Shown: positions 1 to 64,000 of the stretch, in pieces
How positions within the stretch are numbered: the first letter of the stretch is position 1
How the letters are laid out: the number at the start of each line of letters is the position of its first letter
Origin: Verrucomicrobiota bacterium
GTDB taxonomy: Bacteria; Verrucomicrobiota; Verrucomicrobiia; Verrucomicrobiales; DEV007
Direction of reading: 5' to 3'
NCBI GenBank assembly: GCA_018970725.1
Contig: JAGWVU010000011.1
Span: 1 to 64,000 of the forward strand
Length of the DNA stretch: 64,000 bases
The notes under the pieces: model-generated
What the model was told of the DNA's origin: nothing
What the model saw: only the letters and a program-made list of their open reading frames with translations
The model's database searches: none
Program-made: the position numbers and the translations under genes

Positions 1-1
1 T

Positions 2-1114
2 CGTGTTCTGGGGGACTGGCTGCCGCTGCCTGAACGCGATGCCCAACCGGCCATTCTGGCCGTGAGCCCGGTTTTGCCCGGTTTGATTGCGGAGCCAGGT
101 CAGGACGCCCTCGTGTCCGTTGCGGCGGGTCTGGCGCAAAAATATCAATTGGAATCCGTCGTTGCCTCCTTGTTCGCCCTCGCCGAGAACGAAAATGGTG
201 CCGTGAGCGCCCGGGTCGCCGCGGCGCGAGCCTTGGAGTTCGTGCAAGGTCCGCGCTCCCGAAAACTGGCGGATCAATGGCTCGCCGCATCGCAGCCCGC
301 CCTGCGCAGCGCGGGACGCGAGCTGCTTTATGCTCAGGATTCCCCGGCTGCCTTGGCCGGCCTGGAGCGGTTGTTCCAGGCCCCCGGTGCCGAGGAAGAA
401 AAACGCGCCGCCCTTGAGCTGCTGGGCCGCGCCACCGAGGCTGGCGCGCACGCCTTGCTCACCCGCCAGATGAAAAGGCTGCTGGACCATCAGCTTCCCG
501 AAAGCCTGGCACTGGACGTGAGCGAAGCCCTGGCCGCCCACGGAAAAAACCACACCTTGCCCAACAGCACGCGCAACCAACGAGCCCGCACGGCGGCCGA
601 TCTTCAACAGCAGTGGCTCGCCCGCCTGCCCCCTGACGATGCTCTGCGTGAACATCGCATGACCCTCACAGGTGGCGATGCAGATCGTGGGCGCCGCTTG
701 TTCCATGAGAGAGTCGAGTTCCTCTGTGTGCGCTGCCACCGGATCGAAGGTCAGGGCGTGAGTAACGTCGGCCCCGACCTCAGCGGCATTGGCTCCAAAC
801 GGGACCGGGAATATGTCTTGAGAGCCATCGTGCATCCCGGAGCCGATATCGCCACCGGCTTTGAATTCGCCACGCTTGCGCTGGCCAATGGCCAAACGCT
901 GGTCGGAACCATTCGGGAGGAATCCCCGACTCACCTCCGGATCGAGATCACGGAGAACGGAACCAGCAAGCTCGAGGAAGTGCTCAAATCCACGGTGAAA
1001 GAGCGCCTTGCCACCTCCGCCATGCCACCGCTGGTCGCCCTCATGACGCCGCGCGAACTCCGTGACCTTGTCGAATACCTCGCCACCCAAACCCAGCCGA
1101 ATCCGACCCGATGA
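2..1114 (+). CDS. HEAT-repeat / CxxCH cytochrome c domain protein (C-terminal part)
   Basis: The frame is open to the window edge, so this is the 3' part of a larger gene. The first ~190 visible residues are Ala/Leu-rich helices consistent with HEAT repeats. A cytochrome c domain follows, with the heme motif CVRCH and a later Met-rich stretch (TSAMPP) that could give the axial Met. This matches the C-terminus of PVC-type membrane-bound dehydrogenase-like proteins (propeller, HEAT, cytochrome c), thought to act in periplasmic sugar oxidation. The stop overlaps the next start (ATGA), so it is probably co-transcribed with the SDR and sugar genes downstream. Family assignment is solid; substrate is unknown. 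Confidence 0.85.
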   Translation, partial: RVLGDWLPLPERDAQPAILAVSPVLPGLIAEPGQDALVSVAAGLAQKYQLESVVASLFALAENENGAVSARVAAARALEFVQGPRSRKLADQWLAASQPALRSAGRELLYAQDSPAALAGLERLFQAPGAEEEKRAALELLGRATEAGAHALLTRQMKRLLDHQLPESLALDVSEALAAHGKNHTLPNSTRNQRARTAADLQQQWLARLPPDDALREHRMTLTGGDADRGRRLFHERVEFLCVRCHRIEGQGVSNVGPDLSGIGSKRDREYVLRAIVHPGADIATGFEFATLALANGQTLVGTIREESPTHLRIEITENGTSKLEEVLKSTVKERLATSAMPPLVALMTPRELRDLVEYLATQTQPNPTR

Positions 1115-1872
1115 CCCACCCGTTTGCCGAACAGATCGCCCTCGTGACCGGGGCCAATGACCCCGAAGGCCTGGGTTTCGGGATCGCCACAGAACTCATC
1201 GCCGGGGGGGCCACCGTCTATTTCGGTTGCCGCCTTCAAGACCAGGTCGAGGCCCTCGCGGCGCCGCTGAACACCTTCGGCCCTTCCGCGCGCCCGGTGC
1301 TACTCGATGTCTCAGACCCGGCCGGCATTCCCCGCGCCTTCCAGCGGATCGAGTCCGAGGCCGGTCGTCTCGACATCCTGGTCAACAACGCCGGCGACGG
1401 CGCGAACTGCTCCGCGCTCGACGAGACCGCCGGGCAGTGGGATCGCATCATGACCGCGAACGCGCGGGGCCCGTTCCTCTGCTCGCAAGCCGCGGCCCAG
1501 CTCATGCTGCCGCGCCAATACGGCCGCATCGTGAACATCAGCTCGCAGGCCGCCACCGTGGCGATCCTGAATCACGTGGCCTATTCCTCATCAAAGGCCG
1601 CGCTGAACATGCTCACGAAAAGCATGGCGCTGGAATGGGCGCCGCTGGGCATCACCGTGAATGCCGTGGCTCCGACCTACCTCATGACGCCCGGCACCCG
1701 TCCCTTTCTGGAACAACCCGAGTTCCGTAAATCCGTGCTGGCACGAATCCCCGTGGGCCGGGTAGGCAGCATCCACGACATCGCCCACGCCGTCCGTTTC
1801 CTCTGCCACCCCGACTCCAGCCTCATCACCGGCGAGGTGTTGATGGTCGATGGTGGTTGGACCCTGGCCTGA
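1111..1872 (+). CDS. SDR-family NAD(P)-dependent oxidoreductase
   Basis: 253 residues, the usual length of a classical short-chain dehydrogenase/reductase. Visible motifs: N-terminal nucleotide-binding VTGANDPEGLGFGIA, a slightly extended form of TGxxxGxG; NNAG near residue 92; catalytic Ser in NISS; and the YxxxK pair in YSSSK. The C-terminal GEVLMVDGGW is the normal SDR ending. It resembles gluconate 5-dehydrogenase or 3-oxoacyl reductase types. The 4-nt overlap with the upstream cytochrome gene and the sugar genes downstream favour a polyol or sugar-acid substrate; this is inference. Confidence 0.9.
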   Translation: MTHPFAEQIALVTGANDPEGLGFGIATELIAGGATVYFGCRLQDQVEALAAPLNTFGPSARPVLLDVSDPAGIPRAFQRIESEAGRLDILVNNAGDGANCSALDETAGQWDRIMTANARGPFLCSQAAAQLMLPRQYGRIVNISSQAATVAILNHVAYSSSKAALNMLTKSMALEWAPLGITVNAVAPTYLMTPGTRPFLEQPEFRKSVLARIPVGRVGSIHDIAHAVRFLCHPDSSLITGEVLMVDGGWTLA

Positions 1873-1893
1873 TCAATTCCCGAAACAAACTCC

Positions 1894-2769
1894 ATGAAAC
1901 TGATTCACCCCCTCCTATTCACCGCGCTGCTGGCGCTTGGCTCTGAAGCCTTCGGACTGGGCTTGCAAATGTATAGCCTCCAGGAAGAGTTCGACCGGGA
2001 CACCCCCGCCACGCTGGACCGGCTCAAGGCGCAAGGCTTCACGGACCTCGAGACCAGCGTCTTCACCAAGCTACCCGCGGCGGAATTGCGGTCCTTGTTG
2101 GACGCGCGCGGCATGACTTGCTCCAGCCATCATGTGCGGCCGGAGACCTTGGAGAAAAACATGGACCAAGTCATCGCGGACGCGAAAGCGCTCGGGGCGG
2201 TGCAGGTGGTCTGTCCCATCCTGCCCCACAAAAAGCCCCTGGATCGCGCCCAGGTGCTCAAAACGGCGGCGAACTTCAACCGCTACGGGGCCGCCTTGAA
2301 AACGGCGGGCCTGCGGTTCGCTTATCACAACCACTCCGGCGATTTCCTCGCGGCCGATGCGCCCTCGGTCCCCGGAGAGACCTTCTATGATGTGCTCATC
2401 GCCGCCACCGAACCGGGCATGGTCAGCTTCCAGCTCGATGTGTTCTGGGTGGTCTGGGGTGGCGCGAAGGCCACGGAGATCCTAGAGCGACACGGCGACC
2501 GCATCTGCTCGTTGCACCTCAAGGACCTCGCGCGCGATGCCAAAACGGACGCGGATCCCAAGTCCGCCCGGGCCTTGATGGTCCGGTTGGCGGCGGGCCG
2601 GGTGAACATCCCGGCGGTGATCGCCATCGCGAAGGCCAAGGGAATCACGCATTTCATCATTGAGGACGAAAGTCCCGCCGCGGCCACACAACTTCCGGAC
2701 AGCTTGACCACCGTGAAACCTCAGGTAGAAGGAACCCACCCTTCCCAACCACGCGCCAACACGCCATGA
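1894..2769 (+). CDS. Exported sugar phosphate isomerase/epimerase-like TIM-barrel protein
   Basis: 291 residues with an N-terminal signal peptide (MKLIHPLLFTALLALGSEAFG). The rest is a xylose-isomerase-like/AP-endonuclease-2 TIM barrel: GLQMYSLQEEF at the first strand, YHNHSGDF around residue 145, QLDVFWV, and SLHLKDL with typical metal and sugar ligands. Exported members of this family are common in Verrucomicrobiota and Planctomycetes and pair with Gfo/Idh/MocA oxidoreductases. The next gene overlaps by 4 nt (ATGA), giving strong coupling. Exact sugar unknown. Confidence 0.88.
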   Translation: MKLIHPLLFTALLALGSEAFGLGLQMYSLQEEFDRDTPATLDRLKAQGFTDLETSVFTKLPAAELRSLLDARGMTCSSHHVRPETLEKNMDQVIADAKALGAVQVVCPILPHKKPLDRAQVLKTAANFNRYGAALKTAGLRFAYHNHSGDFLAADAPSVPGETFYDVLIAATEPGMVSFQLDVFWVVWGGAKATEILERHGDRICSLHLKDLARDAKTDADPKSARALMVRLAAGRVNIPAVIAIAKAKGITHFIIEDESPAAATQLPDSLTTVKPQVEGTHPSQPRANTP

Positions 2770-3908
2770 CACGTCCTCTTCGCATCGCTCTGATCGGCAC
2801 CCAGTTCATGGGCCGCGCCCACTCGAACGCCTGGCGTCAGGTCCACGCGTTTTTCGATTCCGAGCGGATCCCCGAACTCGCCCTCGTTTGCGGCCGCGAC
2901 CTCGCCAAAACCGAGGCCTTTGCCCGACAATGGGGCTGGCGGGAGGCCGTGGCGGATTGGCGTGAAGTGGTCGCCCGCGAGGACATCGACGCGGTGGATC
3001 TCTCCCTCCCCCAGCATCTCCAGGCCGAGGTCGCCATCGCGGCGGCGGCTCATGGAAAACAGATCTTCTGCGAGAAGCCGATGGCGCTGAATCCGGACGA
3101 GGCGCACGCCATGTCCCACGCCGCCACCCAGGCAGGGGTCGTCAACGCGGTGAACTACAACTACCGCCGTGCTCCCGCCGTGGCGCTGGCCCGGCAAATC
3201 ATCGACGAGGGGAGGATCGGCACCATCCGTCACTGGCGCGGCGCGTATCTGCAGGATTGGTTGCGCGATCCCGGGACGCCGTCCGGATGGAAGTTGCAAA
3301 AACAGTTCGCCGGCTCGGGACCCCATGGAGATCTGAACTCACACAGCGTCGATCTCGCGCGTTACCTCGTGGGGGACATCGTGGAAGTCTCCTGTCACCG
3401 GCGCACGTTCATCGGGGAACGCCCATCCGTGGACGATCCGGCCAAGCGCGTCCCGGTGGACATCGACGATGCTTCCCAACTGCTCGTGAGCTTTGCCAAC
3501 GGGGCCATGGGCAGCTTCGAGGCCACCCGCTTTGCCACGGGGAACCGCAACGCCAACCAGTTCGAGATCTACGGCTCGCGCGGCGCGTTGCGCTGGCACC
3601 TCGAGGATTTGAACCGGCTCGAATTTTATTCCGACGACGATCCGCCGCACCTGCGGGGCTTCCGCCAGATCCTCGTCACCGAACCCTGCCACCCCTATGT
3701 CGGCCGCTGGTGGCCTCCGGGGCATGTCATCGGTTATGAGCACACCTTCGTTCACTCCATCGCGGACTTCCTCGCGGCGGTGGCGGGTCAATCCGCCTAT
3801 CGGCCCGACTTTGAGGATGGGGCCCGCGTGCTGGAGATTCTCGATGCGGCCAGGAAGGCGGATGAATCCTCGGCATCAGTGAAACTAAAGCCATCTGGAC
3901 AGGGGTGA
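2766..3908 (+). CDS. Gfo/Idh/MocA family oxidoreductase
   Basis: 380 residues. N-terminal Rossmann fold (RIALIGTQFMGRAHSNAW) and the family signature CEKPMALN near residue 103, whose Lys is the conserved catalytic/cofactor residue. The C-terminal alpha/beta domain contains GPHGDLNSHSVDLARYLVG. Such enzymes oxidise or reduce sugars, inositols or amino sugars with NAD(P). It is translationally coupled to the isomerase-like gene and ends the four-gene run that starts at the window edge. A Gfo/Idh/MocA, epimerase and SDR set suggests inositol-like or 3-keto-sugar catabolism; the substrate cannot be read from sequence. Confidence 0.9.
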   Translation: MTRPLRIALIGTQFMGRAHSNAWRQVHAFFDSERIPELALVCGRDLAKTEAFARQWGWREAVADWREVVAREDIDAVDLSLPQHLQAEVAIAAAAHGKQIFCEKPMALNPDEAHAMSHAATQAGVVNAVNYNYRRAPAVALARQIIDEGRIGTIRHWRGAYLQDWLRDPGTPSGWKLQKQFAGSGPHGDLNSHSVDLARYLVGDIVEVSCHRRTFIGERPSVDDPAKRVPVDIDDASQLLVSFANGAMGSFEATRFATGNRNANQFEIYGSRGALRWHLEDLNRLEFYSDDDPPHLRGFRQILVTEPCHPYVGRWWPPGHVIGYEHTFVHSIADFLAAVAGQSAYRPDFEDGARVLEILDAARKADESSASVKLKPSGQG

Positions 3909-3944
3909 ACCCGCGTCCCCGCCGCTCCCATCAGCCTGAAAACC

Positions 3945-5126
3945 TCAGAACAACCCGCCCGACCAGAGGCCGTCGAGAAAGTCCTCCACGGTGAGGATCT
4001 CGATGCCGTCGCTGGTGGCCCGGCTTTTGGGCTCACGACAGACCACGATCTTGCGACCGGTGCCGGGATACTCCCGGACAAGCTCCCGGAGGCCTTTCAG
4101 ATGGTGGGTCTGCACCGCCGTCGTGCTTTTGCATTCAATGGCGCATTCCATGTCGTTCACAATGAAGTCCACCTCCGCCCCCGTGCTGAGCCGCCAAAAA
4201 CTGAACTCCGCAAAGCGCTCCCGATAGCTGTTGTAACAGCGCAGTTCATGGAAAACCCAGTTCTCAAATGCTTTCCCAAAAAGCTCCCCTCCGGGTTCCA
4301 GGGTGCCGCGCCGGGCCAAAAAGTTCACCACGCCCACGTCGTGAAAATAGAACTTCTCCGCCGCAGAAATCCGCCGCTTGGGACGCTTCCGGTAAGGCGG
4401 CAACATCCGGGCCAGCAACGTGTCGCACAAAATCTCGAAATAGCCGCGCACCGTCTCCCGGGAAACCCCCAATTCGCGTCCGAGGTTGGTGAAATTGACC
4501 TGCTCCGTGTCCGTGAGCGCCGCCGCATTCAAGAACTCCGAGAAAGGGGGCAGGCGCCGCACCAACCCCTCCGCCATGACTTCTTCTTTCAAGTAATCAG
4601 CCACATAAGCGTTGAGCAGCGGACGCGGCCGCCCGGACAGATGAATGCGCGGCAGGGTTCCGTGATTCAGCATCCGGGTCAGATCAAAGTCCGCCCCCAA
4701 CTCCCATGCCGACAGGCCGAACATCTCCCGCCGCAGCGCCCGCCCGCCAAGCAGGTTGCCATGACCGCGCTTGAGCTTCCGGGCACTCGATCCGCACAGG
4801 GCAAAGTGCACCGCTCGATGCTCATGCAACCAATGCGCTTCATCCAACAGCGCGGGCACCTTTTGCACCTCGTCGATCACCACAAAGCGGGCTCCGCTCC
4901 GCGCCAACTCCTCGCGCAGAAGTTCGGCTTTCGTCCCATATCGGCGAAACTCGTCCGCTTTCAACAAATCGATCCACACCGCTCCTGGATAGCGCTCGCG
5001 CAAGAGCGTCGTTTTGCCCGACTGCCGGGGCCCCCAGAGGAAAAACGTCTCTGTTCCCGCGTCGGGAAGCCGCAATGCCCGTGTGAAATTCGCCACCTTA
5101 AATTGCAAATTACATGAAATCCGCAA
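3945..5126 (-). CDS. AAA_14/DUF4143 ATP-binding protein
   Basis: 393 residues. N-terminal P-loop GPRQSGKTTLL (residues ~32-42), Walker B-like FVVIDEVQK (~80-88), and a sensor-type LCGSSARKLK. The C-terminal half is a DUF4143 (PD-(D/E)XK-like) domain with EVDFIVND and CAIECKS, resembling a D...ExK nuclease core. The molecular role of these ATPases is poorly known; they are patchily distributed and often horizontally moved. The start codon lies 13 nt inside the divergent gene at 5114, so the two starts overlap and must share a tiny promoter region. No closer Met exists; a GTG about ten codons in is a possible alternative start. Confidence 0.85.
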   Translation of the reverse strand: MRISCNLQFKVANFTRALRLPDAGTETFFLWGPRQSGKTTLLRERYPGAVWIDLLKADEFRRYGTKAELLREELARSGARFVVIDEVQKVPALLDEAHWLHEHRAVHFALCGSSARKLKRGHGNLLGGRALRREMFGLSAWELGADFDLTRMLNHGTLPRIHLSGRPRPLLNAYVADYLKEEVMAEGLVRRLPPFSEFLNAAALTDTEQVNFTNLGRELGVSRETVRGYFEILCDTLLARMLPPYRKRPKRRISAAEKFYFHDVGVVNFLARRGTLEPGGELFGKAFENWVFHELRCYNSYRERFAEFSFWRLSTGAEVDFIVNDMECAIECKSTTAVQTHHLKGLRELVREYPGTGRKIVVCREPKSRATSDGIEILTVEDFLDGLWSGGLF

Positions 5127-5755
5127 CCCAACAACGCCATTTTCTCATCCCGGCCCTCGGTCTCGCCACGGCCTGGGCAATCCCGGTTCCCGCCGCCGAA
5201 CCTCCGCTTCCCCAGCTGCGCATCGAAGAGACCTTCACCTCCAGCCTTTCTCCGGACTGGCATTGGGGCCTCGGCACCTGGACGGCGAAGGATGGCGTGC
5301 TCCGCGCCTTCGAGTCCGGCGAGCGCCGCCACGGCCCGGTGAAGCAGCGCCGCTTCGCCTTCACAGAGGCCGATGTCCGCTTCGAGTTCCGGCTCGAAGG
5401 CAAGGCGTCCTTCGCCAGCTTTCCCATCGACGGCACCCGCGAGCGCGGCCACATCCTCAACTTCGTCATGGGCCGCGAGGTCTTCCGCATCATCGCCCAC
5501 CCCAAAAAGGGGGAAACCGTGGACCTCCTGCGGGAAAAAATCACCCTCGCCGACCGCGACTGGCATCCCGTCCACATCGTGCTGAAGGGCGAGACCATCA
5601 CCGTCGAATTCAACGGACGCACCTGGACCACGAAGCATCCCGTCGCGGCCGAGCCCAAGGCCCAGTTCGGCTTCGGCGGCGAGTCTGGCGGACCGGAAGG
5701 CGAAAAAGCCGGGGCACTGGAGTTCCGCCATCTCAAAATCACGGCCACCCCATGA
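5114..5755 (+). CDS. Secreted DUF1080-like (concanavalin A-like fold) protein
   Basis: 213 residues beginning with a signal peptide that ends around AIPVPAAEPP. The body (EETFTSSLSPDW, GTWTAKDGVLRAFE, DRDWHPVHIVLKGETITV, LEFRHLKI) follows the pattern of DUF1080/3-keto-disaccharide-hydrolase-like jelly rolls, which are abundant in Verrucomicrobiota. The gene is divergent from and overlaps the start of the DUF4143 ATPase. It is most likely a carbohydrate-binding or carbohydrate-cleaving exported protein. The catalytic assignment is uncertain because the family is broad. Confidence 0.75.
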   Translation: MKSATQQRHFLIPALGLATAWAIPVPAAEPPLPQLRIEETFTSSLSPDWHWGLGTWTAKDGVLRAFESGERRHGPVKQRRFAFTEADVRFEFRLEGKASFASFPIDGTRERGHILNFVMGREVFRIIAHPKKGETVDLLREKITLADRDWHPVHIVLKGETITVEFNGRTWTTKHPVAAEPKAQFGFGGESGGPEGEKAGALEFRHLKITATP

Positions 5756-5775
5756 CGCCGGCGGGGGAAAAGGCA

Positions 5776-6690
5776 TCAATTCCCCGACCTGCCCCGGTTC
5801 TGCCTGCGGAACTCCTGAGGCGACATCCCGACGACCTGTTTGAAACGCTTCGAAAGGTGAAATGCATCATGGAAGCCAAGGTCGGCGGCAATGGCGGCAA
5901 GGGTCTCGTTGGATTCAAGGAGCAAGGAGCAGGCGCGCCGCACGATTTCATCGGCCCGATACTCACCGGGACTTTTGCCGCTCGTCTGCACGAAACGCTT
6001 GCGAAAGGCGCTGTAGGACATTCCCATCGAGCGGGCGATCTCTTCCAACGAGGGATCCGTGAGACGCCCGGTGCGCAGTTTCTCTTCCGCCTGCTCGCGC
6101 CATCGCAACGTTTCGGCGGTTTCCTTGCGTTTCTCCTCAAACTGAAGCGCGTCCGCCAACCATTGCTGAAAATGGCAAAGGCGGGCGAGCTCGGACTCGG
6201 CCGGGGCTTCGGACGAGGGCTGAAGGATGCGCCGCAGGCGGTCCGTCCAGTAGTTGAGGGGACTCAGCGCAAGATGGCGACTGCGTTCTCCGGGAAATCC
6301 ACCGGCCTGCCAGGCATCGAAGAGAGGACCGCGGAACCAGAGAAACAACTCGCTCCATCGCTCTCCGGGGTTGGGTCCGTAACTTTGATTCACACCGGGC
6401 GCGGCCCAAATGAGGGATCCGGGCTGAAGCGTGCCACGCAGTCCCGTCCCATCCCGGTATCCGGCCTTCCCTTCCAAGGTGAGCACGAGCAAAAAATGCG
6501 GTGTCGGGCGCATGAAGTGGGGCGGAGCGGCGTGCGCGTGGGTGGCCTGGCTGCCCCACTTGGTTCCCGCATAGACGATCTGCCCCAGCGGCGAATGAAT
6601 CGGGCGGGTGACGTTCACGTTCCAAGGCCCCGGCGTGCTGAAGTAGAGGTTCGGATCCCCTTCATTGCCCATGTCAAAATCTACATGCAA
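5776..6690 (-). CDS. AraC-family transcriptional regulator
   Basis: 304 residues. The N-terminal ~180 residues form a cupin-like sensor (FLLVLTLEGKAGYRDG, SLIWAAPGVNQSYGPN). The C-terminal ~100 residues are two helix-turn-helix motifs (LEEIARSMGMSYSAFRKRF; AAIADLGFHDAFHLSKRFK), ending in the AraC-type GMSPQEFRRQ. It is divergent from the DUF1592 gene with only about 60 bp between starts, so it probably controls that gene series and senses a sugar-derived ligand; this is inference from position. Confidence 0.9.
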   Translation of the reverse strand: MHVDFDMGNEGDPNLYFSTPGPWNVNVTRPIHSPLGQIVYAGTKWGSQATHAHAAPPHFMRPTPHFLLVLTLEGKAGYRDGTGLRGTLQPGSLIWAAPGVNQSYGPNPGERWSELFLWFRGPLFDAWQAGGFPGERSRHLALSPLNYWTDRLRRILQPSSEAPAESELARLCHFQQWLADALQFEEKRKETAETLRWREQAEEKLRTGRLTDPSLEEIARSMGMSYSAFRKRFVQTSGKSPGEYRADEIVRRACSLLLESNETLAAIAADLGFHDAFHLSKRFKQVVGMSPQEFRRQNRGRSGN

Positions 6691-6750
6691 CAGGTCATTC
6701 CTTCAATTCAAGGATCGGGAGGCCAAGGTTATTGTTGAGACAGTTCATCC

Positions 6751-9264
6751 ATGAAAGCCTGTCTCCACTTCCTCGCGCTTCTCTCCATGCTGAACGCGCC
6801 GCATGCCGCCGCGGAACCACCGGAGGTGATCGCCGCTCTCCTCGAGCGGAACTGCACCGAGTGCCACGATGCGGAGACGAAGAAGGGAAGGCTCGACCTC
6901 ACGACCTTGGCGTTTGATTTGATCGAGGCACAGGGAATGGAACGTTGGACCCAAATCTTCGATCGGGTGGCCAATGGCGAGATGCCGCCGAGATCGGAAG
7001 CGATGAGTCCCGGGGATCGAAAGGCCTTGCTGGCCGCTTTGGAATCCTCGTTGATTGCGGCGGGCACGGCGACCCGGGAACGGACGGGACGCGGACCGAT
7101 GCGGCGGCTCAATCGCATCGAGTTTGAGCAGAACCTGCGCGACCTCCTCGCGTTGCCGCATCTGGATATTCGCGACAGGTTGCCCGCGGATCGCGAGTCG
7201 CATCACTTCGACAAGGTCGCGTCCACGCTGGATATCTCGCATGTGCAGCTCACGGGGTATCTGGATGCGGTGGAGTCGGCGTTGCGTCAGGCCGTGGTGA
7301 CATCAACTGTGCCGCCTGAGCCGAAAAAGACGCGAGTGGTCGGCAAGCAGCTCGGCCCTCATCGCACCACCGGTGGTGTGCAGTCGCTGTTCTATGCGCG
7401 GGACGGCAAGGGCTTCGATCTGGAACAAAAGAACGCGGACCAAGCCAAGGAGACCGTGCCCGATCCGAACATCGAGTTCGCCTTGTTTCGTTCGCCGGGA
7501 TGGCCGTATGCGGTGTATCCGAAGAACGTCATCGCCAGCGCCACGGGCGAGTATCGCGTGCGATTCTCCGCGCGTTCGGTGCTGCAAACGGAGGGCTTTG
7601 TTTTCAAAAAGGGAACGCGGCCCGTGCCCATGAACTTCCGTGCCCGCAAGCCGACGAACCATGACATCGCCGAGGATGTGCGCGTGACTGGCGGCATCAT
7701 CGACGTGCAACCCGAGGGCGGCGTGTATGAAACGACAGTTTATTTGCTCGCAGGCCAGACCATCGAGTATGGAATGCTCGGCCTGCCGGTGCCGCAGATC
7801 GATGCGCAGGGCAAGACGGGCTACTATCGTTATCCGCCATTCCCCGAGGGCGGCCAGCCGGGCATCGCGTTCCAATGGCTGGAGATGGAAGGCCCCATCG
7901 CGCCGGCATCCTGGCCGCCCCCTTCGCATCGCGTGCTGTTTGATGATCTCGGCGCTGACGTGAAATCAGCAAAGCCCTCCGAGGATGCGAAACGATTGCT
8001 GCGGCGTTTCATCGCCCTCGCCGCCCGCGAACCGGTGCCGGAGGAAGCGATCCCGCCGTTTGAAAAACTCGTGCTCGATGAATTGCAAAACGGTGCGCCC
8101 CTCGCCGAGGCCTTGCTGGCAGGTTATCAGGCCTTCTTGTGCTCCGATCTTTTCCTGTATCTGCGCGAGCCCTTCGCTGCCGACGATCACTTTGCCATCG
8201 CCAACCGGCTCTCGCATTTCATCACCGACTCGCGGCCTGATGCCGCACTCGCAACTCTCGCGATGCAAAAGAAGCTGCGTGATCCCGCTACGTTGCACGA
8301 GGAAACGGACCGGCTGATTTCCAGCGCAGGCTTCGAGCGCTTCGTGAATCACTTCACCGATTGCTGGCTCAATCTCCGCGAACTCCGCCGCGATGATCCT
8401 GACATCCGGCTCTATCCGGAGTATCGGCTCGATGATTATCTCGTAGAGTCGATGGGCCTGGAGACGCGCGCCTTCTTCACCGCGATGCTACGCGAAAACC
8501 TGCCTGCCACTTCGCTCATCCAGAGCGACTTCGCCCTTGTGAATGATCGTCTTGCTCGGCACTACGGCCTGCCTGAGGTGACCAGCTCCGCACTGCGTCG
8601 GATCGATCTGCCGAAGGATAGTCCCTATGGCGGTCTCCTCACGCAAGGCGCGATTTTGAAGGTGTCTGCGAACGGCACCAGCACCTCACCCGTGCTGCGC
8701 GGGGTGTGGATCATGGATCGTCTCATCGGCCTGCCCCCGCCGCCGCCGCCCCCTGGCATCCCGGCCGTGGAGCCGGACATTCGCGGAGCCAAAACCATCC
8801 GAGAACTCATTGCCCAACACACCAAATCCAAGACCTGCGCCACCTGCCATGCGAAGTTTGATCCAGTCGGGCTCGCGCTCGAAAACTTCGATGTTCTCGG
8901 GGCGTGGCGCACCCGCTATCGCGGCACCAGCGAAGGCGAACGCCTCACCGGCATCGACCGTGCCGGCCACGACTTTGCCTTCACCCTCGCGGGCCAAGTG
9001 GATGCCAGCGGCCAACTCGCCGATGGCCGTCCGTTCGCCAACATCCATGATCTAAAGGCCATCTTGGCTGCCAACCCACGCCAGCTCGCCCGGAATCTCC
9101 TGCACCAGTTCACGCTCTATGCGACCGGCACCCCCGTGCAGTTCTCCGACCGCCGCGACATCGAGGCGATGCTCGATGCCTGCGCACAGGACGGCTACCG
9201 CGTGCGGGATCTCGTCCACGCGCTGGTGCAAAGCCCAATCTTCCTTGGAAACCCAAAGCCATGA
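6751..9264 (+). CDS. Secreted DUF1587/DUF1592/DUF1588/DUF1585 cytochrome-like protein
   Basis: 837 residues with a signal peptide (MKACLHFLALLSMLNAPHAAA). An N-terminal planctomycete-type cytochrome motif, CTECHDAETKKGRLDL, lies near residue 35. DUF1587 (RLNRIEFEQNLRDLL), DUF1592 (FITDSRPDA) and DUF1588 (LRGVWIMDRL, a Pro run, then CATCHAKFDPVGLALENFD) follow, then DUF1585. Two CxxCH sites argue for heme binding in the periplasm. In PVC genomes this gene is normally followed directly by a DUF1552 gene; here a transposase element lies between them. Function of the pair is not established. Confidence 0.92.
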   Translation: MKACLHFLALLSMLNAPHAAAEPPEVIAALLERNCTECHDAETKKGRLDLTTLAFDLIEAQGMERWTQIFDRVANGEMPPRSEAMSPGDRKALLAALESSLIAAGTATRERTGRGPMRRLNRIEFEQNLRDLLALPHLDIRDRLPADRESHHFDKVASTLDISHVQLTGYLDAVESALRQAVVTSTVPPEPKKTRVVGKQLGPHRTTGGVQSLFYARDGKGFDLEQKNADQAKETVPDPNIEFALFRSPGWPYAVYPKNVIASATGEYRVRFSARSVLQTEGFVFKKGTRPVPMNFRARKPTNHDIAEDVRVTGGIIDVQPEGGVYETTVYLLAGQTIEYGMLGLPVPQIDAQGKTGYYRYPPFPEGGQPGIAFQWLEMEGPIAPASWPPPSHRVLFDDLGADVKSAKPSEDAKRLLRRFIALAAREPVPEEAIPPFEKLVLDELQNGAPLAEALLAGYQAFLCSDLFLYLREPFAADDHFAIANRLSHFITDSRPDAALATLAMQKKLRDPATLHEETDRLISSAGFERFVNHFTDCWLNLRELRRDDPDIRLYPEYRLDDYLVESMGLETRAFFTAMLRENLPATSLIQSDFALVNDRLARHYGLPEVTSSALRRIDLPKDSPYGGLLTQGAILKVSANGTSTSPVLRGVWIMDRLIGLPPPPPPPGIPAVEPDIRGAKTIRELIAQHTKSKTCATCHAKFDPVGLALENFDVLGAWRTRYRGTSEGERLTGIDRAGHDFAFTLAGQVDASGQLADGRPFANIHDLKAILAANPRQLARNLLHQFTLYATGTPVQFSDRRDIEAMLDACAQDGYRVRDLVHALVQSPIFLGNPKP

Positions 9265-9307
9265 ACGCTCATCATGTCAAAATGATCGCCGGGCATCATC
9301 GCCATAA

Positions 9308-9412
9308 CGATGCCGAAGGCATACCAGCCATTAGCCGGTGGTTGAGGAGCGGAGCGACGACACCACCGGTTCACGGGGCGGAAAAGTCCCGCATCCCGAA
9401 GGGATGCCAGCC
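9308..9412 (+). repeat. Left REP pair of the RAYT element
   Basis: The first palindrome holds a small hairpin tgccgaaggca and a larger one, ccggtggt ... accaccgg, with the loop ttgaggagcggagcgacgac. The second is catcccgaagggatg followed by ccagcc. Together they mirror the right pair at 9884-9980. Confidence 0.8.
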
Positions 9413-9422
9413 AGATCGATCA

Positions 9423-9869
9423 TCAGTCCAGATGCCGATCTTCGTATTTCACCCCAGCGTTATTCAAAAACTCTACCAACTCCTCCCGAAACGACTTCAC
9501 ACGATGATGTTCCGCTTGGTTCGCGATGTATTTCTGCACTTGAGGTCTTGCCGTCGGGCTCACCGTGAACGCGCCGTAGCCTTCCTGCCATGCAAACTCC
9601 CGCAGCTCGATCTCCTCATGCACCCACACGGACGAGGCCTTCTTCAGCTCCCGCATGAAATCGGCGAGACAATGCGTGGCCTTCAATCCCACCAACAAAT
9701 GCACATGGTCGGCCACTCCGCCGACACCTTGGACGAAGCCACCGAGTCCCCCGACTGTGCCACCAAGGTAATCATGAAGGCGTTCACGCCAGGAAGCGTC
9801 GATCAATGGCACGCGGTCCTTCGTGGAAAACACGATGTGGTAATGCAAGGCGAGAAACGTCGATGGCAT
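9423..9869 (-). CDS. REP-associated tyrosine transposase (IS200/IS605-like Y1 transposase)
   Basis: 148 residues, the normal TnpA length. It opens with LALHYHIVFSTKDR and carries the HUH metal motif in DHVHLLV (His55, His57). WQEGYGAFTVS follows, then the catalytic Tyr114 in YIANQ (YxxxQ, Gln118). It therefore looks catalytically complete. It cleaves and joins single-stranded DNA at hairpins, here presumably the flanking REP palindromes. The ATG is preceded on its strand by the right REP pair. No accessory tnpB is present. It is most likely a domesticated single-copy RAYT rather than a full insertion sequence. Confidence 0.9.
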   Translation of the reverse strand: MPSTFLALHYHIVFSTKDRVPLIDASWRERLHDYLGGTVGGLGGFVQGVGGVADHVHLLVGLKATHCLADFMRELKKASSVWVHEEIELREFAWQEGYGAFTVSPTARPQVQKYIANQAEHHRVKSFREELVEFLNNAGVKYEDRHLD

Positions 9870-9883
9870 GACGGCGTGCTTTG

Positions 9884-9980
9884 GCTGGCATCCCTCCGGG
9901 ATGAATGGTGTTTTCGCATCTTATCCGGTGGTATCACTTCGCTCAACCACCGGCTAATCGCTGGGATGCCTACGGCATCG
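9884..9980 (-). repeat. Right REP pair of the RAYT element
   Basis: Contains ggctggcatccctccgggatg and then ccggtggtatcacttcgctcaaccaccgg, followed by tgggatgcctacggcatcg. Read on the minus strand, these reproduce the left pair closely. The right edge lies 14 bp before the DUF1552 start codon, so the DUF1552 leader has been replaced by the REP sequence. Confidence 0.8.
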
Positions 9981-9994
9981 CAAGCTCGCCTTTC

Positions 9995-11293
9995 ATGATC
10001 ATGCACTTCCCCCACACCTCCACCGCCATACCCCGCCGACGCTTTCTGCGCGGCCTCGGAGTCACCCTTGGACTCCCTCTTTTGGAGCAAAACCTTACCC
10101 GCGCTGCATCCCAGACGCCTCCAAAGCGCATGCTGGTCATCGCGAACAATCTCGGCGTGCTGCCGAAGAACTTCTTTCCGACCCACGCGGGCCGCGACTA
10201 CGCGCTTTCGCCCTACCTTGAGATCCTCGCCGAGGTGCGGAATGAGTTCAGCGTGTTCAGTGGCCTCTCGCATCCCGGCGTGACCGGCGGACACAGCACG
10301 GACAACTGCTTTCTCACCTCGGCACGCGGCGCATTCAAAGCCGGATTCCGCAACAGCATCTCGCTCGATCAATACGCCGCCGAGAAGCTCGGGCAGGTGA
10401 CGCGCTTCCCCACGTTGAACCTCGGCGTGAACATCGAGAAAGCGAACCGCAGCCTCTCCTGGACGCGCGATGGCGTGCTGCTGCCCGCCGAAGACAGCGC
10501 TACCGCATTGTTTAATAAGATGTTCGTGCAAGGCAGTGCCGATGAGGTGAAGAAACAACTCCTCCGGCTCAAACAACGCGGCAGCATCCTCGACACACTC
10601 AACGCCGAGGCCGGACGTTTCAGCCGCACGCTCGGCAGCACGGACAAAGCCCGTCTCGATCAATACCTCACCTCCGTTCGTGAAGTGGAACAACGGCTCC
10701 AGGTCGCCAGCGAATGGGAGCAGCGCCCCAAGCCCGTCGCCACGCAGCCCGCGCCGACCGACATCAACGACAGCAAGCTCTTCTTTGAGAAGTTCGACCT
10801 CATGCTCAGCATCGCGCAGCTCGCCTTCGAATCCGACAGCACCCGCATCGTCACGCTGATGGTCGATGCCTTCAAAACGCCCGTGTTCTCTCTCCCCGGA
10901 CAAAAGGCTACCACCGAGACCTATCACAACCTCAGCCACCATGGCCAGAACGAGGAAAAGGTAAAGCAACTCGAAGCCGCCGACCGCCAGCACATGGCGC
11001 TGCTGCGCAAACTCATCGGCAATCTCGCCGCCAAGCCCGAAGGCGGCCAGCGCCTGCTCGACCGCACCATGGTCCTCTACGGCAGCAACCTCGGCGACGC
11101 CAACATCCACGACAACACCAACCTCCCCATCCTCCTCGCCGGCGGCGGCCTCCAACACGGCCAGCACCTCGCCTTCAAGCGCGATCACAACAAACCGCTC
11201 TGCAATCTCTTCGTCACCATGCTGCAAAACATGGGCATCGAGACCGACACCTTTGGAAGCAATGCGGGAACGTTGAATGAATTGAGGTCATGA
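9995..11293 (+). CDS. DUF1552 protein with Tat signal
   Basis: 432 residues from the chosen ATG; a second ATG lies two codons later. The frame stays open upstream through the REP repeat, so an earlier start is not credible. A twin-arginine signal, RRRFLRGLGVTLGLPLLE, is near the N-terminus. Typical DUF1552 features follow: MLVIANNLGVLPKNFFP, FSGLSHPGVTGGHS, and TMVLYGSNLGDAN near the C-terminus. The fold is alkaline-phosphatase-like. Partner of the DUF1592 gene upstream. Its stop overlaps the next start (ATGA). Confidence 0.9.
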   Translation: MIMHFPHTSTAIPRRRFLRGLGVTLGLPLLEQNLTRAASQTPPKRMLVIANNLGVLPKNFFPTHAGRDYALSPYLEILAEVRNEFSVFSGLSHPGVTGGHSTDNCFLTSARGAFKAGFRNSISLDQYAAEKLGQVTRFPTLNLGVNIEKANRSLSWTRDGVLLPAEDSATALFNKMFVQGSADEVKKQLLRLKQRGSILDTLNAEAGRFSRTLGSTDKARLDQYLTSVREVEQRLQVASEWEQRPKPVATQPAPTDINDSKLFFEKFDLMLSIAQLAFESDSTRIVTLMVDAFKTPVFSLPGQKATTETYHNLSHHGQNEEKVKQLEAADRQHMALLRKLIGNLAAKPEGGQRLLDRTMVLYGSNLGDANIHDNTNLPILLAGGGLQHGQHLAFKRDHNKPLCNLFVTMLQNMGIETDTFGSNAGTLNELRS

Positions 11294-12583
11294 AAATCTC
11301 CCTCGTGATCCTGATGCTCGCGCCGGTGGCCGCCCTGCACTCCGCTGAAGCCAAACCCAACATCGTTCTCATCCTCGCCGACGATCTCGGCTGGAGCGAC
11401 CTCGGCTGCTACGGCGCGGACTTGCATGAGACACCTCACCTCGACAGTCTCGCGCAACAAGGGATGCGCTTCACCGATGCCTATGCGATGTCGGTGTGCT
11501 CGCCGAGCCGAGCGGCCCTGCTCACGGGCAAGCACGCCGCGCGGCTGCACATGACGATCTGGTCGGAGGGATCGCGCAACGGCCCGAAGAAACGCAAACT
11601 CATCGAAGCCGCTTCGCTGCATGACCTACCCCACACCGAGACGACCCTCGCCCGGCATTTTCAGGAGGCGGGTTACCTCACCGCGCTGGTCGGGAAATGG
11701 CACCTCGGCGATGCGAGCCATTATCCCGAAACCCACAGCTTCGATGTGAACATCGGCGGCACACAATGGGGCGCACCGCACACTTTCTTCTGGCCCTACA
11801 GCGGGAGCGGGCGCTTCGGGCCTGAATTTCGCTTCGTCCCGCACCTGGAGTTCGGCAAGCCCGGCGAATACCTCACCGACCGGCTCACCGACGAAGCGCT
11901 CCGCGTGATCGACCGCGCAGGCGCTCAACCCTTTTTTCTTTACCTCGCCCATCACGCGCCACACACGCCGATGGAGGCCAAGGCCGACGCCGTGCGTCAT
12001 TTCGAAGCCAAGCTCCGCCCCGGCCAGCATCACCAGCGACAACGGCGGCTACATCGGCACGGAGAAAGGCCAGACCGTGCCCGTGACCAGCAACGCTCCG
12101 CTGCGTTCCGGCAAAGGTTCCCTCTACGAAGGCGGCATCCGCGTGCCCCTGATCGTGCGCTGGCCCGGCATCACGCCCGCCGTAGCTGAGTGCCAGGAGC
12201 CCGTGGTGTTGATGGACCTCTTTCACACCCTCACCGCCACGCTATCCAATGCAAAACCGACGGGAACCGCCGACGGGATCGACCTCAAACCCCTGCTGCA
12301 AAACCCCGAGACCAAGCTCAACCGCGACGCCCTCTACTTTCACTATCCGCACTACTACGCCACCACCACCCCCGTGAGCGCCGTGCGTTCCGGCGACTGG
12401 AAGCTGCTCGAATACCTCGAAGACGGTCGGAGCGAGCTTTACCACCTCCAGGATGACCCCGGCGAGCAGACCGATCTCGCGCACCGGAGGCCGGACAAAG
12501 CCGCGTCATTGCTCCAACAACTCCAAGAGTGGCGCACCGAAGGGAACGCCGCCATGCCAACCCCGAATCCAAATTCCAGATAG
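11290..12583 (+). pseudogene. Sulfatase, internally deleted and frameshifted
   Basis: The N-terminal part (11290 to about 12030) has a signal peptide, NIVLILADDLGWSDLGCYGA, the formylglycine motif CSPSR (in SVCSPSRAALLTGKHAARL) and VGKWHLGD. After FEAKLRPGQ the reading frame shifts by +1 and resumes at ITSDNGGYIGTEKG, continuing to RSGKGSLYEGGIRVPLIVRW and a normal C-terminus at 12583. Sulfatases have about 35-40 residues between these points, so roughly 110 bp plus the frame have been lost near 12030. The active site residues outside the gap remain, but no full-length product can be made. An assembly error is the alternative. Confidence 0.85.
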
Positions 12584-12597
12584 GACGACCCTCACCC

Positions 12598-13432
12598 ATG
12601 AAAACACTCCTCACTTTCCTTCTCACCGTCTCCACAGCCTTCGCTGTCGAGCGGGCGGATGTCGTCGTCTTGGCCGCGACACCCGGCGGGAGATACCGGG
12701 GTGCCCAGCGAATCGTTCGACCTCGCCGAGGAAAACTGGAAATGGCCTGAAGCCGATGCCGCCGGGCGCGAGCGCATCTTCCAGCGCTACTGGGCGCATG
12801 CCGAAGGCTATCTCTGGCTGCTGCAAAACGACCCCGAGGTGCCTCCCGCCATCCGCGAGGAAGCGCGGCTCTACGGCTTCCCCAAGGACGAGTTCACCGA
12901 CAACCGGCATCGACCGCATCACATTTACGTGCGCCAGGGCCGCCGCATCTGGGGCGAGTATACTTTCACGGAGCGCGACGCCTCGCTCGATCCCGCCACC
13001 GGCCTGCCCCGCCGCAAGCCGGACGGCATCGCCGTCGCCGAATTCGGCTTTGACTCCCACGGCGTGCACAAATACAACCCCGCGCATCCCGGAGTCCGCG
13101 AAGGCTACATCTTCATCGAGCACCAGCCGTTACAGCTTCCCTATCGCATCCTCGTGCCGAAGTGTGTCGATGGATTGCTGGTTCCGGTGGCCTGCAGCGC
13201 CAGTCACGTTGGTTACCAAACCATTCGCATGGAACCTGTCTTCATGGCCCTCGGCGAAGCCTGCGGCATCGCGGCGAAAACCGCGCTCGATGCCAAAACG
13301 GAACTCCGCGCCGTCGACATCGCCACCGTGCAACGAGAGATCCTGAAGCGCGAGGGCGTCATCCTTTACGAAGCGATCGTTCAGGTCGGCCCAGAGGTTG
13401 AAGGGGATCTGGATGGAATGAAGGTCGAGTAG
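12598..13432 (+). pseudogene. FAD-dependent oxidoreductase (FAD_oxidored type) with large internal deletion
   Basis: An intact start encodes a signal peptide (MKTLLTFLLTVSTAFAVE) and the beginning of the FAD-binding motif, ADVVVLAATPGG, then the frame fails near 12690. A different frame resumes at VPSESFDLAEENWKWPEAD and runs through the characteristic FPKDEF, LPYRILVPKCVDGLLVPVACSASH and MEPVFMALGEACGIAA to 13432. Family members are about 550-600 residues; about 260 are missing between the two pieces. The last ~18 codons (after GVILYE) belong to the adjoining fragment, not to this family. Sulfatase plus FAD oxidoreductase next to DUF1592/DUF1552 is a recurrent PVC arrangement. Confidence 0.8.
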
Positions 13433-13690
13433 ATCCCCGTCGAACGGCAAGCGGCTCCCCGAGGTTTCCAGACCGGTCCAGCGGTAATCGAATCCCGCCA
13501 ACAGCCGGAAGTGGTCCCGCAGGGCGAGGGGGACCTTGCCCGAGGCCTCGGCCTCCCGCCGACGGACCGATCCATCCCCTTCGGAAAAATCCGCATCGCC
13601 CACTTCGGTCAACCCGAATCCACCGACGGAAAAATTCGGAATGAAAGTTTCCTGCGCTGGTTTGCTCTCGCCCGCCCGGGCATTCTAAGA
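13377..13690 (-). pseudogene. Fragment of a putative outer-membrane beta-barrel protein
   Basis: On the minus strand a frame open from a stop near 13690 reads AQETFIPNFSVGGFGLTEVG, then LRDHFRLLAGFDYRWTGLE and IPFNLWADLNDRF, before turning into antisense of the oxidoreductase at about 13377. Alternating residues and the GFDYRW/LWADLNDRF strands look like the start of a mature beta-barrel protein. Both the signal peptide and the rest of the barrel are absent, so only ~100 codons of the original gene survive. The family assignment is tentative. Confidence 0.5.
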
Positions 13691-13857
13691 CCAAAAAAGA
13701 AGGGAAACAAGGACTCCGGCGCGCCCGACCATCCCCGCCAGCAACGAGAGGAACGGGCCACCTGACAACAACTTTTCGCGGCACTTTTCCCCGGACCGCC
13801 AATGCCACTTGTCCCCGGCGAAAAGTGGCGCATACTACCTCCCCTTCCCCCACCGCG

Positions 13858-15222
13858 ATGCCCAAGGTCTACCTGAAAACCTACGGTTGCCAGATGAACG
13901 AGCGCGACTCCGAGCAAGTCGCCCGGATGTTCGTCGATCGCGGTTACACGGTCACTCCCCGGGAAGAGGAGGCGGATGTTGTGCTCATCAACACCTGCTC
14001 CGTGCGGGATCAGGCTGAGCAAAAGGCCCTGAGCAACATGGCGCGGCTTCGCAAACTGCGGGACGAGCGCCGCCACGTGGTTTACGGATTCCTCGGCTGC
14101 ATGGCCCAAAGCCGCGGCGCCGAACTCGTTGCGGAACTTCCCCACGTCGATCTCGTCGCCGGGACCCAGAAATACCATAAGGTGGTCGATCACGTCGAAA
14201 CCATCCTGCGCGCCAAATTGAGCCGGGAAATGGATGACCTTCGGCACCCGATCATCGATACCGGCGAGGAGGCGGAATCGCAGAACACGATCCGGGATCA
14301 TGTGGAAGGCGGGCGTCAGGTGAGCGCCTTCGTGAGCATCATGCAGGGGTGCAACATGAAGTGCACGTTCTGCATCGTCCCCTTCACCCGGGGTCCGGAA
14401 CGAGCCCGGCCGATCGCCGAAATCGTGGCGGAAGTGCGCCGTCTGGCGGATCAGGGAACACGGGAGGTCACGCTGCTCGGCCAGATCGTCAACCTTTACG
14501 GCCGGCATGAATTCCCCGTCGTGGATGGGAAGACCCCGTTCACCCAACTTCTCGAGGCGATCCACGAGATCGACGGGATCCGCCGGATCCGGTTCACCTC
14601 GCCCCACCCGGTCGGTTACAAGGAGGACGTCATCGCCGCTTTCGGCCGGTTGCCCAAGCTGGCCAGTCACGTCCATTTTCCGATGCAGTCGGGCTCAGAC
14701 CGCATCCTCAAGCTGATGCACCGTCCTTACAAGGCCGGGAAATTCCTCGCCATCTGCGAGCGGATGAAGGAGGTCCGCCCTGACATCGCGATTTCCACCG
14801 ATATCATCGTCGGATTCCCGGGCGAAACGGAGGAAGACTACGAACAGACCAAGGAAATGGTGCGCCGCGTGGGGTTCGACCATGCATTCGTGTTCCGCTA
14901 TTCCCCGCGCCGGGACACCCCGGCGGCCCTCCTGCCCGACCAATTGCCGGAACGGGTCAAGGAGGAACGCAACCAGGACTTGCTCGCCCTGTTGGAATCG
15001 ATCACCGCTCCGAAATTCGCCGCCATGGTCGGCCAGGACGTCGAGATCCTCTGCGACGGTCCGAGCAAACGGAATCCTCACCGCCTTTCCGGCCGGACCA
15101 GCACGAACCGCATCGTTATTCTGGAAGGCAACGAAAGGCTCATCGGGGAGATGTTCGATGTCCACATCCGGGAAACAACCGGACATACGCTTTACGGGGA
15201 GCCGGTGCTCGCCATGGTTTGA
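13858..15222 (+). CDS. miaB: tRNA-2-methylthio-N6-dimethylallyladenosine synthase MiaB
   Basis: 454 residues from the ATG at 13858. N-terminal UPF0004 domain with cluster cysteines in TYGCQMNERDSEQ, NTCSVRD and GCMAQ. The radical-SAM motif CNMKCTFC gives Cys165, Cys169 and Cys172, followed by SPHPVGYKEDV. A C-terminal TRAM domain ends at HTLYGEPV. It methylthiolates A37 of tRNAs reading UNN codons, using two 4Fe-4S clusters and SAM. The usual GQNVNxYG is GQIVNLYG here. A 7-bp inverted repeat (gccactt ... aagtggc) lies just upstream. It may lead a short run with the next two genes. Confidence 0.95.
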   Translation: MPKVYLKTYGCQMNERDSEQVARMFVDRGYTVTPREEEADVVLINTCSVRDQAEQKALSNMARLRKLRDERRHVVYGFLGCMAQSRGAELVAELPHVDLVAGTQKYHKVVDHVETILRAKLSREMDDLRHPIIDTGEEAESQNTIRDHVEGGRQVSAFVSIMQGCNMKCTFCIVPFTRGPERARPIAEIVAEVRRLADQGTREVTLLGQIVNLYGRHEFPVVDGKTPFTQLLEAIHEIDGIRRIRFTSPHPVGYKEDVIAAFGRLPKLASHVHFPMQSGSDRILKLMHRPYKAGKFLAICERMKEVRPDIAISTDIIVGFPGETEEDYEQTKEMVRRVGFDHAFVFRYSPRRDTPAALLPDQLPERVKEERNQDLLALLESITAPKFAAMVGQDVEILCDGPSKRNPHRLSGRTSTNRIVILEGNERLIGEMFDVHIRETTGHTLYGEPVLAMV

Positions 15223-15249
15223 CAGTTCGATTCACCGTTCACGCGCTTC

Positions 15250-15831
15250 ATGGAAGATCTTTACCGACTCTGTTACGAGGACATTCAACTCAAACCGACT
15301 GCGATTCTCCTCGGGCTCGTGCTGGTGAGCCTGCATCTCGCCGCGTGGTTTCAGCAGGACGCGGTGCGCGCATTCCTCCCCAAGTTCCCCCGCCACCGGG
15401 AGATCGGCATCGGTCTGCTCCTCGCCGGAACCGCGTGGTCCTACTGGTTGGTGTGTTACATGGATCTGGGCGAGTTTTACGCCGTGGAGAAGTTCGTGAA
15501 GTTCGCGCTCCCGCTTTCATTCGCTCTCCTCGTCTATCATGCTCCCGAATTCCTCGCGGTCCGGGCCACCGGAATTCTTTTGATGCTGCTGGCGGGACCG
15601 GTGCTGCAGGCCGCCTTTCTCGAGGCACCCTTCACCCGGCTGCTGCTCCCGATCATCGCCTACGTCTGGATCATCGTGGGGATGTTCTGGGTCGGCATGC
15701 CCTACCTGATGCGCGATTGGATCGACTGGATCATCGCCAAGGATCATCCGAAGCGCTGGTCCTATGCCTGCGGGATCGGGGCCGGTTACGGTCTGCTCAT
15801 GATCCTTTGCGCCGCCACCTGGCAGGTTTGA
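15250..15831 (+). CDS. Conserved integral membrane protein, function unknown
   Basis: 193 residues with about six hydrophobic segments, for example ILLGLVLVSLHLAAWF, IGIGLLLAGTAWSYWLVCYM, LPLSFALLVYHAP, ATGILLMLLAGPVLQAAFL, LLLPIIAYVWIIVGMFWV and a final GLLMILCAATW. The product has no motif I recognise. It lies 27 nt after miaB and one base before the GT9 gene, so it is probably co-transcribed with an envelope-related glycosyltransferase. Confidence 0.75.
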   Translation: MEDLYRLCYEDIQLKPTAILLGLVLVSLHLAAWFQQDAVRAFLPKFPRHREIGIGLLLAGTAWSYWLVCYMDLGEFYAVEKFVKFALPLSFALLVYHAPEFLAVRATGILLMLLAGPVLQAAFLEAPFTRLLLPIIAYVWIIVGMFWVGMPYLMRDWIDWIIAKDHPKRWSYACGIGAGYGLLMILCAATWQV

Positions 15832-15832
15832 G

Positions 15833-16750
15833 GTGAGCACTCCGCCTTCACGGCCCAGAATCCTCGTGATCCGCGGGGGGGCCATCGGCGACTTCATCCT
15901 GACATTGCCGGCCATCCGTCTCCTCCGCGAGGGCCTGCCCGACCCACAACTGGAGATTCTCGGTTATCCCGGCATCACCTCGGTGGCCACCATGGCCGGC
16001 TTTGCCGACCGTCTCCGATCCATCGAACACGGGGCCCTGGCCCCCTTCTTCGCGCCCGGCGCCAAACTGGACCCCGACCTGTGCGACTACTTCGCCAGTT
16101 TCCAACTCGTCCTTTCCTACCTCTACGATCCTGACGGCTTCTTCGCCGCCAATCTGGAAAGGGCCGGGGTCAAAACCCTTCTCAAGGGCCCCCACCGGAT
16201 GGACGAAAGCAAAGGGGTGCCCGCCGCCACCCAACTGGCCCTCCCCTTGCAAGATCTCGCCCTCTACCTCGAACACCCCTGGGTCTCACTCGGCCTGCCC
16301 CTCCCCGAAACGCGCAGCCCGGTCATCGCATTTCATCCGGGCAGCGGCAGCCCACGCAAGAACTGGGGTTACGAACGATGGGTGGAGCTGGCGACCCTGC
16401 TGAAAGCGGAATCCTATCTGGTCCTCAGTGGCGAGGCGGAACGCGAGACCATCGGAGACTTGCTCGACCTGATGCGGTCCCGGCATCTCAAGTTCGAGCA
16501 TCTCGCCGGGGTTCCCCTGACCGATGTCGCCACCGCCCTGACCGGATGTCGCCTCTACATCGGCCACGACAGCGGAATTTCCCATCTCGCCGCCGCCTGC
16601 GACCTGCCTTGTGTGGTCCTCTTCGGGCACACCGCCCCTGAAATCTGGGCCCCAAAAAATCCGGGGGTCCGCGTGCTGAGAGCCCCGGAGGGCCAACTGG
16701 CCGCCCTGCCGCCCCGGGAGGTCGCCGCCACGGTGCGCAGCCTGATGTGA
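15833..16750 (+). CDS. Glycosyltransferase family 9 (heptosyltransferase-like)
   Basis: 305 residues, GTG start one base after the previous stop. The N-terminal ILVIRGGAIGDFILTLPAI is the ADP-heptose-transferase signature. The C-terminal half has FHPGSGSPRKNWGYERW, CRLYIGHDSGISHLAAA and VVLFGHTAPEIWAP, the nucleotide-sugar-binding elements of the family. It probably adds a sugar to lipopolysaccharide core or a related envelope glycan at the inner membrane. Acceptor unknown. Confidence 0.88.
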   Translation: MSTPPSRPRILVIRGGAIGDFILTLPAIRLLREGLPDPQLEILGYPGITSVATMAGFADRLRSIEHGALAPFFAPGAKLDPDLCDYFASFQLVLSYLYDPDGFFAANLERAGVKTLLKGPHRMDESKGVPAATQLALPLQDLALYLEHPWVSLGLPLPETRSPVIAFHPGSGSPRKNWGYERWVELATLLKAESYLVLSGEAERETIGDLLDLMRSRHLKFEHLAGVPLTDVATALTGCRLYIGHDSGISHLAAACDLPCVVLFGHTAPEIWAPKNPGVRVLRAPEGQLAALPPREVAATVRSLM

Positions 16751-16766
16751 GCGGATTCCGGGACTA

Positions 16767-16926
16767 GTGGTCCGCCCAGCCTAAACAGACGGCATTTTCC
16801 GGTTCTTTTAACCGCCGCCTGCGTTGCTCGTCAGTCAGTTGTGTCCGCACAGCCTCCCTCCTCGCGCCTTGGCGGCGGCCAAAACTCCGCGGTAGCTGCC
16901 CCATCGCTTTAGGCTGGGCGGACCAC
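16767..16926. repeat. 160-bp element with 19-bp perfect terminal inverted repeats
   Basis: Left end 16767-16785 (gtggtccgcccagcctaaa) and right end 16908-16926 are perfect reverse complements over 19 bp. A second nested pair, ttttaaccgccgcc and ggcggcggccaaaa, matches at 12 of 14 positions. The interior has no open frame of note. It could be a MITE or a structured RNA. It sits between the GT9 stop and the iron-responsive promoter, and is too GC-rich and lacks a T-run for an ordinary terminator. Confidence 0.7.
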
Positions 16927-16943
16927 CAGAAGGAAGTCGCTAC

Positions 16944-16991
16944 TGAGACTCAATCTCAGAATTTGCTTGCAGAGATTGAGACTCTATCTCA
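16944..16991 (+). promoter_or_regulatory. Tandem Fur-like operator before the BFD ferredoxin
   Basis: Two 15-bp palindromes share the form TGAGA-N5-TCTCA: 16944-16958 (spacer ctcaa) and 16977-16991 (spacer ctcta). Their centres are 33 bp apart, about three helical turns. The arms resemble the GAGA/TCTC variant of 7-1-7 Fur boxes. A weak promoter (TTGCAG at 16967, CATTAT at 16990) would be covered by the second site, consistent with repression when iron is replete. A Fur-family gene is at 30439-30897. Binding by Fur is inference. Confidence 0.65.
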
Positions 16992-17022
16992 TTATCTCTT
17001 CAACCCCTTCGGCTCTTCTCCA

Positions 17023-17313
17023 ATGTCGCAACCGCAACCTTCGGAAAGTTCCATCCTGCAGGGCAACGCCGGCAGCATCATCTGTTTTTGTGAACGGATC
17101 ACGGAACTGGAGATCCGGACCGCGATTGTATTGGGCAAGGCGGAGACGGTCGACGAAGTGAGCGGACAGACGCGCGCCGGGACCGCCTGCCGCGCCTGCC
17201 ATTGCCGCATCCAGCGGATGCTCGAAGGAAAACCCCCGCAATGCGGCGGCGGGTGCAGCCGATGCGACGGCTGCGGGTGGATCGCCGCCCTCTGCGCCTG
17301 CCACCAAGGCTGA
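17023..17313 (+). CDS. BFD-like [2Fe-2S] protein with Cys-rich tail
   Basis: 96 residues from the ATG. The core IICFCERITELEI plus GTACRACHCRI gives the C-x-C ... C-x2-C ligand set of bacterioferritin-associated ferredoxin (BFD). BFD binds bacterioferritin and passes electrons through its heme to release stored iron. It is extended by about 25 residues with six more cysteines (PQCGGGCSRCDGCGW, then LCACHQG), not a normal BFD feature. It lies directly downstream of the two Fur-like sites and convergent with the bacterioferritin gene, which supports an iron-mobilisation role. Confidence 0.82.
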   Translation: MSQPQPSESSILQGNAGSIICFCERITELEIRTAIVLGKAETVDEVSGQTRAGTACRACHCRIQRMLEGKPPQCGGGCSRCDGCGWIAALCACHQG

Positions 17314-17449
17314 GGGGAAGGGCCTGCCCTGCAATCAACCCGCGGGGAGTCACAGGAAAGCCGGGGAGCCTATCGAGAGAAGTGAGAGGCATCCCTTGCC
17401 CTCGGGGTGACAAAGGATGCCGGAGGGGTCCCGGGTTCGGGACGGATTC

Positions 17450-17932
17450 TCAGCCTTCCTCGCCTTCGCCAATCTGCGCGGCGTGGTAATTCTCCAAGCC
17501 AGTCAGGCGGATGAGGTCGAGTTGGGCCTCGGCCCAATCGATGCTTTCCTCGGACTCGACCACCATGCGTTCCATGAGATCCCGGCTCCCGGCGTCCTTC
17601 TTCTCCAGACAAATCTGGATGGCGTGATTGTAAGTGGCAACGCCCTTCATTTCGAGAGCGAGACTGTTCTCAATCTGCTCCTTGGGCGTTTGCCCGACCT
17701 TGATGACATCGTAACGAGCGATTTCCGGCACCCCGTCGAGGAAGAGAATCCGGTCGATGACCTCCTCCGCGTGCTTCATTTCCTCGATCGATTCATCATA
17801 GAAATGCTTGGAGAGGCGATCGAGCCCCCAGTTGGCGCACATTTTGGCATTGATGAAATAGAGATTGATCGCTGTCAGCTCAATGGTGAGACCGGCGTTC
17901 AGCGCTTCGATAACTTGGGGATCGCCTTTCAT
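17450..17932 (-). CDS. bfr: Bacterioferritin with two altered ferroxidase ligands
   Basis: 160 residues, co-linear with E. coli Bfr without gaps over the site. Ferroxidase ligands Glu18, Glu51, His54 and Glu94 and heme ligand Met52 are present. Positions 127 and 130, Glu and His in E. coli, are both Ser here (VVESEESIDW). I re-read this from the nucleotides and it holds. The protein should still form the 24-mer cage and bind heme but may oxidise Fe(II) poorly alone. No second bfr is seen in the window. It faces the BFD gene end to end. Confidence 0.9.
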   Translation of the reverse strand: MKGDPQVIEALNAGLTIELTAINLYFINAKMCANWGLDRLSKHFYDESIEEMKHAEEVIDRILFLDGVPEIARYDVIKVGQTPKEQIENSLALEMKGVATYNHAIQICLEKKDAGSRDLMERMVVESEESIDWAEAQLDLIRLTGLENYHAAQIGEGEEG

Positions 17933-18110
17933 ACGAGTTCCCCGTCACTCTACGAAGGGTTCGGCCAGCGTCCAGCCCGAATTGCCCGGGGTTCAGCCCC
18001 CGGATCCAGGCAGTTCCCCAATCTCTTTGGGATTCCGGAGGCGTTCCTGCGTCCAAGGAGCGTGGTCCCAGGTCTTCTCCGGGGGCATCGGACCGGAGCC
18101 TTGAATCAGG

Positions 18111-19502
18111 ATGAAAAAGCGTCGCTACCTTTACCCGCGCAAACCTTCCCTTGAGGCGGGGATCCGGTCCTCTCACCTCCTCTTGGGATGGGAACCGGTC
18201 GACCGGCCGGGCATCCGTCCGATCGGCTTCGGACCGCCCCGGAATGCGGATTCGAGACCGGTCCGGCAGGGACTCAACGCGGTCTGGTTGGAGAACCCCG
18301 AATCCCACGGCCTCTGCGTGGCGCCCACCGGCTCCGGGAAAGGGCGCAACAGCCTCATTCCCCACCTGCTGACCTGGCAAGGCTCCGCGGTCGTGATCGA
18401 TCCCAAGGGTGAAGCCGCGGTGACGACCGGTCATTACCGGTCCCGGGTGCTGGGCCAACGGGTGATCTACCTGGACCCTTTCCAGTTGGCGACCCCCACC
18501 CCGGACTCGTTGAATCCGCTCGATGTGATCCGTTTTTCCGATAGTTCCCCCGAAGAGTTCGCCCTGACGGTCCCGGGATTGCTGCACCCGGACTTCAACG
18601 GTTCCACCCGCGACCCGTTTTGGGACAATAACGGAGACAGTCTCCTCAGCGGATTGGTTTGCCACATGCTGGTCTCCGGCGCCGCGGAAGACCGGCATTT
18701 TCCCAAGCTGAGGGATTATCTGATGTGTGACGACGTCCACTACAACCTGGCGGTCTTGCTGGACACCATGGGCAAAAAGATGCCGCCGATGGCTTACGGG
18801 AACCTTTCGAGCTTTGTCTCCACGGTCGAGCAAACGCGGAGCGGCATTCTGGCCACCGCCCAACAGCATCTGCGGATTCTCGCGGATCCGGCCGTGGTCC
18901 ATGGTTTGAAAACCACGACTTTCGACCTCGATGCCTTCAAGCGCGGTGAGCCGATGACCCTCTACCTCATCCTCCCAGTGACCAGACTCCAATCCCACGG
19001 CATCCTGCTGCGCAACTGGCTCAGCGCTTTGTTCCAGATCGCGATGTCACGGCAGGTGCTGCCGGAACGATCCACCCTGTTCTTCGTGGACGAAGTCGGT
19101 TCCCTCGGCCCGATGGAGCAACTCCGCACCGCTTTCACCGTGATGCGCGGCTACGGGGTTCGTGTCTTCATTTACCTCCAGGACCTGTCGCAGTTGAAGC
19201 GGATGTTTCCCCAGGACTGGGAAACGGTCGTCAACAACGCGGGCATGATCCAGACTTTCAACCTCAGCAACCACCTCATGGCAAGGCAGATGGGCGAGTT
19301 GTTCGGCAGCGATCTCCGGCCCGAGGATCTCCTCAATCTCGGACCAGATGAGCAAATCATTCTCTTCCATGGCGGGCGCTGGAAACGCTGCCTCAAGGCG
19401 GACTACCTCACGGACCCGCTGTTCAAGGACCGCTTCCAGGCCAATCCCCGCTACGGCTCAAGGAACGCTCCCTCCTCCACTTCCGGCTTGCGTCCCATTT
19501 GA
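18111..19502 (+). CDS. VirD4/TraG-like type IV coupling ATPase, soluble and orphan
   Basis: 463 residues. Walker A is APTGSGKGRN (residues 71-80), then VVIDPKGEAA, and Walker B is LFFVDEVG around residue 320; later IYLQDLSQLKRMF and IQTFNLSN are typical of the T4CP core. The N-terminal transmembrane segments of ordinary coupling proteins are missing. There is no relaxase or other type IV secretion gene in the window. Its 3' end overlaps the convergent hydrolase gene by 45 nt. It may be a lone DNA-pumping ATPase, a remnant of a conjugative element, or partner of genes elsewhere. Confidence 0.85.
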   Translation: MKKRRYLYPRKPSLEAGIRSSHLLLGWEPVDRPGIRPIGFGPPRNADSRPVRQGLNAVWLENPESHGLCVAPTGSGKGRNSLIPHLLTWQGSAVVIDPKGEAAVTTGHYRSRVLGQRVIYLDPFQLATPTPDSLNPLDVIRFSDSSPEEFALTVPGLLHPDFNGSTRDPFWDNNGDSLLSGLVCHMLVSGAAEDRHFPKLRDYLMCDDVHYNLAVLLDTMGKKMPPMAYGNLSSFVSTVEQTRSGILATAQQHLRILADPAVVHGLKTTTFDLDAFKRGEPMTLYLILPVTRLQSHGILLRNWLSALFQIAMSRQVLPERSTLFFVDEVGSLGPMEQLRTAFTVMRGYGVRVFIYLQDLSQLKRMFPQDWETVVNNAGMIQTFNLSNHLMARQMGELFGSDLRPEDLLNLGPDEQIILFHGGRWKRCLKADYLTDPLFKDRFQANPRYGSRNAPSSTSGLRPI

Positions 19503-20393
19503 GGGCATCTCCGGCGCCGCCACCGCAAAGGCATCGAACCACTGGAAGAACTGATCCCAGATCTCGCCCGGCCGGGGCGCGGGCGGACCCGTTATCCCCC
19601 CGGGCCCGGGAAGACGTTCCATCTGCTCCGCCACCGTCCACCCCGGGGCCGGTTGATTCCGTCGCTGCCGGAGCAGCCAGTCATAGAGCCGGGAACCTCC
19701 CGCCCGGCCATAAACCGGCACCAGGATGTTCCCATGGTCTCCACCTTCGAAGACCGTCAGCCTGGCCGAGCCTCCAGCCTGATTCACCGCCTCAACCATT
19801 TGCCGGTGCGGCTCCAACGGAACGACCTCGTCGAGCGCTCCATGAAACGCCCAGACCGGCAACTTGCCGAACCGTGCCGCGCTGCGCCAATCGCCATGGC
19901 CGCACACCGGAGCCAACGCGGCGAACCGTTCCGGGGCCGCGGCCGCGACCGCCCAGGCTCCCTGACCTCCGAGACTCACGCCGGTCAGGTAAACCCGGTC
20001 GGGATCGATCCGGTAGCTCGCCAGCACTTCGTCGACTAAGGCCAAAACCGCAGCCGGTTCCCAGCCACCGCCAGTGAGCTGCGGCGCCACCATGACCATG
20101 GGAAAATCAGGTTCCGCCTTGAGCCGCAAGGGAGGGCCGTAACGCTGCAACATTGCCAAATCCTTCCCCCGCCCGCTGCTGCCGTGCAGGTAGAAAAGGA
20201 GCGGCAGCTTTTCCTCCGGCCTCTCATCGTAACGCTGCGGCAGATACAGCAGATAGCGCCAAGGCTCCTGGGAAGCGGATTCCACGGCTTGCGCCGTCAC
20301 CGCGGACAACCCAGCCGCCGGAGCCGGCACCTTCTGGCCGTAAGCGGACAAACCAAGCGCCAAAAACACCGTTATGCCACCGTGCCACCTCAT
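19458..20393 (-). CDS. Exported alpha/beta-hydrolase (dienelactone/feruloyl-esterase-like)
   Basis: 311 residues from the ATG at 20393, which overlaps the upstream stop by 4 nt. Signal peptide MRWHGGITVFLALGLSAYGQ. Hydrolase core: LLFYLHGSSGRGKD (oxyanion HGxxG-like), nucleophile Ser in GVSLGGQGAW, acid AFHGALDEVVP, His in EGGDHGNI. Such PHB-depolymerase/prolyl-oligopeptidase-like proteins act on esters of plant or microbial polymers. Last gene of the run that starts with the dksA-like gene. Its 3' end overlaps the VirD4-like gene. Confidence 0.87.
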   Translation of the reverse strand: MRWHGGITVFLALGLSAYGQKVPAPAAGLSAVTAQAVESASQEPWRYLLYLPQRYDERPEEKLPLLFYLHGSSGRGKDLAMLQRYGPPLRLKAEPDFPMVMVAPQLTGGGWEPAAVLALVDEVLASYRIDPDRVYLTGVSLGGQGAWAVAAAAPERFAALAPVCGHGDWRSAARFGKLPVWAFHGALDEVVPLEPHRQMVEAVNQAGGSARLTVFEGGDHGNILVPVYGRAGGSRLYDWLLRQRRNQPAPGWTVAEQMERLPGPGGITGPPAPRPGEIWDQFFQWFDAFAVAAPEMPSNGTQAGSGGGSVP

Positions 20394-21676
20394 GAAACCT
20401 TCGGAATGGAGTTCCCCAAAATCGCCATCGTCTGCTTTTGCCACTGGCGCACCCGTTCCGCGGCGGCTTCGGCTTTTGCTTTGGCTGCGCCCGGATCCGC
20501 GGCCATGGCAAGGACTGCAGGGGCCACCCGGGGCACCGCCGCTTCGTCGTCGAGGTCGAACAACCAGTCGCCAAGACCAATGTCTTCCCACATATACCCC
20601 TTGGACGTCTGTTCGGCCCAGCGGCACACAATCGCCGGAATTCCATTGCCAACGCACAGGATCGGGCTGTGCATCTCGTTTCCAAACAATCCCGCGGACC
20701 GGGTGTAGGTGCTCAAAGCGTCCGCCGTCAGCCAGTAATCCGGTCTCCAGACCACGCGGGAACGCGCCGCCTCCGGCAGCCGGTCCCATAACAGTTCCTT
20801 GCCCACCTGCATTTGGGTGCGGTCTTCCGGACAAAGCAGAATTTTCATCGGTGTGTCCCGGATCACGGCGAGAATCGCTTCCCGCAACGGGCGATGATCA
20901 TGCTCCTTCATCTCGTCGTTTCTCGCCTGCTTCACCGGATCGGGAGCAGCTCGCTTCTCCGGAAGGGTCCAATACGGCGTATACCGCAACCGCGGAATGC
21001 AGCAGAGGAAGCTTCCCGATTCCAGCCCGTTTGCCGCCAGATAGGCTTCGGCAGCGGCGTCATCACGCAAATCCACCGCGAACGCCGCATCCGGGGCGAA
21101 GTCCAGCACCGGACAAGCCGCCCCCAGCGATTTCGCAAACGCGAGCGATCGCGAATCCCGGAAAAAGACGAAACGGGCCGCATTGAAGATCTCGATCGTT
21201 TTCGCCAGGCCCGGGTCCGAAACGTTTTTCGTGGCGCTCGAGCCCCTGGCTCCGAACGTGATCCCGTAAATGCCGAAAGGCTTACCCGTTTCTTCATGCC
21301 AACGACGGACCTCTTTCTCCCCCACCAACGAAGGTCCCGACCCATGCAGCAGAAAATCCGCGTCCCGAAACGCCGACTCAATGTCCGCCGTGCCCTGAAG
21401 AATCCGCAGCTTGGGAAACCGCGCGAGCAACATGCGGTCCACGCCGTGATCAACCCGGTTCGGCCAAAGGAAGATTTCCGCCTCTGGCAGATGCTGCTCC
21501 AGCAAGCGCAAAAGTCCGGGCGTATGGGCGATGTCTCCGATGTTGACCGTCTGCCAGGACGATCGCAAAACCACCCGCGGAGCGCGCCCCCTCCCGGCGG
21601 CAAGCCCCCGGATCACGGTGGCGAGGGTGGCGGCAAGAACGAAACGACGGCGGTCCATCCGGGATGCAAAGCTCAC
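20390..21676 (-). CDS. Polysaccharide pyruvyl transferase-family protein with Tat-like signal
   Basis: 428 residues from a GTG that overlaps the folE2 stop (GTGA); the ATG at 21658 giving MDRRRFVLAA is the alternative start. RRRFVLAATLATVI looks like a twin-arginine signal. The body shows the family pattern: SWQTVNIGDIAHTPGLL, DFLLHGSGPSLVG, YGITFGARG, and GLFGNEMHSPILCVGNGIP. These enzymes are GT-B-like and usually cytosolic, so export would be unusual. The substrate is unknown and a non-transferase role is possible. Confidence 0.75.
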   Translation of the reverse strand: MSFASRMDRRRFVLAATLATVIRGLAAGRGRAPRVVLRSSWQTVNIGDIAHTPGLLRLLEQHLPEAEIFLWPNRVDHGVDRMLLARFPKLRILQGTADIESAFRDADFLLHGSGPSLVGEKEVRRWHEETGKPFGIYGITFGARGSSATKNVSDPGLAKTIEIFNAARFVFFRDSRSLAFAKSLGAACPVLDFAPDAAFAVDLRDDAAAEAYLAANGLESGSFLCCIPRLRYTPYWTLPEKRAAPDPVKQARNDEMKEHDHRPLREAILAVIRDTPMKILLCPEDRTQMQVGKELLWDRLPEAARSRVVWRPDYWLTADALSTYTRSAGLFGNEMHSPILCVGNGIPAIVCRWAEQTSKGYMWEDIGLGDWLFDLDDEAAVPRVAPAVLAMAADPGAAKAKAEAAAERVRQWQKQTMAILGNSIPKVS

Positions 21677-22458
21677 CCAATCCGTTTTTCAATCCTCGCG
21701 TAGGCGTTGTGATTGTGGATCGACTCGAAATTTTCCGCTTCAACCCGATACCACAGGATGTTCGGCTGCTGATCTGAGCGGGCGGCCACGTTGCGCACCA
21801 GATCCTCGACGAATACCGGGTTGTCGTAAGCTTGCTCGGTCACGGCCTTTTCGTCCGGCCGCTTCAACACGCTGTAAAGTTCCGCGCTGCCGCAGCGCTC
21901 GACCAACCGGATCAGATCCTCGATCCAGATCGGCTTGCGGGAGCGCACCGCGTAGGTCACGAGCCCCCGCTGGTTGTGAGCACCGCGGTCGCTGATGGCC
22001 TTGGAACACGGACAAAGCGTGGTCACCGGGACTTTCACCGTGAGCACGAAATCGATGTCATTCCCACCGTCCGCCTCCAGTTCAAAGGAGACCTCGTAAT
22101 CGATCAATCCGGCTTTTCCGGTCACCGGAGCCGTCTTGCGCATGAAGTAAGGGAAGGTGAACTCCACATGGGACCGCCGGGCGTTGAGGCGCGCGAGAAG
22201 TTCGAGCGGGATCGCGTGGATGGTGTGAACACCGAGTTCCGGGCCGTGGGAGTTGAGCACCTCAACGAAGCGGCTCATGTGGGTGCCCTTGTATTCATGG
22301 GGCAAATCGACCGCCAGAGAAACCGTGGCCACGGTATGCTGCTCGGTAGCGGCCTTGTCCCGCACCCTGATCGGAAACCGGAGATTCTTGACCCCGACCC
22401 GGTCGATCGCGAGGTTGCGGGAGTCGTGCTGGTTTTGGGTGTCGGTAAGCTCCTCCAT
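21673..22458 (-). CDS. folE2: GTP cyclohydrolase I, type IB (FolE2)
   Basis: 261 residues. Typical FolE2 features: FPIRVRDK, DLPHEYKGTHMSRFVE, the metal-site motif TTLCPCSKAIS near residue 150, RGAHNQRG, and YDNPVFVEDLVR. It converts GTP to dihydroneopterin triphosphate for folate (and queuosine) synthesis. Unlike FolE it does not require zinc. Transcribed with rpsR and rpmG upstream and coupled to the pyruvyl-transferase-like gene by a GTGA overlap. Confidence 0.95.
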   Translation of the reverse strand: MEELTDTQNQHDSRNLAIDRVGVKNLRFPIRVRDKAATEQHTVATVSLAVDLPHEYKGTHMSRFVEVLNSHGPELGVHTIHAIPLELLARLNARRSHVEFTFPYFMRKTAPVTGKAGLIDYEVSFELEADGGNDIDFVLTVKVPVTTLCPCSKAISDRGAHNQRGLVTYAVRSRKPIWIEDLIRLVERCGSAELYSVLKRPDEKAVTEQAYDNPVFVEDLVRNVAARSDQQPNILWYRVEAENFESIHNHNAYARIEKRIG

Positions 22459-22529
22459 GAGAGATGACGCAAACCGGAAAGGGCAACCGGGACGCAGGAA
22501 CGCGGAACCGGACCGGGAGACTGCGGAAA

Positions 22530-22769
22530 TCAGCGCATCACGTTGATCGAGCGGGCACGCTTGATCTCACGTGTGATGCGGCGATGCAGCTTGGCGGAGA
22601 TGCCAGTGACACGGCGCGGATAAATCTTCCCGGTTTCCGTCACGAACTTGCTGAGGAACTCGGGGTGCTTGACGCTGATTTTGGCGGCAGGAATGTCCAA
22701 ACGCCGCCGCGGCATCTTTTTGTTGGAGCGGCGAAGGTTGGCAAGGCGTTGGCGAGTCTTGGGGACCAT
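22530..22769 (-). CDS. rpsR: 30S ribosomal protein S18
   Basis: 79 residues. The core [20 protein letters not shown] followed by [17 protein letters not shown] matches S18. No cysteines are present, so it is a zinc-independent (C-minus) form. Between rpmG and folE2 on the same strand. Confidence 0.95.
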
Positions 22770-22794
22770 GGCGTGACGAAAATCGGGACAGAGG

Positions 22795-22968
22795 TTACTT
22801 CTTCTCGCGATGCAGGGTTCTCCGGTTCAGGAAGGGATTGAACTTGACCTTCTCCAACCGCCCCGGAGTCCGGAGGCTCTTCTTGTTCCGCTTGGTCACG
22901 TATTGCGAAGCGGTCTTTCCTTCCGCTCGCGCTTCCGTGCACTCCAAAATGATGATCTCCCGTGGCAT
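22795..22968 (-). CDS. rpmG: 50S ribosomal protein L33
   Basis: 57 residues, read directly from the minus strand. Begins [14 protein letters not shown] and continues [20 protein letters not shown] to a C-terminal TLHREKK. One cysteine only, so the zinc ribbon of C-plus L33 is absent. 25 nt before rpsR and 24 nt after the dksA-like gene. Confidence 0.93.
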
Positions 22969-22992
22969 GAGGATGGTCAGACTAAACGGGTT

Positions 22993-23523
22993 TCAATCGT
23001 TGTCAACCGGTTCTCCCTCCTCATTCCCATCCATGAGACCGAAAAGGGAGCGGGTGGGCCGACCGTAGCTCCGGGAACTGTATCCGTTCTGCTGCTCCAG
23101 TTTCTCCTGGCATTCCACGGTCAACCGGGCGAATGGGATCGCTTCCAACCTCGCCTCAGGAATCGCCTGGCCGCTCATCTCGCAGATCCCGTAGGTTCCA
23201 TCCTCGACCCGCTTGATCGCCTCCTGGATCTCATAGAGGGCATCCTGCTCCTGGGAGAGAAGATTCAACGCGAAATCCCGGTCGTAGGCGTCGCTCCCCG
23301 CATCGGCCTGGTGCATCCCGAACGCGGAGGCTTCACTCCCTTCCGCTCGGGAACGCAGGTTGTCCTGGGCCACCCCGGCCATCGCGTCGAGTAGGTGATC
23401 CTGCAACTCAAGCAACCGCTGGTGCTGGGCTTGGACAAACGCGGAACGCTCCGGAGCGGGATTGGCGTCTCCGGACGGAGCCGGGGCGGCGGATTTGGCT
23501 TTCGACTCTTTGTCTTTTTTCAC
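22993..23523 (-). CDS. TraR/DksA-family protein lacking the full zinc finger
   Basis: 176 residues, GTG start. A charged Lys/Ala/Pro-rich head is followed by a coiled-coil core (HQRLLELQDHLLDAMAGVA, FALNLLSQEQDALYEIQEA) and the C-terminal motif YGICEMSGQAIPEARLEAIP then ARLTVEC. The four finger cysteines of DksA (CxxC...CxxC) are CxxS...TxxC here, as in zinc-independent DksA2-type proteins. DksA-like proteins bind RNA polymerase through the secondary channel and modulate stringent control. First gene of the run with rpmG, rpsR and folE2. Confidence 0.85.
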   Translation of the reverse strand: MKKDKESKAKSAAPAPSGDANPAPERSAFVQAQHQRLLELQDHLLDAMAGVAQDNLRSRAEGSEASAFGMHQADAGSDAYDRDFALNLLSQEQDALYEIQEAIKRVEDGTYGICEMSGQAIPEARLEAIPFARLTVECQEKLEQQNGYSSRSYGRPTRSLFGLMDGNEEGEPVDND

Positions 23524-24244
23524 AGCGTCGTTCTTGATTGGTTGGGCCCGGAAGCCCCGGGGCGGGCTTCTCCGGGAGAGCGGCCTTATCTAGCTGGGTT
23601 CTCTTCCACTGGCAACCCAAAAACCGTTTGTTCCTTGCCCACGGGCCTGCCACCGTACGAACTGCGACGTGCTCCCCCCCTCCGGGCCGGGCCGGCTCCA
23701 ACCTTCTTCGGGATGACGGCGAGCGCCGGACGAAGCCCGAAGCCGGAGCCGGGCAAGCCCAGTAACCCACCAGCCATGCGCCCCTCCGCTCCAAGGACTC
23801 TCTCCCGGGGGAAAGGTGCAACGCCACCACCATGGCCCCACTCCCCTTGCCTGAGTCCGTCCCAGCCAAGGGTGCTGCCGAAATGCGGACCAGAGTGTCC
23901 GCAGACTGACTGCCACCACGCCAAAACCCTTGACCCAAGGATCAATGAGGGCTCAAATCACACCAAAAAGGGAAGGAGAAACTCCCCTCGCCCCTGAACC
24001 CAGGCCGATCGATGACTCGTGGGCGAGCAAGCCTCAAAAGCCGATGACGAGCACAAAGACGACGGGTGCGTGGGCCCTCCCGCCCCCAAGGCCGCGAAGC
24101 GGTTGCTACAACCTGCGCATGACCTGTTCCACTCATTGAGAGCCGAACAACCAAAGTGCGGCTGAAGATCCGGAAGGCCGTGACTGACGGTTTTGTGATT
24201 CCGTATCCGGTGCAGTGGTTCGCTGCGTAAATCTGACCTCCCTT
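23524..24244. other. Gene-free 720-bp stretch with possible RNA structure
   Basis: No frame here looks like a protein. On the minus strand a 9-bp pair, ccgggagag (23572-23580) with ctctcccgg (23800-23808), could close a ~237-nt structured RNA containing further stems such as gggtt ... aaccc. The 3' part (agagaacccagctagataagg) faintly recalls an RNase P 3' region, but I cannot find the conserved GAGGAAAGTCC element. It probably holds the promoters of the flanking divergent genes and perhaps a noncoding RNA. Confidence 0.35.
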
Positions 24245-25489
24245 ATGAAATTCCTCCCTCTTCTTCTCCTCACAACGTCACTCTTTGCTGCTGAACCTGT
24301 CGCCACGGTCACAGGCACGCCGGGCCTCGTCGCCTTCTGGGACTTCGTGAAGCGTGAGTCAAACGGTCAAAGGCGTTTCACTGCCTATGTGCCCCACGGA
24401 GCAACGAATGAGTATCCGCTCGATGCGGGGAACTACATCAGGGACTACTGGGGAGCGGGTCGTGAAGCGACGTATTCAGATTTTCCGTTGCTGGGTCGTG
24501 GGCCGTTTGGGAATGCCATCCGCATCGTCAAAGAGACTGACGAAAACTTCCGGCCGTTCCTGTTTGTGCCGAGGTCGCGACTGCATGACACGCCGCTCGA
24601 TATCAAGGGCTCTGGAAAATCGGTCACGGTGGTCGTTTGGGCGATTCGTGAGAGCGGGAACCATGCGCTGGCGGGCATTTGGCATGAGGGCACCGATTTG
24701 AAGGAGAAGACCACCGCCACCATCGCCAAGGTGGAGCGCGGGCAGCGGCAATACGCGCTTTTTGCCGGACTTAACAAGCAGGGTAGCGCTTGCGGGCATG
24801 TGTCGGAGAACGGTGCCAGCTCCTTCCTGAACAAGTATGCGCTGCACAAGTGCAACTCGGCGGGTCTCTCTCCCGAGATACCCGCCGATTCACCCACGGA
24901 GGTGCTCGATGCGTCTTGGCAGTGCTTTGCAATGACTTTTGATCATGAGAGGGACGAACTCACCGGCTGGCTGAACGGCGTCTCTGGGGATCGCTGGCTC
25001 GATCAGCCGAAGAAGGACAAGCTGATCTCCTTTGCCTACAACGCCTACATGCAGGGACACTACGCGAATCTGCCTGGCCAGCAGGAAGGCGAGAATGAGA
25101 CCTTCCCGAAGGATCAATACTACAATCCGCCGGAAGGCGAACCGCTGAGCGTGAAGGTGCTGCGCGAGTCCACCGACGAACGCATCGAGCTGCGCGAGCA
25201 TCGCTTCACGAAGATCGAGGTCACCCTGCGCGGCGGCAAAGAGGTGTCGCGCGATCTCGTGGCTCTGCGCCTCAACCCTTGGTGGTATCCGCACGACCTC
25301 TACAAACCGAAGGACGCCCAAAGCGGCGGCCCCTTCACCATCGGTCGCGTCATCCACAGCAGCCGCAGCATCGGCTTCACCGGCTGGATCGGAGGCGTGG
25401 CCGTGTTTGACCGGGCCCTGAGCATGGAGGATCTGGAAAGGCTGGCGAAGTTACGTGAGACGATTTCGATTGCCAAGGCGCCACGCTAG
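24245..25489 (+). CDS. Secreted LamG/concanavalin A-like domain protein
   Basis: 414 residues from the ATG at 24245, which gives a clean signal peptide (MKFLPLLLLTTSLFAAEP). GTPGLVAFWDF opens a LamG-like jelly roll; VTVVVWAIRESGNHALAGIW and a C-terminal FTGWIGGVAVFDRALSMEDLE are standard LamG motifs. Large inserts lie between strands. It is probably a carbohydrate-binding or adhesive exported protein. It stands alone, flanked on both sides by gene-poor DNA. Confidence 0.78.
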   Translation: MKFLPLLLLTTSLFAAEPVATVTGTPGLVAFWDFVKRESNGQRRFTAYVPHGATNEYPLDAGNYIRDYWGAGREATYSDFPLLGRGPFGNAIRIVKETDENFRPFLFVPRSRLHDTPLDIKGSGKSVTVVVWAIRESGNHALAGIWHEGTDLKEKTTATIAKVERGQRQYALFAGLNKQGSACGHVSENGASSFLNKYALHKCNSAGLSPEIPADSPTEVLDASWQCFAMTFDHERDELTGWLNGVSGDRWLDQPKKDKLISFAYNAYMQGHYANLPGQQEGENETFPKDQYYNPPEGEPLSVKVLRESTDERIELREHRFTKIEVTLRGGKEVSRDLVALRLNPWWYPHDLYKPKDAQSGGPFTIGRVIHSSRSIGFTGWIGGVAVFDRALSMEDLERLAKLRETISIAKAPR

Positions 25490-26269
25490 TCCATGAACCC
25501 AGCGTCCTGCTTTCGCAACGGAAGTTTTCCCTGTTGGTTTTCCACCGCGTTTTTCTGTTCGCCCCGTTTGTGCGCGGAACGCAGTTCGATCCTCTGCCGC
25601 CCCCTTGGCAGGTGCTCTCAGCGCCGCCGATCACCGCAGCACCAACCTGGAAAACTGCGCTGATAGAAGCCGTATCGCCCCGAGGATACCTCGCCACCCC
25701 CGGCGGATGTCGCCGCCCGAGTCCCTACGAATCCATACGATTGGCTTGTGGGGCAATGGACCAGATTGAAGTTAGTCATGTCCGAACGCAGTTCCCCCCA
25801 TTGATCCACCAGGGATTGGTGGTTCTGATTGGGCAGGTGCGGCAGGAAATCTTGTCCGGCATCAAGCACGAAGGCCAGTTTATTCGGTTGCGAGACACGC
25901 TGCGGGCCTTCCCGGATTTGCCATTGACGGATGGGGTCCAGGAGCGAGCGGAAGAATGGTGCAACAAATGCGTCAGTCGAGGTTGCGGAGATTTCCAAGG
26001 GCTTCGCAGTATTTACAAGGGATCAGGACTTCGTGAGGATGACCCGGGTGGTGGAGGTTCCGCTGCACGAAACCAGCGGACAAAGCGGTGGGGGACGACG
26101 GGAATCATCGCGCCTTTGGTGAGATCCAAAACTCCGCGCGGATCCTTCGCCGCTGCAAAATGGCCGGGCCACCAGCAACCCGCAGGCTTTCTCGGTGTCC
26201 GGGATCAAGACGATTGACATTCGGGCCCGGGACCGGAAGGGTGCGCCGCGTCCCGACCCCGAACATCCC
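25490..26269. other. 780-bp stretch without a recognisable gene
   Basis: Several short overlapping frames exist on both strands but none has a domain, a convincing start or codon preference like its neighbours. It may hold decayed coding sequence. The last ~60 bp must contain the promoter and leader of the fabZ-like gene. Confidence 0.4.
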
Positions 26270-26752
26270 ATGGCCTCCGCTCCGATTCTCGACCTCGCAA
26301 CGATCGACCTTTCCCAAACCGCCGTGACCAAGGAGGAAATCCTCGCGTTGAATGCGCAAAGGGATGAATTCGAACAGATCGACCGGATCGCCGCCCTGGA
26401 TCTGGAGGCGGGTCAGGCCGTGGGGATCAAGACCCAGCGGTCCGATGAATTCTGGACGCGGGGGCACATCCCCGGGCGACCGATCATGCCGGGCGTGCTC
26501 ATGATCGAGATGGCGGCGCAGATCAGTTCAGTGATCTATCACCTGAAGTTCCAGACCGGCGGAAAGGTGTTTTTCGGCTTCGGCGGCGTCAATGCGGTGA
26601 AGTTCCGCGGGACGGTGGAACCCGGCAAGGACCTCGTGATGGTGGTCCGGGCCAAGGCCTTGAAGTCGCGGATGGCGATCTTCGAAGCCCAGGGCTTCGT
26701 CGACGGCCGGATGGTCTTCGAGGGCGAGGTCTCCGGCATCCTGATCGGGTGA
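26270..26752 (+). CDS. FabZ-like beta-hydroxyacyl-ACP dehydratase
   Basis: 160 residues from the ATG at 26270. The hot-dog active site is clear: HIPGRPIMPGVLMIEMAAQ, with the catalytic His and Glu of FabZ. FFGFGGVNAVKFRGTVEPG matches the next strand pair. It should dehydrate 3-hydroxyacyl-ACP in fatty-acid synthesis, or an analogous thioester. A single-gene unit here; it is not beside lpxA/lpxD as fabZ often is, so a variant or second copy is possible. Confidence 0.88.
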   Translation: MASAPILDLATIDLSQTAVTKEEILALNAQRDEFEQIDRIAALDLEAGQAVGIKTQRSDEFWTRGHIPGRPIMPGVLMIEMAAQISSVIYHLKFQTGGKVFFGFGGVNAVKFRGTVEPGKDLVMVVRAKALKSRMAIFEAQGFVDGRMVFEGEVSGILIG

Positions 26753-26834
26753 GCGTTCCATCCCGCCTTCCTCAAGCTCTCGCTGCGGCGGCCTGCCGCA
26801 TGGCATTCCTGCTGTGATCCTGGAGAAAGCCGGA

Positions 26835-28310
26835 TCAGTGGAAATAGATCCGGTCCAGAATGAGTTTGATCACGCTTTGCGGCAGTTGCGCGTGATACTC
26901 CAACTCCTCCTGACTGTAGAACGGCCGGGCATCGACGATCCGGCGGGCTAGTTTGGGACCGATTCCCGGCAGCCGCTGCAGTTCCTCGAAAGAGGCGTGA
27001 TTGATGTCGATCGTGGTGTAGTAGGTCCCGTGCCCGTGATGCGGATCATGGTAGGGGTCATGATCATGCCAGTCGTGGTAGGGATCCTGCTCCAGCCCTT
27101 GTCCGGTGGATTCCGGTTGCACCAAGGAATGATCCCCTCCGGAATCAGGCGTTTCGGGAACCGGGGACGACTCCGGACCGGGTTCCGGCTCGGACGCGGG
27201 CAGGCGGGCGAGTTCCTCGAGGCGGCGGGCTTGGTCCTCTTCCCGTTTTTTCCGCTCCGCCTCCGCGCGACGGCGGCGCCCCTTTTCCTGAAACCAGGCG
27301 ATCCAAATGCAGATCTCGTAGAGCAGGACCAACGGCCCCCCCAACAAGATGAGGGTGATCGGGTCCGGCGGGGTCAGCACCGCGGCCACGAAGAGGATGA
27401 TCATGATCGCGTAGGATCGTGAGTTTTTCATCGTTTCGTAGGAGAGCAGCTCCAGCGAAATGAGGACGAAGATGACGACGGGCAATTGGAAGGTCAGACC
27501 GAAGACCACCACCACCTGGGTGACGAACTCGATGTAATAACCGACCCGCCATCCCCCATAAAGTCCGTGCTGCACGTTCCACTCCACGAGCCAGCGGAGG
27601 GCGAACGGCAGACCGATCCGGAACGCAAAGAAGGCTCCGAATAGGAAAAGGAGGCAGGAGGCCGCCAGCGCCGGAAACACCGCTTTCTTCTCGGATTGGC
27701 GGAGCCCGGGCAGAATGAACTCCACCACGAACCAGAGCAAGAGAGGGAGCGCCGCCACGACCGCGGAAAAGAAGACCAGCTTGATCACAATCATGAGGCC
27801 TTCCGAGGGAGTGAAGGTTTCCATGACGAGCACCTGCCGCGTGGAAAGCCGCCGCATGTCCGAGGACTTCACATCCCCCGAAGCCGCCGGGATCGTTCCC
27901 AGAATCATGTCCGTCTTGGCGGTCGCCTCCACGCCGTCGGACAACTGCAACTTCGTGACGCCCACCTCCACGTCCTCCGAAACGACCCGGGCGATCAACC
28001 CGCTCTGCATGAGCACCAGTTCCCCGGCCCGGAAACGCGGTTCCACCACACTGCGTTTGAGATTGAAAATGGCCGAAATGGCGTCGGGCTTCCCGATGCC
28101 GGCCCACTTCACCGGCAACTGGATGAGTTCCACCAGCTGGACATTGAAGACCGCAGCGACCACCACCGTGACAATCACGGTGAGCAGCATCTTCACGAAC
28201 ATGTGCCGCAAATCCTCCAGATGATCGAGGAACGGCTTCTCTTCCGCGTCGAACCCCTCATCCGCGCCTTTGGGCCGCCGCTGCCCCGCTTTCTCGCGCA
28301 GGTGGAACAT
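26835..28310 (-). CDS. tatC: TatC with His-rich linker and C-terminal helix-hairpin-helix domain
   Basis: 491 residues from the chosen ATG (MFHLREKAGQ). The frame stays open upstream to 28412, but that would run into the NUDIX gene. FLDHLEDLRHMFVK begins the TatC core, and six membrane segments follow, with LLLWFVVEFILPGLRQSEKK and VVVFGLTFQLPVVIFVL. The loop between helices 1 and 2 carries ~80 extra residues. After helix 6 comes a basic coiled stretch, a Pro/Glu linker, a His/Asp-rich run (YHDWHDHDPYHDPHHGHG) and a ComEA-like helix-hairpin-helix (INHASFEELQRLPGIGPKLA). It exports folded proteins; Tat substrates (DUF1552, DUF1501) occur in the window. tatA/B are not here. Confidence 0.9.
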   Translation of the reverse strand: MFHLREKAGQRRPKGADEGFDAEEKPFLDHLEDLRHMFVKMLLTVIVTVVVAAVFNVQLVELIQLPVKWAGIGKPDAISAIFNLKRSVVEPRFRAGELVLMQSGLIARVVSEDVEVGVTKLQLSDGVEATAKTDMILGTIPAASGDVKSSDMRRLSTRQVLVMETFTPSEGLMIVIKLVFFSAVVAALPLLLWFVVEFILPGLRQSEKKAVFPALAASCLLFLFGAFFAFRIGLPFALRWLVEWNVQHGLYGGWRVGYYIEFVTQVVVVFGLTFQLPVVIFVLISLELLSYETMKNSRSYAIMIILFVAAVLTPPDPITLILLGGPLVLLYEICIWIAWFQEKGRRRRAEAERKKREEDQARRLEELARLPASEPEPGPESSPVPETPDSGGDHSLVQPESTGQGLEQDPYHDWHDHDPYHDPHHGHGTYYTTIDINHASFEELQRLPGIGPKLARRIVDARPFYSQEELEYHAQLPQSVIKLILDRIYFH

Positions 28311-28387
28311 CTTCTTGAGGAGGCCTTGGACGAACACGACGGGAAACGCTGGGTTGAAAAATGACCGGAGGACGGAGGGGGGATAGT

Positions 28388-29002
28388 TTACGCGATGAAT
28401 CCGAGAGCGCAAAGTCTTGCGAAAACGACCAGCGAATTCGCATCCACCAACTCGTTGCGCGCGATCATGTCACGAATTTCCCCGATGGTGAACGGCCGGA
28501 CCTCGAGAATATTCTCGCCTCCGTCCGGTCGCAGCCCCGCCCCTGTGGAAATCACCCCCCGGGCCAGAAACAAGTAACAGTGTTCATCCGTAAATCCCAC
28601 CGAACTGAAATAGTGTCCGAGGGAAATCAGTTCCCCCTGCTCCCGGAGGCCATGCCCGGTCTCTTCCTCCAATTCCCGCAAGGCGGCGGCCTTGATGACC
28701 GAGAAATCATCCCGGAAGCGGGGATCATCGATCAGCCCTGCGGGAAACTCCCAGAGCACCCTCTGCACCGGATACCGCTCCTGACGGATCATGAGGAATC
28801 GCCCATCCGGGAGCTGCGGAGCGACCACCGCGCCGGCAGGACGCCGCGAAACCACCCAGGTGACTTCCCCCTTCCGGTTGGAGGTCCGGAACGTGGTCTC
28901 GTTGACCCGGACCCAGCGGTGCTCGAAGAGCGTGGTCTCCGCGACCCGTTCCCAACCCGCCCCTTCCCCCTCGTCCAGCCGGAATGGTTTTCCCCCGTTC
29001 AT
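28388..29002 (-). CDS. NUDIX hydrolase (ADP-ribose pyrophosphatase-like)
   Basis: 204 residues from the ATG that overlaps the argH stop (ATGA). VLWEFPAGLIDDPRFRDDF then AALRELEEETGHG is a Nudix box in which about four extra residues lie between the Gly and the REL part, so the first Glu of GxxxxxE is not in register; REL-EE is intact. Closest in style to ADP-ribose or nucleoside diphosphate sugar pyrophosphatases. Second gene of an argH-NUDIX pair. Confidence 0.85.
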   Translation of the reverse strand: MNGGKPFRLDEGEGAGWERVAETTLFEHRWVRVNETTFRTSNRKGEVTWVVSRRPAGAVVAPQLPDGRFLMIRQERYPVQRVLWEFPAGLIDDPRFRDDFSVIKAAALRELEEETGHGLREQGELISLGHYFSSVGFTDEHCYLFLARGVISTGAGLRPDGGENILEVRPFTIGEIRDMIARNELVDANSLVVFARLCALGFIA

Positions 29003-30369
29003 GCGATGGCGAGCCGGGTTTTCCAACGGGCCAACTCCGCCGCCACCCCGTCCGGAGAGGGCGCACCCGTCGCCCGGCGCGCCTCCAACGCGTTGCGGAC
29101 ATCGAACAAGCCGAAGACATCGGCAGCGAACACCTCGCTGAACGAGCGGAATTCCTCGAGGGTGAGGTCGGGAAATCCCCGGCCCTCCCGCAGCGAAAAG
29201 GCGGTCAGTTTGCCCACCACCTCATGCGCCTGGCGGAACGGGACATGGCGCACCACGAGGTAATCCGCGATGTCCGTGGCCAGAAGAAAAGGGTCGGCCG
29301 CCGCCGCGCGCGTCCGGTCCTCGTTGACCCGCATGGCCCCGACCATTTCCGCAATGACCGGGAGCAGTAGCTTGATCGTGTCCACGGAGTCGAACAACGG
29401 TTCCTTGTCTTCTTGCAAATCTCGGTTGTAGGTCAGCGGCAAGCCCTTGAGGATCGTTAGAAGGCTCACCAGATTTCCCAGCAACCGCCCCGTTTTCCCG
29501 CGGGTCAACTCCGCCACATCCGGATTTTTCTTCTGCGGCATGAGACTCGATCCCGTCGTGTGGGCATCACTCAAGGTCACGAACCCGAACTCTACCGTCG
29601 TCCAAAGGATCAAATCCTCCGCCATCCGGGAAAGGTGGACCCCCAGCAACCCCAGGACGAAGAGCAACTCCGCGACGAAGTCCCGGTCGCTCACCGCATC
29701 CATGGAATTGCGGCTCACGGAATCAAAACCCAATTCCTCCGCCACCGCCTCGCGATCCACGACGATGGTCGAGCCGGCCAAGGCCCCCGATCCCAAGGGC
29801 AGGACATTGAGACGCCGGCGGCAATCGCCCAAGCGACCGGCATCGCGATCGAGCATCTCGACATACGCCAGCAGATGATGAGCGAAGAGCACCGGTTGCC
29901 CGCGCTGCAAATGGGTGTAACCGGGCAAAACCGTGTCCGGATGCCGCGCGCCGACCTCCACCAAAGCCCCCTGCAACGCCCGCAGCGCTCCCTCGATCGC
30001 CTCCGTTTCCTCACGGCAGAAAAGCCGGACATCGAGCGCCACCTGGTCATTCCGGCTCCGGGCCGTATGCAATTTTGCTCCCGCCGCCCCGATCCGCGCG
30101 GTCAGGCTCGCCTCGATGTTCATGTGGATGTCCTCCAAGTCACTGGAGAACGCGAACCCGCCCCGCGCGATCTCGTCCCGGATCTCCAACAAACCGGCCT
30201 CGATCGCCGCCTGCTCCCCGATACTGAGAATTCCGGCCCGGAGCAGAGCCCGGGAATGGGCGATCGAGCCCCGGATATCATGGGCGTAAAGCCGCCAGTC
30301 GAAGGAGATGGACTCCCCCAACCGTCTCACCAAATCGGACGTTTCACCTTCAAAGCGGCCTTTCCACAT
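28999..30369 (-). CDS. argH: Argininosuccinate lyase
   Basis: 456 residues from the ATG at 30369. N-terminal MWKGRFEGETSDLV; HTARSRNDQVALD; the fumarase/aspartase signature GSSLMPQKKNPD, whose Ser lies in the catalytic loop; YNRDLQEDKEPLFDS. Cleaves argininosuccinate to arginine and fumarate in the last step of arginine synthesis. Length is normal and all hallmark motifs are present. Overlaps the NUDIX start by 4 nt. Confidence 0.97.
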   Translation of the reverse strand: MWKGRFEGETSDLVRRLGESISFDWRLYAHDIRGSIAHSRALLRAGILSIGEQAAIEAGLLEIRDEIARGGFAFSSDLEDIHMNIEASLTARIGAAGAKLHTARSRNDQVALDVRLFCREETEAIEGALRALQGALVEVGARHPDTVLPGYTHLQRGQPVLFAHHLLAYVEMLDRDAGRLGDCRRRLNVLPLGSGALAGSTIVVDREAVAEELGFDSVSRNSMDAVSDRDFVAELLFVLGLLGVHLSRMAEDLILWTTVEFGFVTLSDAHTTGSSLMPQKKNPDVAELTRGKTGRLLGNLVSLLTILKGLPLTYNRDLQEDKEPLFDSVDTIKLLLPVIAEMVGAMRVNEDRTRAAAADPFLLATDIADYLVVRHVPFRQAHEVVGKLTAFSLREGRGFPDLTLEEFRSFSEVFAADVFGLFDVRNALEARRATGAPSPDGVAAELARWKTRLAIA

Positions 30370-30438
30370 GGGGCGCGACGCTACACCGCGGGCGCGCAAA
30401 CACAACTCCGGACGCGCCGGGCATGGCCGGAAACCCGG

Positions 30439-30897
30439 CTACTCGCGGCGACTGCAGCTCCCCGTGGTGCGGAACTCCTCGCAGTCCGCCTCGATCCGGA
30501 CGCCCTTGGTCGAGGGGATGAAGCCGAGCCGGCGGGTGATGCAATCCCCCAGAACCTCCAGATGAGGATCCTCGAACTCCACCACCCGGCGGCAGTTCAA
30601 ACAGATCAGGTGGTTGTGATGGGGGTGCTCGACGAAGTTCGGGTCATAGCAGGCTTGATCCCGGCCCAAATCGATTTCCCGCAGCAATCCGCTCTCCACC
30701 AGAAGGTTGAGCGTCCGGTAAAGGGTGGCCCGGGAGGTGGCCGGATCGATACTCTTGGCCATCTCCCAGAGTTCGTCCGCCGTAAAATGTTCCTTGGTGC
30801 CAAAAGCGGCTTCGATGATCACGTCCCGTTGCGCGGTTCTCCGCAAACCCTTGAGGTGCAGGAACGCGTCGATTTTTTCGTTGAGAGCTGCTTCCAC
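30439..30897 (-). CDS. Fur-family metal-responsive repressor
   Basis: 152 residues. A winged helix (TKEHFTADELWEMA, SRATLYRTLNLLVESGLL) precedes the metal-sensing HPHHNHLICLNCRRVVEFED, with the histidine cluster and first CxxC. The second C-terminal CxxC of classic Fur is replaced by a spaced pair (ADCEEFRTTGSC). It could be Fur, Zur or PerR. The Fur-like boxes before the BFD gene make an iron role attractive, but distance gives no direct link. Single-gene unit, 69 nt upstream of argH. Confidence 0.88.
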   Translation of the reverse strand: MEAALNEKIDAFLHLKGLRRTAQRDVIIEAAFGTKEHFTADELWEMAKSIDPATSRATLYRTLNLLVESGLLREIDLGRDQACYDPNFVEHPHHNHLICLNCRRVVEFEDPHLEVLGDCITRRLGFIPSTKGVRIEADCEEFRTTGSCSRRE

Positions 30898-30985
30898 CTG
30901 ACTGAACTATCGCGGTCCACCCGCTTTCGTCAATCGGACAGAGTGATCCAGTGGCACGAGAGGAAGAGGAAAAAGGCCTATCTCC

Positions 30986-31735
30986 ATGGTATCCCCCGCC
31001 CGCGATTCCCGACGCCGGCTCCGCGCCCGGCTCAACCTGGTGCTGCTCGGGGCCGCCTCGATTGCCTGCCTCGCCCTCCTTCTCCGCCCCGTCCCCGGGG
31101 AATCCACGGTCCCACGTCTCCCCCGGCTCGGTCTGCTCCTGGCGGGCAAAACCCGAGAGGCCCCTTCCCTTTTGCGGGGCGGTCTCGCCTTGGTCCCGGT
31201 CTGGGAGCTGGCCAATGTCCCGGTGACGGCCCAACTCGATTACCCGTTGGGCAGCGAAGCCGGGGCTTTGACTTACAACGCCCGCCCTTTCCGTGAAGTG
31301 GACCATCTCGCGGATGATCTGAACGGAATCGGCGGTCAAAACTCGGATCTCGGAGACCCCGTTTTCGCCGCCGGCGACGGTCTGGTCATCTTCGCCGCGG
31401 AAGCCGGCGGCGGCTGGGGCAAGGTGGTCATGCTGCAACACCGCGATCCCGCCGGCGATTTTTTTCAAACTTTTTACGGTCACCTGGACACAGTTCTCGT
31501 GACTACCGGGCAAATCGTCCCCCGTGGAGCGAAAATCGGCACCGTGGGAACCGCCGGCGGCCAATATCTCGCGCACCTCCACTTCGAGATCAGGCGCGGC
31601 TTTCACCTCGACCTCGGGACCGGCTACTCCCCCTTTGTGCTCAACCGGCTCAACCCGGAAAAAACGCTTCGCGAAAGGTCGCGTCCCGATCCCGCCCGGC
31701 TTCACCCCGCTCCGGGCTTGCTGGAAAACCGCTGA
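30986..31735 (+). CDS. M23-family (LytM) peptidase, membrane-anchored
   Basis: 249 residues. Basic N-terminus and one hydrophobic anchor (NLVLLGAASIACLALLL). The peptidase domain has HLADDLNGIGGQNSDLGDPV (first His and Asp ligands), YGHLDTVLV, and HLHFEIR (last ligands). M23 enzymes cut peptidoglycan cross-bridges; with HLADD in place of HxGxD it may be a variant. A purine-rich RBS (aggaagagg) precedes the ATG. Divergent from the Fur gene. Confidence 0.82.
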   Translation: MVSPARDSRRRLRARLNLVLLGAASIACLALLLRPVPGESTVPRLPRLGLLLAGKTREAPSLLRGGLALVPVWELANVPVTAQLDYPLGSEAGALTYNARPFREVDHLADDLNGIGGQNSDLGDPVFAAGDGLVIFAAEAGGGWGKVVMLQHRDPAGDFFQTFYGHLDTVLVTTGQIVPRGAKIGTVGTAGGQYLAHLHFEIRRGFHLDLGTGYSPFVLNRLNPEKTLRERSRPDPARLHPAPGLLENR

Positions 31736-32045
31736 GACGGGCGAAAAAAAAGGTCTGTCAGAGAACCACGGCAATGCCGGAACAGCTGCCGTTGCTTCCG
31801 TCAGGACCTGGCGGGATTCACCGGCCGACACTCCATGGCCCCTGACAGATTGAAAGAAGATGCGCTCGAAACGCGGAATGAACAACCGTTTCCTGCATCG
31901 AAAAAAATCCGATCCGCAATTGCTTCCTTTTTGGCATTGTGTTTGAAACGGAAGTTGGCTAAGAATGGGCGTCGGGGGATCGGAATGATCAACCGGCCCC
32001 CCGTTCCCGCCTGCCAGCTTTCTCCAGCTCTCATCCCACCCATCC
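31736..32045. other. 310-bp intergenic region
   Basis: No gene seen. A possible sigma70 promoter, TTGTGT-17 bp-TAAGAA around 31938-31966, lies ahead of the coiled-coil pair; matches to consensus are moderate. Confidence 0.35.
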
Positions 32046-32834
32046 ATGGACCCTTGGAAAGTCATCCTGATTGTCGCCATTCTGCCGACGCTCGGCTCCA
32101 TCACGCTGTCGGTCATGAACAGGGGGACACTGGTGGAGACCCTCGAGACCCGCAACCTTCAGCAGACCAAGGTCGATGACGGGAAAAAAGCCTTGGAAAA
32201 GGCCAAGGAAGAACTCGCCAAGCTTGAGGCCGACGCCAAGACCTTGGAGCAGGAAGCCGAATTGATGGGGGTCGACCTCACCAGCATGAAAATCGCGGTT
32301 TCCGAACAGGAACTCATGATTCAATCGCTCACGGACAACATCGCCACGGCCGATACCCGGATCGCCAAGATCGAGGAGGTCAAGACGTTGTTCGGGGAGA
32401 TCGACGCCGTGAGCCAAAAAATCGCGGCCGCCAACGAGGAAATCGTCACCCTGCAAACGAACGTGACCAAGGCGGAGGAGTCGCTGGCCTCGGCAAACGC
32501 CCGGAAGCAGGAGAGCGAGATCCAGATCGAGCGAATGGACGCGATGGCGAAATTCCGCAAGACCGGGTCGATTTGGAGCGACATCAACACCAAGGTGAAA
32601 TCGGCCTACAACGATTGGGGTTTCGTGATCATCGGGGCCGGTGACGCCCAAGGATTGGTCCCGGCCGCCACCCTTGACGTGACCCGGGAAGGCAAACCGA
32701 TCTGCAAATTGCTCGTCACCGAGGTTGAAGTCAACCAAGCCACGGCAGACATCATCACCGCAACCCTTCTTCCCGGCCAGACCGTCCAAGTCGGGGATAC
32801 CGTCACCAAGAAGGCGAATGTGGCCCTCCCCTGA
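32046..32834 (+). CDS. Membrane-anchored coiled-coil protein with MreC/FlgT-like C-terminal domain (paralogue A)
   Basis: 262 residues. One N-terminal membrane helix (VILIVAILPTLGSITLSV), then about 130 residues of heptad-rich coiled coil (KKALEKAKEELAKLEADAK). A small beta domain (WGFVIIGAGDAQGLVPAATL, then DVTREGKPICKLLVTEV) resembles the G-x2-G beta barrels of MreC or FlgT. Its neighbour at 32877 has the same architecture, so the two look like a duplicated pair that may assemble together in the periplasm. Role unknown. Confidence 0.7.
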   Translation: MDPWKVILIVAILPTLGSITLSVMNRGTLVETLETRNLQQTKVDDGKKALEKAKEELAKLEADAKTLEQEAELMGVDLTSMKIAVSEQELMIQSLTDNIATADTRIAKIEEVKTLFGEIDAVSQKIAAANEEIVTLQTNVTKAEESLASANARKQESEIQIERMDAMAKFRKTGSIWSDINTKVKSAYNDWGFVIIGAGDAQGLVPAATLDVTREGKPICKLLVTEVEVNQATADIITATLLPGQTVQVGDTVTKKANVALP

Positions 32835-32876
32835 GTTCCCCCTTCCTCACCCGTTTCACCGTTTCCTTTCTGACCC

Positions 32877-33656
32877 ATGATCAAGTTTCTGATGGCCTTA
32901 GCCATGGCAGCCCTCATCGGAGCGGCGGTCGTGGCCATGATGAACAACAAGAAACTCGCGACGGAGAGGGGGTTCATCGAGCAACTCACCAGCGAATACA
33001 ACGTGATCAACTCCTCACGGCAGGAGGTCATCCAGAAAAAAGAAGTCGCCCAGACCGCCTTCCAGAACGCAGAAACCGCCCACAAGGCGGTGATGGCGGA
33101 AAAAGTGACGCTCGAGGACAATGTCCGCCGCAAGAAGGCGGAGGTGGAGCGGCTTACCGCAACCTACGAAGGTCGCAAAGCCCAGATGGAGGAACTCGAA
33201 GTGCTCGAGAAGAAAATGGAGGGCAAAACCCCGGCCTCCATCACCGCCGAATATCAGGCGCTGAAGGACCGCAAGACCGGGCTTGAGAAGAACCTTCAGG
33301 AAATCGAGGCCCAGGTCGTCAAGGCCCAGAACTCCGTCGACAAATCCCAAGGGCGCATCGACGAGCTGGCCAAGGCAGAAGACAAGCGCCGTTCCTCGGT
33401 CAAATTGCAAAGTCTTCAGGCGGACATCATCGCGATCAACCGCGAGATGGGTTTTGTCATCATCAATGCGGGCAGCGAACAGGGCGTGGCTCCTGAGTCC
33501 TCCCTCCTCGTGACCCGCGGGAACAACCGCATCGGCCGGCTCCGCATTGTTTCCGTGGAACCCCAAGTCACGGTGGCTGACATTATGCCCGGCTCCATCA
33601 TGCCGGGAGCTTCCCTCATGGTGCGGGACAAGGTGATCTTCGACAGCATCCGCTGA
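32877..33656 (+). CDS. Membrane-anchored coiled-coil protein with MreC/FlgT-like C-terminal domain (paralogue B)
   Basis: 259 residues. N-terminal helix LMALAMAALIGAAVVAMM, long coiled coil (KAEVERLTATYEGRKAQMEE; ITAEYQALKDRKTGLEKNLQ), and a C-terminal domain MGFVIINAGSEQGVAPESSL, then VTRGNNRIGRLRI, aligning with paralogue A (GFVII-x-AG-x-x-QG). 42 nt after paralogue A and before a small lipoprotein, so probably one transcript. Confidence 0.7.
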   Translation: MIKFLMALAMAALIGAAVVAMMNNKKLATERGFIEQLTSEYNVINSSRQEVIQKKEVAQTAFQNAETAHKAVMAEKVTLEDNVRRKKAEVERLTATYEGRKAQMEELEVLEKKMEGKTPASITAEYQALKDRKTGLEKNLQEIEAQVVKAQNSVDKSQGRIDELAKAEDKRRSSVKLQSLQADIIAINREMGFVIINAGSEQGVAPESSLLVTRGNNRIGRLRIVSVEPQVTVADIMPGSIMPGASLMVRDKVIFDSIR

Positions 33657-33751
33657 CCCCGGGAAAATTGCGCCTCCGGGGCGCTTCCCGCTTGCGTTGC
33701 AGAGGGGAACACCGTTAGACTGCTGACATTGGTCACAGACTTTCCGCTCTC

Positions 33752-33937
33752 ATGAAGAACCGCCTCCGCCTCCTTGTCCTGAGTCTGCTCTCCGCTGTCG
33801 GCTTCGCCCTCGTCTCCGGTTGCGAGACCACGCCGAAGCCCTACGACAACAATTTCAGCACGCTGCCGCAGAATCGCCCCCAGTCTTGGGAAGGTTCGGC
33901 CGGCATGGGCGGAGCGTTCGCTCCTCAATCCATGTAA
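33752..33937 (+). CDS. Small lipoprotein
   Basis: 61 residues. MKNRLRLLVLSLLSAVGFAL precedes a lipobox (LVSGC), leaving a ~36-residue Pro/Asn-rich mature peptide that ends MGGAFAPQSM. Follows the coiled-coil pair at 95 nt and may partner it at the envelope. Not a recognised family. Confidence 0.65.
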   Translation: MKNRLRLLVLSLLSAVGFALVSGCETTPKPYDNNFSTLPQNRPQSWEGSAGMGGAFAPQSM

Positions 33938-33956
33938 CGGTTGGGGCCACCGTGGC

Positions 33957-36161
33957 TCAAGCCACCGCACCGCTCCGACGCAACCAGTCCCGGAGCGGTT
34001 CAAAGTAGGAGTCCTGCCGTCGGGCGCTGTCCGGAATACTCAGGCCCGGGACCTCGTCTCCCGCGTTTTCGATTCCCGCCCCGGTCCATTCCCCACCGCG
34101 GATCAGACACCCGGACTTCATCAGGCCCCGGCAGCGTTCCATCCGGATTTGGCCCGAGGCGCAGCGTTCCGCCTGAAGCAGCCAGATGACCCGGTGGCGA
34201 TTGAAGTCGTCCGGTTCCAGGGCCCCGTCCACTTCGAGAACGAAGAGGCGGTTCGGCGTGCCCACCAGCCAACGGACCGGATGCCCGAGATCCACCCCCG
34301 GCAACCGGATCCCCAAGACGCCCTGCGCCTCCTCGATTCCGGCCCTGGGATAAATGAAAAGCGGTGTCTCCCCGGGATTCAGGGTGCGGATCAAGCCCAT
34401 CGCGAGATCGGCCGGAATGGTCTGCTCCGGGGAGGAAGGAAGCAGATCCACCGCGTAATGCCGGCCATAGGCTTGAAAAACCGCCGGCTCAAAGATCTTG
34501 CGGTCGAGACGGAAATAATCCGCTGCCTCCCGAATGGCCCACAGCCCCTGAAGATCCGCGGGCCGATCCCGGGTTTCCAGCGCCGCCAAATCCCCGAAAT
34601 AGATGGCCACCAGAGGATTTTCCGGGTCCAGGTTGGGGTAGTCGAAAAACATGGCGGGCGCGGCCAGCAGGGAATCGATGAGCCGGCGGCGGGTCTCCTC
34701 GTCCAACAGGGAGGCGATCCGGGTTCCTTCCAGCAGCGGCCCGGCCAGTTCGACCGGGGTTTCCTTGACCCCGAAGAGAAAGGAGGAAAGTGAAGCCAGG
34801 GCATCGCTGACCGCCTCGAGACTTTCGCCTCCCCCTTGGGGGGCTCCCACCTGGAGGGCCAAACCCAGCCGCTCCCCGGCGGCCGCGCTCCACTCGGTAA
34901 CGCGTTCGGCACGGCGGCCATGGAGATGATGCCGGAAGAACCGTTCGAGGCGTTCCGCAATCTCGCGCCGTTGATCGATGGTCAGCGCGGAGGCCTTGAC
35001 GAAGGACTGGGGTTGCGGGCTCCGGCCGAGGGCAAGGCAACGATAGAGGAAGATGCGGTCGTAACTGTTGCGGAGGGGAAGATTCCCGATTTCACAGAGG
35101 GCGACCTGCAGCGTCTCCCGGGAGAGGGGGAAGAAATGCACCATCTCGACCAACTCGAGGCCGTAGATCCAACTCGCGTCCCGGTAACGGAAATGATCGT
35201 CGAAGATCATGGCCGCCTCGTTGGCCACGACCCGGATGGCTTCCCCCGTCAGCTTGAGGGTGTATCGGTCCATGTAGACTTTGGAAACCTTGAACCCGGT
35301 GCGGCGGATGAGTTCGGAGCCGAGAATCCAAGTGCCGGTCACGATCGGGTTGGCCCCGAGCACGAGCCGCCCCAACTGCCAGGTGTAATTCGCGTAAGGA
35401 AGATAGGGGCTGACCGACCTGTAGACGGAGTGCAGCTTGCTTGCCGTTTTGAAGTGTTCGTAGGCGCGGGCCAGGCTGTAATCCTTGAGATTGAACGGCA
35501 ACTGCTCCAATTGGAAAAGCAGCTGCAGGGAAATGTGATTGGTCGCCTTGAGCAGCTTTTCCAAACTCGTCTCCAGGAGGGGTTCCCGGGCCAGCGGCTG
35601 GTAAACGCGGGCGATATCCGCCACAAATCCCGCGATGTCATTCACCAAAAGCCGGGGCTCGAACCGCCCATTCTCACTGAAGCGGTCCGTGCGGAATCCC
35701 TCCAAAACCCGGTCGGCGGCTTCCTGGACCTTGGCGATCATCAACCGGTCCCGGTCATCGATCTCCTGCGGCACCCGCTGCAGGGAGGACCACGCGTCCA
35801 AGTCCGGAAACTCCATCCACTCGTGGTAAGTCATGAGCCGTTGCTCGAACTCCTTGCGCCGCTTCTCGAAGCCATGCACGTCGTCGTCCACGCTTCTGCG
35901 CAAGGCCTCGATCATCTCGCGTTCCCCGTGCACGACCTCCCGCGTCCGTTCCAGTTCCTCCCGTTCCCCCACCAGTTTGAGACGGAAAAGAAAAGCCCCG
36001 CCCAGGGAGATGGCGCCCGCCGCCAACAGAACCGTCACCCCGCCCGCCCCCAAATCCTCCCGGGAAAGGAGGGCCACCCCCCAGACCAAGGCCGCGGAGG
36101 CCCCTGCCAAAAGGACGGGACCGAGCGTGTACTGCCGGATGAACTGCCGCAAGGACCGCAC
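33957..36161 (-). CDS. Large membrane-anchored protein of unknown function
   Basis: 734 residues. Two membrane helices at the N-terminus (GPVLLAGASAALVWGVALL and TVLLAAGAISLGGAFLF) precede a charged coiled coil (GEREELERTREVVHGEREM) and a long cytosolic helical region with ILGSELIRRTGFKVSKVYMD and LKLTGEAIRVVANEAAMIF; the latter slightly resembles the YcjF/DUF697 helical pattern. The last ~150 residues look like an alpha/beta sensor domain. No nucleotide-binding motif. It is convergent with the lipoprotein gene (20-nt gap). Confidence 0.6.
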   Translation of the reverse strand: MRSLRQFIRQYTLGPVLLAGASAALVWGVALLSREDLGAGGVTVLLAAGAISLGGAFLFRLKLVGEREELERTREVVHGEREMIEALRRSVDDDVHGFEKRRKEFEQRLMTYHEWMEFPDLDAWSSLQRVPQEIDDRDRLMIAKVQEAADRVLEGFRTDRFSENGRFEPRLLVNDIAGFVADIARVYQPLAREPLLETSLEKLLKATNHISLQLLFQLEQLPFNLKDYSLARAYEHFKTASKLHSVYRSVSPYLPYANYTWQLGRLVLGANPIVTGTWILGSELIRRTGFKVSKVYMDRYTLKLTGEAIRVVANEAAMIFDDHFRYRDASWIYGLELVEMVHFFPLSRETLQVALCEIGNLPLRNSYDRIFLYRCLALGRSPQPQSFVKASALTIDQRREIAERLERFFRHHLHGRRAERVTEWSAAAGERLGLALQVGAPQGGGESLEAVSDALASLSSFLFGVKETPVELAGPLLEGTRIASLLDEETRRRLIDSLLAAPAMFFDYPNLDPENPLVAIYFGDLAALETRDRPADLQGLWAIREAADYFRLDRKIFEPAVFQAYGRHYAVDLLPSSPEQTIPADLAMGLIRTLNPGETPLFIYPRAGIEEAQGVLGIRLPGVDLGHPVRWLVGTPNRLFVLEVDGALEPDDFNRHRVIWLLQAERCASGQIRMERCRGLMKSGCLIRGGEWTGAGIENAGDEVPGLSIPDSARRQDSYFEPLRDWLRRSGAVA

Positions 36162-36212
36162 CCGGCCACTATACGCGTCCCGGGTGAGCTGTCCGCGCCT
36201 TTTTTCCGGGGC

Positions 36213-37502
36213 TCATGACCCGGCCTTGCGCTCCTTTGAACCGATCCCGTAGAGGTGGGTTTGCGAGCGAAGGAAAAGTTTGCCGCCAGAGACGGCGGGC
36301 GTCGCGTTGAAAGCGGTCTCGTCTCCGTCAAACTTGTTGTGCGATACGACCTTCAGCCCGGCCGGATCCGGCTTGAGGACATAGGTGCCGTTGGCCCGGC
36401 TCACGGCGATGATCTTGCCCCCGGCCACCACGGGACTGGCGTAAAACGGTTTGCCCCGCCCGCCCGCCCCCGTGAGGTCGGGAAGCCGCTCCATCCACAG
36501 GGGTTCGGCCTCGCCGGGCTTCGCGGCAAAGGCAATGCCGTCGTCCGATACCCAGTAAAGCACCCCGTCCACCAAAACCGGCGCCGTCATGTAGGTGGCC
36601 GGTTTTTCGGTGTCGTAGAGAAGCATTCCGGACAAATCCCCTGAACCACCCAATCGCAACGCGACCCGGGCGGTGCGCGGGTAGCCGCCGGAAATGGTGA
36701 GGATATCCCCGGCGATGACCGGCGTATTCGACATGTTGCCCGGCAGGTTGCACGCGGCGAACCAGCGGAGTTTGCCAGTGGCCGGGTTAATTCCCCAGAT
36801 CTCCGCGGCCCCGGCGAAAACGAGATCGGTGCGCCCGCCGGGCAACCCGGCGACCACCGGGGAACCGTAGGTCTGTTCCAGCGGCGCCCCCCCGGCTTTC
36901 CACAAAACGGCGCCCGTGTCCTTGTGCAAAGCCAAGATCGAACGGGCTTCATCTCCAGCCGGAACAATTACCGCCTCCCCGTTGAGGATCGGGCTTGAGG
37001 CGGACCCCCAGGCCATCCTCGAGGACATCGCGCCGGTCTCCGCCTTCCAGAGACGTTTGCCGTCCAGATCAAAGGCATGAACTCCCGCTTTCCCGGCGTA
37101 AAGATAGATCCGCCGCCCGTCGGATACCGGCGTGTTGCTGGCCCATCCGTGCTCCATGATGTAGCCCTTGGGCTCGTCCTCCGGGTGCCAAACCGGAATG
37201 GTTTGCCGCCACACGACCGTTCCAGTATCCGCCGTGACACGGAGGAGATGCCGTTCCACCGCGGGCGGTTCCCCAGTGTAACAAGTCACGAACACCGCAT
37301 CGCCGGCCACAATTGGCGAGGAACTCCCCGGTCCGGGCAGCTCCAATTTCCAAACCAAGTTTTCCGTCCGGCTCCACGTGTCCGGGACCGTCTCCGCACT
37401 CAACCCGGAAGCGTTCGGGCCGCGGAACTGCAACCAATCTCCGGCGGTGAGCGGACCGGGAGCGAGCAGGAACAGAAGAGCGGGGCAGAGGAAAAGTTTC
37501 AT
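36213..37502 (-). CDS. Exported PQQ-like beta-propeller protein
   Basis: 429 residues from the ATG at 37502, chosen because it begins a signal peptide (MKLFLCPALLFLLAPGPLTA). DWLQFRGPNASGLS is the usual opening of these propellers; repeated blade motifs include TGTVVWRQTIPVW, DTGAVLWKAGG, NPATGKLRWFAA and LFLRSQTHLYGIG. Related proteins bind PQQ or serve as scaffolds; no catalytic site is certain. It starts 14 nt after the M60 peptidase gene, so the two are probably expressed together. Confidence 0.85.
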   Translation of the reverse strand: MKLFLCPALLFLLAPGPLTAGDWLQFRGPNASGLSAETVPDTWSRTENLVWKLELPGPGSSSPIVAGDAVFVTCYTGEPPAVERHLLRVTADTGTVVWRQTIPVWHPEDEPKGYIMEHGWASNTPVSDGRRIYLYAGKAGVHAFDLDGKRLWKAETGAMSSRMAWGSASSPILNGEAVIVPAGDEARSILALHKDTGAVLWKAGGAPLEQTYGSPVVAGLPGGRTDLVFAGAAEIWGINPATGKLRWFAACNLPGNMSNTPVIAGDILTISGGYPRTARVALRLGGSGDLSGMLLYDTEKPATYMTAPVLVDGVLYWVSDDGIAFAAKPGEAEPLWMERLPDLTGAGGRGKPFYASPVVAGGKIIAVSRANGTYVLKPDPAGLKVVSHNKFDGDETAFNATPAVSGGKLFLRSQTHLYGIGSKERKAGS

Positions 37503-37516
37503 GGGACGACCGGGGC

Positions 37517-39742
37517 TCACCGCAAAAGTTTCTGGCTGGGCATCCACTCGGGAAGCCCGGCCAATCCGGCCTTCACCGAGGCACTGAGCGGAAGATTCCA
37601 AGCCTCATAATAGGGAGCCAGATTCGCTCCGCAAGCTTTGGATAACCGCAGCACCCACTGGTCGTTTTTCTCCTGCTGGGTTCGCGGCCATCCGGCTTCC
37701 GGCAACCGGTTGTATTCCGCGAAAACCGCCCGGAACGGTTCCCACCCGAATTTTTCCTGAATCAGAAGGTAACAATCCAGGGCCGTGAAGACGTTCCACC
37801 CCGACGCGAAATCCCGTCCCCCGTCGAAATAAGCACGCCGCAGTTGCTGCCGCCGCAACGGATGGACATCGGGATGCGCTCCGTCCCGGCTTTTGCCCGT
37901 CCATTCCTCGAACAAATAGACGCTCCAGAGATTGCAAGTCGTCTCCCCCGTGCCCGGCAACGCCCAGAGATCATGCTGGTGATTGTGACCGAACTCGTGG
38001 AAAAACCCCCAGCTCCCCTCCTCCTTCAGCTTCCGCGCATCCAAAGCCTTCGCCAGATCGACGCCAAGGTGCGCGGCCACTGGATACCCGGAATGCAGGG
38101 ATCCCGCCGAGGTCTGACGATCAAAAACCAACCGCTCGGCCCGATATCCGGAACGGTCGACCGATGCCAGCACCGCCGCCTTTTCGAGCATCTCATCCCA
38201 GGTCCGCATCAGGGCTCCGGGATCATCCAGCCGCCGGATCGCCTCCGAGGGAACCGTCAGAACGATCCGCTCGCCCGCCAACTCGGCCCAAGGAGCGGGA
38301 AGCTCCCGCAGCGTTTGGCGCCATTCCTCCGGATCGGTCCGGCCCGCGACAAACCAAGGAGCCTCGACGCCCCCCCCGACGACGATCGGTTGCCGCCCCC
38401 AACCGGCCCCCTTCGGCACCCGGATGGTGATCAATCCGCCCAACCCATTCGCCGCCAAGGTCACCGGCTCCGCGATGGGAAAAGAACGCTGGGTGCGCGG
38501 ATACCGCCGCCACTCCGCCCGGTTTTCCAGCCCACCACCGTAACTGCCGATCACGACTTCCAATCCCGTCCCGGCCAGCGCCGGGGGCACCTCCACCCGG
38601 ATCACCTCGCCGGGGGCCGCGTAAAGACCGGTGCCGCGCAACTCCCCGGCCGCCCACCCACCGGCTCGACGCCCCGGCAACCATCCCCGCCACGTTCCAT
38701 CCAATTCCACCTGCCGTTTCACCCGCGGCGCCCCTACGGGCACCGGCCCGGGGAAATCATCCGCCGCCGGCAACGCCGGCACCAGCTCCGCGGGGAGGGA
38801 CCGGTTCAAGCCGGAACGAATTTCCACCACCGCCGTCCGCAACGGGTCCGCGCCCGGCACCAGAGGTCGCGCGGCCGAGGGAATGACGCCACCGAGCGCA
38901 CGATCCAACTCCGCGATGACGGGCAGGATTTCCCCCTGATCAGCCGCATCCAGCCAGAGCGCTCCCTTCAGGCTCCGGATCAGGTCCGCGCGCGGTTCCG
39001 CCCCCGGTGCCGAAAGTTTCCGGGCAGCGGCGGCGACCTCGGCGACACCGGGCCGGCGGGTGACCACCTGCCCTTTGAGGCGCACCGTTCCCTCCGGCTG
39101 AAACTCGATCCCTGCCAGCATGGCGATCTCATTGGCCGGCAACTGACGGAAATCGGGGAAGGAATCGGCGAAGGCCCAGGGGGTCGCCACCGTGAATACG
39201 CCGCCGCCCTTGAGGAGAAACCGACGGAGCCGGTCCGGACCCGGAGGATCGATGCGCTGCTGCCCGGCGAAGCAGTAGACATCCACCTGACGATCCAAAT
39301 CCTTGGGAGCGAAGCGTTTCACCTCGAATCCGCTCGACTGCAGCAACGGTTCGAGCGCGGCCAAAGCCGGATCGATGCCGACGGCCGGGGCTTCCGCGCG
39401 TCCGAGCCACCGGATGGCATTGAACGCCATCCGCCGCAGGGCCGGGGAGTCGTTCCACTTGGGTCCGGAGAGAAAGGCGTCGTGGGCGAACGCCACCACA
39501 CGCCCTCCCGAGGACAGCCCCAAGGCTCCGAAGATCTGCCGCTCGTCATCGGACAGGATCGACCGCGCCCGGGTCCGGTCGAGCCGGAGAGTCCCCGGCA
39601 CCAGGCCTTCGAGAGAGAAGCCGGGGACATCCCGGAGCACGAGATCCACCTCCGCGGCCTCCGGAGCGGAATCGACCGCCCGGGCGGGGCTGGGAAAGGC
39701 GAAAACCAGAACAACGGCCGGGACCCGAAAATTCGGAAGCAT
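37517..39742 (-). CDS. Exported M60-like metallopeptidase
   Basis: 741 residues from the ATG at 39742, which opens a signal peptide (MLPNFRVPAVVLVFAFPSPA). The N-terminal half contains a ThuA/glutamine-amidotransferase-like domain (FLLKGGGVFTVATPWAFADS). The C-terminal half has the M60/enhancin zinc motif HEFGHNHQ (HExxH), with the third ligand likely in GTGETTCN, and a conserved WNVFTALDCYLLIQEKFGW. M60 enzymes cleave mucin-like O-glycoproteins; this one would act outside the cell. Followed by the PQQ-propeller gene. Confidence 0.87.
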   Translation of the reverse strand: MLPNFRVPAVVLVFAFPSPARAVDSAPEAAEVDLVLRDVPGFSLEGLVPGTLRLDRTRARSILSDDERQIFGALGLSSGGRVVAFAHDAFLSGPKWNDSPALRRMAFNAIRWLGRAEAPAVGIDPALAALEPLLQSSGFEVKRFAPKDLDRQVDVYCFAGQQRIDPPGPDRLRRFLLKGGGVFTVATPWAFADSFPDFRQLPANEIAMLAGIEFQPEGTVRLKGQVVTRRPGVAEVAAAARKLSAPGAEPRADLIRSLKGALWLDAADQGEILPVIAELDRALGGVIPSAARPLVPGADPLRTAVVEIRSGLNRSLPAELVPALPAADDFPGPVPVGAPRVKRQVELDGTWRGWLPGRRAGGWAAGELRGTGLYAAPGEVIRVEVPPALAGTGLEVVIGSYGGGLENRAEWRRYPRTQRSFPIAEPVTLAANGLGGLITIRVPKGAGWGRQPIVVGGGVEAPWFVAGRTDPEEWRQTLRELPAPWAELAGERIVLTVPSEAIRRLDDPGALMRTWDEMLEKAAVLASVDRSGYRAERLVFDRQTSAGSLHSGYPVAAHLGVDLAKALDARKLKEEGSWGFFHEFGHNHQHDLWALPGTGETTCNLWSVYLFEEWTGKSRDGAHPDVHPLRRQQLRRAYFDGGRDFASGWNVFTALDCYLLIQEKFGWEPFRAVFAEYNRLPEAGWPRTQQEKNDQWVLRLSKACGANLAPYYEAWNLPLSASVKAGLAGLPEWMPSQKLLR

Positions 39743-39813
39743 GCACGCTCCTAGCAACCTTGGGCCGGAATCGCAAACTGTTTGCCGCACCACGCGAATT
39801 CAGTGCAAACGGG

Positions 39814-39842
39814 TTGACACTCTGAAAAGCCTCAGCTACGAT
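39814..39842 (+). promoter_or_regulatory. Sigma70-type promoter of rplM-rpsI
   Basis: Perfect -35 TTGACA (39814-39819), 17-bp spacer, -10 TACGAT (39837-39842). Start expected about 39849, giving a ~40-nt leader before rplM. One of the clearest promoters in the window. Confidence 0.8.
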
Positions 39843-39888
39843 CCCGGCCCTTCTCTTTCGTGGACCTTCGCCCACTGGAACGTAGAAT

Positions 39889-40320
39889 ATGAAAACTTTT
39901 TCAGCCAAAGCCAACGAAGTGGATCGCAAATGGTGGGTGATCGACGCCGAGAACCAGATCCTCGGTGATGTCGCCGTCCAGGCAGCCCGCCTGTTGCGCG
40001 GGAAGAACAAGCCGATCTTCACTCCGCATGTCGATACCGGAGATTTCGTGGTGGTGATCAACGCCGAAAAGGTCCGGCTCACCGGCCGCAAGGAAGAACA
40101 CAAGATTTACACCCGCTACACCGGATTCGTGGGTGGCCAGAAGGTGGAGACCCCGCGCAAGGTCCGCCAGAAGCATCCCGAGCGCCTCGTTGAACGGGCC
40201 GTCAAGGGCATGATCCCCCACAACCGTCTCGGTCGGGACATCTACCGCAAACTTCATGTCTACGCCGGCTCGGCCCATCCTCACGAGGCCCAGCAGCCGC
40301 AGTCCTATCCCCTCACCTGA
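39889..40320 (+). CDS. rplM: 50S ribosomal protein L13
   Basis: 143 residues. [20 protein letters not shown], then [20 protein letters not shown] and [20 protein letters not shown] are the L13 hallmarks. The classic L13-S9 operon follows, with its own promoter and terminator. Confidence 0.97.
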
Positions 40321-40349
40321 TCTGTCCGACCTTTTCCCTTTCCCTTTCC

Positions 40350-40739
40350 ATGGCTGACATCTTCCACGCTACCGGACGCCGCAAAACCGCAGTCGCTCGC
40401 GTCCGCCTCGTCCCGGGCTCCGGACAGATCCTCATCAACGACCGCGCCTTTGAGGATTATTTCCCCACCATCGCCCTCCAGAACCACCTGCTTCAGGTGT
40501 TTCAACAGGCCAACCAGCTGAACAAGTTCGATGTCACCGTCAATGCCATCGGCGGAGGTGTCACCAGCCAGGTTGGAGCCATCCGTCTCGGCATCGCCCG
40601 GGCCCTGATCAAATCGGACTCCGCTCTTCGCCCTGTCATCAAGCCGCACGGCATGTTGCGCCGCGACCCGCGCGCCAAGGAACGGAAAAAGGCCGGTCAA
40701 CCTGGGGCTCGCAAGCGCTTCCAGTTCTCCAAGCGCTAA
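40350..40739 (+). CDS. rpsI: 30S ribosomal protein S9
   Basis: 129 residues. TGRRKTAVARVRLVPGSG at the start, VTVNAIGGGVTSQVGAIRLG in the middle and the basic end ARKRFQFSKR that reaches the P site tRNA. 29 nt after rplM. Confidence 0.97.
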   Translation: MADIFHATGRRKTAVARVRLVPGSGQILINDRAFEDYFPTIALQNHLLQVFQQANQLNKFDVTVNAIGGGVTSQVGAIRLGIARALIKSDSALRPVIKPHGMLRRDPRAKERKKAGQPGARKRFQFSKR

Positions 40740-40780
40740 GAGCTCGTTTGGACGGGCCCTCGACATCGAGGGACATGTTC

Positions 40781-40829
40781 GGGTGGGACCGCTCGCTTTT
40801 CGCGTGCCTCCCGCCCTTCTTTTTTTCCC
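40781..40829 (+). terminator. Rho-independent terminator of rplM-rpsI
   Basis: Stem gggtggga (40781-40788) with tcccgccc (40809-40816, one G-U wobble) and then ttctttttttccc. Lies 40 nt after the rpsI stop and just before the end of the convergent SDR gene. Confidence 0.8.
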
Positions 40830-40842
40830 AGATCCGCGTGGT

Positions 40843-41499
40843 TCACCAGCGACGCATCCGGCTGTCGAGCTGGAATACTTGGCCTGAGACGTTCCCCTGC
40901 TCGTGCAGCTCCACGATGAAACGCCCCACGTCGGACGGTTCGTTGAATCTCTTCAACCCGTGAGCGTTCCTCGTGGCGCTCACCACGGCGGTCGACAAGG
41001 CTGAAGTCATCCGGGTTTCCAGAAAGCCTGGCAGAATGCAGTTCACCCGGAGGTTCCCGCCACCCCACTCCTGTGCCAGGGCCTGGGTCAACCCGATGAG
41101 ACCGGCTTTGGCGGAGGCATAGGCCGCTTGCCCTGCCGGAGGTCGCAAGGCCGAGAACGATCCGATCTGCACAATGTGACCCGACCGCCGCTCGATCATT
41201 CCCAAGGCGGCCGCCCGGCTGCACCAAAAGGCTCCCTTCAGGTTGGTATCGATGACCTCATCCCAGTCTGCTTCGTCGAGCCGGAGAAACGGAGCGTCCC
41301 GTGTCACGCCCGCGTTATTCACCAGGAGATCGACGACTCCAACCGCGGCAAACCATGCATCAATGCGCTCCGGAACCCGGACATCCAATTCCTCCCGGGG
41401 CGGCGCGTGCACCTTCCATCCCCGGTCAAGCAGGACGCGGCGGATGGCTTGAGCCAGCCCCCCGGCTCCTCCGGTGATGACCGCCGTCCGCTGACTCAC
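40843..41499 (-). CDS. SDR-family oxidoreductase (FabG-like)
   Basis: 218 residues, slightly short for the family because the cofactor loop is compact. TAVITGGAGGLAQAIRRVL, NNAGVTRDAPFL, Ser in IGSFSALR, YASAK, and RVNCILPGFLETRMT are present. It overlaps the TPR gene upstream by 4 nt (ATGA). Similar to 3-oxoacyl-ACP reductases; real substrate unknown. Confidence 0.9.
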   Translation of the reverse strand: MSQRTAVITGGAGGLAQAIRRVLLDRGWKVHAPPREELDVRVPERIDAWFAAVGVVDLLVNNAGVTRDAPFLRLDEADWDEVIDTNLKGAFWCSRAAALGMIERRSGHIVQIGSFSALRPPAGQAAYASAKAGLIGLTQALAQEWGGGNLRVNCILPGFLETRMTSALSTAVVSATRNAHGLKRFNEPSDVGRFIVELHEQGNVSGQVFQLDSRMRRW

Positions 41500-42068
41500 C
41501 GGGGGAGACCGCCGTCAGATTGCCCGGCGCCCTTCTGGAGGGGAGAGCCCACGATGGCGTAAGGCTCGTAAACAAAAGAGGTCGAGCTGATTTCACCCAC
41601 ATACCGGATCAACTCGGTGACCGGAATATTCGCCAGTGCCAGGTTGATCCGCACCCGTTTGCTTTCCTCCGAAGATCCCTTGTAAATGAAATTCGGGGAC
41701 ACTTTGCCTCCGCTGATTTCCTTGGTTTTCTCGATCAGGTAGGCAAAAACCGAATCCAGATCCGCATCCATGAACTCGACTTGCGGGATGATGATCGTCT
41801 TCAGTTTCGATTCCAAGGTGACCTTGGCGTTGCCTTCCCGAGCCGCAAGACGAGCCTGGGCCAGAGAGGCCTTGAGGCGGGGATCCTGGGGAAACCGGGC
41901 GACCAAAGTCTGGTAAATGGCAATGGCCTTCGCGTAATCCCCCTCGCTCTCGGCGGCCTTGGCCTGTTGGTAGTCCTGTTTCACATCCGCGCGCAGCCCC
42001 CCGGGGAGCAGCACACCCGCAGCCAGGATCAAAATGGCGGTGAAGCGGAGAGGATTGACTCGTTTCAT
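41496..42068 (-). CDS. Exported TPR protein with secretin N0/STN-like domain
   Basis: 190 residues from the ATG at 42068. Signal peptide (RFTAILILAAGVLLPGGLRA). One or two TPR units (DYAKAIAIYQTLVARFPQDP) lead to a domain reading LKTIIIPQVEFMDADLDSVF and LALANIPVTELIRYVGEI, the pattern of STN/secretin N0 folds that dock on secretion machines. No secretin pore is attached. Coupled to the SDR downstream. Confidence 0.7.
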   Translation of the reverse strand: MKRVNPLRFTAILILAAGVLLPGGLRADVKQDYQQAKAAESEGDYAKAIAIYQTLVARFPQDPRLKASLAQARLAAREGNAKVTLESKLKTIIIPQVEFMDADLDSVFAYLIEKTKEISGGKVSPNFIYKGSSEESKRVRINLALANIPVTELIRYVGEISSTSFVYEPYAIVGSPLQKGAGQSDGGLPR

Positions 42069-42131
42069 GGGCTTTTCCCGAGAGGTTATCATCCAGGACC
42101 GGGCTCTGTAAAGCCGCCAACGGCAGCCTTG

Positions 42132-42449
42132 TCAGGAATACTTCAGGTTTTTGCCCGGCTCCATTTCGTAGCGCAAATCCATGCACTCGGTGGTGAAAGG
42201 CCGGATCACCTCCTCCTTGAACTTGATGAAAAACGGATCCTCAAGGCACATCCTCAACCTTTCCACGGACTCGACACTGATCGCCACAAAGAAGGGCCAT
42301 TCGGCGTCACTCGGAATCGATCTCCCGGTCTGGAGATGGAGCACCTCCGGAATTCTCAACAACTGGCTGCGGCTTGAGCGGATCATTTCCTCAAGTTTCT
42401 CCTCCGTGACCGACGGATGCAGTTTGTAGAGGGCGAGGAAGTAGACCAT
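42132..42449 (-). CDS. Small Dabb/ferredoxin-like-fold protein
   Basis: 105 residues from the ATG at 42449. VYFLALYKLHPSVTEEKLEE followed by WPFFVAISVESVERLRMCLE suggests a dimeric alpha-beta barrel (Dabb or EthD-like). No catalytic residue recognisable. Lies 55 nt after nuoA on the same strand. Function unknown. Confidence 0.55.
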   Translation of the reverse strand: MVYFLALYKLHPSVTEEKLEEMIRSSRSQLLRIPEVLHLQTGRSIPSDAEWPFFVAISVESVERLRMCLEDPFFIKFKEEVIRPFTTECMDLRYEMEPGKNLKYS

Positions 42450-42504
42450 GGGAAGGAAATGCGCCCCCGGGGCGGCCGAGTCATCCTGCCGAAGGGAAAA
42501 AACC

Positions 42505-42882
42505 TCACTGCTTCCAGTCGAGCGCCCCTTTGCGCAAGGCGTAGAGGTAACCGATGAAGAGAATCCCGACAAAACCGGCCATGCTCCAGACCATGGTCAT
42601 TCCGGCCTCACTTTGGATCATGGAGCGGAAATTGACGGCCCAAGGGTAGAGAAAGACCACCTCGATGTCGAAGATGACGAACAGCATCGCCACCAAGTAG
42701 AATTTCACGCTGAAGCGGGCCTGACCTTCGCCGACCGGGAGCATGCCGCACTCGTAGGCGCTGTCCTTGATCTGGCTGGTTTTGGCACTCCGCCCGAGCA
42801 CCCAACTCAAAATGAGGATGGCCAGGGCCAAGCCACCGGCAACGAGGATCTGGAGGAGAACCGGAATGTAATCTTGAAGCAT
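42505..42882 (-). CDS. nuoA: NADH-quinone oxidoreductase subunit A
   Basis: 125 residues, three membrane helices. SAYECGMLPVGEGQARFSVK followed by LVAMLFVIFDIEVVFLYPWA is the NuoA/NdhC signature with the conserved Cys loop and acidic residues. Complex I membrane arm near the quinone site. No other nuo gene is adjacent, so the complex I operon is split. Confidence 0.93.
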   Translation of the reverse strand: MLQDYIPVLLQILVAGGLALAILILSWVLGRSAKTSQIKDSAYECGMLPVGEGQARFSVKFYLVAMLFVIFDIEVVFLYPWAVNFRSMIQSEAGMTMVWSMAGFVGILFIGYLYALRKGALDWKQ

Positions 42883-42935
42883 GGCGATGGAACGCCGCGC
42901 CCCGGCTGGCCTCCGGAGAATCCCCGGAAAAAGAA

Positions 42936-42976
42936 GAGCGGCGGTGAATATGCTTTACACCGCCGCTCACTGAAAA
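42936..42976 (-). terminator. Rho-independent terminator of the 43058-43378 gene
   Basis: Perfect 11-bp stem gagcggcggtg (42936-42946) and caccgccgctc (42958-42968) with an 11-nt loop. On the minus strand it is followed by ttctttttcc. It separates the upstream small gene from nuoA. Confidence 0.85.
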
Positions 42977-43057
42977 CAAGAAAAGTTTATTCGGCCGGAT
43001 GGAACCGTCATTCTTCGGGGGGCCCCATCCCGGCTGCGAAAGAAAAGGGAAAAACCG

Positions 43058-43378
43058 TCAATTCGACTGAGCGTTCACCTGGGCACCGGCCTGAGCGGCG
43101 GCGCTGGCGGCCTCGATGATCCGGTCCAAGCCCCGGTATTGCTTCCCGTCCTTGTGGACCAAGCCCCGGTTCACGAGATTCTGCAGCTTCTCGTAGGCCC
43201 GCAGGCGAAGCATCTCCTCGCCACCACTCACCGCGTTTCTCTTTTTCAAGTTCTCGTAGACCTCCCCGAACAGGTCATTGAACGCAAAATTTTTCGGCTC
43301 TTGCAATACTGCCACAAGCTCATCCGTCACATGATCAGGAACACGGCGGGAGAATCTAGTTCTTCTTGTAGTGGACAT
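43058..43378 (-). CDS. Small conserved basic protein, possible DNA-binding
   Basis: 106 residues. Basic N-terminus (STTRRTRFSRRVPDHV), then NFAFNDLFGEVYENLKKRN and LRAYEKLQNLVNRGLVHKDG, which reads like a winged-helix, and an Ala-rich tail. Ends before a strong terminator, so a single-gene unit. I do not recognise the family. Confidence 0.6.
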   Translation of the reverse strand: MSTTRRTRFSRRVPDHVTDELVAVLQEPKNFAFNDLFGEVYENLKKRNAVSGGEEMLRLRAYEKLQNLVNRGLVHKDGKQYRGLDRIIEAASAAAQAGAQVNAQSN

Positions 43379-43466
43379 AGTCCTGCTAATCTATCACCAG
43401 ATACGGGATTTGCGAGACCTTTCGCATTCCGGCCGCCAAATTTGTCTCTTACGCGCTAACAATTTC

Positions 43467-44096
43467 TCAATCCCGCGGCGCGCCATTGATAGCCCCGACC
43501 GCCCGGCACCCCGTCTCGTTCACGAGGAAAACTTCCAGACTCACGCGGAGCGCCGACTCCGTGTAAATCCCGGTCAGAGCCTCCGCGAAGTCCTCCAACC
43601 GCCCCCCGTAACGGGGAAAAACGAACATCAGGCCCTGCTCGGGAACGACCACGAAAAGCTCGGCCCCCAACTCCGCCCGGAACCGGCCCAAAAATCGCTT
43701 CGAAAACATGGTGCTGCCGAAGAACGGGTCCCCGTTCCTCACCACAGCGTAGAGGATGACGCCGTTTCCGTCCCGCTCCCAGTCCACTTCCAGGGAATCG
43801 ACCATCCGGTCGGCGATGGCCATGGCCCCGGCCATCACTTCCGGCCATTCATGTTTCCCGGCCGCCCATTCCTCCCGGGTGAAGGTGTCGACCCCGGCCG
43901 AGGTGCGACATCCCGGCACAAGGATCGTCGATTTCGCCCCCTCCACCTTCTGGAAGATATCCGGCGCGGCCAAAGACCGCTCCAAAACCAACCCGATCCC
44001 CCCGTCATCCGCCGATGCCGGTCCGCAAACCCAAAGGAGCACAAGGCCGGCCCAACTTGCCGGTGAGGGGAGATATTTGCATTGACCCATGTTCAA
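43467..44096 (-). CDS. Exported protein of unknown function
   Basis: 209 residues. Signal sequence (ASWAGLVLLWVCGPASA). The mature part has RNGDPFFGSTMFSKRFLGRF and VVVPEQGLMFVFPRYG, a compact alpha/beta protein without a motif I know. Divergent from ruvA with a 52-bp gap. Confidence 0.6.
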   Translation of the reverse strand: MNMGQCKYLPSPASWAGLVLLWVCGPASADDGGIGLVLERSLAAPDIFQKVEGAKSTILVPGCRTSAGVDTFTREEWAAGKHEWPEVMAGAMAIADRMVDSLEVDWERDGNGVILYAVVRNGDPFFGSTMFSKRFLGRFRAELGAELFVVVPEQGLMFVFPRYGGRLEDFAEALTGIYTESALRVSLEVFLVNETGCRAVGAINGAPRD

Positions 44097-44148
44097 AGGA
44101 GATCGATGAAACCGCTACGCCGCTCGACGGTCGTCGGTCCCAATCCTC

Positions 44149-44754
44149 ATGATTACCTTTCTGCGCGGAATTCTGCAAGACAACCTCTCCAGTCAAATCG
44201 CCGTGGATGTCAACGGCGTGGGCTACGAGGTCATCGTCCCCCTCTCCACACTCGATCGACTCGGGCCGGCCGGAAACTCGGTCTTTCTCCTCACCCACCT
44301 GCACATCAGAGAACAGGAACACACCCTTTACGGCTTCCTCTCCCCCGAGGAACGGGATCTCTTCCGGCTTCTCATCAACCGAGTCTCGGGGGTCGGCCCC
44401 AAGGTCGCCCTCTCCATTCTCGGCGGCATGAGCGTCTCCGCCTTCAAAACCGCCGTCGTCCAGGGAGACCTCGCGCTTCTCAGCAAGGTGAAAGGGGTGG
44501 GCCGCCGCACCGCCGAACGCATCGTGTTGGAATTGAAGGACAAGGTGGGCGTGACGGAAGCTTGGAAAGCCGCTTCCTCCAGCCATCCTCCGACCGAGGA
44601 CCAGCGCCGCCAGACCGACGCCATCCTCGCCCTGATTTCCCTCGGATACAAACAGGCGGAGGCCGCCAAGGCGGTTTCCGATTGCGTGACGATTCTGGGT
44701 CCCAGCACCTCCGTCGAGGACCTCGTCCGCAAGTCCCTCGCCCAACTCCAGTGA
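44149..44754 (+). CDS. ruvA: Holliday junction helicase subunit RuvA
   Basis: 201 residues. MITFLRGILQDNLSSQIAVD, two helix-hairpin-helices (LINRVSGVGPKVALSILG; LSKVKGVGRRTAERIVLELK) and the RuvB-binding C-terminal domain. Binds Holliday junctions and guides RuvB. ruvB and ruvC are not adjacent. Confidence 0.96.
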   Translation: MITFLRGILQDNLSSQIAVDVNGVGYEVIVPLSTLDRLGPAGNSVFLLTHLHIREQEHTLYGFLSPEERDLFRLLINRVSGVGPKVALSILGGMSVSAFKTAVVQGDLALLSKVKGVGRRTAERIVLELKDKVGVTEAWKAASSSHPPTEDQRRQTDAILALISLGYKQAEAAKAVSDCVTILGPSTSVEDLVRKSLAQLQ

Positions 44755-44785
44755 CCGCAACCCATCACCATCGTCCCCAGCCGGC

Positions 44786-45934
44786 ATGGTCGTTCCCCTT
44801 GTTCCCGCCCCAGACTGCCTGCTCTCGTTGACGCCGTTTCCCCTCCCCCCGGAAACGGTCGCCCTCCTGAGACGATGCGGCCCGATCCTCGCCCGCATCC
44901 AACGGGCCACCCCGCTTCTGGACCTGCGCGCCCAACGCGGTTCCCTTCCCGTCTGGATCTCCGAGCTCGTCCGCCGGGGCGTTTCCCCGACCGAAGGCTT
45001 CGCCTCCAACCGGGTCCGGCTCTTCCGGGCAACCTTTCGGATGACAGGGCCGGGAGCCGGGATTTCCCTGACAGACTGGCAAACGCGCCACGACGGAACC
45101 GGACAGGCGGCCTGGCTACAAGAAGCCTCCGGGCAAGCCGGGAACGACCTCATCGGCGGCCCGCAAGGCATTTTGGACGCCCTCCAGGAAATGGCGAACG
45201 CGGGCGGCACCCTGACCTTTTCCGAAACCTCTCCTCAACCGGCCCGGGAACGGGAGTGGATTCTCAGCCGGGCCAGGCCGGGACTGACCTCACGTTGGAT
45301 CGAGGACCGGGGACCTCTCCTCTGCGAAAACCGCAATTGGCTGGGACTTCTCTGCCTGCCCTCTCTTGAATCGATCTGGGCCCGGGAGTTGCGCACCAGC
45401 AATCTCCGCTTTTTGCACAACCTTCTCACCCGGTCCTGGACGGTCACGCCCGATCCACTCCCTCACCAAGCGGTGCTGCCCGGCCTCGGAAAGCGCTCGT
45501 TCGCGGAAGCCACCCAAGACCCACCGCCCGGAAGCGGATGGGATTGGAGCCTGCAGTCAAACCCGCGAAACCCGGACCTCCCGCCCGTGATTCACTCCAA
45601 AGTCTCCGCCGAAGAATGGCGGAAGACGCTGAATCAAGCCCTCGCGGAATTCCACGCCGCCCCCTGGTTACTCCAAAAACGCCCGCTCAACCTGAATCCT
45701 CCGGTGATCCGCCACGCCATGAACCCGCAAACCGGGGAGGTGCAAGCGATCGCCGGGGAACCTGAGCTTCACACCTACTACCTTGACCTGAACGGGGAGG
45801 TCACCATTGCCGGCATCATCGTCCGAATCAATCCCGCCACGGTCCCAATCGAGGGACGGAAAAAGAGCAAGGGCGGGAAAGCAGGGCTAACCCACCTTCT
45901 CGCCCCCTGCGGCTTCACCGGAGCGATCCCCTGA
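44786..45934 (+). CDS. Uncharacterised protein downstream of ruvA
   Basis: 382 residues, Trp- and Pro-rich, without signal peptide or membrane helices. Segments such as FRATFRMTGPGAGISLTDWQ, SLESIWARELRTSNLRFLHN and VIRHAMNPQTGEVQ give no family I recognise. Coding signal is good (32 nt after ruvA, possibly co-transcribed). Likely lineage-restricted. Confidence 0.6.
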   Translation: MVVPLVPAPDCLLSLTPFPLPPETVALLRRCGPILARIQRATPLLDLRAQRGSLPVWISELVRRGVSPTEGFASNRVRLFRATFRMTGPGAGISLTDWQTRHDGTGQAAWLQEASGQAGNDLIGGPQGILDALQEMANAGGTLTFSETSPQPAREREWILSRARPGLTSRWIEDRGPLLCENRNWLGLLCLPSLESIWARELRTSNLRFLHNLLTRSWTVTPDPLPHQAVLPGLGKRSFAEATQDPPPGSGWDWSLQSNPRNPDLPPVIHSKVSAEEWRKTLNQALAEFHAAPWLLQKRPLNLNPPVIRHAMNPQTGEVQAIAGEPELHTYYLDLNGEVTIAGIIVRINPATVPIEGRKKSKGGKAGLTHLLAPCGFTGAIP

Positions 45935-45980
45935 GGAACGGGAAAAAAAACCGGAAAGACCAGCGGATGCGCAACCGCGC

Positions 45981-46184
45981 TCAGGCCTTGCGCTTGAGGA
46001 AGGGAAGACCGGTCCGCTCGTTCTCGATCACCGTGTAGCCGTCGGGCAGGGCCTTGAGCACCCCGTCCTTCTTGTCGCCCGCGAAGTAGTAGAGCTTGGT
46101 GGTCTTGCCATCCTTGTTGGTCTGCTCCCGGACGTAGAGGTAATAGGTCTTGCCGGACTTTTTGGAAACAACGCTGAATGCCAT
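45981..46184 (-). CDS. Small basic conserved protein
   Basis: 67 residues rich in Lys and Tyr: SGKTYYLYVREQTNKDGKTT, LYYFAGDKKDG, ending GLPFLKRKA. Reads like a compact beta-hairpin, perhaps nucleic-acid binding. Single-gene unit; family unknown. Confidence 0.6.
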   Translation of the reverse strand: MAFSVVSKKSGKTYYLYVREQTNKDGKTTKLYYFAGDKKDGVLKALPDGYTVIENERTGLPFLKRKA

Positions 46185-46341
46185 GATCTAAGTTACAGTT
46201 AGGAAGTTTTGAATTGAATCCCTTCGGGACCCTCAAATCCTCACACGTTGATCGGGGGAAAGCAAGGAAACCTTGCCGATTCTGTCGAATCTTCTGCCTT
46301 TCGACGGAGTTCAGAGCCGGAAGGCCTTGGCAGAAAAACCC

Positions 46342-46605
46342 TCAGATCAAGCCGGCCTCGCGAAGGGTCGCGAAGGCGCCGTTTTTGTCGACCGTCTTGA
46401 GCGCCCGGGCGGAGAGCTTGACGCGGACATGGCGATTCAACTCGGGAACCCAGATCCGCTTGACCTTGAGGTTGGGAGCGAAGGTCCGCTTCACGGTCTT
46501 GGTCACGTGCCGACCGATCCCGCCCTTTTTCTTGGCCAAACCACTGCGGTGAATTCTCCTCCCGCTGCTGACTCGGGATCCACGGATGCTGCAAACTCTG
46601 GACAT
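46342..46605 (-). CDS. rpmB: 50S ribosomal protein L28
   Basis: 87 residues from the ATG at 46605. MSRVCSIRGSRVSSGRRIHR, RTFAPNLKVKRIWVPELNRH and VRVKLSARALKTVDKNGA are typical of L28, including the N-terminal Cys; the second half of a zinc site is not evident. Confidence 0.93.
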   Translation of the reverse strand: MSRVCSIRGSRVSSGRRIHRSGLAKKKGGIGRHVTKTVKRTFAPNLKVKRIWVPELNRHVRVKLSARALKTVDKNGAFATLREAGLI

Positions 46606-46720
46606 GGGAACGACGGATATGAAGGGATGACCTCTTGGGAAATGCTCCGCGAAGAGGGCGGGAAAACTGGCAGCATTGAGCCGAATGGTCAAGCAATTTC
46701 CCACTGCGATTTCCCAGCGG

Positions 46721-47506
46721 TCAAACGAGCGGAAACTGCGCTGACAAATCGAGAACCGGTTTCTCCACCGGCCGATCGCTCACCCCGTCGATCGCCTCCT
46801 GCTGCATCCGGAGCAGTTCCCCGATGCCATGCCCCGCCAGATCGAGCATCGTTTGGAGTTCCCTCCGCGGAAACACCGCTTCCTCGCCGGAGCACTGGAC
46901 TTCGACGAGGTCGCCCCCGGCGGTTCCGACAATGTTGCAATCGACCGTGGCCTCGCGATCCTCCTCGTAACAAAGGTCAAGCAGACAACGCCCCTCCAAA
47001 ACCCCGGTGCTCACGGCGGCGACCAATTGGCGCAACGGGGATTTGCGAAGGGTGCCATCGGCCACCAGCCGCCGGAAGGCGATCGCCACGGCCACGCAGG
47101 CTCCGGTGATCGACGCCGTCCGGGTGCCCCCGTCCGCCTGAAGCACGTCGCAATCGATCCACAGGGTGCGCGCCCCCAGGGCCCGGAGATCGACCACGGC
47201 GCGCAAAGCCCGGCCGATGAGCCGCTGAATCTCGGAGGAGCGGCCATCGAGCTTGCCCCGGCTGATATCCCGCGGTTTGCGCTCGAGGGTGGAGCAGGGC
47301 AACATGCTGTATTCCGCGGTCAACCAACCGCCCGGCACGCCCTGTGCCTTCATCCAGCCCGGAATCTGGTCCTCCACCATGGCCGAACAAATGACCCTGG
47401 TTTTGCCGAAAGCCACCAGCACGGAACCGTGCGCGTGGGGGGCGATATCCGGCTCGAAGGAAACCGGGCGGAGTTGTTCGGGGGTGCGGCCGTCGATGCG
47501 ATCCAT
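46721..47506 (-). CDS. rph: Ribonuclease PH
   Basis: 261 residues. MDRIDGRTPEQLRPVSFE, AEYSMLPCSTLERKPRD, SRGKLDGRSSEIQRLIGRAL and CDVLQADGGTRTASITGA are canonical. Trims tRNA 3' ends phosphorolytically. Divergent from thrB across ~75 bp. Confidence 0.97.
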   Translation of the reverse strand: MDRIDGRTPEQLRPVSFEPDIAPHAHGSVLVAFGKTRVICSAMVEDQIPGWMKAQGVPGGWLTAEYSMLPCSTLERKPRDISRGKLDGRSSEIQRLIGRALRAVVDLRALGARTLWIDCDVLQADGGTRTASITGACVAVAIAFRRLVADGTLRKSPLRQLVAAVSTGVLEGRCLLDLCYEEDREATVDCNIVGTAGGDLVEVQCSGEEAVFPRRELQTMLDLAGHGIGELLRMQQEAIDGVSDRPVEKPVLDLSAQFPLV

Positions 47507-47581
47507 GTCGCCTGCTTAATTGCTTGTTTTCGCCGTCCCTTGCAACTAATTACAGGCGCCAACCGCCCGATCCCGCCGACC

Positions 47582-48475
47582 ATGCCTTTTGCCCCCCAAC
47601 CCGCCCAGGTCGTGGTCCGCGTTGCCGGAACAACTTCGAACCTCGGGCCTGGCTTTGATTGCCTCGGGTTGGCTCTTGACCTCCACAATCTGGTGCGGCT
47701 CACCCCGGATGAATCGGGATCGCCCCACTCCATGGCGGATGAGGCGGCCCGTCGGTTCTTCGAGACCAGCGGCCTCCGGAGCCATCCGTTCCGCTGGGAA
47801 ATTTCCGGCGGCGTGCCGGTCTCCCGCGGTCTCGGCAGCAGCGTCACCCTCCGCCTCGGCATTCTCGCCGGGCTCAACGCCCTCCACGGAGAACCGCTCA
47901 GCTTGGATGATCTCTTCCAAGAGTGTTCCGCCCTGGAAGGACATCCCGACAACGCCGGGCCCGCCGTTTTCGGCGGATTTTTCGTCGGAGGGCCCGACGG
48001 CAGCAAGTTCCGTTTCGCGGTCGACCCCGGCCTCCGTCTCGTCCTTCTCATCCGCCACCACGAAGTGCGGACCGAAGAAGCGCGGCGCGTCCTGCCAAAA
48101 CAGATCGCCTTCGCCGACGCCGTGGCCAACACCGGCTATGCTTCCGCGATCACCGCGGCGTTCGCCTCCGGAAACTACGCCGCCTTGCGCGGTCTGCTGC
48201 ATGACGCCCTCCACGAGCCTTACCGGGAGTCGCTCAATCCCGGCCTGCGCCGCATCATCGCCGCCGGCGTGGAGGCGGGAGCCCTCGGGGGATTCCTCAG
48301 CGGCTCCGGCTCCACGATCGCCTGCCTGACCACGGAAGCGGCGGCCGCCGGTGACATCGCCGCCGCCATGCAGACCGCTTCGGGGGACCAGCCTCCCGCG
48401 TCCATCCACGTGGCCACCGTCGACAACACCGGGGTCAGCTGGTCGCTCGCGCCCGCCCCCCCAGCCGCCGCCTGA
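47582..48475 (+). CDS. thrB: Homoserine kinase
   Basis: 297 residues from the ATG at 47582. GHMP-kinase features: VVRVAGTTSNLGPGFDCLGL, the ATP loop GGVPVSRGLGSSVTLRLG, DNAGPAVFGGF and a C-terminal GGFLSGSGSTIACL. Phosphorylates homoserine in threonine synthesis. Its stop abuts the lpxK start. Confidence 0.95.
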   Translation: MPFAPQPAQVVVRVAGTTSNLGPGFDCLGLALDLHNLVRLTPDESGSPHSMADEAARRFFETSGLRSHPFRWEISGGVPVSRGLGSSVTLRLGILAGLNALHGEPLSLDDLFQECSALEGHPDNAGPAVFGGFFVGGPDGSKFRFAVDPGLRLVLLIRHHEVRTEEARRVLPKQIAFADAVANTGYASAITAAFASGNYAALRGLLHDALHEPYRESLNPGLRRIIAAGVEAGALGGFLSGSGSTIACLTTEAAAAGDIAAAMQTASGDQPPASIHVATVDNTGVSWSLAPAPPAAA

Positions 48476-49690
48476 TTGAAACAGACGCTCGAGAATCTGG
48501 AGCAGTTCGCCATCGCCGTCGTGCTTGAACGGCGGCAGGGCAAGCGCGCCACCGTCCTCCGGTCCGCCCTCCTCGGACTGTCCCAGATCTACCGCGGCCT
48601 CGTCAAACTGCGTCTCTGGCTCTACTCCAACCGGATCCTCCGGGAGCGCAATCTCGGCTGCCTCGTCGTCAGCATTGGCAACCTGACCGTCGGTGGAACC
48701 GGCAAAACCCCGGTGGTGGAAAAGTTTGCCCGCTCCCTCCAGGACGGAGGACGCAAGGTCGCCATCCTCAGCCGGGGCTACAAATCGGTGAAGCCGCCCC
48801 TCGGGGAACGCCTCGCCACCTTTCTCGCCGGCAAACAACCCGAGATCGACCCGCCCCGGGTGGTCTCGGACGGAAGCCGGCTCCTGCTCGACTCCAAAAC
48901 GGCCGGGGACGAGCCCTACATGCTGGCGTCCAACCTGCGCAACGTCGTCGTCATCACCGACAAAGACCGGGTCAAGAGCGGACTCCACGCCATCAAGAAG
49001 TTCAATTGCGACACCCTGATTCTCGATGACGGCCTCCAGTATCTGCGCCTCCGGCATCGGCTCGATATCGTTCTGATCGACCGGTATCAACCGTTCGGAA
49101 ATGAATTTCTCCTCCCGCGCGGCACGTTGCGGGAACCCCCGAAAAACCTGAAGCGGGCGAGTTACATCTTCATCACCAAGTGCACCGGTGCTCCCGGGGA
49201 AAACGACGCGCTCAAGGACCGCATCCGGCTCTACAACCGGACTGCGGAAATCATCGAATGCACCCACCAGCCCAAGTATCTCGAGAATGTCGCGAGCCGT
49301 GAGCGGATTCCCCTCGATTCCCTGCAGAATCTCGAAATCGGCGCGGTCAGCGGCATTGCCGTGCCGGAGAGCTTCGAAGGCGGTTTGGAACGCCTCGGGG
49401 CCAGAATCACGATCCGCCGCCAGTTCACCGACCACCACCGCTACAGCGAGCAGGAGATCATCACTTTCATCAATGACTGCCGCGACGCCGGGGTGAAAAT
49501 GATCGTGACAACGGAAAAGGACTCGGTGCGTTTCCCTCGTCTCAATCGTTTCGACGTGCCGATGTATTTTTTGCGGGTGGAAATCGGAATTTTAAGCAAC
49601 GAAGAGAGTTTCACGGAGTGTATCGACCGGATCTGCCGACCGCGACCTGTGCCCATGGCCCCGGCCCGGTGGTTCTTCTCTTTCTTCTGA
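48476..49690 (+). CDS. lpxK: Tetraacyldisaccharide 4'-kinase (LpxK)
   Basis: 404 residues with a TTG start immediately after the thrB stop. One amphipathic N-terminal segment, then the P-loop [34 protein letters not shown] (catalytic Asp region) and [12 protein letters not shown]. Adds the 4'-phosphate to the lipid A disaccharide, so the organism makes lipid A and has an outer membrane. About 60 residues longer than many LpxK, mostly at the N-terminus and in the [17 protein letters not shown] region. Confidence 0.93.
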
Positions 49691-49706
49691 ATTCCCTCCG
49701 GCACCC

Positions 49707-51935
49707 ATGAAATTGCAAACTCTCCCGGTTTTCCTGCTTCTGCTGGCCCAAGCCGAGGCAGCCTCCGTCGTTCCTCCGGCAAGCGCCCGAATCGACGCCT
49801 TCATCGAATCCTCCCTGAAAAAGGCCGGCAAGAACCCGCAGCCGCCCGCTCCGAGCTCCACTTTCGTCCGCCGTGTTTATCTCGATCTCGCGGGTCGCAC
49901 GCCAACGCTTGAAGAGACCCGGGCCTTTCTCGCGGACGATTCCGAGGCCAGCCGCGTCCGGCTCATCGATCACTTGCTCGATTCCGAGGCCTACGTGCAG
50001 CATCATTTCCATTTCTGGGCGGACCTTCTGCGGGCCAAGACCCAGGCGGCCGGACAGGGCAACAGCCAACCAGCCGGGTATGCCTACGAGGAGTGGATCA
50101 AGGAATCCCTGCGCACCAACAAGCCCTACGATGATCTCGTCCGGGAACTCCTCACCGCCAAGGGCAAACCTTGGACCAACGGGGCCATCGGGTATTATCT
50201 GCGGGACTACGGGATGCCGCTGGACAACCTGGCGATCACTTCCCAAGTCTTTCTCGGCACCCAGATCGTCTGCGCCCAATGCCACAACCATCCGTTCGAT
50301 ACCTGGACGCAGATGGACTACTACCACATGGCCGCCTTCACCTTCGGCGTCACCACGACCAACAGCGCGGCAAATGCCGAGGCCGCCCAGCGCGTCTTCA
50401 ACCGGGCGCATCCGGACCGGGCCGAACGCAAGGACTTCGCCCGCGCTTCCAGCGAAATCCTCAAGCCGGTCCGCTACACCACGGTCGAACAACGGGAGCG
50501 CGACCTCCGTCTCCCGCACGATTACCAATACCCGGACGCCAAGCCGAAATCGGTCGTCGCCCCGGAGGTCCCCTTTGGAGCGATGCCCCCGGTGGTCGGT
50601 CAGGATCCCGTTGAAACCTTCGCCTCCTGGATGACCTCCCCGGAAAATCCCCGCTTCACCAAGGTGATCGCCAACCGCCTTTGGAAGAAGGTGATGGGCG
50701 TGGGCATCATCGAACCCGTGGATGATCTGCGGGATCAATCCCTGCCCTCGCACCCCGAACTGCTGACCTTTCTCGAAGGACACATGAAGGCGGTGGACTA
50801 CGATGTGAAGGCCTTCCTGCGTTCGCTCTACCTCACGAAAACCTACCAGCGTGAGGCCTCTCCCGTGGAAGCATCCCCGGGACAACCTTTCGACTTTGCG
50901 GGCCCGGCCCTGCGCCGGCTGTCCGCCGAACAAATCTGGGATTCCCTGATGGGCATGATCGTCGATGACATCGACACCCCCTCACCCCATGCCGCCCTGC
51001 ACCGCAAGGAGGCCATCACCCGGGTGGAATGGATCGGGAACAGCGTCTACGATCTCTCGCCTGAAGAATACTCGATGGCGGTGCAAACCATCGCCGCGAA
51101 GCAGGACGAGCTGGCCGCGAGACTCGACGCGACCCAGGCCAGGCTGGCGGCGGCCCGGGAAAAAGGGGATGACGACGCCATCAAAAAAGCGCAACGGGAG
51201 GCCTCGCAGGTCCGGGGCGAACTGGCGGAAGCCGTGGCCCGGGAAGTCTACGCCCCGGGGATCCGGGCCAAGGCAGATGCCCTCGCTTCCGGCAACCTAC
51301 CGGATGCGGAAGGGAATTTTCGCAAGCAACTGGCGGCTCTGACCGCCGACGGCGGACTCCCCGCGCCCTCCGAAAAAGCACGCGGCATGAGCAACGGTTA
51401 CGACGGAGGCTCCTACGTCCGGCAACTGGTCTCCGCCGTTCTGGCTCCGGAAAGAGAGGCCTTGTCCGAGTCGGAGCGCGCCCGCGCCGAACGGGAAGCG
51501 AAAGACTGGGGCGTGACTCCGGCGCAACAACAGGCCTTCCAGAAGTTCCTCAAAAAGCGGGAATCCTTCGTCCGCGCCTCCGACCTCAGTTCCCCGGCAC
51601 CCAACGGGCATTTCCTCAGGGAGTTCGGTCAATCGGACCGTGAACTGGTGGACAATTCCAACGATCAGGCCTCCATCTCCCAGGCGCTCGCCCTGTTGAA
51701 CGGCCCCCTGTTGGAGGATTTGTCCGGCACGTTCTCCCGGCTTTCCCGGGACCTCAAGGGAACCCGGCCCGATGAACGGCTCGACACCATCTATCTCACC
51801 ATGCTCAGCCGCAAGCCTTCCGACGCCGAGCGCGAGATCCTCCAGCCGACCTTGCAGAATCAGTCACAGAGGGAGGGCACCAGGCTGGTCATCTGGTCCT
51901 TGCTCAACACCCGTCAGTTTCTCTTCAACCTCTGA
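49707..51935 (+). CDS. Exported DUF1549/DUF1553 protein
   Basis: 742 residues. Signal peptide (MKLQTLPVFLLLLAQAEA). DUF1549 part: RRVYLDLAGRTPTLEETRAF, QVFLGTQIVCAQCHNHPFD, with one CxxCH heme-type site. DUF1553 part: NRLWKKVMGVGIIEPVDDLR, LYLTKTYQREAS, AEQIWDSLMG. A charged coiled coil (residues ~465-525) is inserted between these. PVC-specific; nearly always paired with a DUF1501 gene, as here 14 nt downstream. Function unknown. Confidence 0.92.
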   Translation: MKLQTLPVFLLLLAQAEAASVVPPASARIDAFIESSLKKAGKNPQPPAPSSTFVRRVYLDLAGRTPTLEETRAFLADDSEASRVRLIDHLLDSEAYVQHHFHFWADLLRAKTQAAGQGNSQPAGYAYEEWIKESLRTNKPYDDLVRELLTAKGKPWTNGAIGYYLRDYGMPLDNLAITSQVFLGTQIVCAQCHNHPFDTWTQMDYYHMAAFTFGVTTTNSAANAEAAQRVFNRAHPDRAERKDFARASSEILKPVRYTTVEQRERDLRLPHDYQYPDAKPKSVVAPEVPFGAMPPVVGQDPVETFASWMTSPENPRFTKVIANRLWKKVMGVGIIEPVDDLRDQSLPSHPELLTFLEGHMKAVDYDVKAFLRSLYLTKTYQREASPVEASPGQPFDFAGPALRRLSAEQIWDSLMGMIVDDIDTPSPHAALHRKEAITRVEWIGNSVYDLSPEEYSMAVQTIAAKQDELAARLDATQARLAAAREKGDDDAIKKAQREASQVRGELAEAVAREVYAPGIRAKADALASGNLPDAEGNFRKQLAALTADGGLPAPSEKARGMSNGYDGGSYVRQLVSAVLAPEREALSESERARAEREAKDWGVTPAQQQAFQKFLKKRESFVRASDLSSPAPNGHFLREFGQSDRELVDNSNDQASISQALALLNGPLLEDLSGTFSRLSRDLKGTRPDERLDTIYLTMLSRKPSDAEREILQPTLQNQSQREGTRLVIWSLLNTRQFLFNL

Positions 51936-51949
51936 TCCTTCCGCGTCCC

Positions 51950-53257
51950 ATGAAAGCTGATCTCCATCGCGCCGATCTCCTTACCCGCCGCCGCTTCGCC
52001 GCCCGGGCCGCCCGGACATTCCTCGGCGTGTCCACTCTGCCCGCCTCCCTCTGGTTCGGGGACCGGGTGCTCGCCGCCGGTCAGGGAGCTTCCACCCTCA
52101 AACAGATTCCCACCGCCAAACGGGTCATCTACCTTTACCTCAGCGGCGGCATGAGCCATCTGGACACCCTCGATCCCAAGCCGGGCCATGAGGCGATGGG
52201 CCCCACGAAAACGATCAACACGCCCGTCGACGGTCTCCAACTGGGCGAATACCTGCCGCGTCTCGCCAAGCGGGCCCCTCACCTCGCCATCCTCCGTTCC
52301 CTCTCCTCCACCCAGGGTGCCCACAAGCAGGGGAACTATTACATGCACACGAGCTACGAGTTGCGCTCCTCCATCCGTCACCCGGCGCTCGGTGCCTGGC
52401 TGATGCACTTGCAGGGGCCCGACAACTCTTCCCTGCCCGGCAGCGTCATGATCGGCAACGACAGCCAGCACCCCGGCGCCGGCTTCCTCGAGGCCGCCAA
52501 CCAGCCGCTGATGATCAATGATCCGGACGGCGGATTGCGCAACAGCCGCCGCCCCGGCTTTTTCTCACCCGAGTCCTTTTCCTCCCAACTGGAGGTCTCG
52601 GCCAAACTGGACCGCGCCTTCGCGGAAAAATACAACCAGCGCAACGTCCGGGCCTATCAGGACATGTATCAGGATGCCATCCGCCTGATGAACAGCAAGG
52701 ATCTGGCCGCTTTCGATCTCTCGAAGGAATCCGACGCCACCCGGGAGCGTTACGGAGACGATCCCTTCGCCAGAGGCGTGCTCCTCGCCCGGCGCCTCGT
52801 GGAAAACGGCATCCGCTTCGTCGAGGTCACTTCCAACGGTTGGGACACGCACAACGCCAACTTCGTCACCCTGCCGGAGAAAGCCGAAATGCTTGATCAG
52901 GCCCTCTCCGCCCTGCTCGACGATTTGCATCGGCGCGGACTGCTCAACGACACCTTGGTGGTTCTGGCCACCGAGTTCGGCCGCACCCCGGAAATCAACG
53001 CCAACGAGGGCCGAGACCACCATCCCAAGGCCTTCTCCTGCCTGCTCGCCGGAGGCGGCGTGAAGGGGGGGCGCGTTTACGGCCGAACCGACGAATCCGG
53101 CTCCGACGTGGTGGAGAACAAGCTCTCCATCCCTGATCTCAACGCAACGATCTCCTACGCCCTTGGTCTCCCGCTCGACCAAGTCGTCTATTCCCCTTCC
53201 CTGCGCCCCTTCACGGTGGCCGACAAAGGGAAACCGGTCACCCAGCTCTTCGCATGA
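51950..53257 (+). CDS. DUF1501 protein with Tat signal
   Basis: 435 residues. Twin-arginine leader LLTRRRFAARAARTFLGVST. Sulfatase/phosphatase-like core: YLYLSGGMSHLDTLDPKPGH, EVTSNGWDTHNANF, VVLATEFGRTPEINANEGRD. Partner of the DUF1549 gene; stop overlaps the next start (ATGA). Confidence 0.92.
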   Translation: MKADLHRADLLTRRRFAARAARTFLGVSTLPASLWFGDRVLAAGQGASTLKQIPTAKRVIYLYLSGGMSHLDTLDPKPGHEAMGPTKTINTPVDGLQLGEYLPRLAKRAPHLAILRSLSSTQGAHKQGNYYMHTSYELRSSIRHPALGAWLMHLQGPDNSSLPGSVMIGNDSQHPGAGFLEAANQPLMINDPDGGLRNSRRPGFFSPESFSSQLEVSAKLDRAFAEKYNQRNVRAYQDMYQDAIRLMNSKDLAAFDLSKESDATRERYGDDPFARGVLLARRLVENGIRFVEVTSNGWDTHNANFVTLPEKAEMLDQALSALLDDLHRRGLLNDTLVVLATEFGRTPEINANEGRDHHPKAFSCLLAGGGVKGGRVYGRTDESGSDVVENKLSIPDLNATISYALGLPLDQVVYSPSLRPFTVADKGKPVTQLFA

Positions 53258-54951
53258 GGCTCTTCGCCCCGGCCTTCCTCGCGGCGGCTGCGGTCTTGCC
53301 GGCCGCGGAGCGGACCGCGTTCGTCAACGGCCACATCCTGACGGTCGATCCCCAATTCCGGATCCGCTCCTCCCTCGTGATCGAGGGGGAACGGATCATT
53401 GCCACGGACGACCCCAAGGCCGTGGACTCCGCCGCCAAGGTGATCGACCTCGCCGGAGCCACCGTTCTTCCGGGGTTAATCGACTCCCATGTCCACGCCA
53501 CGGGAGCGTCGACCTACGAGTTCGATCATCAGATCCCGGAGATGGAAACGATCGAAAGCGTTCTGGCCTATATCCGCCAACGCGCCAAGGTGGTTCCCGA
53601 GGGCGAGTGGATCAATCTGAACCAAGTCTTCATCACCCGGCTGCGCGAACAGCGCTTTCCCACCCGTCAGGAACTCGACACCGCCGCTCCCCAGCACCCG
53701 GTGGCCTTCCGCACCGGGCCTGACGCCGCCCTGAATTCCCTCGCCCTGCAACTCAGCGGGATCGACCGGAACTTTCAAATTACCGATGGACTCCCCGGCA
53801 AAATCGAACGGGACGCCTCCGGAGAACCGACCGGCATCATTCGCGCCGGTGGCCGGCTCATCAAATCCCGGTCCGGCGCCAAGTCCCCGGACTTTGCCAC
53901 CCAGGTGGACCGGCTCGCCGAATTGCTCGCGGATTACAACAAGGCGGGCATCACCAGCATCGCCGACCGCAACGCCTCGGACGGCGGCGTCGCCCTCTAC
54001 AAGGCGCTGCGCGACCGCTCCCGCCTCACCTGCCGGGTCTATCTCTACTACGGAGTCAACGCCCAGTCTCCCGAAGACGAGGCCTTGGCCGCGATCGCCA
54101 AAGCGGCGGACCATCCGCTTCATGCCTACGATCCCTGGCTCTGGCTGCGCGGCATCAAGATCTTCCTCGATGGCGGCATGCTCACCGGCAGCGCCTACAT
54201 GAACAAACCTTGGGGCGTCTCCCCTGCTTACGGGATCGATGACCCCGCCTACCGGGGCATGCGGTATATTGAACCGGACAAACTCTACCGCCTCGCGAAA
54301 GCGGCACTTTCCCGGGAACTCCAGTTCACCGCGCACTCCGTCGGCGACGGTGCCGTGGAAACCCTCGTGGATACCTATGCCCGGATCGCCGAAAACGATT
54401 TCCCCGTTCGGGAGGCCCGCCCATGCGTGACCCATTGCAATTTCATGTCGGCCCGGGCCATCGACCTCATGGCCACCCATGGCATCGTGGCGGATTTGCA
54501 ACCGGTCTGGCTTTTCCTGGACGGCAAAACGCTCCTCAAACAGTTCGGTGAGGACCGTCTCACCTGGTTCCAACCCTATCACACCCTCTTTGCAAAAGGC
54601 GTGAAGGTCGGGGGAGGCTCGGATCATATGCAGAAGATCGGCGGGATGCGCTCGGTCAACCCTTACAACCCTTTTCTCGGCATCTGGACCACCCTGACCC
54701 GCGTCCCCCGCTGGCAGGCGGGCGCTTTGCATCCGGAACAGGTCATCAGCCGCGAACAAGCGATCATCCTCTACACCATCAACAACGCCTGGCTCAGCTT
54801 CGAGGAAAAAGAAAAAGGGTCCCTTGAAGCCGGCAAACTGGCGGACTTCATCGTCATCGACCGGGACATCCTCACCTGCCCGGTCGACGCCATCCGCGAG
54901 ATCCAGGTGAAGGAAACCTGGGTCGGCGGCCGGAAAGTTCATCCGCGTTGA
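53254..54951 (+). CDS. Exported amidohydrolase (YtcJ-like)
   Basis: 565 residues with signal peptide (LFAPAFLAAAAVLPAAE). Amidohydrolase-3 features: ATVLPGLIDSHVHATG with the HxH metal pair, IKIFLDGGMLTGSAYMNKPW, FTAHSVGDGAVETLVDTYAR, GGGSDHMQ near the C-terminus, and KLADFIVIDRDIL. Hydrolyses amide or related bonds; substrate unknown. Coupled to the DUF1501 gene, last of the three-gene unit. Confidence 0.9.
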   Translation: MRLFAPAFLAAAAVLPAAERTAFVNGHILTVDPQFRIRSSLVIEGERIIATDDPKAVDSAAKVIDLAGATVLPGLIDSHVHATGASTYEFDHQIPEMETIESVLAYIRQRAKVVPEGEWINLNQVFITRLREQRFPTRQELDTAAPQHPVAFRTGPDAALNSLALQLSGIDRNFQITDGLPGKIERDASGEPTGIIRAGGRLIKSRSGAKSPDFATQVDRLAELLADYNKAGITSIADRNASDGGVALYKALRDRSRLTCRVYLYYGVNAQSPEDEALAAIAKAADHPLHAYDPWLWLRGIKIFLDGGMLTGSAYMNKPWGVSPAYGIDDPAYRGMRYIEPDKLYRLAKAALSRELQFTAHSVGDGAVETLVDTYARIAENDFPVREARPCVTHCNFMSARAIDLMATHGIVADLQPVWLFLDGKTLLKQFGEDRLTWFQPYHTLFAKGVKVGGGSDHMQKIGGMRSVNPYNPFLGIWTTLTRVPRWQAGALHPEQVISREQAIILYTINNAWLSFEEKEKGSLEAGKLADFIVIDRDILTCPVDAIREIQVKETWVGGRKVHPR

Positions 54952-55067
54952 CACGGGTCACGCCGGGACGCTGAGGCCTGACCTTGCGGTGGGAGGGAAC
55001 GACGGCTCCTTCCCGTGAATCGGCATGGCAAACCGCCGGGTGCTTCCTTTTGTATTTCTTAATTCAC

Positions 55068-55128
55068 TTGACTGGAAATCTGAAATGGAGTGAATTCAGC
55101 CGCAGGCATTTCTAACACCCTGTTAGAA
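55068..55128 (+). promoter_or_regulatory. Promoter with perfect 19-bp operator palindrome
   Basis: TTGACT (55068-55073), 17 bp, TGAATT (55091-55096). Downstream at 55110-55128 lies ttctaacaccctgttagaa, an 8-bp perfect inverted repeat with 3-bp spacer, placed at about +8 to +26. A second pair, aattcact (55061-55068) and agtgaatt (55089-55096), embraces the promoter itself. The stretch is much more AT-rich than its surroundings. It probably drives the two genes that follow and is controlled by an unknown dimeric repressor. Confidence 0.6.
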
Positions 55129-55205
55129 TGATGCATTTCACCCGTAGTTCCTGACAAGACCAGCCTGCCCCCCTTCATCCCTTAACCCAACACACCTTGA
55201 GTCTA

Positions 55206-55979
55206 ATGAAGACACATCGATTCACCACCCTGCTCCGAAGCCTTGGCCTCGGAAGCCTCCTCCTCCTCACCGGACAAGCGGAGGCCCGTCTCATTGGCGG
55301 CTTCGTCGACAGGGCCGAAAGCCGGTTTGTTCGCAACGTCTGGAATTTCATCAAGGAGTTCCAAACCTACCAAACCGTGGGTTCGCAATCGTGGAAATAC
55401 AGCCTGTATTACTACATGGAGCCTTACATGTTCACGACGGCCAATGACAGCTGGACCGACTCGATGGATTTCATCTTTTGCTCCGGCCACGGCAACACCT
55501 ATTACCTCCAAACCAACCAGTCCACCGGAGCGGGAGTCGATTTTGCCTCTGCCATGGCTTCCGGAGATGGATTGGGAGACTCGAACGCGGAGTATCTTGT
55601 CATCGAATCCTGCCTGACGGTCGCCTCACTGGCGGAAACCTCGGATCCTTGGTCGGAGTGGGTGACGGATACCTTGAAGGGATTGCATCAAATCGTCGGT
55701 TTCCGGACGGTCAGCTATTCGGACAACGGCATCCCGAATCGCTACGCGCGCAAGCTGAAGGCCGGAGGTTGCGTCTGGCAATCTTGGTTCGATTCGGTCA
55801 ACGAGGAGAGGTCCTTCGTGTATGGAAGCTTTTACCCGGGAATGGCCAGCGCCATCTTCTACGACGGCACCCGCTACGAAACCCTCGGCTCTTCCGGATA
55901 TCCAGACCCCAGAGGCTGGGGTGGAGTCAATCTCGGAAGGGATTGGGGATCCATCTGGAACTGGTATCAATACGAGTGA
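55206..55979 (+). CDS. Exported DUF6345 protein with caspase-like (clan CD) signature
   Basis: 257 residues from the ATG at 55206. Signal peptide ending LLLTGQAEA. Two hydrophobic strands each end in a candidate catalytic residue: MDFIFCSGHG (His95) and YLVIESC (Cys136). This hydrophobic-block/HG and hydrophobic-block/xxC layout is the hallmark of clan CD cysteine peptidases (caspases, gingipains). The rest (ASAIFYDGTRYETLG, GRDWGSIWNWYQY) fits DUF6345. Peptidase activity is a prediction. Followed after 41 nt by a propeptide-like partner. Confidence 0.7.
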   Translation: MKTHRFTTLLRSLGLGSLLLLTGQAEARLIGGFVDRAESRFVRNVWNFIKEFQTYQTVGSQSWKYSLYYYMEPYMFTTANDSWTDSMDFIFCSGHGNTYYLQTNQSTGAGVDFASAMASGDGLGDSNAEYLVIESCLTVASLAETSDPWSEWVTDTLKGLHQIVGFRTVSYSDNGIPNRYARKLKAGGCVWQSWFDSVNEERSFVYGSFYPGMASAIFYDGTRYETLGSSGYPDPRGWGGVNLGRDWGSIWNWYQYE

Positions 55980-56020
55980 TTCGCAGAAACCACCTTTTGA
56001 AAGCTTATCCTCATCATCCC

Positions 56021-57097
56021 ATGAACAAGTTCATTGCAACCTACCAAGGACACCTTGGAAAAGCCGCGTGTATCGCGGCGCTCGCCTCCGTGCACCCGGT
56101 CAGCGCGGTCGAATTGCCGACTCTGCCGGACAACTTTCATGTCGTTTACAGGCTCAGTCCCTCCACGCCGGCGCCCAAGGCTGAAGTAGATCTTCTCCTC
56201 GGGCTCGCGGGCCTCCCCAGCCCTCAAGGACTCGGCCAAACCGTCGGCGTCACGGCCACCGTGAGCCGGATTTTCGGCAAGGAGCAATTCGTGGTCAATC
56301 CTTTGCGACCGACCAACTTTTTCAGTTTGGACCAATCCAACAGGGCCATGTCGTTCAGCCGCGATCTCAAGCGCTACGAAGGCGACTTCGAGCCCGTCCT
56401 GCCGGATGAGGACGAGGCCGAGCAGATCGCCAAGGAATACCTTACCGAAAATGAGTTGATGCCGGAACTTCGACAGGAAGAAGCGATGGTCACAGCTGCA
56501 GTCCAAACCGTCGCCGGTGCCCGCCCCGCGGTGAAGGGTCGGGCCCCAGGGAAAGACGACCAACCGGTGGCCTTCGACAAGCTCAAGGTCCTTACCTTCA
56601 CCCGGAAAATCAACGGGTTGCCCGTTGTCGGTCCCGGCTCGAAGATCGTCGTGACCCTCGGCGACGGAGGAGACGTGGAAGGCCTGATCCACCGTTGGCG
56701 CTCCTTCACCCCTCCCGTCACGACTGCCGCCAAGTCGGCGCGGAGTTCCACCAAGGCCACGACGCGCCTTCCGGAAACGATCACCCCTCAAGCCGCCTTG
56801 ACCGGGATGAAGGCCCGCTTGGCCACGCAGTTCCCCAACAAGTCGGATGCCCAACGGGAGGCGATGATTCAGGACATGGACCTGGCCTACTACGATAGCA
56901 ACGTTGGTGCGATCCAACCGGTTTATGTCTTCCGATTGGATCTGGGCTCGAACATCGCCGGTCCCTCTCCCACGACCGGCCCCCGGGAAGATTATGTGAC
57001 CTTCGCCCCCTATCTCAAGGTCGCGCCTGAAGCCATTTACGTGTTCGGCGATCTGCCGAACAGCCCGGCTCCAAGGGCCCAGACTCAGCCCAACTGA
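56021..57097 (+). CDS. Exported propeptide/PepSY-like partner of the DUF6345 protein
   Basis: 358 residues from the ATG at 56021. N-terminal signal (CIAALASVHPVSAVELP). The centre has AEQIAKEYLTENELMPELRQ and LKVLTFTRKINGLPVVGPGS followed by KIVVTLGDGGDVEGLIHRW, the pattern of FTP/PepSY-type protease propeptides. In DUF6345 proteins as I know them, such a region can precede the caspase-like domain in one chain; here it is a separate gene. It may chaperone or inhibit the neighbour. Inference from position and motif. Confidence 0.6.
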   Translation: MNKFIATYQGHLGKAACIAALASVHPVSAVELPTLPDNFHVVYRLSPSTPAPKAEVDLLLGLAGLPSPQGLGQTVGVTATVSRIFGKEQFVVNPLRPTNFFSLDQSNRAMSFSRDLKRYEGDFEPVLPDEDEAEQIAKEYLTENELMPELRQEEAMVTAAVQTVAGARPAVKGRAPGKDDQPVAFDKLKVLTFTRKINGLPVVGPGSKIVVTLGDGGDVEGLIHRWRSFTPPVTTAAKSARSSTKATTRLPETITPQAALTGMKARLATQFPNKSDAQREAMIQDMDLAYYDSNVGAIQPVYVFRLDLGSNIAGPSPTTGPREDYVTFAPYLKVAPEAIYVFGDLPNSPAPRAQTQPN

Positions 57098-57121
57098 GGC
57101 GCTTCGTTCTCTTCGTTGCCC

Positions 57122-57150
57122 CTCCCCGCCGGTCCTTTTCCGGCGGGGAG
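57122..57150 (+). terminator. Hairpin terminator after the DUF6345 pair
   Basis: Perfect 11-bp stem ctccccgccgg / ccggcggggag with loop tcctttt. Only a weak T-run follows, so termination may be partial. Confidence 0.55.
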
Positions 57151-57201
57151 TAAGGCCTTTCTTCGGGCCGGCAGGACTTCCTCCTCACCACCGCGCACCC
57201 G

Positions 57202-57897
57202 ATGCCTTCCGCCGCCCGCCTCTTGGCGCTTCTCACTTTTGTAGCGCTCGCCGTTCTGGCGGTCTTTCTGGCAGGGCGGCCCCCCTCAAGCCCCAGGACC
57301 GCTTCCGACCCCGCCCCTGACTCCCCGAAAGGACCGGTCGCCGCCCGCCCGGAAGGGCAAGCCACCCCGCTTCAGTCCTCCCCAGTCTCCACCCTCGGTG
57401 GTGGGAACATTCCGGAGGGAGGCGAGGATCTCCTAGGAGCCCAACGGTTGGATCTCGAAGAAGCAAGGAATGCCCGGGAATTCCAGTCCCTCTTGGCGCA
57501 GTTGCACGACCCCGCCCCGGAAAAGCGCTCGACCGCTGCGGAACTCTTGGCTGCTTACCCCAATCCGTCAACGGAGACCGCCCTCCTGCGCGTTTTGCAG
57601 ACCGACCCCCAGCCTAACGTCCGACAGGCTTCGCTGCGGTCCCTGGCCGCTTTCGAGTCTCCCTCGGACGCGATCTGGCGCAGCCTTCTGGCCTCCCTGA
57701 CCGATCCTAGCTCCGATGTGCAAAGCGTTGCGGTTGAGGTTCTTCGCGCGTTCCTCAATTCCATGGAGGGAACGGATCCCCGGATGGCTTGGGTCCGGCG
57801 TGAAGTTCAATCGCTCAAAGCTTCCCCCCGGATCGCCGAATCCACACTTGGAACTTTACAGACGGTGTTTCACGGTGAAGAGGCTTCCGGCCAATGA
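57202..57897 (+). CDS. Membrane-anchored HEAT-repeat protein
   Basis: 231 residues. One N-terminal helix (LLALLTFVALAVLAVFLAG), a Pro/Ser linker, then HEAT repeats (EKRSTAAELLAAYPNPSTE; QPNVRQASLRSLAAFESPSD; SDVQSVAVEVLRAFLNSM). A scaffold in the envelope; partner unknown. Same strand as the GT2 gene 20 nt on. Confidence 0.72.
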   Translation: MPSAARLLALLTFVALAVLAVFLAGRPPSSPRTASDPAPDSPKGPVAARPEGQATPLQSSPVSTLGGGNIPEGGEDLLGAQRLDLEEARNAREFQSLLAQLHDPAPEKRSTAAELLAAYPNPSTETALLRVLQTDPQPNVRQASLRSLAAFESPSDAIWRSLLASLTDPSSDVQSVAVEVLRAFLNSMEGTDPRMAWVRREVQSLKASPRIAESTLGTLQTVFHGEEASGQ

Positions 57898-57917
57898 GCC
57901 GCCGCCCTTCCTGATCC

Positions 57918-59045
57918 ATGCACCTTTCCTTCGTGTTTCCGTGCCTCAATGAGGAGGCCACCCTCGCCGGTTGCATCCGGGCCGTGAAGCAGTCCCTCGA
58001 GGCGGCCGGGGCGCATCTTGACTACGAAATCGTGGTCGCAGACAACGGGAGCATCGATCGCTCCCGCGAGATCGCTGAATCCGAAGGGGCCCGGGTGGTT
58101 CCTGTCGCCACCCGCGGCTATGGCGCCGCCTTGCGGGGCGGCATCGAATCCGCCCGTGGAACTTACGTGATCTTCGCGGACGCGGACAGCACCTATCTCT
58201 ACGAGGATACCCTCCGCCTCTATCGCAAAGCGGTGGAAGCGGACGCCGACATGGCGATCGCCTCACGGATGACCGGAAAAATCGAGCGCGGTGCCATGCC
58301 CCCCTTGCACCGCCACCTCGGGACGCCGGTCCTGACGACCTTGATCAACGCCCTCTTCGGGGGGCGCCTCACGGATTGCAACTCCGGGTTCCGCTGCATC
58401 CGCAAATCTGCCTACGAAACCTGGGCGATCCGCTCGAACGGGATGGAATTCGCCTCGGAACTGCTCATCAAAGCCCTCAAACATCGCGCCCGGACCGTCG
58501 AAATTTCTTCCGGACTGCGTCGAGGACCGGAAGGACGGGTCGCCCACCTGAGAACCTGGCGGGACGGCATGCGGCACCTCCTTTTCATCCTCTCCGAACG
58601 TCCCCGTTTGTTTGAGGTGAGCGGTCTTCTCCTGCTTTTGGTGGCCAGCCTGCTCCAAGCCATCGCCCTGATCGTGGGCCCCACCAAGGTGGGCGGATTG
58701 AATATCTTCGACCTGCACACCAAAGCCCTCCTTTTGCTTGCCGCACTGACCGGGTTGCAAGCCTATCTCTTTGCCTGCATGCTGTTCCTCAAACAGAGGG
58801 AAAAACCCCTTCCGATCACCCGGCGATCCATCGAAATCGACGAGGCCAGTCTCTTCTTCCTCCTCATCGGGATCGTGGGCACGGAAGCCGTTCTGGTGGG
58901 GGCGGTCCTCGCCAACTGGGCCTCCAACAATTTCGCCAATCTCGACCTGGCACAGGTCAGCTTCGGAGTCATTCACTTCCTCAGCGTCCCCGGGATGCTG
59001 GCGGTGGGTCTCCTCGCCCTTCACGTTTTCAAGAAGAGCGATTGA
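57918..59045 (+). CDS. Family 2 glycosyltransferase, membrane-bound
   Basis: 375 residues. LSFVFPCLNEEATLAGCIRA, then EIVVADNGSIDRSREIAE and VIFADADST (the DxD type metal site) give a GT-A catalytic domain. TDCNSGFRCIRKSAYETW is also typical. Four hydrophobic segments occupy the last ~140 residues. Resembles polyprenyl-phosphate sugar synthases, which supply lipid-linked sugars to GT39-like enzymes; a GT39 gene lies nearby (60241). Confidence 0.87.
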   Translation: MHLSFVFPCLNEEATLAGCIRAVKQSLEAAGAHLDYEIVVADNGSIDRSREIAESEGARVVPVATRGYGAALRGGIESARGTYVIFADADSTYLYEDTLRLYRKAVEADADMAIASRMTGKIERGAMPPLHRHLGTPVLTTLINALFGGRLTDCNSGFRCIRKSAYETWAIRSNGMEFASELLIKALKHRARTVEISSGLRRGPEGRVAHLRTWRDGMRHLLFILSERPRLFEVSGLLLLLVASLLQAIALIVGPTKVGGLNIFDLHTKALLLLAALTGLQAYLFACMLFLKQREKPLPITRRSIEIDEASLFFLLIGIVGTEAVLVGAVLANWASNNFANLDLAQVSFGVIHFLSVPGMLAVGLLALHVFKKSD

Positions 59046-59053
59046 GCCTCCCC

Positions 59054-59737
59054 TCACTTTCGCGCCAGAACCAGATACTGTCCCCCCAAGGGGAGTTTGA
59101 CCAGGCCGCGCTCGAGGAAGCGGAAGGCGCTCAAAAAACGCGGAAAATAAAAGAGGAAATCACTTCCCAGCGGAGTGAACCCGGCCGTGCCCAGCATTCT
59201 CCGGGCTTCCCCGGGCCAGATCACGATGGCATCCGCATCGAAAGGCACCCGGCTCATGGCCCATCGGGTCCCGGGATTCCAAGGATTGTTCTCCCAAAAC
59301 GCAAAAATTCCTCCCGGCCGCAACGCCCGGTAAACCTGGGCGAGCGCCCCCGGACGGTCCGCCGGCAGAATATGATGGTAGACCCCGTTGCAAAAAGCGA
59401 GATCGACCGATTCCGGTCTTTCCTCTCCGGGCAGGCAGAAGGAAACCGGGTAACGGCCTGAAAAAGCATCGGAAGCGACTTTCAGCGACTCCGCCGACGG
59501 GTCGGACCCGACCAACTGTTCCACGCCGAGGACATCGAAGAACCAGGGGGTGGCGGTTCCGGTGCCACATCCGAAATCCAGAGCCTGACGCGGCGCGAAC
59601 CCCAACTCACCGAGTCGTTTCCCCAGCCATTTCATGCGTCCCTCCGCGAAGTATTCCTTGTTTTCGCCGCTCAACGACAAGCCCCGGTTCAATTGGGCGT
59701 CATAATCGTTGGCAACTTCGTCGAATTCAGCCTTCAT
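59054..59737 (-). CDS. Class I SAM-dependent methyltransferase
   Basis: 227 residues from the ATG at 59737. QALDFGCGTGTATPWFF is motif I; VDLAFCNGVYHHI, ALRPGGIFAFWENNPWNPGT are later motifs. Acts on an unknown small molecule or lipid. Sits convergent to the GT2 gene and divergent from the next, so it may belong to the glycoconjugate set. Confidence 0.85.
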   Translation of the reverse strand: MKAEFDEVANDYDAQLNRGLSLSGENKEYFAEGRMKWLGKRLGELGFAPRQALDFGCGTGTATPWFFDVLGVEQLVGSDPSAESLKVASDAFSGRYPVSFCLPGEERPESVDLAFCNGVYHHILPADRPGALAQVYRALRPGGIFAFWENNPWNPGTRWAMSRVPFDADAIVIWPGEARRMLGTAGFTPLGSDFLFYFPRFLSAFRFLERGLVKLPLGGQYLVLARK

Positions 59738-59759
59738 GGGGTGCGATGGTTCAACTCCC

Positions 59760-60227
59760 ATGAAAACCGTGCGAAGACAAGCCCTGATTCTGCTCGCCGC
59801 ACTCGCTCCCGCCATGCTTTGCGTCCAGTGTTCCGGGCTCAACGGCTGGGTGCAGGTGAAGAATCCTTTCCAAGAGGAGACCGGGAGTTTCCAGCGGATG
59901 ATGGAAGCCCGGCGGCAGGCGGCGGTCACCAAGCCCCCGATGCGCCCAGAACCTTTGCCCGCTTCCCCAGAGAAGACGACCCCGCCCCGCTACTTCGGTG
60001 ATGACTCCGGAGCCGGCCGAACCCTTGCCCGGAAACCCGGCCCTGACGCCGGGGGCGCAACGCCGGCGCCCCCGGACGAGATCTCCGCCGTGCCCCCGAA
60101 ACCACGGGCGAGCTCCGGTGCCATCTGCTACCGATGCAACGGCAAAGGCTATCAAGTGCAGTTCCGTGCGAATGGGGCGGCCGAGGAGATCCTCTGCCCC
60201 CAGTGCGCTGGCAAGGGCCGACGCTAA
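59760..60227 (+). CDS. Exported protein with a DnaJ-type zinc motif
   Basis: 155 residues from the ATG at 59760. Hydrophobic leader with Cys residues (LILLAALAPAMLCVQCSG), where VQC could be a lipobox. The middle is Pro-rich. The end has ICYRCNGKGYQVQF then LCPQCAGKGRR, i.e. two CxxCxGxG motifs, enough for one zinc site as in half of a DnaJ finger. Exported proteins with this motif are unusual. The ATG begins 22 nt from the divergent methyltransferase start. Confidence 0.65.
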   Translation: MKTVRRQALILLAALAPAMLCVQCSGLNGWVQVKNPFQEETGSFQRMMEARRQAAVTKPPMRPEPLPASPEKTTPPRYFGDDSGAGRTLARKPGPDAGGATPAPPDEISAVPPKPRASSGAICYRCNGKGYQVQFRANGAAEEILCPQCAGKGRR

Positions 60228-60240
60228 AATCCCCGATGGA

Positions 60241-61857
60241 GTGAAGATCGCAAACCTTTTCCCCAGCTCTTGCTGCCAGCCTCGCGCCATCGCCGGGCAG
60301 CTGCTCCTCGTCGCCGGCCTCTTCGCCCTGGTGCTGGCGCTGCAAGCCTCAAACCGCGCCTATACCAGCGATCTCGGCGCCCATTCGGATGAACCGGCCC
60401 ACCTCGTCACCGGGCTCATGATTCGCGATTATCTGGCCGGGCCACTCTGGCGGCTGGAATCCCCGGCCGCCTTTGCGAAGGCCACTTACGAACGCTTTCC
60501 CAAAATTGCCTTGGGTCACTATCCGCCGGTCTTTTACTTGGTGGAAGGAGTCTGGCTGCTGCCTTTCCGCACCCGGACCATGGCCCTGATGCTCTGCGCG
60601 CTGATCACCGCCATCGCCGCCGCCCTGGTCATCCGATTGGCCCTGCCCCTGACCGGCCAGCCCGGCGCCGTTGCCGCCGGGCTGGCCTTCTGCTGGATCC
60701 AACCCGTGCAAACCTACTCGGCCATCATCATGTCCGATCTGATGCTGGTCGCCTGGTGCCTTGCTGCCCTTCTCGCCTGGCGGCGCTTCGACCAGACCCA
60801 CCAGGGAAAGGATGCCCTCTTCTTCGGGGCTTGCGCCACCGCCGCCATCCTGACCAAGGGCTCGGGCATGGCTCTAGCCCTGGTGCCACCGTTGGCCATG
60901 TTGCTGAGCGGTTCCCTGCATCTCCTCAAGCTCCGGGCCCTTTGGTTGGCCCCGCTCCCCGTCCTACTTCTGGCACTGCCTTGGATGGCCGCCACCTCCC
61001 ACATCACCCGGGAAGGAATGACCGGCCAAACCCCGGCGGCCTTTTTCCGGGAGGCCCTGCCGTTTTACCTCCGGGCTTTCCCCGAAACCTTCGGCTGGGC
61101 GGCCACCGCCGGAATCCTTGGAGCCTTCGTCCTGCTCATCATCCGTTGGGCCGGCGGGCAGGGCCCGAACCCCACCCAAGCGCTTCTCTGGTCTCTCCTG
61201 ACCGCTTCCCTCCTTTTGTCTTCCCTCATCCCGGCCGGTCTGGACGGACGCTATCTTCTCCCGGTTTTACCCGGCGTTCTCATCCTCGGCTTGGATGCCC
61301 TCTCATCGCTCATTCCGGCCGGGAAGAGCCTCTCCATCTCACCCGCCGCGCCGTTGGCCTGGGCCAGAGGCGCGGCCATCGCCATGCTTCTGGTCCTTGG
61401 AAAACACGACGCCCCGGACAAATGGATCTCCGGCCCCACGGCCCTGATCCAAAAGGTCGCCGCGACTTCCGCCGGCCGACGGGAACCGCTCCGGCTCCTT
61501 GTCAGTTCCGACGCCAGCGGCGAAGGCTCCTTGATCGCCGCCGCCGCCCTCCGCTCGCCTTACGGTCTGACCGTCTTGCGCGGCACCAAGATCCTTTCCA
61601 CCTCGGATTGGATGGGACGCTCCTACCAGGCGCACTTTGACTCCCGGGAAACGCTGGTCCGTCTCCTTGCGGAGCAGAGAGTGGATTACCTCATCATCGA
61701 CGACGGGGTGGCGCCGACGGCATGGACCCCGCACCATCGGCTCCTCCAGACAATCTTCGCGACCGGAAGTCCGGAAGGCTTCGAACCCGACTTCACGGTT
61801 CCCGCGGAACGGCGTCAGCTGAAAACAACCCTGCGCGCCTTCCGTCTCCGGAAGTAA
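60241..61857 (+). CDS. GT39/PMT-like glycosyltransferase
   Basis: 538 residues from a GTG at 60241 (13 nt after the previous stop); no ATG lies nearby. First periplasmic loop with HSDEPAHLVTGL (the acidic D-E pair of the fold), then about ten membrane helices and a C-terminal soluble domain (LRLLVSSDASGEGSLIAAAA). Transfers sugars from polyprenyl-phosphate donors to lipids or proteins at the periplasmic face. The GT2 gene could make the donor. Confidence 0.82.
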   Translation: MKIANLFPSSCCQPRAIAGQLLLVAGLFALVLALQASNRAYTSDLGAHSDEPAHLVTGLMIRDYLAGPLWRLESPAAFAKATYERFPKIALGHYPPVFYLVEGVWLLPFRTRTMALMLCALITAIAAALVIRLALPLTGQPGAVAAGLAFCWIQPVQTYSAIIMSDLMLVAWCLAALLAWRRFDQTHQGKDALFFGACATAAILTKGSGMALALVPPLAMLLSGSLHLLKLRALWLAPLPVLLLALPWMAATSHITREGMTGQTPAAFFREALPFYLRAFPETFGWAATAGILGAFVLLIIRWAGGQGPNPTQALLWSLLTASLLLSSLIPAGLDGRYLLPVLPGVLILGLDALSSLIPAGKSLSISPAAPLAWARGAAIAMLLVLGKHDAPDKWISGPTALIQKVAATSAGRREPLRLLVSSDASGEGSLIAAAALRSPYGLTVLRGTKILSTSDWMGRSYQAHFDSRETLVRLLAEQRVDYLIIDDGVAPTAWTPHHRLLQTIFATGSPEGFEPDFTVPAERRQLKTTLRAFRLRK

Positions 61858-61884
61858 CCCGGCGGGAGGGGAAGCGACGGTCCG

Positions 61885-64000
61885 TCAATCATTCGCTTCC
61901 GGCTTCGGAGCCGGTTTGTTGTCTTCCTCACCGGGACCTTGCGGCGTCGGCGCGGGGCCGTTCCCTGTGCCCGGCTTCTCCAGTTTCCCCTGAAAGTAAT
62001 CCCGGTAGATCAGGTAGTCCGGATTCTTGAAAATGCTTCCGTTGGCGAAATCCCGTTCGAACTTGAGGAAGGAAGCGTCACCGGAATCACTGTAGGGCCA
62101 AACATCGGAGGCATCGTTGGCCCCGCGTTGCGCATCGTCGACCTCGATGTGATGCCCGGCCCCGTTGCTCCGGCCCCACCCCACGCCGACCCCCGGTTTC
62201 TCGAAATCCCGCGCTGCAGCCACCGCCGCACAGGCGAGGATGTCGTAGGTCTGCTTCTTGCCTGCCTCACCCTCGAGCCGGTCCCCCATCCCTCCGGGCT
62301 TGTCACTGATCACGAAGTCGATGGCATCGCCGAGATCTTTATTCTGACCGTGGTTGGGGCTGCTACTGACCCCCCAGCGATTTCCCGAGGTGAGGTAGAA
62401 GAAAAAGCCTCTCTCGGCCGCCGCCTGCGCCGCCGCGCTCGCCGCATAGAGTGTGCCGGCCCGCATGGTATCCCGTTGCTCGCCTGTCCGACCGATGCCC
62501 AAGGCGAAGTTCTTCCTCTCGATGACGGCCGGGTGAATCTCTCCGGACTTCCAGATGGGATGCCGCGGGCCAACCACTTCGGTCCGGTAGTAGGAACGTT
62601 CCTTCCCGCTGGATACATCCTCCTGCAAGTAACTGACCGGTGGGAAACTTCCTGAGGTCATCTCCTTCAGGCCGCTCTCCCAGAGTTTCGCCTCCTCGGA
62701 CCGCCGGGTTTGCAACCCGTTTGGACCGCTCGTGTTGGGCCAATACTTCCTTTGCTCCTCGAACAGAGGCGGGATGGCGGCCCAGTTCCGCCTGCGGATC
62801 GCTTCCTTGATCAACCACAGCTCCCGCCTCTTCCCCTCCGGCTCCACCTTGGTCCCCCGGTTGAACGCGTTCCCAATCAGGGCTCCATTGCAATCCGGCG
62901 GCAGTTCCCCGCGCCCCAGCACATAGGCGTCCGCCGCAATTCGCGACCAATGCGGCAGGGTCGACTTCTCAAAGACCATTTGGGCCGTTTCCCAAGGGAT
63001 GAAGACTTCGCTCTTGATGCCCCTCGCAAGCGGAGCGGCATCCTCCCCGGTGACTCCCTGAACCCGCATCAAGGCAGCCATCTCCTTGGCCCCCAGCACG
63101 CCAGCCCAATCCTGCTGAATCTGGTCCTTGGACATGTAACCCAAATCATACCCAAACCCGATAGTCACCCCGGAAGAATAACCAGGCCACTGCGGCCGCT
63201 GATACATCTTCTGGTAGTAGAGCCGGCCCCCCGTCTCAAAGTGGACGATGTGTTCCACCGCTTTCTTGGAAACCCGCAAAGGCCGGACATTCACGTAATC
63301 CAGATCCACGGCGTTCGGCTTGGTGCCCTCTTCCGGAACGGGGACGATCGGTGCGGTCTCTTCCGGTGGCGCCGGCTTCTCCGGTGCGGGTGGCACCACC
63401 GGTTCCGTCGGGGGCAGCGGTGGCTTCGGCGGGGCGGGCTCGAGCGGAATTGTATCCACCAGGATTTGTTCCAAAATCTTGAGGGTTTCCGTGCGGTTGC
63501 GGGTCACCGCCACCGCGGCCCAATGCCGCTCGGGGCCATCGTGCCGGGCTTCCTCAAAGGCTTTCCGGTACTGCAACCAAGCCAACTGGGCGGTGCGGAT
63601 GTGCACGATCCGGTCCTCGGCCCGGGGACGGTCCACCGCGAGATCACGCAGCTTGTCGTAAACCTCCGTCAACCCGGCGTCCGCGGTCGCCACGTCCGCT
63701 TCCGTCGCCACCAGGGGCTCGGAGCGGGACTTGAGGAGGGCTTCGAGGATGACCGTGCGCTGATCCAACATCTTGGCCACGCTCTCCTCATAGCCGGGCC
63801 CGCGGATTTGACGCGCCTCTTCCGTTGCCTCCAGAACATACAGATCCCAGTATTTCTGGATGTCGGCGAACGCCGGTGCGAGTTCTTCCGGCAGAACTTT
63901 CCCAACCCTTTCCAAGGTGGCGGTGAGGCGCTCCCGGGATTTTTCCAAGGGCGTCGGCGGCGCCGGAGGAACGGGCACCGCGGGAGGAGCTTCAGGCAGA
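61885..64000 (-). CDS. Multidomain peptidoglycan hydrolase: LprI-like repeats, pesticin-type muramidase, M15-like peptidase (5' partial)
   Basis: The gene runs off the window; ~704 residues are visible. Numbering from the GTG at 63978. Two LprI/DUF1311-like repeats come first (IQKYWDLYVLEATEEARQI; IRTAQLAWLQYRKAFEEARH), then a Pro-rich linker. Next is a lysozyme-like domain with Glu248 (FETGGRLYYQKMY), Thr272 and Asp278 (GVTIGFGYDLGYM), matching the Glu-x23-Thr-x5-Asp spacing of pesticin. After ~250 residues comes a D-Ala-D-Ala peptidase/M15-like domain: His543 (SSPNHGQNKDLGDAIDF) and GHHIEVDD near 608. A Pro-rich acidic tail ends it. It should attack cell-wall glycan and peptide. Own wall, prey or rivals cannot be decided; the signal peptide lies outside the window. 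Confidence 0.78.
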   Translation of the reverse strand, partial: LPEAPPAVPVPPAPPTPLEKSRERLTATLERVGKVLPEELAPAFADIQKYWDLYVLEATEEARQIRGPGYEESVAKMLDQRTVILEALLKSRSEPLVATEADVATADAGLTEVYDKLRDLAVDRPRAEDRIVHIRTAQLAWLQYRKAFEEARHDGPERHWAAVAVTRNRTETLKILEQILVDTIPLEPAPPKPPLPPTEPVVPPAPEKPAPPEETAPIVPVPEEGTKPNAVDLDYVNVRPLRVSKKAVEHIVHFETGGRLYYQKMYQRPQWPGYSSGVTIGFGYDLGYMSKDQIQQDWAGVLGAKEMAALMRVQGVTGEDAAPLARGIKSEVFIPWETAQMVFEKSTLPHWSRIAADAYVLGRGELPPDCNGALIGNAFNRGTKVEPEGKRRELWLIKEAIRRRNWAAIPPLFEEQRKYWPNTSGPNGLQTRRSEEAKLWESGLKEMTSGSFPPVSYLQEDVSSGKERSYYRTEVVGPRHPIWKSGEIHPAVIERKNFALGIGRTGEQRDTMRAGTLYAASAAAQAAAERGFFFYLTSGNRWGVSSSPNHGQNKDLGDAIDFVISDKPGGMGDRLEGEAGKKQTYDILACAAVAAARDFEKPGVGVGWGRSNGAGHHIEVDDAQRGANDASDVWPYSDSGDASFLKFERDFANGSIFKNPDYLIYRDYFQGKLEKPGTGNGPAPTPQGPGEEDNKPAPKPEAND

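What the first reader, a model, noticed from the sequence alone, without database searches (positions are those of the whole stretch)
26835..28310. TatC fused to a His/Asp-rich linker and a helix-hairpin-helix domain
TatC normally ends after helix 6. This one adds a cytosolic metal-binding-like run and a ComEA-type DNA-binding fold, and has ~80 extra residues in the first periplasmic loop. A link between Tat export and DNA or metals is not a known theme.
Basis: partly seen in the sequence, partly recalled or inferred. Interest (0 to 1): 0.6.

Follow-up and report, generated by a model that had tools for sequence, protein, structure and literature searches.

The report
TatC with a docking-domain tail
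In one family of verrucomicrobial bacteria the core protein of the Tat export machine carries a long histidine-rich tail inside the cell, capped by a small folded domain that looks like a DNA-binding domain but has lost the DNA-contacting residues, so it is more likely a docking module for proteins.

Summary
Window 28310-26835 (minus) is one 491-codon ORF: a complete TatC, an 87-residue insert in periplasmic loop 1, a charged helix, a His/Asp-rich run and a C-terminal HHH_3 domain. It is the genome's only TatC. There is no frameshift: 42 of the 67 family genomes with a TatC match read through into the same cap. Capped TatC form one clade (UFBoot 99 / SH-aLRT 96) and the cap is under purifying selection (dN/dS 0.04-0.07). 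The fold is ComEA-like (Z 10.3), but the lysine ComEA needs for DNA binding is basic in 0 of 42 caps, and hairpin glycines are lost in 8 and 23 of 42. This resembles PsbU, a protein-docking use of the fold. Periplasmic-loop inserts are known in other TatC. His-rich TatC tails occur more widely in the order; the cap was seen only in this family. Best reading: a cytosolic docking or substrate-handling arm, possibly doing TatB-like work. All 35 genomes checked have only short TatA-type proteins, but short-tailed species do too. No paper on it was found.

The parts
26835..28310 (-). tatC-HHH gene, 491 aa, ATG start
27333..28226 (-). TatC domain PF00902 (residues 29-326), six-helix core including the loop-1 insert
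   Evidence: fold match to TatC 4b4a Z 22.0
27840..28100 (-). insert in first periplasmic loop (about residues 71-157), this form seen in own genus only; no Pfam match at E<=1; low pLDDT; dN/dS 0.05-0.09
27105..27284 (-). cytosolic linker (residues 343-402): charged helix continuing helix 6 to about residue 369, then Pro/Glu-rich, predicted disordered
27030..27086 (-). His/Asp-rich run (residues 409-427); D413-W414 fall in invariant columns of the 34-row alignment A3
26838..27020 (-). C-terminal HHH_3 cap (residues 431-491)
28388..29026 (-). upstream NUDIX gene, same strand (neighbour, not part of the module)
28999..30405 (-). argH (Lyase_1 + ASL_C2), upstream of NUDIX (neighbour)

Best explanation
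It is the working TatC of this bacterium with a cytosolic arm added: helix 6 runs on as a charged helix, then a flexible His/Asp/Trp-containing linker, then a small HHH cap. Shown by calculation: continuity of the frame, single origin, selection, fold, and absence of the ComEA DNA-contact residues. Inferred: the cap docks on a protein (substrate, assembly factor or translocase subunit) and the His-rich run handles or checks the arriving folded substrate, so the arm works as a receptor or quality-control arm on the side where substrates arrive. It may be comparable to the cytosolic domain and His patch of E. coli TatB, a protein that these genomes appear to lack in long form.
For: One ORF, the genome's only TatC. 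HHH cap under selection close to that of the core: dN/dS 0.044-0.065 against 0.025-0.037. Cap in 42 genomes of 7 genera, one clade, UFBoot 99 / SH-aLRT 96. Fold predicted to be kept when the hairpin Gly is lost: L187 cap pLDDT 83, 2duy Z 11.3. ComEA DNA-contact lysine position basic in 0 of 42, charges 0 to -14, PsbU-like residues at the same positions. An HhH pair of ComE1 binds fibronectin as well as DNA (PMC2601033, passages). TatB's cytosolic domain and its His patch do folding quality control (PMC9436932 section 6). TatA-family proteins of 35 genomes are short, none of the 171-aa TatB type. Conserved short motifs in the capped tails: EHAHL[YF] in 25 of 42, HD..W in 35 of 42.
Against: No partner is known. 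Genomes of the same order with short TatC tails also have only one short TatA-type protein, so the tail is not required where TatB is missing. Own genus has two TatA-type genes. The window's own cap is nearly neutral (-1 over 67 columns) with an intact first hairpin, so DNA binding in this genus is not excluded. A fold shows no function.
Confidence: 0.52

Rival explanations
1. Metal arm: the His/Asp-rich run binds Zn, Ni or Cu and holds metal for, or checks metal loading of, folded metalloproteins before export; the HHH is only a spacer or anchor.
For: 7 His + 5 Asp in 19 residues here; windows with at least 6 His in 30 in 39 of 42 HHH tails, 9 of 15 coil tails, 9 of 50 f2-like and 3 of 4 f82. 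The run is also found where the cap is different or absent.
Against: The linker is the least constrained part (dN/dS 0.10-0.15 where computable). His number varies widely between tails. No metal-related neighbour lies next to tatC except a FUR-family regulator three genes upstream, part of a general block with argH. Nothing on metal binding was measured.
Confidence: 0.22
2. DNA tether: the HHH cap binds DNA and couples the Tat machine to the nucleoid, in line with the first reader's suggestion.
For: ComEA/Tex fold, Z 10.3 and 9.3; hairpin 1 with both glycines in 34 of 42 caps and in the window protein.
Against: ComEA's essential Lys position basic in 0 of 42, K201 position 0 of 42, hairpin-2 Gly lost in 23 of 42 including the window protein, caps mostly acidic.
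Confidence: 0.12
3. Neutral appendage: TatC tails in this order drift in length and composition; the cap is a harmless domain acquired once.
For: Tails vary greatly (2 to 446 aa); relatives carry a coil or acidic tail in place of the cap.
Against: HHH retained in every member of the clade whose C-terminus could be read, selection near that of the core, fold-packing residues conserved.
Confidence: 0.12

Closest known systems
TatC (PF00902, TIGR00945; A. aeolicus structure 4b4a)
   Same: Complete six-helix core, Z 22.0 to 4b4a; genome's only TatC
   Different: About 150-residue cytosolic tail with HHH cap; 87-residue loop-1 insert
N. salsuginis and M. xanthus TatC with large periplasmic-loop inserts (PMC13323110; PDB 9e02, 9e03)
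   Same: Large insert in a TatC periplasmic loop
   Different: Sequence relation of the insert not tested; the passages read mention no folded cytosolic tail
ComEA HHH domain (PDB 8dss, 2duy)
   Same: Fold and Pfam family HHH_3
   Different: Essential DNA-contact lysine absent, second hairpin degenerate, sits on a translocase tail
PsbU of photosystem II
   Same: HHH fold with a hydrophobic residue at the ComEA lysine position and degenerate hairpins; part of a membrane protein complex
   Different: Separate extrinsic protein in another compartment (recalled)
E. coli TatB cytosolic domain (PMC9436932)
   Same: Helices plus a histidine patch on the cytosolic side of the Tat receptor
   Different: TatB is a separate PF02416 protein; the TatC tail has no PF02416 match

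Membership tests
TatC | PF00902 / TIGR00945 over curated cut-off | tested here: met
   172.4 bits vs 25.1; 140.5 vs 132.7
TatC | six-helix TatC fold | tested here: met
   AF2 model, 4b4a Z 22.0, rmsd 2.0 over 223 residues
TatC | twin-arginine signal peptide binding and export | not testable with these tools
   needs experiment
ComEA-type HHH DNA-binding domain | HHH_3 sequence family and fold | tested here: met
   E 7e-12; 8dss Z 10.3, 2duy Z 10.3
ComEA-type HHH DNA-binding domain | Lys at Gs K166 / Bs K164, needed for DNA binding | tested here: not met
   Leu in the window protein; basic in 0 of 42 caps; need for the Lys from PMC9747964 section 10
ComEA-type HHH DNA-binding domain | two intact G-h-G hairpins | tested here: not met
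   hairpin 1 intact, hairpin 2 lost in the window protein; lost in 8 and 23 of 42
ComEA-type HHH DNA-binding domain | binds double-stranded DNA | not testable with these tools
   needs gel shift
TatB (cytosolic quality-control domain) | PF02416 transmembrane + amphipathic helix | tested here: not met
   no PF02416 match in P0001 at E<=1
TatB (cytosolic quality-control domain) | cytosolic helices followed by a His patch that screens folding | tested here: inconclusive
   helix to residue 369 then His run; no functional test
TatC with large periplasmic-loop insert | large insert in a periplasmic loop | tested here: met
   residues 71-157; loop-2 insert in sister genera instead

The most novel reading that the evidence does not exclude
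TatB's job has been moved onto TatC: in a lineage without long TatB, TatC grew its own cytosolic quality-control arm (helix, histidine-rich sensor and an HHH docking cap that has lost DNA binding), a Tat translocase with a folded cytosolic receptor domain built into TatC.
Probability: 0.2. Interest if true: 0.78.

Novelty: new variant of a known kind. Interest (0 to 1): 0.5.

Why it matters
How Tat judges that a cargo is folded is an open question, and TatC is usually thought to have almost no cytosolic domain (recalled). An order in which TatB of the long type was not seen, and in which TatC carries a long, partly conserved and in one family capped cytosolic arm, makes it possible to test whether quality control can sit on TatC. 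It also shows an HHH domain kept for its fold after losing DNA contacts, a warning against reading every HHH as DNA binding.

Tried and rejected
DNA tether: rejected as the main reading by residue, hairpin and charge tests. The charge test alone is weak: within Pfam boundaries 9 TatC caps have median -3 and 21 other HHH_3 domains of the same nine genomes median -1, Mann-Whitney p 0.014.

Frameshift or split gene: rejected. Recent chimera or assembly error: rejected by one clade over 7 genera.

Double DPYH motif in other proteins: a strict DNA pattern hit 1 of 72 family genomes, the window only, so it was too strict to say anything about other genes.

SAP-like tail of L057: E 0.011, below the Pfam cut-off, left as a hint. 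A YajC-like fold for the loop-1 insert was a guess of mine; Pfam gave nothing and AF2 was mostly under pLDDT 50 there; the insert was not folded alone. Tail-for-TatB replacement as a strict rule: not supported, since genomes with short TatC tails also have one short TatA-type protein.

Literature: TatC with helix-hairpin-helix, with histidine-rich, with Verrucomicrobi, with C-terminal extension: no paper on this tail in the listings. One search listed 10 of 40 papers, none on Tat tails by title. Subscription papers are not held.

Rows dropped: one search uses 82 rows, that is the 98 less 26 (20 near-copies, 6 long branches) plus 10 new ones. One search uses 16 of the 21 other domains (two Tex-like and three partial or odd ones left out) plus two of the own genome. 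In one search, 4 of 8 f3-like tails could not be parsed, and several named loci were put in the f2-like group without a known family. In the family, 67 of 74 genomes matched: 42 with cap, 2 cut by a contig end before it (L073, L083), 21 without, 1 without but cut (L037), 1 not read (G399).

Full report
WHAT IS THERE. Window 28310-26835 (minus strand) is a single open reading frame of 491 codons with an ATG start. Pfam finds TatC at 29-326 and HHH_3 at 432-480; NCBIfam's tatC model is passed. It is the only TatC of the 4.9 Mb assembly. Between the two domains lie a helix that continues helix 6 to about residue 369, a Pro/Glu-rich stretch and the His/Asp run 409-427. AlphaFold2 gives the TatC core and the cap high confidence (cap about 95) and most of the loop-1 insert and linker below 50. 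VIA-align: core to 4b4a Z 22.0; cap to ComEA 8dss and 2duy Z 10.3, Tex 9.3, PsbU 6.7. TatC ends on the cytosolic side (established topology, recalled), so the tail is taken to be cytosolic.

IS IT REAL. Same-genus genomes match over the full length at 91 and 84%. Nei-Gojobori dN/dS between the three: core 0.025-0.037, HHH 0.044-0.065, loop-1 insert 0.046-0.092, linker 0.10-0.15 (not computable for one pair). So the cap is selected and in frame, and the linker is looser.

HOW WIDE. Of 74 genomes of the same family searched, 67 had a TatC match. In 42 of these the tail ends in the HHH cap (genera g1, g199, g205, g206, g208, g211, g213), 2 are cut by a contig end before it, 21 end otherwise, 1 ends otherwise but is cut, 1 was not read. 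Order-wide, a profile of the capped TatC in 386 genomes gave matches through the cap only in this family among the rows listed; the list was cut, so separate HHH hits elsewhere were not all seen. Fourteen further TatC of other families read after that search have no HHH match. On the TatC core tree the capped rows are one clade: 41 of 98 rows, SH-aLRT 92; 28 of 82 rows, UFBoot 99 / SH-aLRT 96, one change in 100% of 200 bootstrap trees. The sister group has an amphipathic coil (SGPTEELKR...) in place of the cap; one relative (L057) has a weak SAP-like end. Neighbourhood: the window has fur, argH, NUDIX, tatC in this order; L155 shows the same order, L130 fur-argH-tatC, and L129 NUDIX-tatC (relatives' neighbours named by eye).

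THE HIS-RICH TAIL IS WIDER THAN THE CAP. His-rich windows (6 or more His in 30) occur in 39 of 42 capped tails, 9 of 15 coil tails, 3 of 7 other family tails, 9 of 50 f2-like and 3 of 4 f82 tails. EHAHL[YF] occurs in 25 of 42 capped and 4 of 4 f82 tails and in none of the other groups (shuffled mean 0.00). HD-x(0-2)-W is in 35 of 42 capped tails against 2.6 by shuffling (all). These rows are related, so counts are not independent events. In the capped group, shuffled tails often also reach the His-rich window (mean 21 of 42), because the tails are His-rich throughout.

DOES THE CAP BIND DNA. ComEA of G. stearothermophilus loses DNA binding with K166A, and B. subtilis K164A and K199A lose transformation more than 100-fold (PMC9747964 section 10). 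In an alignment of 42 caps with ComEA, PsbU and 18 other HHH_3 domains, the K166 position is Leu 24, Met 15, Asp 2, Ile 1 in the caps; it is basic in 6 of 18 others. The K201 position is basic in 0 of 42 caps. The K195 position is basic in 2 of 42 and acidic in 28. The K199 position (Gs numbering) is basic in 17 of 42, which does not fit a full loss. The second Gly is lost in 8 of 42 (hairpin 1) and 23 of 42 (hairpin 2). Caveats: the Thermus ComEA-related protein 2duy also has Leu at the K166 position, and HhH domains bind DNA largely through the backbone. Net charges of 42 caps run from 0 to -14, median -4. A cap with a lost hairpin Gly (L187) is still predicted to fold, pLDDT 83, 2duy Z 11.3. 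The fold is kept and most DNA contacts are not.

WHAT IT MAY DO. E. coli TatB's cytosolic domain checks folding, and a patch of three histidines after its helices is needed for that (PMC9436932, abstract and section 6). In the own genome and nine capped relatives, TatA-family proteins number one or two and are short (about 63-102 aa); in 25 further genomes of the order they also number one or two, with open frames up to 161 codons stop to stop. No TatB-length protein was seen in these 35 genomes; a TatB too diverged for the model would be missed. The arm on TatC therefore sits where a TatB domain would act. But short-tailed TatC genomes lack long TatB too, so this remains a hypothesis, not a correlation.

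LOOP INSERTS. Loop 1 carries an 87-residue insert in own genus; most capped sister genera have none there and an insert in loop 2 instead; f2 TatC has another loop-1 insert. [quoted passage not shown] salsuginis and M. xanthus, the latter forming a trimer (PMC13323110, passages). This part of the finding is a known kind.

NOVELTY. In PMC3827258, a TatC diversity survey (passages only), the words C-terminal, extension and fusion have no occurrence in the main text. Searches for TatC with helix-hairpin-helix, histidine-rich, Verrucomicrobi and C-terminal extension listed no report of this tail. New variant of a known kind, moderately interesting, function open.

Noticed in passing
L125 (G000:C79:59160-59330): By eye a secreted thermonuclease-like protein with a C-terminal HHH_3 domain in the own genome (nuclease family not tested); HHH fusions recur in this lineage.
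   Followed up: partly
L240, L241, L242, L243 (family f82): TatC tails without HHH, three of four His-rich, all four sharing the motif EHAHL[YF] with the capped tails.
   Followed up: partly
L041-L049, L051-L056: TatC tails ending in an amphipathic Lys/Glu repeat (EELK..LREELK) instead of the HHH cap; clade sister to the capped one.
   Followed up: partly
L057:859-2388: TatC tail with a SAP-like end, E 0.011, below the Pfam cut-off.
   Followed up: partly
L058-L098 (capped sister genera): Insert of about 100 residues or more in periplasmic loop 2, with a conserved end next to helix 4.
   Followed up: no
L118 (G086, other family of the phylum): TatC with an unrelated C-terminal extension of about 236 residues.
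   Followed up: no
L122, L123 (G000:C61): Two adjacent short TatA-type genes on another contig than tatC; 7 of 9 capped relatives searched have only one.
   Followed up: partly

Follow-up and report, generated by a model that had tools for sequence, protein, structure and literature searches.

Proteins of the LprI/DUF1311 family were named for lysozyme inhibition, and genes of this family have been described as likely immunity genes adjacent to T6SS effectors, which in some cases have pesticin-like domains (the WHIX paper, PMC12135965). An LprI gene is also paired with a lysozyme-like effector in Salmonella Dublin (PMC8867033). Yet the role of the family is disputed: the LprI-domain protein ScwA, when tested, showed no lysozyme inhibition, and muramidase inhibition is not known to extend to every family member (PMC7933661). 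In our literature search, pesticin and LprI were brought together by the WHIX paper alone. Here we describe a bacterial gene in which LprI-type repeats and a pesticin-like muramidase are joined in one protein, a pairing that is rare.

The window, by which we mean the whole stretch of 64,000 nucleotides analysed, is the beginning of a 121,572-base contig in a 4.9-Mb draft genome (G000). An open reading frame on the minus strand (61885-63999) remains open up to the window edge. The full gene occupies contig positions 61885-64539, starts with a GTG at position 64539 that is also kept in the relatives G001 and G002, and encodes a hydrolase of 884 residues. Its domain order is a hydrophobic N-terminus (the anchor or signal, MKSFLFFLFGLLAVGAAIFLLVTN), a Pro-rich linker, two LprI-like repeats, a second Pro-rich linker, the muramidase and a C-terminal domain. 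The original prediction, made from the window alone, was right in seeing a multi-domain polypeptide, with the muramidase, the LprI repeats and the His...Asp...HxE residues in a single ORF; the contig extension that it proposed revealed both the N-terminal anchor or signal and a conserved upstream neighbour with three hydrophobic segments (the 3-TM gene).

61885..64000, minus strand: in-window part of the 884-residue hydrolase gene; the rest, to contig position 64539, adds the anchor/signal and a Pro-rich linker
63301..63453, minus strand: second Pro-rich linker, residues ~363-413, from the translation; a low-confidence coil in the model

In the DNA, the first linker consists of 10.6 tandem copies of a 21-bp unit. 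This repeat lies at L002 4002-4218 (contig 64001-64217), with counterparts in L011 and L012, and its unit (PPVPVPQ, a PPTPMPEPPAPTPV-like unit or EEPKP) and length differ between genomes; the linker therefore appears to expand and to be replaced quickly. Relatives of the hydrolase were found at 76% identity in a GenBank MAG labelled Akkermansia muciniphila and at 55% in G020. Across the folded domains dN/dS was 0.05-0.25, indicative of purifying selection, with the LprI repeats evolving faster than the catalytic domains. Family scans of the whole protein gave only weak or sub-threshold matches, and an Rfam scan over the locus gave no match.

The muramidase assignment starts from a pesticin-type Glu/Thr/Asp triad, which the original prediction had placed at residues 248, 272 and 278 of the truncated translation.

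62650..63285, minus strand: pesticin/GH24-type muramidase domain, residues ~419-630, predicted from triad, profile, fold and phage relatives
63235..63237, minus strand: predicted catalytic Glu, E435 (formerly 248)
63163..63165, minus strand: predicted catalytic Thr, T459 (formerly 272), which the profile-match offset places on pesticin T201
63145..63147, minus strand: predicted catalytic Asp, D465 (formerly 278), which that offset likewise places on pesticin D207

All three residues are invariant in 10 diverse relatives and across 43 aligned sequences, 41 of which come from viral contigs. A profile of the domain found pesticin among the PDB sequences (E 0.0055), and the residues of pesticin were compared through profile coordinates and fold. 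In the AlphaFold2 model, pLDDT of the muramidase region was 90-98 in most blocks. The best structural match was pesticin itself (4epf; Z 15.6, 2.6 Å over 176 residues), and six pesticin structures headed the matches with Z of 14.9-15.6, followed by phage and T4 lysozymes at Z of about 9.5-13; Foldseek agreed. The comparison with pesticin and T4 lysozyme that had been suggested for this region thus returned a lysozyme fold. The hydrolase scored 13.2 bits against PF16754, below the curated cut-off of 25.8, and hence stands outside that family itself and only in the wider group defined by fold and triad. Searches with tblastn yielded the annotated endolysin of Xanthomonas phage AhaSv, located directly before the spanin genes, as well as a Bradyrhizobium phage protein and plasmid genes, one of them named 'pesticin C-terminus-like muramidase'. 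Muramidase relatives are present in many viral contigs, and no close relative of the whole catalytic part was found there. Taken together, triad, fold and phage endolysin relatives predict with near certainty that the domain is a muramidase of the pesticin/T4-lysozyme fold.

Several other loci drew our attention during these searches. G000 carries a second pesticin-like muramidase with PG_binding_1 on contig 9 (L014 9181-11391), which lies between a 1566-aa Lipase_3/SLOG/CHAT protein and a 779-aa caspase-domain protein in what looks like a conflict or defence locus (L014 2813-13688). Another muramidase adjoining a caspase-clan protease, as in L014, occurs on contig 14 of G038 (L016 7196-10722), where a DUF5675 and pesticin-like muramidase protein is followed after 33 bp by a clostripain-family (C11) protease. 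Within the window, positions 55197-55979 on the plus strand encode an exported 260-aa DUF6345 protein; it carries 'CSGHG...ESC' motifs and may be a caspase-clan cysteine peptidase.

We then turn to the gene upstream of the hydrolase. It lies outside the window at contig positions 64674-65048 and encodes a protein of ~120 residues with three hydrophobic segments. Among the three full loci (G000, G001 and G020) it is the sole common neighbour, directly upstream on the same strand, with 86% and 44% identity between the 3-TM proteins and gaps to the hydrolase of 134 and 146 bp. In G002, with order and strand unchanged, the 3-TM gene precedes a hydrolase of which the N-terminal 137 residues can be read until the contig ends inside the Pro-rich repeats. 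A scan for promoters and terminators between the two genes showed nothing either way. Across 240 genomes of the order, the 3-TM protein was found in these four and in G042 (E 1.7e-5), where the homologue lies 31 bp upstream of a stand-alone pesticin-like muramidase of 239 residues. The G042 locus is prophage-like: one ORF, at 1450 aa, has the size of a tape-measure gene, and further downstream lies a PAS protein in common with the viral contig L023 (E 1.6e-10). A weaker homologue occupies the same position beside phage-like genes in G229 (E 0.004; blastp 1.7e-4 to the G042 copy). In the viral contigs L023 (E 4.9e-10) and L025, the 3-TM protein and the endolysin form one polypeptide, with the 3-TM part at its N-terminus. 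The fusion of the L023 type is carried by six viral contigs at 99-100% identity and is thus not an assembly error.

The fusions are located at L023 2105-3121 (IMGVR_UViG_3300020315_000005) and L025 2084-3136, and a holin-like protein and an endolysin in a single polypeptide are unusual. Membrane-anchored PAS-domain proteins downstream of the endolysin were seen at L131 2213-2887 (a prophage-like locus) and L023 4458-5117 (a viral contig); finding a sensor in the vicinity of lysis genes is unexpected.

Being fused in one lineage and adjacent in others, the 3-TM protein and the endolysin are, on good evidence, working together. We call the 3-TM protein 'holin-like' on the basis of its position, size and topology; comparison with known holin families gave no match. 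In G000, the pair is surrounded by PMT_2, an ECF sigma factor, CbiX, a sigma-54 regulator and a rhomboid protein. There are no phage genes among these named neighbours, and the pair is not inside a phage or prophage. Since the neighbours are ordinary chromosomal genes, we use the label 'domesticated', and from sequence comparison the hydrolase and the 3-TM gene are probably a domesticated phage lysis pair. One may ask whether they are instead what is left of a decayed prophage, retained by chance, given that the muramidase and its partner are phage-type and that a search of 388 genomes of the phylum found this rare domain in just 4. We consider this very improbable and largely refuted, since dN/dS is low and the catalytic residues are intact: purifying selection acts on every folded domain, phage genes are missing from the named neighbours, and the pair is intact in three genomes whose neighbours differ.

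The feature that sets this gene apart from a simple endolysin is the LprI part, for which the original prediction had proposed two repeats.

63724..63954, minus strand: LprI-like repeat 1, residues ~196-272, a degenerate copy (profile comparison P 6e-4, probability 28%); the matching region of the G020 relative is a clear LprI copy
63454..63723, minus strand: LprI-like repeat 2, residues ~273-362 (PF07007 23.5 / 19.5 bits; profile comparison P 2e-5, probability 77%)

The G020 relative contains two clear LprI copies (54.1 bits, E 2.3e-14). For the window protein, the suggested check against PF07007 gave a divided answer: the genome search scored 23.5 bits, above its cut-off of 22, and hmmscan 19.5. 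These repeats are the sole LprI match in the G000 genome. The family's tryptophan and its C-terminal Arg are retained in both, and neither contains the conserved LprI cysteines, which are likewise absent from the verrucomicrobial LprI proteins L113, L115 and L116. Judged by sequence, the N-terminal repeats are very probably of LprI type, clear in the G020 relative and borderline in the window protein.

To what end LprI repeats might accompany a muramidase is suggested by two gene pairs elsewhere. On an Enterobacter plasmid, a Pesticin-domain gene is followed with a 4-bp overlap by an LprI gene (Pfam LprI 5e-12), and on a Burkholderia replicon a Pesticin-domain gene is followed by an LprI gene after 3 bp (Pfam LprI 1.4e-16). 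Both Pesticin domains are above the Pfam cut-off, and both adjoining LprI genes have a signal-like N-terminus. The Enterobacter pair was sought in E. coli genomes and not found. The linkage is not general, because LprI lies elsewhere in the genome in G042, G038 and G244 and is absent in G010 and G229, all of which have verrucomicrobial muramidases; the plasmid muramidases of Rhodovastum, Methylobacterium, Pseudomonas and Rhizobium have no annotated LprI neighbour. Since two pesticin-domain genes directly precede an LprI gene and LprI-type immunity has been published, a brake in cis becomes more likely, and our analysis leads us to propose, with slightly less than even confidence and as the original prediction had suggested, that the LprI repeats may inhibit the muramidase to which they are joined. 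The whole-protein model has a pTM of 0.43, so the relative placement of the LprI repeats and the muramidase in it is not reliable.

Two other views of these repeats have to be weighed. They may serve as a wall-binding or spacer module rather than an inhibitor, making the hydrolase a constitutively active autolysin for wall remodelling. That the repeats of the window protein are degenerate and cysteine-free, that they change faster than the catalytic domains, and that ScwA has an LprI domain with no anti-lysozyme effect (PMC7933661) are all consistent with this view. We nevertheless find it unlikely, as the pesticin-LprI gene pairs of two unrelated bacteria tie LprI to muramidase control, and published LprI-type immunity genes adjoin lysozyme-like effectors (PMC12135965).

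The same gene pairs lend some weight to the second view, in which the hydrolase is an antibacterial effector, a bacteriocin or a predation enzyme directed against other cells and LprI is its built-in immunity. Such a function was what the original prediction expected, and dual-domain wall-degrading T6SS effectors have been published (PMC12135965; TseP, PMC11893102). In such systems, however, a gene of its own provides immunity, since the protection must stay out of the target cell. Moreover, no T6SS, colicin or receptor-binding domain was found in the hydrolase, and Pfam and NCBIfam scans showed no delivery domain (VgrG, PAAR or colicin-type, and WHIX in so far as these two collections cover it). 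The conserved partner is a holin-like 3-TM protein common to phages, and the phage relatives of the muramidase also suggest a lysis cassette. Action on the own wall is thus likelier than an effector against neighbours, which we regard as quite improbable. Because the 3-TM protein precedes or fuses with phage-type endolysins, we read the pair as a domesticated holin-like/endolysin cassette and not as an antibacterial effector.

Finally, we examined the C-terminal domain, for which an M15-like site had been claimed.

61975..62577, minus strand: C-terminal domain, residues ~655-855, candidate LAS/M15-like metallopeptidase; complete in 3 genomes, dN/dS 0.05 (G000 vs G001), weak LAS-family fold matches
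62350..62352, minus strand: H730, candidate zinc ligand, invariant
62317..62319, minus strand: D741 in GDAID, candidate zinc ligand, invariant
62149..62151, minus strand: H797 in GHHIEVDD (with E799), candidate zinc ligand/catalytic motif, invariant

The His...Asp...HxE residues of that claim do exist, H730, D738, D741, H796, H797 and E799 being invariant in all three complete copies known; the M15 family itself was recognised neither by Pfam nor by profile comparison. Specifically, a Pfam scan gave no M15 match, hhalign against M15_3 and M15_4 proteins of related genomes gave a probability under 1%, and the domain profile found nothing relevant among the PDB sequences. The complete domain occurs in only 3 of the 75 genomes searched within the family, and searches of phages, plasmids and viral contigs gave no match. 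A weak match in G297 (E 6.6e-5) lies in an unrelated exported protein and was taken as chance. The domain is the most constrained part of the hydrolase, with a dN/dS of about 0.05 between G000 and G001, a rough value because dS is high between the two. The order of its motifs, SPNH...GDAID...GHHIEVDD, resembles the M15-type SxHxxGxAxD...HxD. Set against the LAS/M15 signatures SxHxxGxAxD and HxH/HxD/ExxH, the domain presents SPNH(6)GDAID, in which H and G stand four residues further apart, and GHHIE. A separate model of the domain was poor (pLDDT 55.6, pTM 0.61). With this model, the Foldseek list was headed by Ply500 and included many hedgehog domains, LysB4 and VanX, all LAS enzymes, at E >= 0.2, and VIA gave Z of 3.3-4.6, with ChiX and a phage RB49 peptidase at 3.6-4.6, below VIA's own caution level. 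Motif order and the weak fold search together tip the balance slightly towards a LAS-type (M15-like) peptidase.

Given these assignments, the following working can be proposed. A simple pesticin-type endolysin may have been rebuilt by gain of an N-terminal anchor or signal, a long Pro-rich spacer, two LprI repeats and the C-terminal His/Asp domain. The N-terminal hydrophobic segment would export the hydrolase and perhaps leave it tethered to the membrane, with the Pro-rich spacer giving the folded part its reach to the wall. There, the muramidase would cut the glycan with E435/T459/D465, and the C-terminal domain, as a zinc enzyme, would cut the stem peptides. The LprI repeats would restrain the muramidase until a signal, perhaps through the 3-TM partner, frees the enzyme, and the outcome on the producer's own wall might be self-lysis or a controlled opening. 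Computation shows the domain composition, the triad with its fold, the conservation of the gene pair, the relationship of the partner to phage proteins and the purifying selection; the way of export, the two enzymatic activities, the restraint in cis, what the partner does and what the device is for are inferences. For the chain as a whole, namely an exported chromosomal peptidoglycan hydrolase apparently derived from a phage lysis cassette, held by LprI and released by its partner, we consider the chances evenly balanced. More speculative, and on the whole rather unlikely, is the fuller picture of a self-lysis or wall-opening device that combines a phage pair with an LprI inhibitor in cis (zymogen-like and freed by a membrane partner) and a new divergent subfamily of LAS peptidases.

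A natural fusion of LprI and muramidase, together with LprI genes that follow pesticin-domain genes, offers a simple in-cis/in-trans test for inhibition of pesticin-type muramidases by LprI. Likewise, the 3-TM partner, whose gene stands by itself here but is part of the endolysin in phages, would illustrate the domestication of a phage lysis cassette.

Compared with known systems, the muramidase shares its fold, its Glu/Thr/Asp triad and the matching spacing with the C-terminal muramidase domain of pesticin (PF16754; PDB 4epf/4aqn) and with T4-type (GH24-like) phage lysozymes. Unlike pesticin, the hydrolase has no receptor-binding or translocation part, and its muramidase is coupled to LprI repeats and to a further domain at the C-terminus. 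With LprI/DUF1311 proteins (PF07007; M. tuberculosis LprI; the immunity genes of PMC12135965 and PMC8867033) the repeats have in common the Q..W..YR pattern and the terminal R/RT..L helix, but they stand in cis with a muramidase, in two copies and free of cysteine. The C-terminal domain resembles LAS/M15 metallopeptidases (Ply500, VanX, hedgehog, ChiX) in the motif order H...GxAxD...HHxE and, in the weak model, in an a-b-b-a-b-b topology, whereas its H-to-D spacing is four residues longer than in SxHxxGxAxD and a sequence-profile match is lacking. Dual amidase-lysozyme T6SS effectors of the TseP type (PMC11893102) unite two wall-degrading activities in one protein, as proposed for the hydrolase, which differs from them in its second domain and in having no T6SS context. 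A further parallel is the phage holin-endolysin cassette, including the L023 and L025 fusions, in which a homologous 3-TM protein lies upstream of, or is fused to, a homologous muramidase. In contrast to that cassette, the pair described here lies away from phage genes, and its hydrolase is four times larger, with an anchor of its own, LprI repeats and a C-terminal domain.
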